20,016 bases of DNA from a virus. Positions 1 to 20,016 of this stretch are shown here, piece by piece; the first letter of the stretch is position 1, and each line of letters opens with the position of its first letter. Location: IMG/VR virus record IMGVR_UViG_3300034105_000842, positions 1 through 20,016 of that record. One strand, 5' to 3'. The notes under the pieces were generated by a model. It was not told where the DNA came from. It searched no databases and saw only the letters and a program-made list of their open reading frames with translations. A program made the position numbers and the translations under genes.

Positions 1-211
1 GTTGTCTCTGCGAACGGAGACTGATATGAAAAATGATATCATCGCCAAGTGGCACGATGAAAGTCAGATGAATAAGTTCTTTGCAGAACGTCGATCTGAT
101 GTTCACGTTATGCATCCTGCTTTTGCTTTTCCAGAAGACTTTGCATCACAATGTCAGTTTGATCCAAAGATCATTCATCTCTCAAAAGATAATTCCAAAT
201 ATCACGTATGA
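1..211 (+). CDS. GT6-like glycosyltransferase, C-terminal fragment
   Basis: Only the last roughly 69 codons are inside the window; the reading frame is open to the left edge, so the TTG near base 2 is not a credible start. The visible segment contains AKWHDESQMNKFF, which closely resembles the WHDESHLNKY block near the C-terminus of family 6 glycosyltransferases (the ABO blood-group and alpha-1,3-galactosyltransferase family), followed by a basic/aromatic tail as in that family. GT6 enzymes are retaining GT-A enzymes that transfer Gal or GalNAc from UDP-sugars onto a terminal galactose-type acceptor; bacterial and phage members exist. Here it is the first visible gene of a long glycan cluster, and its stop overlaps the next start (ATGA). 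The assignment rests on one motif in a fragment. The donor sugar cannot be told. Confidence 0.65.
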   Translation, partial: LSLRTETDMKNDIIAKWHDESQMNKFFAERRSDVHVMHPAFAFPEDFASQCQFDPKIIHLSKDNSKYHV

Positions 212-1035
212 CACAACTCAACACTGGTTTATCTGGATGTCGTCTTGAGTTAATCAATGATCGAATACTTCGTAAGTATTCTTCTTCAGATGATTACAAC
301 TCAAGACTTTTATCACAAGCTCATAAACAAGTGTTGTTTTCGCAACGTATTTTGAAGAATGTTGATGCTCCAAAAGTGTATGACATTCAAGAAAATTATT
401 TTGATATGGAGTACGTTCCTGGTCATACATTTTCAGATTTCTTCTCCACCGCTTCCATCAATGATATTGAATTTGTAATTGACACATTGTTTCATTATTT
501 TGATACTTGTCTTAGTCATTTTACGTCCATCAACATTAGTACATCGGTAAATGAAAAGATCAAAGTATTAGAATCAAAGACATCGTACAAGAATTATCTA
601 CTTAACATTGGAGCTCTAACAGTAAGATATGATATCTACGTTCCTAAAACTTTTTGCCACGGCGATCTTACTTTTACTAATGTTATCTTTCATAAGAATC
701 GGCTTTTCTTTATTGATTTTCTTGATTCTTATGTCGATAGTTTTATTTCTGATCTAGTTAAACTCAAACAAGATTTGTATTATCTGTGGAGTATTAAAAC
801 TCAGAAAATACAATCCAATCGACTGGAACAAATCTATCGACACATCTGGAAACAACTCTCTCAAAAGTATTCTGAGTTTGTTCGCAGTGATGCTTTTGAT
901 ATTCTTGATGCAATGAATATATTACGAATTGAACCTTACTTGACTTCTTCACATCAAAGAACTATACTAGACACAATAGTAAAATCAACGGAGTTATATG
1001 CGAACTTTAGTGGTTCCTATGGCGGGACGATCTAG
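208..1035 (+). CDS. APH/choline-kinase-fold phosphotransferase
   Basis: This 275-residue protein has the hallmarks of the aminoglycoside-phosphotransferase/choline-kinase fold. There is a short N-lobe with a candidate lysine in LRKYS (about residue 23), a hinge-like FDMEYVPGHTF (about 65-75), the catalytic loop HGDLTFTN (151-158, with D153 and N158), and a metal-binding DFLD segment (170-173). In bacterial surface-polysaccharide loci such proteins phosphorylate small molecules or sugars (LicA-type choline kinases are one example). The next gene is a nucleotidyltransferase, so the two may act in sequence: phosphorylation, then nucleotidyl activation. The start overlaps the upstream stop as ATGA with no clear Shine-Dalgarno, so it is probably translationally coupled. 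The 3' end overlaps the next gene by 38 bases. The true substrate is unknown. Confidence 0.65.
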   Translation: MTQLNTGLSGCRLELINDRILRKYSSSDDYNSRLLSQAHKQVLFSQRILKNVDAPKVYDIQENYFDMEYVPGHTFSDFFSTASINDIEFVIDTLFHYFDTCLSHFTSINISTSVNEKIKVLESKTSYKNYLLNIGALTVRYDIYVPKTFCHGDLTFTNVIFHKNRLFFIDFLDSYVDSFISDLVKLKQDLYYLWSIKTQKIQSNRLEQIYRHIWKQLSQKYSEFVRSDAFDILDAMNILRIEPYLTSSHQRTILDTIVKSTELYANFSGSYGGTI

Positions 1036-2056
1036 TCGTTTCCCAAATATGAGACCCAAGTGGATGCTTACACATCCAATGACCAATCGTTTTATGGTTA
1101 CCGAAGCCATTCTTGGTCTGAATCTAAACTTCTTCGATCATATTTACTTTCTTTGCCTTCAAGAACACGAAGACAAATATGAATTTATGAAAGGGTTCGT
1201 TGCAGAATTAGATGAACTTGGACTAAGAGAGAAATCAAATATTGTTTTACTACCAGAACAAACCAGTTCACAATCCGAAACTGTCTATACATTTCTCAGT
1301 GGTCAGGAGTTAGATGGTTTTGTGTTCATTAAAGACAGTGATGGATATTATGAATGTGAACTGACAGAAGAAAGAAATCAGGTCGCATATTTTGATCTGA
1401 ATGATATGGATGATATTAATGCACGAACCAAGAGTTATGTAGAACTTGATATCAATGAGATGGTGACCAACATTGTAGAGAAAAAGGTTATCAGTTCTAC
1501 GTTCTCTAGTGGTGGTTATGGATTCGCTGATGCAAAAGAGTTCTGTGCCACCTATGAAAAACTACAAGATATGGATGGTGAATGTTACATCAGTCATATT
1601 ATCTTTGAGATGATGTTAAGTGGATCTACGTTCTACGGTCTGAAGACTTCTAACTTCAAAGACTGGGGAACGATCAATGCTTGGAACAAATACAAGTCAC
1701 AATACAAGTGTTTGTTTGTGGATATCGATGGAACTCTAGTGACAAACTCATCAGTTCACTTTCCTCCCTATGTTGGATCTGGTGAAGTATTGGAGAACAA
1801 TGTTGATTTTCTTGCAGAACTTCATCAGAGTGGTAAGGTTAAAATCATTCTGACCACCAGTCGCCCAGAGAGGTTAAAGAAATTAACTCTGATGGAAATG
1901 CAAGCCAAAGGTATTCCATTTGATCACATCATTATGGGATTACCACATTGTCAGAGAGTCTTGATCAATGACTTTGCAAAGAGTAATCCTTACCCATCGA
2001 GTAAAGCAATAAATATCCCGAGAAATGCAGATAATCTGAAGGAGTTTTTTGAATGA
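998..2056 (+). CDS. Nucleotidyltransferase-HAD phosphatase fusion
   Basis: A 352-residue two-domain protein. Residues 1 to about 230 resemble sugar-1-phosphate or phosphocholine nucleotidyltransferases: an N-terminal PMAGRSSRF...PKWML signature (8-24) replaces the usual GxGxR...PKxL loop, and IKDSDGY (111-117) is a candidate metal-site aspartate segment. Residues about 236-352 form a HAD-superfamily domain with motif I FVDIDGTLV (240-248, nucleophile D242 and acid D244), motif II TTSRPERL (about 286) and a late INDFA aspartate (about 325). HAD domains of this size occur in capsule biosynthesis loci. The fusion suggests one enzyme that both activates and dephosphorylates a sugar or alcohol phosphate. 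It starts inside the previous gene and ends in an ATGA overlap with the epimerase gene. The substrate is not predictable. Confidence 0.7.
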   Translation: MRTLVVPMAGRSSRFPNMRPKWMLTHPMTNRFMVTEAILGLNLNFFDHIYFLCLQEHEDKYEFMKGFVAELDELGLREKSNIVLLPEQTSSQSETVYTFLSGQELDGFVFIKDSDGYYECELTEERNQVAYFDLNDMDDINARTKSYVELDINEMVTNIVEKKVISSTFSSGGYGFADAKEFCATYEKLQDMDGECYISHIIFEMMLSGSTFYGLKTSNFKDWGTINAWNKYKSQYKCLFVDIDGTLVTNSSVHFPPYVGSGEVLENNVDFLAELHQSGKVKIILTTSRPERLKKLTLMEMQAKGIPFDHIIMGLPHCQRVLINDFAKSNPYPSSKAINIPRNADNLKEFFE

Positions 2057-3042
2057 AGATTTTGATTACAGGAGCCGCAGGTCAGATTGGTTCTGGTCTT
2101 GCAAAACTCCTACTTGAAAAAGGTCATCAACTTGTACTTTGTGACAACTTAAGAAATGGTTATGTTTCTAATCTAAAAGTCAATGGAGAAATCATCGCAC
2201 CATTTTACAAAGTTGATATTGCAACTCAAGAACTTCAAGAATGGTGTGGAGATCAATACGACGCGATTATTCATCTTGCTGCCATTACTTCTCTTCCTGA
2301 TTGTGAAAGTAATCCCCTGGAAACACTCCGTATTAATGTTTCGGGAACTGCAAATGTTTTAGAGTTTGCTAGAAAGTATGAAGTCCCACACGTTATTTTT
2401 GCAAGCACAAGTGCAGTCTATGAGAATAATGATGTTGAAGTCTTCACAGAAGATCTAAAAGTCAATCCTAGATTGTACTATTCTCTGTCCAAAAAGATGG
2501 CGGAAGAAGTGGTTCAGTCTTATCAAGAGAACTATGGGCTCAAAGTCACCACTCTTCGTTTCTTCAATGTGTTTGGGCCTGATGGAGATCAGACACGACC
2601 CAATCCCCCTCTTCTGAACTTCGTTGTTCGTGAACTTCAAAAAGGTGTTGCACCTGAACTGAGTGGTGATGGAGAACAGGTCAGAGATTTTATCTGGGTA
2701 AATGATATTGTTTCAATGTTGGAACTGTGTCTGGAAAAACAACCGAATGATACCTTCAACGTTTGTACTGGTGTGACAGTCAGTGTGAATCAAGTTGCAA
2801 CGTGGGTTGCAGAAGCCCTTGGTATGGAACATCTGGGTCTTCGACATAAACCCGCCCAAGAACTCTGGAGTCGTTATCCTGCGATGTTTGATGGTAAGTA
2901 TCCATTGAACAAAGAAATCGTCGCCAAGGAGACTACAAGGTACTCTAAGGGATCGTATCAAAAAGCGAAAGATCTTCTGGGTTGGGAACCAAACACGGAT
3001 CTTGAAACTCTAATTAAGAACGTTGCATTACAACTTAAATGA
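2053..3042 (+). CDS. NAD-dependent sugar epimerase/dehydratase (extended SDR)
   Basis: A 329-residue protein of the usual extended short-chain dehydrogenase length. The Rossmann signature GAAGQIG lies at 7-13, the acidic NAD ribose-binding site is near CDN (30-32), HLAAITS is at about 74-80, the catalytic serine/threonine region FASTSAVYE at 116-124, and the YxxxK pair at Y143/K147. LRFFNVFGPDG and the downstream RDFIWVNDIV are typical of GalE/RmlB-like nucleotide-sugar enzymes, which act in the cytoplasm on UDP-, GDP- or dTDP-sugars. Its place between the nucleotidyltransferase and a run of glycosyltransferases fits a role in making the donor sugar. It overlaps both neighbours by four bases (ATGA). 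Epimerase versus 4,6-dehydratase cannot be separated by eye. Confidence 0.85.
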   Translation: MKILITGAAGQIGSGLAKLLLEKGHQLVLCDNLRNGYVSNLKVNGEIIAPFYKVDIATQELQEWCGDQYDAIIHLAAITSLPDCESNPLETLRINVSGTANVLEFARKYEVPHVIFASTSAVYENNDVEVFTEDLKVNPRLYYSLSKKMAEEVVQSYQENYGLKVTTLRFFNVFGPDGDQTRPNPPLLNFVVRELQKGVAPELSGDGEQVRDFIWVNDIVSMLELCLEKQPNDTFNVCTGVTVSVNQVATWVAEALGMEHLGLRHKPAQELWSRYPAMFDGKYPLNKEIVAKETTRYSKGSYQKAKDLLGWEPNTDLETLIKNVALQLK

Positions 3043-3797
3043 AAATTGCATTATGTCTTTCGGGGCAACCTCGTTTCGTAGAAGAGGTTGCTCCTTTTAT
3101 TCTACAGAATGTCTGTGAAGGATATGATGTCGATGTCTTCTGTCACTTTTGGTTTGATGACAAACTCCAAACTCAACCTTATAAGTTTGGTGAATGTGGT
3201 AAAGGTGAATGGCATCATCAACGTATTCAATCTGATGCTGTAGAACTCGCCAAGAAAATATACAATCCGATTAAGTGTGAGACACAACAGAGTCAGTCGT
3301 TCTTTGATTCTAAAGTTCCTTTTGAACCATCACTTAAACGGTATTGGTATGGAGCTTTGGAAGATCCAGATCAACAAGGTTTTCGAAACAGAACCATCAA
3401 TAACTGTTTATCATATTTCTACAGTTTGAATGAAGTCAATAAGTTCAAAAAAGAATACGAATATGCAAATGATTTTAAGTATGATTGGGTTGTAAGATGT
3501 AGAACTGATACGGTGATTCAAACCAAGATTCCTTTTGAACAACTTGATTCCAGAGTGATTAACTTCTCAAATCTTCAGAATCAACCTGATGGAATGATCA
3601 ATGATTGGTTTGATTTTGGTGGTTCGAAAGAAATGGATGTGTTTATGAGTGTCTTTCCTGTTTGGCAATTGATGATGGAAAAGTGTATGAAAGAAACTGG
3701 AGCCTGGTGTCACGAATTGATGCATCGTAAAATGGTAGATACATTTGGAATTGGTATTCAAGGTCATCCCATACATATTACGTTACCGAGGTTCTGA
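3039..3797 (+). CDS. Putative GT-A-like glycosyltransferase, GQPRF type (copy 1)
   Basis: A 252-residue protein that starts MKIALCLSGQPRF and carries VVRCRTDTVI at about 151-160. A short acidic motif after a hydrophobic strand (R153, R155, D157) is compatible with the DxD-like nucleotide-sugar/metal site of GT-A enzymes. There is no signal peptide or membrane helix. The next gene is a clear paralog with the same GQPRF start and an RMRTD motif. Membership of a glycosyltransferase cluster and this motif pair support a glycosyltransferase-like role, but I do not recognise the exact family. The start overlaps the epimerase stop (ATGA); the stop overlaps the next start by one base (TGATG). Confidence 0.55.
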   Translation: MKIALCLSGQPRFVEEVAPFILQNVCEGYDVDVFCHFWFDDKLQTQPYKFGECGKGEWHHQRIQSDAVELAKKIYNPIKCETQQSQSFFDSKVPFEPSLKRYWYGALEDPDQQGFRNRTINNCLSYFYSLNEVNKFKKEYEYANDFKYDWVVRCRTDTVIQTKIPFEQLDSRVINFSNLQNQPDGMINDWFDFGGSKEMDVFMSVFPVWQLMMEKCMKETGAWCHELMHRKMVDTFGIGIQGHPIHITLPRF

Positions 3798-4486
3798 TGA
3801 AAATTGCATTATGTTTCGCTGGTCAACCAAGGTTTATTGATCGAATGAACTTTGACAATCTCGTGCAAAATCACGAGGTTGATACTTATGCTCACTTCTG
3901 GTGGGATGAAAGTTATCGAGGTCAACACTTTGCTTGGAACAGTAATCTCAAATATCCTGAGAACTATGATCCCATTCAGGATTTTGAAGAGAGAATGAAA
4001 CCAAAGAAGTTGGTTTATGAAAAGTATCCAGAGTTTGATCTTTCTGGTTTTAAGATGGTCAGTCAGATGGAGTTTCCTCTGGAAGAAGTTATTGTTCGTG
4101 AATCTATCTACCGTCAGAAGTGTCAATGGCAATCAGTTAAGAATTCTGTCAATCTTGTTGATGGTGTGTATGATCTTGTCATTCGTATGAGAACTGATCT
4201 AGAGTTCAGAGAACCTGTTCCTCTGGAAGAATGTGAAGGTGATGGTTTGTTTATGATGAACGGTGCCTATCAAGCTGGTGATGGTAGAGAATATTGTGAT
4301 TGGTTTTATTGTGGCCCTTGGCATCGTGTGATGGAGTTTGATCCTCTTGTTGTATATGATGAGTTCTATAAAGATGGTATTCGGCATATGCACGAACTGG
4401 TAATCGAAACGCTTGCCACTTTACAAATACCTCACGCTGTAGTAGACTTAAAAGCTTGGATGACCGACCGCAGTAAGATCAAATGA
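3797..4486 (+). CDS. Putative GT-A-like glycosyltransferase, GQPRF type (copy 2)
   Basis: A 229-residue paralog of the preceding product. Both begin MKIALC, then GQPRF, then a hydrophobic/aromatic segment (AHFWWDE here, CHFWFDD in copy 1). Both contain a central R-x-R-T-D motif (RMRTD at about 130-134). A distal WF-rich stretch also matches loosely (CDWFYCGPWHRVME here, NDWFDFGGSKEMD in copy 1). The first 18 nucleotides of the two genes are identical. A GAGG ribosome-binding element sits just before the start. The glycosyltransferase role is inferred from the cluster and the acidic motif; no specific family or sugar is claimed. Confidence 0.55.
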   Translation: MKIALCFAGQPRFIDRMNFDNLVQNHEVDTYAHFWWDESYRGQHFAWNSNLKYPENYDPIQDFEERMKPKKLVYEKYPEFDLSGFKMVSQMEFPLEEVIVRESIYRQKCQWQSVKNSVNLVDGVYDLVIRMRTDLEFREPVPLEECEGDGLFMMNGAYQAGDGREYCDWFYCGPWHRVMEFDPLVVYDEFYKDGIRHMHELVIETLATLQIPHAVVDLKAWMTDRSKIK

Positions 4487-5397
4487 AAATCGTTATCTGG
4501 GGATACCCACTACATAGTCATACACACTCTTATATTCACAACGCTTTCTATAAGGCATTTGACTTCCTCGGTCACGATGTCTATTGGTTTCACGATGATG
4601 AATATCCAGAGGATTTTGATTATGACAATTGTATTTTTTTAACAGAAGGCTTTGCAGATCGAAACATACCACTTAAGGAAACGAGTACATATTTTGTACA
4701 CGTTTGTGTCAATCCAAACAAGTATCTTGGTAAGGTAAAGAAACTGATTGATGTTCGATACTTGCAAGAGAGTATGGACAATGACAACTATGAGTTTGTA
4801 CTTGACCGATCTAATTGTACTCAGTTGGATCGAGGTATTTTATACGATAACAAGTCAGATCAATACGATATTATCTACGCTGGATGGGCTACAGATCTCT
4901 TGCCCTTTGAAATCAATTTCGATTGGATGAATATTCCTAGGGAGAAGAAATATTATTTTATCGGAAGTACATCTGCAGAAGGTAGATTTGCAAACGCACA
5001 TTTGATCAATGAGTTTGCTGGATACTGCAAACAATCTGGAATCGATTTTGTCTACATCAATCCTTGGCAAACACCAATCAGTGATGAAGAGAATCGTGTT
5101 CTTACTCAGAAGAGTTTTATGTCTCCTGATTTCCGTAATGAAACTCATAAACGTTGGGGATATCTGGCCTGTCGTCTGGTAAAGAGTATCAGTTATGGGC
5201 ACGTTGGGTTAACCAATTCACCAATCAATGCCAAGTTTGTGGATGACACAGTGATTTGTAGAGAGAACATCTCTGAACTCTTTGAAGAAGGATTGAAATA
5301 CAAAGACAATAAAGAACTTATTAAACATCAGATGGAAGTGGTAAAATATAATCACACATATCTCAATCGTATCAACGGTATGCTAAAAGTATTATGA
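4483..5397 (+). CDS. Putative GT-B-fold glycosyltransferase
   Basis: A 304-residue soluble protein. It opens with MKIVIWGYPLHSHTHSYIHNAF, a hydrophobic strand followed by a His/Ser-rich loop and helix, similar to the first Rossmann unit of GT-B enzymes. The C-terminal half has a second Rossmann-like entry (KKYYFIGSTSAEGRF, about 165-180). After it come RLVKSISYGHVGLTNSPINAKF (about 230-251), where GT-B enzymes recognise a nucleotide-sugar, and an ending (YNHTYLNRINGMLKVL) like that of family 1/4-type transferases. There is no diagnostic signature, so the family stays open. It sits between putative glycosyltransferases and overlaps both neighbours by four bases, consistent with stoichiometric co-expression. 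Confidence 0.5.
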   Translation: MKIVIWGYPLHSHTHSYIHNAFYKAFDFLGHDVYWFHDDEYPEDFDYDNCIFLTEGFADRNIPLKETSTYFVHVCVNPNKYLGKVKKLIDVRYLQESMDNDNYEFVLDRSNCTQLDRGILYDNKSDQYDIIYAGWATDLLPFEINFDWMNIPREKKYYFIGSTSAEGRFANAHLINEFAGYCKQSGIDFVYINPWQTPISDEENRVLTQKSFMSPDFRNETHKRWGYLACRLVKSISYGHVGLTNSPINAKFVDDTVICRENISELFEEGLKYKDNKELIKHQMEVVKYNHTYLNRINGMLKVL

Positions 5398-6107
5398 CAC
5401 TCGGAGTATTTCATCAGGTTTTTGATAAACCTAAAGCCACAGAAGAAGCCATAAAAAGTTTTCGTGAGTATCATCCAGATCATCCTTACGTTTTGATTTC
5501 TGATGGCGGGGAAGATTTTTCAGATCTCGCCAAGAAGTACAACTGTTTGTATCTTCACGCAGAAACTAATCTTGGGTATAGAGATCACACACATCCTTCT
5601 GGTATCTATGGTATGACCAAGGAGGAAGTTCTGACTTGGTTGCATCGATTCAATACCGCTTGTGAACTGTGTCAGACAGATCATATTTTGATGATGGAGG
5701 ATGATGTTCACATTCGTGGAGAGATTCACGTTCCAGATGACTGGGAATTTGCAGGTCAAGCGAAACCAGGTAATCTGTTACAAGAACCTTTTATGGATTA
5801 CCTTACACAAAAATATGGTGTAGAATGGAATGTGAACTACTACGGAACTGGTGGTGGTAGTATCTTCAATGCAAAAACTTTTCTTGCAAACTATAAGAGA
5901 GTTATAAGTATTTTTGATGAGGAGTTTGATTATATTAAGGAAAACTTATGTGGTAATCTTGGATGGGTAGATGTTTGGATGCCGATGTATTACTTCCTTT
6001 GTGGTAAAAAATATCGTCACAATAGTCTTCTCACTGAAACAACTTCTAATCCAATCTGGACTATCTCCAAAGAGCCTATCGTTCATCAATATAAGGTGCA
6101 TTACTGA
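5394..6107 (+). CDS. GT-A-fold glycosyltransferase
   Basis: A 237-residue protein. The N-terminal part (VFHQVFDKP...AIKSFREYHPDHPYVLISDGG) resembles the nucleotide-binding half of GT-A glycosyltransferases. ILMMEDDVHI at about 98-107 supplies a classical acidic metal/nucleotide-sugar motif (E102, D103, D104) directly after a beta-strand. A glycine-rich YYGTGGGSIFNAKTF segment (about 150-164) resembles acceptor-loop regions of such enzymes. No membrane segment is visible. ATGA overlap upstream and a one-base TGATG overlap downstream place it in the same transcript. The sugar and acceptor are unknown. Confidence 0.6.
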   Translation: MTLGVFHQVFDKPKATEEAIKSFREYHPDHPYVLISDGGEDFSDLAKKYNCLYLHAETNLGYRDHTHPSGIYGMTKEEVLTWLHRFNTACELCQTDHILMMEDDVHIRGEIHVPDDWEFAGQAKPGNLLQEPFMDYLTQKYGVEWNVNYYGTGGGSIFNAKTFLANYKRVISIFDEEFDYIKENLCGNLGWVDVWMPMYYFLCGKKYRHNSLLTETTSNPIWTISKEPIVHQYKVHY

Positions 6108-6961
6108 TGTCTAAAGTTACTTTCGGTTATATCGTCGGTGGTGCCGACAAACATTACAACAATCTTCTACGTTCTTTGGAATCGCTAGAACGTATTGAAC
6201 AACCACACGAAATCGTGGTTCTGGATGCTGATGGTCGATTGGAATCCGATGATGCTCAACCAAATGTAAAGATCATTCATTTTCCAGTCGATGAAGCCAA
6301 GGGAGAAGGATGGTTCAAACCTCACTATTGGCAGATGCGATATCATCTGAACAAGTATGTAGAGACAGACTATTGTTTCTATATGGATACTGATACGGTG
6401 ATCGTGAATGATCGTGTGGATGAACTGATTGAAGAATCAGAAGATCAGTTTCTGATTTGTCGTCACTGGTGGGTGCCTACTCTCCGTGATTATCTGTCAC
6501 GAGTTCGAGTCGCTACTGGTCTCGTCAGTCATTTGATTGATGAAAACAATCTGGACATTCCTTATTTCGCTTCTGGTTTGTTTCTGTTTCAAAAAGATAA
6601 ACACGATCACATCTTTGACACATTTCACACAAAGTTTGATAGTGTCTTTGGTTCAATTCCTAACAATGCAGAAGGTATTACTGATGAACTTCTGTTGTGT
6701 CTGACGTTGAATGAAACTGGTGGATTCAAGACCACCAATGGTTCGATGAACCATAGTTCTGAACGAGAACAGATGCCTTTGGTATTCAATTCAAACGATA
6801 AGAAGTTCTATGGAAAGAATCCACAGGATGATATTTTCAAAAAAGTTTTTGCGTTTCATAACGATCTTCTGGAGTTCTATACTTTAAGTTATTTCAGAAC
6901 TGCTTTTGATGATGAAGACTTCATCAAAAACTTTAAGGAAGTTTGCTATGCAGAAGAATGA
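6107..6961 (+). CDS. GT-A-fold glycosyltransferase with DxD motif
   Basis: A 284-residue protein with an N-terminal TFGYIVGGADKHYNNLLRSLESL, a LDADGRLESDDA loop (39-50), and CFYMDTDTVIV (90-100) containing the D94-T-D96 signature that binds Mn/Mg and the nucleotide-sugar in GT-A enzymes. ASGLFLFQKDKHDHIFDTF (about 155-173) resembles the conserved segment after the DxD in GT8-like and related families. It is soluble. The stop overlaps the next start (ATGA). The exact CAZy family is not assigned. Confidence 0.6.
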   Translation: MSKVTFGYIVGGADKHYNNLLRSLESLERIEQPHEIVVLDADGRLESDDAQPNVKIIHFPVDEAKGEGWFKPHYWQMRYHLNKYVETDYCFYMDTDTVIVNDRVDELIEESEDQFLICRHWWVPTLRDYLSRVRVATGLVSHLIDENNLDIPYFASGLFLFQKDKHDHIFDTFHTKFDSVFGSIPNNAEGITDELLLCLTLNETGGFKTTNGSMNHSSEREQMPLVFNSNDKKFYGKNPQDDIFKKVFAFHNDLLEFYTLSYFRTAFDDEDFIKNFKEVCYAEE

Positions 6962-7923
6962 AAATCGCTCTTGTAGGACCGGGAATTATTGAGATCCCAC
7001 CAAAAGGTTGGGGTGCTGTAGAGTCTTTGATCTGGGATTATGCCACTGAACTTGGAGAACTTGGTCACGAGGGTTCCATCATCAACACGCCAGATCCAAA
7101 TCAAATTATAGAGGAACTTCGTAGTGATAACTTTGATTTTATTCACGTCCATTATGATGTGTTCTATACACTGATGGATGTCATTCGGGAGAACTGCCCG
7201 AATGCCAAACTAGCCATTAGTTCTCACTATCCATACATTGATCAACCTGATCGTCATTCATATGATGGATATGATCGCATTTACAAATGGTTAATCACAC
7301 AAAAGAACTATTATAACTTCTGCATTTCACAGAAGGACTATGGAACTTATGCGAAGGATGGTGCCAACATTGATAAACTTTTGATCTGTGAAAACGGTGC
7401 TCAACATCGTGACTATAACTTTACTGAGGTTGCATCAAAACCAGATAAGACTTTGTATCTTGGTAAGATTGAACCTCGTAAAAGACAGTATGTTTATCAA
7501 TCGATAGATAGTATAGAGTTTGTTGGTCATTACACACCAACCACAAGTTTTCATCCACACAAGAATTACCTTGGTGAGTGGGAACATCAATACAAGTTGC
7601 AACACGTTACCGATTATGGTAATATGTTATTACTCTCTGACGGAGAGAATGGTACTCCTCTTGTAATCAAAGAGGCTTTGATTTCTGGTTTGGGTGTAGT
7701 TGTATCTCAATATGCTGCACACGATCTAGACGCTTCTCTTCCTTTTGTAACAGTCATTCCAGATGATAAATGGAATGACCTTGAATATGTGGAGAAAGAA
7801 CTTATCAAGAACAGAGAAGTATCTGTGACGATGAGAAAAGATATCCGTCAGTATGGTGTTGACAATTTCTCTTGGCAGAAACTTGTTAAAACTTATGTAA
7901 AAAATATTGAACAAATGAAATGA
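6958..7923 (+). CDS. GT4-like GT-B glycosyltransferase
   Basis: A 321-residue protein. I chose the ATG at 6958, which makes an ATGA overlap with the upstream stop, over an in-frame TTG 15 bases earlier that adds only five residues absent from the paralog. The N-terminus MKIALVGPGIIEIPPKGWGAVESLIWD is the glycine-rich acceptor-side loop of family 4 glycosyltransferases. The C-terminal half contains LLLSDGENGTPLVIKEALISGLGVVVS, the E-x7-E type nucleotide-sugar-binding region. The protein is strikingly like the first half of the next gene product, including NYLGEW, DYGN and DLEYVE blocks, so the two arose by tandem duplication. It lacks the C-terminal GT25 extension of that neighbour. Confidence 0.75.
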   Translation: MKIALVGPGIIEIPPKGWGAVESLIWDYATELGELGHEGSIINTPDPNQIIEELRSDNFDFIHVHYDVFYTLMDVIRENCPNAKLAISSHYPYIDQPDRHSYDGYDRIYKWLITQKNYYNFCISQKDYGTYAKDGANIDKLLICENGAQHRDYNFTEVASKPDKTLYLGKIEPRKRQYVYQSIDSIEFVGHYTPTTSFHPHKNYLGEWEHQYKLQHVTDYGNMLLLSDGENGTPLVIKEALISGLGVVVSQYAAHDLDASLPFVTVIPDDKWNDLEYVEKELIKNREVSVTMRKDIRQYGVDNFSWQKLVKTYVKNIEQMK

Positions 7924-9692
7924 AGATTTCGATTATTGGCCCTGGTTTGATGCCCATACCTCCAAAAGGATGGGGTGCCGTTGAATCTCTTATTTGGGAT
8001 ATGGCTAATGCTCTACAAGAATTGGGCCATAGTGTTCAGATTATTAATACTACTGATGGAAACAAAGTTCTTGCTGCGATTCAAGAACACGATCCAGACT
8101 TTGTTCACATCAATTATGATGACTTCATTGTTCTGTATCCATTCATCAATAAACCAAAGGCGATGACTTCTCACTTTGGATATCTGGAACGACCAGATAT
8201 GATGAATGGGTATGTCAATATCTTTAATAAGTTTGGTGAGTTAAAACCAAACGTATTTTGTTTGTCTGAAGGTATTAAGAACATCTATAAAATCTTCAGT
8301 GGATTTTCAGAGGATAAACTGTTTGTGACTCCAAACGGTGTAAATCTGAATGCATTTACGGTTACCGATCAACCAAAGTATCCTGATCGTAGTATCTATC
8401 TCGCAAAGGTAGATTATCGTAAACGTCAACATATGTTCCAACACATCAAGAGTCTTTGGTTTGCTGGAAACATTGTTGATGAAAGATATGATACGAACAA
8501 TAACTATCTTGGAGAATGGTCAAAAGAAACTCTGTTTCAAGAACTGACTGACTACGGTAATCTAGTTCTGTTATCAGATGGTGAGGCTCATTCTCTGGTG
8601 ATTATGGAAGCCTTTGCTGCAGGTCTGGGTGTTGTGATCAGTGAGTTTGCAACTGCGAACCTGGATGTAGACAAAGAGTTCATCACCGTTATTCCCGAGA
8701 AAAAGATTAAAGATCTGGAATACGTTGAAGAACAAATCATTAAGAACCGAGAGTACTCTGTTGCTCATCGGGAAGAAATTCGTGAATATGCAAAAGAGTT
8801 TGAGTGGAAGAATGTTTTACAAAGACATTATCTTCCTGCAGTTCAAAAACTGATTGAACAAACTTCTACACCAGAACCTCCTGTTCCTACAAACTATCAA
8901 GAGAAAAACAAAGCGAAGTATAAACTAAAGAACTTTGGACCTCTCTACTATATTAATCTGGATGAACAACCAGAACGAAATGCAGAAATGCAATCGATGT
9001 GTAAGTATTGGGGGTTGAAACCAATTCGTATCTCTGCATTTGATGGTCGTAATGATAAGTTAGAACATATCATTGAAGGTACTTATCCTGAAGGTGTTAC
9101 ATCAGGAGAGATTGGATGTGTTACATCACATCTTAAAGCCATCAAACAATGGTATGAAACATCAGATAGCCCTTATGCCGTATTCTCTGAAGACGATGTA
9201 AGTTTTGACACAGCTAAGTTCTGGGGATTTGATTGGGATACTTTTATGTCAAAAGTTCCTTATGATTGGGATTGTATTCAACTTGCGATTATTAATCCTG
9301 GAGTGGTTTATGCAAGTATGCACGCTCGATGGGTCAATGACTTTTCTACGGCGTGTTATATGATCACCAGACATCACGCCAAAAAATTAATCGATCATCA
9401 TTGTGTTGGAGATAAGTTCCGTTTAGATCAAGGTGTAAAACCTAGACCTGTTGCCGATGATTTGATCTATAACTGCGGTAGAACTTATGCCATTCCACTG
9501 TTTCATTACAAGATTGAATTGGGTTCTTCAATTCATCCTGATCACCTTGAAATATTTCACAGAGGAAGTCACGATGGTATTCTGAATCATTGGAAAGAAT
9601 CTCTTGCTCAAATGGAAGATCAAACTGGATTGTTTGATTATGATCCTTATCTTGGTCGCCTCCCTCCAGAGGTTCAAATGAAACAAGCTTGA
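7920..9692 (+). CDS. GT4-GT25 bifunctional glycosyltransferase fusion
   Basis: A 590-residue two-domain protein. Residues 1 to about 313 are a GT4-like GT-B enzyme (GPGLMPIPPKGWGAVESLIWD at 7-27; LLSDGEAHSLVIMEAFAAGLG at about 217-237), paralogous to the preceding gene product. A proline-rich linker (about 315-330) joins a family 25 (LPS-type) glycosyltransferase domain. Its landmarks are YYINLDEQPERN (343-354), the conserved GEIGCVTSHLKAI block (396-408) and the acidic FSEDDVSF motif (422-429). GT25 enzymes transfer galactose or glucose in LPS outer core synthesis. The fusion could add two successive sugars. Its stop codon overlaps the -35 box of the porin promoter, and a terminator follows directly, so it is the last gene of the glycan cluster. 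Confidence 0.8.
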   Translation: MKISIIGPGLMPIPPKGWGAVESLIWDMANALQELGHSVQIINTTDGNKVLAAIQEHDPDFVHINYDDFIVLYPFINKPKAMTSHFGYLERPDMMNGYVNIFNKFGELKPNVFCLSEGIKNIYKIFSGFSEDKLFVTPNGVNLNAFTVTDQPKYPDRSIYLAKVDYRKRQHMFQHIKSLWFAGNIVDERYDTNNNYLGEWSKETLFQELTDYGNLVLLSDGEAHSLVIMEAFAAGLGVVISEFATANLDVDKEFITVIPEKKIKDLEYVEEQIIKNREYSVAHREEIREYAKEFEWKNVLQRHYLPAVQKLIEQTSTPEPPVPTNYQEKNKAKYKLKNFGPLYYINLDEQPERNAEMQSMCKYWGLKPIRISAFDGRNDKLEHIIEGTYPEGVTSGEIGCVTSHLKAIKQWYETSDSPYAVFSEDDVSFDTAKFWGFDWDTFMSKVPYDWDCIQLAIINPGVVYASMHARWVNDFSTACYMITRHHAKKLIDHHCVGDKFRLDQGVKPRPVADDLIYNCGRTYAIPLFHYKIELGSSIHPDHLEIFHRGSHDGILNHWKESLAQMEDQTGLFDYDPYLGRLPPEVQMKQA

Positions 9693-9717
9693 CAACTGTA
9701 AAGAAAACGTGTAATAT
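9689..9717 (+). promoter_or_regulatory. Sigma70-type promoter for the porin gene
   Basis: TTGACA (9689-9694) is followed after exactly 17 bases by TAATAT (9712-9717), close to the bacterial housekeeping consensus. The -35 box overlaps the stop codon of the upstream glycosyltransferase gene. The expected start of transcription, about 9723-9725, lies inside the 5' arm of the terminator hairpin at 9721-9745. It would drive the porin gene by host RNA polymerase. Confidence 0.7.
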
Positions 9718-9720
9718 ACG

Positions 9721-9745
9721 GAGTGTCGAAAGACGCTCTTTTTTT
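9721..9745 (+). terminator. Rho-independent terminator of the glycan cluster
   Basis: A 7-bp stem, GAGTGTC / GACGCTC (one G-T wobble), closes a stable GAAA tetraloop and is followed by seven T. It lies 28 bases after the last glycosyltransferase stop. Because the porin promoter would initiate within the first arm, only transcripts arriving from upstream contain the full hairpin. Confidence 0.8.
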
Positions 9746-9764
9746 ATTTTCAAAAAAACTTTTT

Positions 9765-11267
9765 ATGAAACTCAAACAACTGATGCTCGCACCTGTTGCT
9801 CTGGGAATGGTTGCTCCTGTTGCTGCGAATGCCGCAGATCTGAATATGGCTGCAGTCAACCAATACACTTCTTCAGAACAAGTCTCAAGCATCACTCAAT
9901 TGTCTGATGTAAAACCTACTGACTGGGCTTACCAGGCACTCAGCAATCTGGTTGAGCGTTATGGTTGCGTTGCTGGTTATGAAAATAGTACTTTCCTTGG
10001 TGGAAAACCAATGACCCGTTTTGAGGCCGCGGCTCTTCTGAACGCTTGTCTGGATCGAGTTACGGAGACCACTGATGAACTGAATCGTCTTGCTAACGAT
10101 TTCGCAAAGGAACTTGGTATCCTTCGTGGTCGTGTTGCTAAACTGGAGAAACAGTCTACTGCTCTGCAGGCACAACAGTTCTCCACCACTACCAAACTCA
10201 AGGGTGAAGCAACCTTCGTTCTGGGTGGTGTAGATGGTGCCCGTCTTGCTAACAGCAGCAATGTCGGTAACACTGCTTTCAATTACGATCTTCGTCTGAG
10301 CTTTGATACCTCCTTCACTGGTAAGGATCTGCTCAAGACTCGTCTGCGTTCTGGTAACTTCTCCAGTCAACCCTTCGGTTCTTCCTCGTCTCTGTTCAAA
10401 CTGGACAAGGCAGAAACCTATGCGAACACGATGACGCTTGATCGTCTGTATTATCGCTTCCCTGGTCTCACTAAAGGTGTCTATCTGACTGCTGGTGCTC
10501 AGGTTCGTAATACCGAAATGGCTTGGGTTCCTACTGCCTATAAGTCGGACGTTCTTGACTTCTTCTCCGTTGCTGGTGCTCCTGGTGTCTATAACAAGGC
10601 AACTGGTTCTGGTTTCGGTGTGGAATGGGTACAACCTGTCAAGAAGGGTAAGCCTGGTTTCGTTGCCAATCTGAACTATGTTGCTCAGAACGGAAACGAT
10701 TCTACCAAAGGTCAGTTTGATGAAGATGGTTCTCTGAACACTCTTGCTCAAGTTGGTTACCGTGCTCCTCAGTACGGCATCGCATTCGGTTACCGTTATG
10801 GTACTGAAGGTACTCGTGTTCGTAACTTCAATGCTATCGGTGGTGGTTCTGGTGCTCTTGGCGCTAACCAAACCTCCAATGGTTATGCTCTGAATGCTTA
10901 CTGGCAACCCAAGAAGTCGGGTATCATTCCTTCTGTGAGTGGTGCTTATGGTTGGAACACCGTAAGTCTGTCTAACAACCGCACGACTCCTACTGGTGCT
11001 ACCGATTCACAAACTTGGATGGCAGGTCTTCAGTGGAGCGATGTGTTTGCTAAGGGTAATGCCGCTGGTTTTGCCATTGGTGCTCCCGGTAACGCTGCTT
11101 CTCTTGCTGCTGATCGCAAAGCGATTATGTGGGAAGCCTTCTATCGTTACAAAGTTAGCGATGCGATCAGCGTGACTCCTGCTGTGTTCTATGTGTCCAA
11201 CAATCAAGGTCTGAAGCAAGCTTCAGATAACTATGGTGGTGTGATTCAGACTACCTTTAGGTTCTGA
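9765..11267 (+). CDS. SLH-domain outer-membrane porin (OprB/Som-like)
   Basis: The 500-residue product has an N-terminal signal peptide with an AxA-type site (VAPVAANA, then ADL, cleavage near residue 24). An SLH-like domain (about 44-105: LSDVKPTDWAYQALSNL, then MTRFEAAALLNACLDRV) is followed by a short coiled coil (about 105-140) and a long beta-strand-rich region. The protein ends in phenylalanine (TTFRF), as outer-membrane barrels do. This is the domain order of cyanobacterial Som/OprB porins, which anchor to peptidoglycan and pass small solutes. The ATG at 9765 starts the signal peptide; an in-frame GTG at 9723 would add residues encoded inside the terminator hairpin and is rejected. Codon choice looks more host-like and less AT-rich than in the glycan genes. 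It is flanked by terminators and is probably monocistronic, an auxiliary gene taken from a host. Confidence 0.85.
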   Translation: MKLKQLMLAPVALGMVAPVAANAADLNMAAVNQYTSSEQVSSITQLSDVKPTDWAYQALSNLVERYGCVAGYENSTFLGGKPMTRFEAAALLNACLDRVTETTDELNRLANDFAKELGILRGRVAKLEKQSTALQAQQFSTTTKLKGEATFVLGGVDGARLANSSNVGNTAFNYDLRLSFDTSFTGKDLLKTRLRSGNFSSQPFGSSSSLFKLDKAETYANTMTLDRLYYRFPGLTKGVYLTAGAQVRNTEMAWVPTAYKSDVLDFFSVAGAPGVYNKATGSGFGVEWVQPVKKGKPGFVANLNYVAQNGNDSTKGQFDEDGSLNTLAQVGYRAPQYGIAFGYRYGTEGTRVRNFNAIGGGSGALGANQTSNGYALNAYWQPKKSGIIPSVSGAYGWNTVSLSNNRTTPTGATDSQTWMAGLQWSDVFAKGNAAGFAIGAPGNAASLAADRKAIMWEAFYRYKVSDAISVTPAVFYVSNNQGLKQASDNYGGVIQTTFRF

Positions 11268-11297
11268 TCTCCTAACAAATTAAGTATAAATTACTAC

Positions 11298-11324
11298 GGG
11301 GGTGCTTGACACCCCTTTATTTTT
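11298..11324 (+). terminator. Rho-independent terminator after the porin gene
   Basis: GGGGTG (11299-11304) pairs with CACCCC (11310-11315) around a CTTGA loop, followed by TTTATTTTT. The loop and the first bases of the 3' arm contain the TTGACA -35 box of the hli promoter, so the two signals share the same bases. Confidence 0.75.
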
Positions 11325-11334
11325 CCTATATAAT
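11306..11334 (+). promoter_or_regulatory. Full-consensus sigma70 promoter for hli genes
   Basis: TTGACA (11306-11311), 17-base spacer, TATAAT (11329-11334): a perfect match to the housekeeping consensus. Transcription would start near 11341, leaving a leader of about 20 bases before the first hli ATG. Such a strong promoter should be used by unmodified host RNA polymerase, that is, early in infection. Confidence 0.85.
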
Positions 11335-11361
11335 TGTGTAACAATTCTTAACGAATTTACA

Positions 11362-11556
11362 ATGACTGTAACAACTAATGAGTTCGGGCAACAAAATATG
11401 TTTGCCAAAGAACCCACAATGTATTATGAAAACTATGGGATGCTGACTCCCAATCAAGTCAAGGAGAGAACCAATGGGCGTTGGGCAATGGTCGGCTTTG
11501 TTGCTGGTATCATTTCTTATAGTATCACTGGTAACTTCTTCTTCGGAATCTTCTGA
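11362..11556 (+). CDS. hli: High-light-inducible protein (Hli), 64 residues
   Basis: Single-helix chlorophyll-binding protein of the Hlip/LHC superfamily. The chlorophyll-binding helix begins ERTNGRWAMVGF (35-46), carrying the conserved E-x-x-N-G-R-x-A-M signature, and continues through AGIISYSITG with a short FF-rich tail. Such proteins sit in the thylakoid membrane, bind pigment and protect photosystem II when light is excessive. Phage copies are thought to sustain photosynthesis during infection. I chose the ATG at 11362: an earlier in-frame codon at 11302 lies upstream of the predicted transcription start. A second hli follows 16 bases after the stop, behind its own AGGAGG site. Confidence 0.9.
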   Translation: MTVTTNEFGQQNMFAKEPTMYYENYGMLTPNQVKERTNGRWAMVGFVAGIISYSITGNFFFGIF

Positions 11557-11572
11557 CAACTAGGAGGCAATT

Positions 11573-11692
11573 ATGAACAAAATTTTTACTGAAAAGGCAG
11601 AACGTATTAATGGTTGGTTTGCAATGATCGGATTCGTTGCCGCTGCTGGTTCTTATCTGGTCACTGGTCAAATCATTCCTGGTGTGTTTTGA
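11573..11692 (+). CDS. hli: Short high-light-inducible protein, 39 residues
   Basis: A complete 39-codon gene (MNKIFTEKAERINGWFAMIG...) preceded by a strong AGGAGG ribosome-binding site at 11562-11567. It is little more than the chlorophyll-binding helix: ERINGWFAMIGFVAAAGSYL followed by VTGQIIPGVF. The usual arginine of NGR is tryptophan (W15); I recall the same NGW form in other short picocyanobacterial and phage Hlis, so this is probably a subfamily feature. The TGQIIPG ending is typical of the family. It probably works as a thylakoid photoprotective protein, co-transcribed with the preceding hli and the following peroxiredoxin gene. Its stop overlaps an ATG (TGATG) that could also start the next gene. 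Confidence 0.9.
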   Translation: MNKIFTEKAERINGWFAMIGFVAAAGSYLVTGQIIPGVF

Positions 11693-11703
11693 TGGAGGTC
11701 AAA

Positions 11704-12231
11704 ATGCGTAGTGAAGGTTATCAAATTCCTCAAGTCGAATTTACTTTCCGTGAGAACGGTGAATTTGTAACTCGTACTTCCGCAGATCTTTTCGATGGTA
11801 AGCGTGTGGTTATTTTCAGTTTGCCTGGTGCATTCACACCTACTTGCTCTGCTTATCAACTGCCTGGATTTGAAGAGAAGTACGAAGATTTTATTGGACT
11901 TGGCATTGATGACATTTATTGTGTCTCTGTTAATGATGGGTTTGTTATGAATGCCTGGGCACAAGACCAGAACATTGAGAAAGTCAAACTCATTCCAGAC
12001 GGCAATGCTTACTTCACACGTTCTATGGGAATGCTTGTCAACAAGTCTAACCTTGGTTTCGGTGATCGCTCTTGGCGTTATGCTGCAGTTGTGGATAACG
12101 GAGTCATCGAGAAACTATTCGTGGAAGTGGGGCAACGGGACAATGCCGACTCCGACCCTTACGAAGCGACTACTCCAGAAAATGTTCTAGAGTATGTTTC
12201 ATCTAATGTAAAAGTGGGTGCCACCACTTGA
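11704..12231 (+). CDS. Type II (PRX5-like) peroxiredoxin
   Basis: A 175-residue thiol peroxidase of the AhpC/TSA superfamily. The catalytic signature PGAFTPTCS is at 41-49, giving the peroxidatic cysteine C48 with P41 and T45. The conserved arginine lies in RSWRYAAVV (R125). These enzymes reduce hydrogen peroxide and alkyl hydroperoxides using thioredoxin or glutaredoxin. I chose the ATG at 11704, five bases after a GGAGG site; an in-frame ATG at 11692 is possible (four more residues), while the longer frame from 11614 overlaps the hli gene and is unlikely. Placed after two hli genes under one strong promoter, it fits a photo-oxidative stress role. An excellent terminator follows. Confidence 0.9.
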   Translation: MRSEGYQIPQVEFTFRENGEFVTRTSADLFDGKRVVIFSLPGAFTPTCSAYQLPGFEEKYEDFIGLGIDDIYCVSVNDGFVMNAWAQDQNIEKVKLIPDGNAYFTRSMGMLVNKSNLGFGDRSWRYAAVVDNGVIEKLFVEVGQRDNADSDPYEATTPENVLEYVSSNVKVGATT

Positions 12232-12236
12232 TCAAG

Positions 12237-12263
12237 AGACCCTCACAAGAGGGTCTTTTTTTT
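12237..12263 (+). terminator. Rho-independent terminator of the hli-peroxiredoxin unit
   Basis: A perfect 8-bp stem AGACCCTC / GAGGGTCT with an ACAA loop, followed by a run of T (to 12263). It begins six bases after the peroxiredoxin stop. Its last T is the first base of the late promoter box TATAAATA. Confidence 0.9.
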
Positions 12264-12270
12264 ATAAATA
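12263..12270 (+). promoter_or_regulatory. T4-type late promoter TATAAATA
   Basis: An exact match to the T4 late promoter box (recognised by the gp55 sigma-like protein in T4). Transcription would begin about six to seven bases downstream, near 12276, leaving a leader of under 20 bases before the peptidase ATG at 12294. It is the natural start of the late/lysis gene run. Confidence 0.8.
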
Positions 12271-12293
12271 TCTGAGTGTTTGGGCAATATTCA

Positions 12294-12965
12294 ATGACAT
12301 TAGATCTTCATAACTTTTTCAAATTTTATGATGATGGTAATGCAAATCATGTAGCAGCAGTTCAATGGTTGGAAGACAACCTACCTGCTAACTTCATGGA
12401 TGACGCAGAAACCGAGTGGATCGGAATTTTTAGAACTAAACCCCCTACACCAGAAGTTCTTGCAGTTCCATACTTCAATCAAGTAGACAACTACAGAGAT
12501 GCACATAGAACTTGCAACTCTTCATCGTGTGCAATGTGCCTTGCTTTCCTCAAGCCAGGAAGCATCAAAGGTGATGATGAGTACGTTAAGAAAGTATTTG
12601 CGATTGGTGACACGACTGACCATTCGGTCCAGACAAAAGTTCTGGCAGGTTATGGAGTTAAGTCACACTTTAGTTACAATCTTTCTTTTGCTGACATTGA
12701 TAAAAGTCTTGATGCTGGGAAACCTGTTGTTATTGGTATCCTGCATCGCGGCTCTTTATCTAATCCTACTGGTGGGCATATGTGTGTTGTGATTGGTAAG
12801 ACACCAGACGGTAAAGGATACTACGTAAATGATCCATATGGTTCTCTCAACGATAACTACACTGGACCAGTGACAAATGGTAAGAAGACCATTTATACCA
12901 AAGCAGTTCTTAAGCATCGTTGGTGCCCAGGTGGCAACGATGGTTGGGGTAGAATTTTCGACTGA
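12294..12965 (+). CDS. C39-like cysteine peptidase with N-terminal LHNFFKFYD module
   Basis: A 223-residue protein. Residues 1-47 form a module (LDLHNFFKFYD...QWLEDNLP...IFR) that is repeated at the N-terminus of the following lysozyme. Residues about 55-220 match a peptidase C39-like papain fold: oxyanion glutamine in PYFNQVDNY (Q63), a nucleophile block CNSSSCAMCLAF with C74 the likely catalytic cysteine, histidine in GGHMCVVIGK (H162) and aspartate in YYVNDPYG (D180). C39-type domains cleave peptides; a cell-wall peptide or maturation substrate is plausible. The ATG at 12294 follows the late promoter; the earlier in-frame GTG at 12276 sits at the transcription start and is rejected. No signal peptide. 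Next to the lysozyme it may be a second lytic enzyme. Confidence 0.7.
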   Translation: MTLDLHNFFKFYDDGNANHVAAVQWLEDNLPANFMDDAETEWIGIFRTKPPTPEVLAVPYFNQVDNYRDAHRTCNSSSCAMCLAFLKPGSIKGDDEYVKKVFAIGDTTDHSVQTKVLAGYGVKSHFSYNLSFADIDKSLDAGKPVVIGILHRGSLSNPTGGHMCVVIGKTPDGKGYYVNDPYGSLNDNYTGPVTNGKKTIYTKAVLKHRWCPGGNDGWGRIFD

Positions 12966-12976
12966 GGAGAAAACCA

Positions 12977-13645
12977 ATGGCAAGAATCGACTTACACAAC
13001 TTCTTTAAGTTTTACGACGAAAGAAATCCTAATCACGTAAAATCAGTTCAATGGTTGGAAGATAACCTTCCAGTTAAGTTTCTTGAGGATAACGTAGATT
13101 GGGCGGAGATCTTTAGAGGAAAAAAGACTAGTGCTGCACCAGCCCCTGCCGCTGCTGCAGCTCCTGTAACTGGTGGTGATGATGTTCCACAAATGGGCAT
13201 CAAGTTAATCAAGGAGTTTGAAGGATGCCATCTCAAGGCTTATCCTGATCCTCTGAGTGGTGGATTGCCAATCACGATTGGTTGGGGATCTACTCGCAAG
13301 AAGGATGGTTCAGCATTCAAACTTGGTGATACACTCACTCAACAGGAGGCGGATGCACTTCTGATTGAACAATGCAAGAAGGAGTTTCTTCCTGCCCTTC
13401 GTAAAATCCCACACTGGAATGAGATGTCAGATGGAAAAAGAGGAGCTCTGCTCAGCTTTGCTTATAATCTTGGTGCCGGCTTTTACGGTGGTGCTAACTT
13501 TAATACTATTACTAAACGCCTGAAGAATAAAGAGTGGGACCTAGTTCCTGATGCGCTTTATCTCTACAGAAATCCTGGTTCTAATGTAGAAGCAGGACTT
13601 GCTCGTAGAAGAAAAGCAGAAGGTGAATCTTGGAAAAAAGGTTAA
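12977..13645 (+). CDS. GH24 (T4-type) lysozyme / endolysin
   Basis: A 222-residue protein. Residues 1-48 repeat the LHNFFKFYD/QWLEDNLP module of the preceding gene. An Ala/Pro linker (53-64) leads to a GH24 muramidase domain (about 73-222). The catalytic triad seen in T4 lysozyme is present: E82 in EFEG, D91 in YPDP and T100 in PITIGWGST. ALLSFAYNLGAGFYGG and GLARRRKAEGESW are also typical. It hydrolyses the MurNAc-GlcNAc bond of peptidoglycan. No signal peptide is visible, so release would need a holin or delivery as a virion part. A GAGGAG-like ribosome site precedes the ATG (12965-12970). The neighbouring small membrane protein is a holin candidate. Confidence 0.9.
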   Translation: MARIDLHNFFKFYDERNPNHVKSVQWLEDNLPVKFLEDNVDWAEIFRGKKTSAAPAPAAAAAPVTGGDDVPQMGIKLIKEFEGCHLKAYPDPLSGGLPITIGWGSTRKKDGSAFKLGDTLTQQEADALLIEQCKKEFLPALRKIPHWNEMSDGKRGALLSFAYNLGAGFYGGANFNTITKRLKNKEWDLVPDALYLYRNPGSNVEAGLARRRKAEGESWKKG

Positions 13646-13663
13646 CCGTATTTACAAAGGAAA

Positions 13664-13999
13664 ATGACTAACAAGAAAAACGAAAATGCTATGGGACAAC
13701 TAATTCGTATATGTATTTTGGGTTGGTCTGCTGCTCTCCTTACTGCAAGTTATGCGGGTACTCTGTCTAAGATGGATCCTACCTTTATTGCTACTGTCTT
13801 CACAGCATCTGCTGCTACCTTTGGGATTAATACTATGAAGAAAGGTGGTGATGAAGAAGATGAAAAGAAAGAAGAACCAAAAAGAGAGGAGTTTGTGGAA
13901 GCACCCCCAGAACCACCCGCAGAAGAAGTAGCAGCAACTCTTGAAGAAAGAGTTGAAGCACTGGAAGAGGGACAAGTTCAACCCCGCACAGGAGCCTAA
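13664..13999 (+). CDS. Small membrane protein, candidate holin
   Basis: A 111-residue protein with two likely transmembrane helices (about 12-32, IRICILGWSAALLTASYAGT; about 39-57, TFIATVFTASAATFGINT) separated by a short polar loop. A long, highly charged, proline-rich tail follows (62-111, beginning DEEDEKKEEPKREE). Two helices plus a charged C-terminus, placed 18 bases after a lysozyme gene, is a class II holin layout. A holin would make the inner-membrane lesion that releases the endolysin. The tail is longer and more acidic than in typical holins, so an assembly or anchoring role is also possible. A second in-frame ATG (M10, at 13691) lies just before the first helix. GGAAAATG gives a modest ribosome site. 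Confidence 0.45.
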   Translation: MTNKKNENAMGQLIRICILGWSAALLTASYAGTLSKMDPTFIATVFTASAATFGINTMKKGGDEEDEKKEEPKREEFVEAPPEPPAEEVAATLEERVEALEEGQVQPRTGA

Positions 14000-14115
14000 T
14001 GGCAAAGTCAGCAAATAAAAATAAAAAGGGTGGAGCAGGTTCTGCTAATAATAAAAAGCAGAACTCAGGAAACGCAAACGCAAACAAAGCGAAGAACGGC
14101 GGAAAGAAAAAGTGA
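13999..14115 (+). CDS. Lysine/asparagine-rich 38-residue basic protein
   Basis: A 38-codon reading frame that starts in the stop of the previous gene (TAATG). It is built almost only of K, N, G, A and S (MAKSANKNKKGG..., ending NGGKKK), with about a third lysine and no acidic residue. It has no membrane segment or recognisable fold and is probably disordered. The tight coupling, a clean stop and a gene starting seven bases later argue that it is translated. It could bind nucleic acid or the acidic tail of the preceding membrane protein; both are guesses. Confidence 0.55.
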   Translation: MAKSANKNKKGGAGSANNKKQNSGNANANKAKNGGKKK

Positions 14116-14121
14116 GGTATT

Positions 14122-14316
14122 ATGCCACGCGAATGGAATACTCCAATTCGGGAACCTTGGAATCCTGTAATTAAAAAGTGCCTTGATGCTGTCGATGAGC
14201 ACATCAAGGCATATGTTAAAACAGGAGATGACTGGCACATATTACAAGCAGAAATATTAAGAAAGTATGTAAAAGATTTGAAAGTTTGGATTCATAGACA
14301 AGAGGGGCGAGAATGA
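14122..14316 (+). CDS. Hypothetical protein, 64 residues
   Basis: A small soluble, charged, mostly helical protein (MPREWNTPIREPWNPVIKKCLD...). It has a proline/tryptophan-rich start, a predicted helix over about 16-31 (VIKKCLDAVDEHIKAY), and a second helix over about 36-60. I do not recognise a family. It has a GTGAGGT ribosome-site-like sequence just upstream, and its stop overlaps the next start (ATGA), consistent with a real coupled late gene. Confidence 0.65.
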   Translation: MPREWNTPIREPWNPVIKKCLDAVDEHIKAYVKTGDDWHILQAEILRKYVKDLKVWIHRQEGRE

Positions 14317-15059
14317 AAAAACTCCTTTCATCAATTGGTTTATCATTAACTCTGACATTTCCAGCAACAGCTAGTTCGTTGGAAAAGAAACAACCAACAG
14401 TTCCAGCATACAGCCTCGCTGCAATGGGTTGTATGATACTCCGAGAATGTACAGAAGGAGTAGAACAACTTACACCAGACTCTGCGTTCTTATCTGGTAA
14501 AGAGTTTGATAACTTCAGAACAGAAATCAAATCTATTCTGGTAGCACTGAATAAACTGAATGTTCCAGTTTATGTTGGTCCGAGTAGATACTTCACACCA
14601 CGAACGATAGGTTTATACAAACCAGAATACAATCGTTTCTTTATCAATGAGGAACTCTTAAAGGACCCAAGAGAGTTTTTAGGAACAATGAGGCACGAAG
14701 GATGGCACGTTGTTCAGGACTGTATGGGTGGTGGAATCAAAACTTCTTTTATGGCACAAGTCCACCAGGACTCAGAGATTCCTGCTTGGGTAATGAAGAT
14801 GACTAAACTATCTTATGAATCTATGGGTCAGAGTCGTGCTGTGCCTTGGGAAGCAGATGCCAACTGGGCAGAAGAACAGTCTGGTCAAACTGTGAAGCAT
14901 TTGGAAATGTGTGCTAAAGGTCCTTTGTGGGAACAGGTAAGACCAACACCTATGACAATGGAGTGGTTGATTGGTTGTGGGTGGATGAAACCACAAGAAG
15001 GATATAAAGAATACACACCAAACAAAAAGTCAGATTATTGTGTAGAAGGTAAATACTGA
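14313..15059 (+). CDS. Exported HExxH zinc-peptidase-like protein
   Basis: A 248-residue protein with a signal peptide (MKKLLSSIGLSLTLTFPATASS, cleavage near 20-22), so it is exported to the periplasm or beyond. TMRHEGWHVVQD (125-136) contains a zincin motif H128-E129-x-x-H132. PWEADANWAEEQ (178-189) offers a downstream glutamate (E180 or E187) as third zinc ligand, as in gluzincins. Several cysteines (40, 46, 137 and later) could form disulfides in the periplasm. A phage-encoded exported protease could help lysis or remodel the envelope, but the substrate is unknown. Its start overlaps the previous stop (ATGA), and its stop overlaps the next start (TGATG). Confidence 0.7.
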   Translation: MKKLLSSIGLSLTLTFPATASSLEKKQPTVPAYSLAAMGCMILRECTEGVEQLTPDSAFLSGKEFDNFRTEIKSILVALNKLNVPVYVGPSRYFTPRTIGLYKPEYNRFFINEELLKDPREFLGTMRHEGWHVVQDCMGGGIKTSFMAQVHQDSEIPAWVMKMTKLSYESMGQSRAVPWEADANWAEEQSGQTVKHLEMCAKGPLWEQVRPTPMTMEWLIGCGWMKPQEGYKEYTPNKKSDYCVEGKY

Positions 15060-15214
15060 TGCCTGGAAATTTTCCTTGGGGAGTTTTTATTATTCTTTCT
15101 TGTGGGCTTGCTTTTACTGCTTATGTAATCTACTACATAATGAGGTTAGCATTTGAGGAAATGAAAGATGAAGAACCTAGCAATCATTCTGTCAGCGACA
15201 AGTCTGGCAATTAG
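15059..15214 (+). CDS. Small single-helix membrane protein, 51 residues
   Basis: Starts in the stop of the preceding gene (TGATG). It encodes a short N-terminus with FPWG, one strong transmembrane helix (about 8-30, VFIILSCGLAFTAYVIYYIM) and an acidic/polar tail (FEEMKDEEPSN...). Its last 47 bases overlap the next gene in another frame. There is no recognised family. Coupled start, clean transmembrane segment and position in a run of small late membrane proteins support translation. Confidence 0.55.
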   Translation: MPGNFPWGVFIILSCGLAFTAYVIYYIMRLAFEEMKDEEPSNHSVSDKSGN

Positions 15215-15377
15215 TGCCGCACTTTGTTATGGTGCTTATGTAACTTATCAGAAAGCACAAAAGATTTTGGACAACCCAGAAGAGTTTGTTGGTGCCGTTG
15301 TAGAAAAGCAGGTCAATAAAGCATTTGAGAAACTACCTATCCCCAAACTAAATACAGAGAAGTTTAAACTTTTTTAA
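15168..15377 (+). CDS. Small N-terminally anchored membrane protein, 69 residues
   Basis: MKNLAIILSATSLAISAALCYGAYVTY forms a single N-terminal hydrophobic helix, either an uncleaved signal anchor or an export signal. It is followed by a soluble segment (QKAQKILDNPEEFVGAVVEKQVNKAFEKL) of amphipathic, possibly coiled-coil helix and a short basic end. Its first 47 bases overlap the end of the preceding small gene. No family is recognised. A spanin-like role was considered because the gene lies near lysis genes, but the protein is short and nothing specific supports it. Confidence 0.65.
   Translation: MKNLAIILSATSLAISAALCYGAYVTYQKAQKILDNPEEFVGAVVEKQVNKAFEKLPIPKLNTEKFKLF
15348..15354 (+). promoter_or_regulatory. 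Candidate late promoter box CTAAATA
   Basis: CTAAATA followed by C lies 24 bases before the nuclease ATG. The same box with the same following base and nearly the same spacing (23 bases) precedes the minus-strand gene starting at 18499. It differs from NATAAATA at one position. The call is tentative. Confidence 0.35.
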
Positions 15378-15378
15378 A

Positions 15379-15792
15379 ATGGCGGATAGAGACCCATACA
15401 TTTATAGAATCAAAGAGATTCATAAGGTAGTCGATGGAGACACTATTGACGCTGATATTGATTTGGGGTTCGATATTTCTCTTACTAAACGGATTCGCCT
15501 CGCTGGGGTTGACACTCCTGAGTCACGTACAACAAATGCGAACGAAAAGAAATACGGACTTGAATCAAAAGAATGGTTGAAGCATCGTTGTGAAGGCGCT
15601 AAAAACATTCTAATCAAGACTGAACTTCCTGACTCCACAGAAAAGTATGGAAGAATTATCGGGCATTTGTTTATCAATGATGAACCAACATCCTTGAATG
15701 AGCAGATGATTATTTCCGGTTATGCCTGGTCTTACGACGGGGGCACAAAAGTCAAGAACTTTGCTGAACTGGATGCGAAGCGTAAGAAGTAA
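15379..15792 (+). CDS. Staphylococcal-nuclease-like (thermonuclease) protein
   Basis: A 137-residue SNase-fold protein. KVVDGDTIDADI (16-27) contains the calcium-binding aspartates D19/D21. RIRLAGVDTPE (38-48) carries the catalytic R40, D45 and E48. EKYGRIIGHLF (88-98) carries the second catalytic arginine R92. All key residues of the S. aureus enzyme are therefore represented. SNases cut single- and double-stranded DNA and RNA near AT-rich sites. There is no signal peptide, so it probably acts in the host cytoplasm, for example in host DNA breakdown or phage recombination. The stop codon directly abuts the stop of the convergent minus-strand gene. Confidence 0.9.
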   Translation: MADRDPYIYRIKEIHKVVDGDTIDADIDLGFDISLTKRIRLAGVDTPESRTTNANEKKYGLESKEWLKHRCEGAKNILIKTELPDSTEKYGRIIGHLFINDEPTSLNEQMIISGYAWSYDGGTKVKNFAELDAKRKK

Positions 15793-15815
15793 TCACTTTG
15801 AGTGAAACTTTTTAT
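15793..15815. terminator. Possible weak bidirectional terminator at convergent gene ends
   Basis: TCACT-TTG-AGTGA forms a 5-bp stem (15793-15805) followed on the plus strand by AACTTTTTAT. It lies within the last codons of the minus-strand gene, just after the nuclease stop. The short stem makes this a weak candidate. Confidence 0.35.
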
Positions 15816-16488
15816 ACTGTTCTTTCTTTTGATTCTTCTGTTCTTTCTTGAGTAACTTATTGACTTTTTTAAGGGACTGACTTTTCTCAAAGGCAAAGAA
15901 TATCTGAAGTTCATAAGGAGTAAGGTCTCTACTTAAGAGTTTCTTACCCCTTACAAATAATTGTTGAACAATCGGTTTCATTTTATTTACCATCCATTCC
16001 ACCAAAGATTTGCCAACAAGAGCCGCAGCAACAGAAGCAGTAGCAGTGGTGCCAGCAAGAATAACCTGCTCTTTAGGTGGGATAGGGACTTCTCCGACGA
16101 TTGGTACTTCAATGACGGGCACTCCTAAATTTGTGTTTGTGGGTGGTTGATCGGAAATAATCCGATTATCCTGCTTTTCTTGAACAGGAATTTGGACTTG
16201 TGGTAATACTGGGGTAGTGTCTGGAAGTCCCCTAGTCTTCTCTTGTTTTTCTTCTTCTTTTTTTTCTTGCTCTGCTCTTACCGCAGCATCAAACTCTTCT
16301 TGTGTAGGAACATCAATCACAGGATATTTGATAGTCGTATCAGGCATATTAATAATCGGCATATCAATTTCAGGTATCACAGATCTCTGTGCTCTCTGAG
16401 TTACAGGAGGTTCTATCGTTGGAATGATTGGAGGACCACCAAATCTTATATCTGTTTTTGGCACATTAATTTGATTAATGGGTTCCAT
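15793..16488 (-). CDS. Proline-rich hypothetical protein, possibly membrane- or virion-associated
   Basis: A 231-residue protein. The N-terminal 150 residues are rich in proline, isoleucine and valine, with repeated short P-x-I/V units (IIPTIEPPV, VIPEIDMPII, VPVIEVPIVGEVPIPP) and a charged EQEKKEEEKQEKTR block (about 73-86), so they are probably extended. A moderately hydrophobic segment (about 147-170, VILAGTTATASVAAALVGKSLVEW) could cross or lie on a membrane. The C-terminus is strongly basic and lysine-rich. I do not recognise the family. Its start is overlapped by 14 bases by the end of the GIY-YIG gene, which looks like a later insertion separating it from the exported-protein genes upstream. 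Confidence 0.7.
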   Translation of the reverse strand: MEPINQINVPKTDIRFGGPPIIPTIEPPVTQRAQRSVIPEIDMPIINMPDTTIKYPVIDVPTQEEFDAAVRAEQEKKEEEKQEKTRGLPDTTPVLPQVQIPVQEKQDNRIISDQPPTNTNLGVPVIEVPIVGEVPIPPKEQVILAGTTATASVAAALVGKSLVEWMVNKMKPIVQQLFVRGKKLLSRDLTPYELQIFFAFEKSQSLKKVNKLLKKEQKNQKKEQYKKFHSK

Positions 16489-17092
16489 TCTTTAATTTTT
16501 CATCCCTTTTTCTTTTTTGTGCCGCCAATTGCTTTTCTCTAATTTTTTGTTTAGTTTCTTCACTCATTTTTTTACCATATTGAGAATTATTTTTCCCACT
16601 TCTATCTGGTTGATTCTCTTTCATTTTTTTTAATGCTTCTGGTGTATGTCCACCTTCAGTTGGACTTTTCCATTCACCATTTATAACTCTTTTCTTTTGT
16701 GCCTCACTAATTTTTTTTCTTACTTCTGGTCTCTTTGCTGGATTTTTATCTCCAACAAGTTTTCCTTTTGCTGCGGCACTTAATTTTTGCTTTACTTCTG
16801 GTGTATGTGAAATATATTGACTACCTCCACCTATTGTATTATTATAACCGTTTTCATAAGATTTATATTTTTCTATATAAAATGTTTCTCTTTCATCGAG
16901 ATTTGTAATATTACATTCTTCTAATAGTTGTATCTTAAAGTTTTCTTTTCCATATTTTTGAATAGCGTATGATATTGCTGTTTTTTTGCTTGGTTGTTGG
17001 TGCTCACTAAATCTTTGTTTGAGGGTTAATTTTGTTTGACCAACATACATTTTATTGTTAAGTGTATTTGTAATTAAATATATTTTTCCCAT
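16475..17092 (-). CDS. Free-standing GIY-YIG homing-type endonuclease with NUMOD3-like repeats
   Basis: A 205-residue protein from the ATG at 17092. The GIY-YIG catalytic module covers about 1-90: GKIYLITNTLNNKMYVGQTK (the IYL and YVG strands), an arginine in LKQRFSEHQ, and the metal-binding glutamate in LDERETFYIEKY, followed by YNNTIGG. The rest contains four NUMOD3-like DNA-binding helices (HTPEVKQKLS, KRPEVRKKIS, HTPEALKKMK, MSEETKQKIR), as in T4 Seg proteins and I-TevI relatives. It nicks or cuts DNA at an intron-less or neighbouring target and promotes its own spread. The gene is conspicuously AT-rich and overlaps the next gene by 14 bases. A TTG 51 bases upstream was rejected: it falls in a hairpin that appears to control this gene. 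Confidence 0.9.
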   Translation of the reverse strand: MGKIYLITNTLNNKMYVGQTKLTLKQRFSEHQQPSKKTAISYAIQKYGKENFKIQLLEECNITNLDERETFYIEKYKSYENGYNNTIGGGSQYISHTPEVKQKLSAAAKGKLVGDKNPAKRPEVRKKISEAQKKRVINGEWKSPTEGGHTPEALKKMKENQPDRSGKNNSQYGKKMSEETKQKIREKQLAAQKRKRDEKLKNGTH

Positions 17093-17094
17093 AT

Positions 17095-17152
17095 GGTTAG
17101 ACTTTGAACTTATATTATTATTTATAAAAATTGAGTAGTTCAAAGTCTAACC
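17095..17152. repeat. Perfect 16-bp inverted repeat upstream of the endonuclease start
   Basis: GGTTAGACTTTGAACT (17095-17110) and AGTTCAAAGTCTAACC (17137-17152) are exact inverted copies around a 26-base AT-rich loop. On the minus-strand transcript the 3' arm ends two bases before the endonuclease ATG, so a full hairpin would bury the ribosome-binding region. There is no following T-run, so it is not a terminator. The 5' arm begins in the stop codon of the upstream gene. Confidence 0.85.
17119..17126 (-). promoter_or_regulatory. T4-type late promoter TATAAATA inside the hairpin loop
   Basis: On the minus strand the loop of the inverted repeat reads TATAAATA. Transcription would start about six bases downstream (near 17113), after the 5' arm and just before the 3' arm, so late transcripts cannot form the hairpin and the endonuclease start would be free. 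Confidence 0.75.
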
Positions 17153-17742
17153 TATTTTTTTATTTTAGAAACAATTTGCCCATTTCCAGTCATCAAGTAA
17201 CCATTTGGTGCTGGTCCTACTACATCGGCACATATTTTTCCATAAGGACTTTCTGGGTGATAAAATACTCCTACTCTTATTTGTTCTCCACAAACTCGCA
17301 ATCTTACGAGTTCAAAATCTAAACGACTTTTTTCTGCTTCACTCTCTTGTCTTTTAATCTCTGTACGAACTCTTGCTTTACAAAGTTCTTGGAAAGATCC
17401 GTCAAGAGGTATGGAGAACCCTGCAGAGAGTCCTCCATTGAATGAATTACTTTGATATGATGTTGGATCTGTACTGCCCGCAAGACTATTGTAACCAAAG
17501 GTTTGTAAGTTTAATGTTGGACCCTGGCAAGACACACCACCACCATAAGTATTCACAGAAAAAGGACCCTGAAGCACCTGTACTGCCTGGTTGGTTACAT
17601 TACCAGTAGCAGATGCTGAGGGCCCTGCAATATTCGTATTAGATGGTGCTTCTGCAAATGCAGGAGATGCTAAACCGATTATTGCGTAAAGACTGATAAT
17701 GAGTTTGTGGTAGATTCCTCTACCGTTTTGCGATCTATCCAT
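17152..17742 (-). CDS. Exported hypothetical protein, 196 residues
   Basis: The N-terminus has a basic start and a hydrophobic core ending in an AxA-type site (LIISLYAIIGLASPAFA, then EA; cleavage near residue 30), so it is probably secreted through Sec. The mature part is Gly/Ser/Asn-rich (NTYGGGVSCQGP), then has a charged helix (about 115-145, ELCKARVRTEIKRQESEAEKSRLDFE) and a conserved-looking end (ADVVGPAPNGYLMTGNGQIV). Four cysteines could form two disulfides. The ATG lies 64 bases inside the preceding gene; no shorter start retains the signal peptide. I do not recognise the family; a structural or cell-surface role is possible. Confidence 0.65.
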   Translation of the reverse strand: MDRSQNGRGIYHKLIISLYAIIGLASPAFAEAPSNTNIAGPSASATGNVTNQAVQVLQGPFSVNTYGGGVSCQGPTLNLQTFGYNSLAGSTDPTSYQSNSFNGGLSAGFSIPLDGSFQELCKARVRTEIKRQESEAEKSRLDFELVRLRVCGEQIRVGVFYHPESPYGKICADVVGPAPNGYLMTGNGQIVSKIKK

Positions 17743-18041
17743 GTTTCTTTCGCAATTCCAGGAGTCAGATGAGTCTCACTAAACTGGAACGGAGCACCTT
17801 GCGTTTGGATTGTGTAGTTCGCTCCTGGACCTGGACGGTCAGGAATATTGATATTAGTACCAGTGACGGTATAAGATGTCCCAGTAGTATATTCTATTTG
17901 TTTGATAACTTCAACCACTTCAGTGCGAGTTTTGGTCTCGGAAGTAATTGTGCCACTCGTAAAGTTAGGAGTGACGGGTGCTGCATAACAGGGAGATATA
18001 AGTCCCGTTGCTAGCAGCAAAACGGGAGTTATATGTCTCAC
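17679..18041 (-). CDS. Exported hypothetical protein, paralog of the upstream gene (copy 2)
   Basis: A 120-residue protein with a clear signal peptide (MRHITPVLLLATGLISPCYA, then AP). The mature region contains SYTVTGTNINI, a proline/glycine turn, NYTIQTQGAPFQFSET, matching the corresponding SYSVSGTNINV ... SYAINTNGGAFTFSES of the neighbouring product. Both are therefore beta-rich exported proteins from one duplication. The cysteine before the cleavage site is preceded by proline, so it is not a convincing lipobox. The start overlaps the previous stop (ATGA), and the end overlaps the next gene by 64 bases. Function unknown. Confidence 0.65.
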   Translation of the reverse strand: MRHITPVLLLATGLISPCYAAPVTPNFTSGTITSETKTRTEVVEVIKQIEYTTGTSYTVTGTNINIPDRPGPGANYTIQTQGAPFQFSETHLTPGIAKETWIDRKTVEESTTNSLSVFTQ

Positions 18042-18499
18042 TTGAATACGCTCAATTCGATGGTTCTTTGTCCAGTCGCTGTGGTTCCTGAACCACCGGC
18101 AGTCACAGTAGGAACACCAGTGCCACTCAGAGTACCAGCAAGAGTACCTTTATCTCCACCTAACTGAGTAGTAGAGTCGCTATAAAGGTTGGGAGCAGCA
18201 ATTGTTCCAGAAGCTGCCGACTGAGTGGTGACATTAGTATCAGCAGTAATTGAAGATTCACTGAAAGTAAATGCCCCACCATTCGTGTTGATCGCATAAG
18301 AACCAGAAGTTCCAACTCCCCCAAGAGTTGTAACGTTGATATTTGTACCTGAGACTGAGTAGGAACCACCCACTCTGGTTGATTGTACCGCAGCACCCTG
18401 AACGCCTAATTGTACGGAGTCAACAATTTTAGATGTAATTTCAGCAGCAAAAGCAGGAGTAGTGAAGAATAACGAAAAGGCTAAAATGAGTCTTTTCAT
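18038..18499 (-). CDS. Exported hypothetical beta-rich protein, Gly/Thr/Ser-rich (copy 1)
   Basis: A 153-residue protein with a signal peptide (MKRLILAFSLFFTTPAFA, then AE). The mature chain is rich in Thr, Ser and Gly with short hydrophobic repeats, a low-complexity beta-structure composition resembling surface or virion decoration proteins. It shares the SYxVxGTNINx and F-x-FSE blocks with the next product. It is the first gene of the minus-strand unit and follows a CTAAATA-type late box. I do not recognise a named family; an exported structural or adhesive role is an inference from composition alone. Confidence 0.65.
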   Translation of the reverse strand: MKRLILAFSLFFTTPAFAAEITSKIVDSVQLGVQGAAVQSTRVGGSYSVSGTNINVTTLGGVGTSGSYAINTNGGAFTFSESSITADTNVTTQSAASGTIAAPNLYSDSTTQLGGDKGTLAGTLSGTGVPTVTAGGSGTTATGQRTIELSVFK

Positions 18500-18522
18500 T
18501 GTTCGAGTGTAAACACTGCAAG

Positions 18523-18529
18523 TATTTAG
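18523..18529 (-). promoter_or_regulatory. Candidate late promoter box CTAAATA for the minus-strand unit
   Basis: On the minus strand CTAAATAC ends 23 bases before the ATG of the first exported protein, a spacing like that of the TATAAATA box at 12263 and the CTAAATA box at 15348. A short AGTGT-AA-ACACT inverted repeat (18506-18517) lies at the expected transcript start. Confidence 0.4.
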
Positions 18530-18561
18530 TGACCCACCTTCATTTCAGGCATTTCAGGGGC

Positions 18562-18595
18562 TTGACACCATCAACAGACCGTAGTATGATAAATA
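18562..18595 (+). promoter_or_regulatory. psbA promoter: sigma70 type overlapping a late-type box
   Basis: TTGACA (18562-18567), 17-base spacer, TATGAT (18585-18590) is a strong housekeeping-type promoter. GATAAATA (18588-18595), matching the NATAAATA late consensus, overlaps the -10 box. psbA could therefore be transcribed both early by host polymerase and late by the phage-modified enzyme, from nearly the same start (about 18597-18601). Confidence 0.7.
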
Positions 18596-18596
18596 G

Positions 18597-18758
18597 GTAA
18601 ACAAATGTTACGGATTTCTCATAATTCTTAACATTGTTAGACACCCGTTAACCGAGACCTATGGGTGTATAAATTACGTCTCTCATATCCCGCCTGAGGG
18701 TGGCGGGAACATAGTAACACCACCATTTCCCTGATGGTCTTACTTTCTTTTAATCAAA
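18597..18758 (+). promoter_or_regulatory. Structured psbA leader of about 160 bases
   Basis: No reading frame is apparent. Three potential hairpins are visible: ACACCC (18641-18646) with GGGTGT (18663-18668); CCCGCC (18689-18694) with GGCGGG (18702-18707) around TGAGGGT; and ACCAT (18722-18726) with ATGGT (18734-18738), followed by a pyrimidine-rich run. There is no Shine-Dalgarno directly before the ATG. The leader may govern psbA mRNA stability or translation. Confidence 0.45.
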
Positions 18759-19838
18759 ATGACTGCTTCAATTGCTTCACGTCAACAATCGAATACTTGG
18801 GAACAGTTCTGCCAGTGGGTAACATCGACCGATAACCGCCTCTATGTGGGTTGGTTCGGCGTTCTGATGATTCCTTGCCTGCTTGCTGCTACTATCTGTT
18901 TCATCGTCGCCTTCATTGCCGCACCTCCGGTGGACATTGATGGTATTCGTGAACCCGTTGCTGGTTCACTCCTCTATGGAAACAACATCATCTCTGGTGC
19001 TGTAATTCCTTCGTCCAATGCGATTGGACTGCACTTCTATCCTATCTGGGAAGCCGCCAGCCTCGACGAGTGGCTCTACAACGGTGGTCCTTTCCAACTG
19101 GTTGTGTTCCACTTCCTGATTGGTATCTACGCCTATATGGGTCGTGAATGGGAACTCTCTTATCGTCTGGGGATGCGCCCTTGGATCTGTGTTGCCTACT
19201 CGGCACCTGTTGCTGCTGCGAGTGCAGTGTTCCTGGTCTATCCTTTCGGTCAAGGTTCGTTCTCTGATGCGATGCCCCTGGGTATCTCTGGTACGTTCAA
19301 CTATATGCTTGTGTTCCAGGCAGAGCACAACATCCTGATGCACCCCTTCCATATGCTTGGAGTTGCTGGTGTGTTCGGTGGTTCTCTGTTCAGTGCTATG
19401 CACGGTTCTCTGGTTACTTCCTCACTGGTTCGTGAAACCACTGAGAACGAGTCGCAGAACTATGGTTACAAGTTTGGTCAAGAAGAAGAGACCTATAACA
19501 TCGTTGCTGCTCACGGTTATTTCGGACGCCTTATTTTCCAATATGCTTCCTTCAATAACTCACGTTCACTTCACTTCTTCCTCGCCGCATGGCCTGTTGT
19601 AGGCATCTGGTTCACCGCTCTTGGTGTATCCACGATGGCATTCAACCTGAACGGTTTCAACTTCAACCAGTCCATCATTGATTCTCAGGGTCGTGTGCTC
19701 AACACTTGGGCAGACGTTCTGAACCGTGCTGGTCTTGGCATGGAAGTGATTCATGAAAGGAACGCACATAACTTTCCATTGGATCTGGCTGCTGCAGAAT
19801 CAACTCCTGTTGCTCTGACTGCACCTGCAATCGGTTGA
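18759..19838 (+). CDS. psbA: Photosystem II reaction-centre protein D1
   Basis: Complete 359-residue D1, the five-helix thylakoid protein that carries P680, the pheophytin, QB and most manganese-cluster ligands. All landmarks are at their standard numbers: E130 (the form associated with high-light D1 variants), TyrZ Y161, D170, E189, H190, P680 ligand H198, iron ligands H215 and H272, QB residues F255 and S264, manganese ligands H332, E333, H337 and D342, and the CtpA processing site after A344, with a C-terminal extension ending TAPAIG. Nothing suggests damage, and there is no intron. In cyanophages it replaces light-damaged host D1 during infection, keeping photosynthetic energy available. 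It is followed by a terminator-like hairpin and psbD. Confidence 0.98.
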
Positions 19839-19859
19839 TATAAAACTCAAAGTTAACTT

Positions 19860-19881
19860 GGGGATCTTCGGATCCCCTTTT
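19860..19881 (+). terminator. Terminator-like hairpin between psbA and psbD
   Basis: A perfect 7-bp stem GGGGATC / GATCCCC with a UUCG-type tetraloop (TTCG), followed by TTTTCTTTT. The T-run ends only a few bases before the psbD ribosome site, leaving no room for a separate psbD promoter, so it may act as a partial terminator or a 3' processing or stabilising hairpin. Confidence 0.75.
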
Positions 19882-19897
19882 CTTTTCAGGAGGTATA

Positions 19898-20016
19898 ATG
19901 GTATCGTCTACACTTTCACAACCTATTCAACAACGGGGATGGTTCGATGTCCTTGATGACTGGCTTAAACGAGATCGCTTTGTATTTGTGGGTTGGTCTG
20001 GACTATTACTTTTTCC
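19898..20016 (+). CDS. psbD: Photosystem II protein D2, N-terminal fragment
   Basis: The first 39 codons of D2, cut by the window edge. After a variable start ([12 protein letters not shown]) it runs [20 protein letters not shown] and on to WSGLLLF, the conserved N-terminal region of D2 just entering the first transmembrane helix. D2 pairs with D1 in the photosystem II core. A strong AGGAGG site (19888-19893) lies four bases before the ATG. It sits 59 bases after the psbA stop, separated by a terminator-like hairpin. Confidence 0.97.

Follow-up and report, generated by a model that had tools for sequence, protein, structure and literature searches.

Hairpin gating combined with a late promoter has been published for the endonucleases I-TevI, I-TevII, I-TevIII, SegB and mobE (PMC2988022 and PMC3014915), and the literature that we searched treats the arrangement gene by gene, in T4 and in Aeh1. 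In the T4 I-TevI system (with I-TevII and I-TevIII), the late RNA is described as lacking the 5' part of a hairpin that lies over the initiation region (PMC2988022); I-TevI is a GIY-YIG enzyme encoded in an intron, with a Shine-Dalgarno sequence in the stem and a place within early/middle transcripts. SegB of T4 is a free-standing GIY-YIG gene with a predicted late promoter and a hairpin, while mobE of Aeh1 is a free-standing homing endonuclease gene for which a hairpin over the ribosome site has been shown experimentally (PMC2988022 and PMC3014915 for both). The T4 genes e and soc likewise have an inhibitory hairpin in the leader, with the late box inside it or next to it (PMC3014915). Regarding cyanophages, homologues of g55, g33 and g45 and late boxes of the form NATAAATA are known (PMC2984593), and our search of the open-access literature returned no report of a hairpin-gated endonuclease in these phages.

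The window analyzed here, a stretch of 20,016 bases, carries on its minus strand a free-standing homing-type endonuclease gene of 205 aa (16475-17092), with GIY-YIG (2.7e-11) and NUMOD3 (3e-11) domains in Pfam. Compared with the T4 record, its best match falls at the place of I-TevI and its second match (T4 71322-71903) is probably the SegB gene, judged by position; at the catalytic positions (Y, Y, R and E) it lines up with I-TevI. It shares the GIY-YIG family with I-TevI and SegB, and the free-standing state with SegB and mobE. Unlike I-TevI, it has no Shine-Dalgarno and follows an operon that is probably late; SegB differs from it in adjoining tRNA genes and in having a Shine-Dalgarno, mobE in belonging to the HNH family and lying in the nrdA/nrdB region, and e and soc in being non-mobile lysis and capsid genes. 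With a probability of about 0.8, we consider that this mobile GIY-YIG endonuclease gene carries its own hairpin-gated late expression switch. We class the system with I-TevI, SegB and mobE, as a cyanophage version of an arrangement whose principle is already known from T4 and Aeh1.

Both neighbors of the endonuclease gene lie on the same strand. The upstream gene (17152-17742, 196 aa) belongs to no Pfam family and shares its last third, starting at about codon 127, with other endonuclease-bearing phages. The downstream gene (15793-16488) begins before the endonuclease gene has ended, its ATG lying within that gene's 3' end, and in endonuclease-free relatives it comes directly after the upstream gene or overlaps it. 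Going by their signal-like N-termini, the upstream genes plausibly encode exported proteins. Elsewhere, judged from translations only, positions 1-9692 hold a run of about ten sugar-nucleotide/glycosyltransferase-like genes of a cyanophage fragment. Next come a porin-like protein (9723-11267) and a peroxiredoxin-like frame (11614-12231).

The first-pass annotation had described a perfect 16-bp inverted repeat two bases from the endonuclease ATG, with a minus-strand late box in its 26-base loop, and the coordinates confirm every element. Read along the minus strand, the order is ...AAAAAATA GGTTAGACTTTGAACT actcaatttt TATAAATA ataatata AGTTCAAAGTCTAACC at ATGGGAAAA... The 5' arm GGTTAGACTTTGAACT (17137-17152) and the 3' arm AGTTCAAAGTCTAACC (17095-17110), located by inverted-repeat search, folding and covariation, are 16 nt each, 100% complementary and 26 nt apart. 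A motif search places the T4-type late promoter box TATAAATA in the loop, at 17126-17119. The 3' arm covers the region just 5' of the AUG, with a two-base gap (17094-17093) before the ATG at 17092-17090, and the outer base of the stem, its first G, is the final base of the TAG stop codon of the upstream gene (17154-17152).

No other perfect inverted repeat in the 20,016 bases has arms of 12 nt or longer and a loop no longer than 60 nt. Of 200 dinucleotide-shuffled sequences, 184 lacked such a repeat altogether, and arms in the others did not exceed 14 nt; 16 bp was never reached. The leader RNA folds at -22.5 kcal/mol (z from -4.8 to -5.1), a stability that none of 200 shuffles equaled. A chance origin of the repeat is ruled out by these shuffles together with the conservation and covariation among relatives presented below.

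One could argue that the stem is a transcription terminator or a processing signal instead of a translational gate, as the plus strand shows a T-rich tract (CCTATTTTTTTATTTT) after it and the genes on that strand stop some 1.3 kb short of it. Yet that tract consists of the lysine and stop codons of the upstream gene, the sense strand has no T tract after the stem, the hairpin is absent from the list given by the terminator scan and its 26-nt loop is too long. Such a signal would also leave unexplained the invariant box and the fixed spacing of 0-2 nt to the AUG. We consider this reading highly improbable, and a terminator identity was rejected on the scan and the geometry.

According to the gating reading, RNA entering from the upstream operon would contain a 58-nt leader that folds into the 16-bp hairpin, ending two bases short of the AUG, and the folded leader would block initiation on this read-through RNA. 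The late polymerase of the phage would start at the TATAAATA in the loop. By T4 geometry, the predicted start lies 6-7 nt past the box, at 17113-17112 on the minus strand, so that the late mRNA would begin at the 3' arm, lack the 5' arm by position, fail to fold and be translated. The endonuclease would then be made late and from its own promoter alone. Folding predictions are consistent with this scheme: the longer RNA is predicted to form a stable hairpin over the initiation region, while RNA from the predicted late start is unfolded (-0.8 kcal/mol), and the predicted mean unpaired probability of the start region is 0.14 in the full-length RNA and 0.83 in the truncated one.

In order to place these values in context, we scanned 100 genes with TATAAATA located 8-60 nt before the start codon in eight sequences (the window, the related contigs G001 and G002, DSL-LC02, Syn9, S-PM2, P-SSM2 and T4). 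When ranked by the opening of the start region upon 5' removal, three members of the endonuclease family of the window took ranks 1, 2 and 3, going from 0.05-0.14 to 0.77-0.83, with the gene of the window giving the second largest change. The known T4 cases soc and e were recovered as controls (0.37 and 0.36, respectively), and a T4 gene at 45631 gave 0.50; we take the latter to be I-TevII because the annotation places I-TevII at 44836-45612. Besides, three HNH-looking genes (DSL-LC02 39793 and 111401, and G002 40958, all on the minus strand) have TATAAATA 21-27 nt upstream of their ATG, and a degree of structure is predicted in their leaders.

A protein scan of viral contigs identified 18 related loci with 82-100% identity (L003-L020), and a DNA pattern search added one more with 78% (L169). 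The hairpin with TATAAATA lies directly before the ATG in all 19 of these relatives at 78% identity or more. The first-pass annotation had named beforehand an unconserved stem or box as grounds against the switch; both are kept in every related insertion found. Over the eight distinct leaders, 99.2% of stem cells are paired; twelve of the 16 stem pairs are invariant and four have changed on both sides (U-A/A-U, A-U/G-C, C-G/U-A and U-A/A-U). None of 500 shuffles matched the covariation score, and pairing in slid registers did not exceed 54%. Part of this covariation may come from shared descent, eight distinct leaders being few. Among the variants, L017 and L018 have a stem lengthened to 23 bp that includes part of the AUG, and L010 is the exception among the leaders, with one A-C mismatch and one wobble in its stem.

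Outside this group, relatives with less than 50% identity (L021-L082) showed no comparable box-bearing hairpin at the start of the endonuclease, apart from a few weak chance stems, and a search of isolated phages for similarity to the leader gave no match worth following. Seven further loci with the pattern of box plus arm were discarded as unrelated coding or chance matches.

Exact copies of TATAAATA are expected 0.74 times per window by chance, and the window has two. Hence, the box might not be an active promoter, in which case the hairpin would merely keep the endonuclease poorly expressed on read-through RNA. Against this, the box never varies in the aligned leaders although other loop bases do, and it sits 25-26 nt before the ATG. 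In addition, [AC]TAAATA is strongly strand-biased at 12-50 nt before cyanophage genes, with 34 sense versus 0 antisense occurrences in DSL-LC02, 21 versus 0 in Syn9 and 42 versus 1 in P-SSM2. We regard an inactive box as improbable. The second TATAAATA of the window (12263-12270, plus strand) is 23 nt upstream of a 223-aa frame (ATG at 12294) that has a phage-lysozyme gene nearby; in the G002 homologue of this frame, a stem of 13 pairs encloses the box (9185, minus strand), a layout that recalls T4 gene e.

The first-pass annotation had likened the locus to T4, with early read-through RNA silenced by a hairpin that hides the ribosome site. The late box within a hairpin over the initiation region and the loss of the 5' arm from the predicted late RNA stand, while two other parts of the analogy are not supported as proposed. 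On the one hand, the T4 hairpins are described as hiding the Shine-Dalgarno, the AUG or both, but no Shine-Dalgarno (GGAG/AGGA-type motif) was found in the leaders of the endonuclease family of the window, and the stem covers the AUG-proximal region instead, which leaves an effect on initiation less certain here than it is in T4. On the other hand, early read-through is doubtful: in 59 of 62 distinct relatives, the gene that opens the upstream operon is preceded by [AC]TAAATA, and in the window this box is CTAAATA (18529-18523, minus strand), 23 nt 5' of the operon's first ATG. The upstream operon is thus probably late itself, and the read-through RNA that would be silenced may be late, not early, which would remove the usual early-versus-late reason for the hairpin. 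Confining the endonuclease to the output of its own promoter, whatever enters from upstream, would suit any time and fits these observations.

Regarding mobility, the endonucleases of different phages are mostly 78-87% identical, and their flanking genes mostly 44-67%. DSL-LC02 offers an empty site: nothing is inserted there, and the flanking genes overlap each other by 4 bp. In the window, the upstream gene is a chimera: its codons 1-126 are closer to endonuclease-free relatives and its codons 155-196 to bearers, with the change beginning at 127-140. In a tree of codons 1-126, endonuclease presence is scattered (9 changes versus a shuffled mean of 9.6), whereas in a tree of the remaining codons it is clustered, with 3 changes, a value reached in none of 500 shuffles. 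In the latter, a single set with an SH-aLRT of 100 unites ten bearers with two non-bearers; both trees were built on few columns. The chimeric flank and the contrasting trees are the pattern expected from co-conversion during homing. From these comparisons, the gene appears to be mobile between phages, with the last third of the upstream gene, from about codon 127, co-converted. On the downstream side, co-conversion extends at most to the first 15 residues or so. Two phages, L094 and L097, have an upstream-gene C-terminus like that of the endonuclease carriers and no endonuclease; they are possibly lost or resistant sites.

The first-pass annotation had left two options for the hairpin, travel with the element or an independent origin. 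Travel is favored, as the hairpin is part of the mobile unit and is inherited together with the endonuclease; other GIY-YIG genes show the same layout as well. The switch would thereby belong to the mobile unit, and homing would move it along with flanking sequence of the upstream gene.

The same flank contains a candidate homing site, GTTTAGATTTTGAACT (17309-17324, minus strand; codons 140-146 of the upstream gene), which matches the arm at 14 of 16 positions and lies 172 nt from the hairpin. Outside the hairpin, the next best arm match in the window is 11/16. A shuffled arm equaled the 14/16 match within the upstream gene in 1 of 3000 trials, and anywhere in the window in 39 of 3000. One could therefore argue that the repeat is chiefly a DNA operator, whose arms are copies of the homing site that the endonuclease binds, repressing its own late promoter like I-TevI. 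The I-TevI operator resembles its homing site at 15 of 20 positions (PMC2988022), and the flank turns into the endonuclease type from about codon 127, beside the candidate site. However, changes in an arm are matched to the opposite arm and not to the target, the arms of L013 and L169 do not track their own upstream-gene site, and the nrdB-associated family A described below has no consistent arm-like target in nrdB. Moreover, the match was found post hoc, and no peptide of the gene is more conserved than the one that the target encodes. Nor would an operator require a 16-bp pairing that runs up to the AUG. An operator as the chief role of the repeat seems to us rather unlikely. A broader proposal is equally doubtful: that the arms copy the homing site TTAGAYTTTGAACT, encoding the conserved peptide LDFEL, serve as an operator for the late promoter between them and, as RNA, also silence read-through translation, as a portable module in at least two endonuclease lineages with different insertion sites.

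The layout that we read as hairpin gating is not confined to this family. Contig G001 carries a different GIY-YIG/NUMOD3 gene, in which a stem of its own, 13 bp long and two bases from the ATG, encloses TATAAATA. Among relatives of this gene (family A), 98.0% of stem cells are paired over 18 distinct aligned leaders, with a C-G/G-C swap (11 versus 7 sequences). In family B, which is 39% identical to A, a separate stem is paired in 99.1% of cells, and two of its pairs have changed on both sides. The gene preceding the A and B loci that were checked is nrdB (ribonucleotide reductase small chain), a setting similar to that of Aeh1 mobE, but the genes are GIY-YIG/NUMOD3. Loci L256-L286 and L290-L319 are GIY-YIG/NUMOD3 genes of cyanophage-like contigs, placed directly after nrdB in those that were checked, and in each of them a covarying hairpin encloses TATAAATA immediately 5' of the ATG; in L281 the stem is kept and the exact box lost, and in L294 and L295, the sole relatives with a Shine-Dalgarno, the stem encloses an AGGAG ribosome site. 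The protein of the window has little in common with family A beyond NUMOD3 repeats, while the 3' arms of both contain AGTTCA, so the leaders may be related. By sequence comparison, then, the layout recurs at unrelated or distantly related GIY-YIG genes after nrdB, with covarying hairpins of their own.

Compared with the gene-by-gene descriptions from T4 and Aeh1, these loci add a cyanophage set that is conserved by compensation and sits inside a mobile unit, in the family of the window without a Shine-Dalgarno and beside a putatively operator-bearing operon that appears late. They also bring sets of natural variants with compensatory changes and a recurrence in several cyanophage endonuclease lineages. 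These results support the idea that a selfish gene brings its own switch, capping its expression whatever its neighbors transcribe, and they provide a collection of leaders, as well as a candidate homing site, open to direct test.

Two minor observations concern other GIY-YIG genes. In T4 (NC_000866, L220), a GIY-YIG frame located about at segD contains an in-frame ATG (MYHFVYETTNLIN) with TATAAATA 28 nt upstream of it, at 112021 on the plus strand; for segD, PMC2988022 reports that no specific promoter was found. Finally, another GIY-YIG-type family (L336-L339) shows a terminator-like hairpin followed by the box in place of the enclosing stem. In L336, L337 and L338, this GC hairpin is immediately upstream of [TC]ATAAATA, and transcription appears to be insulated there in place of a translational hairpin.
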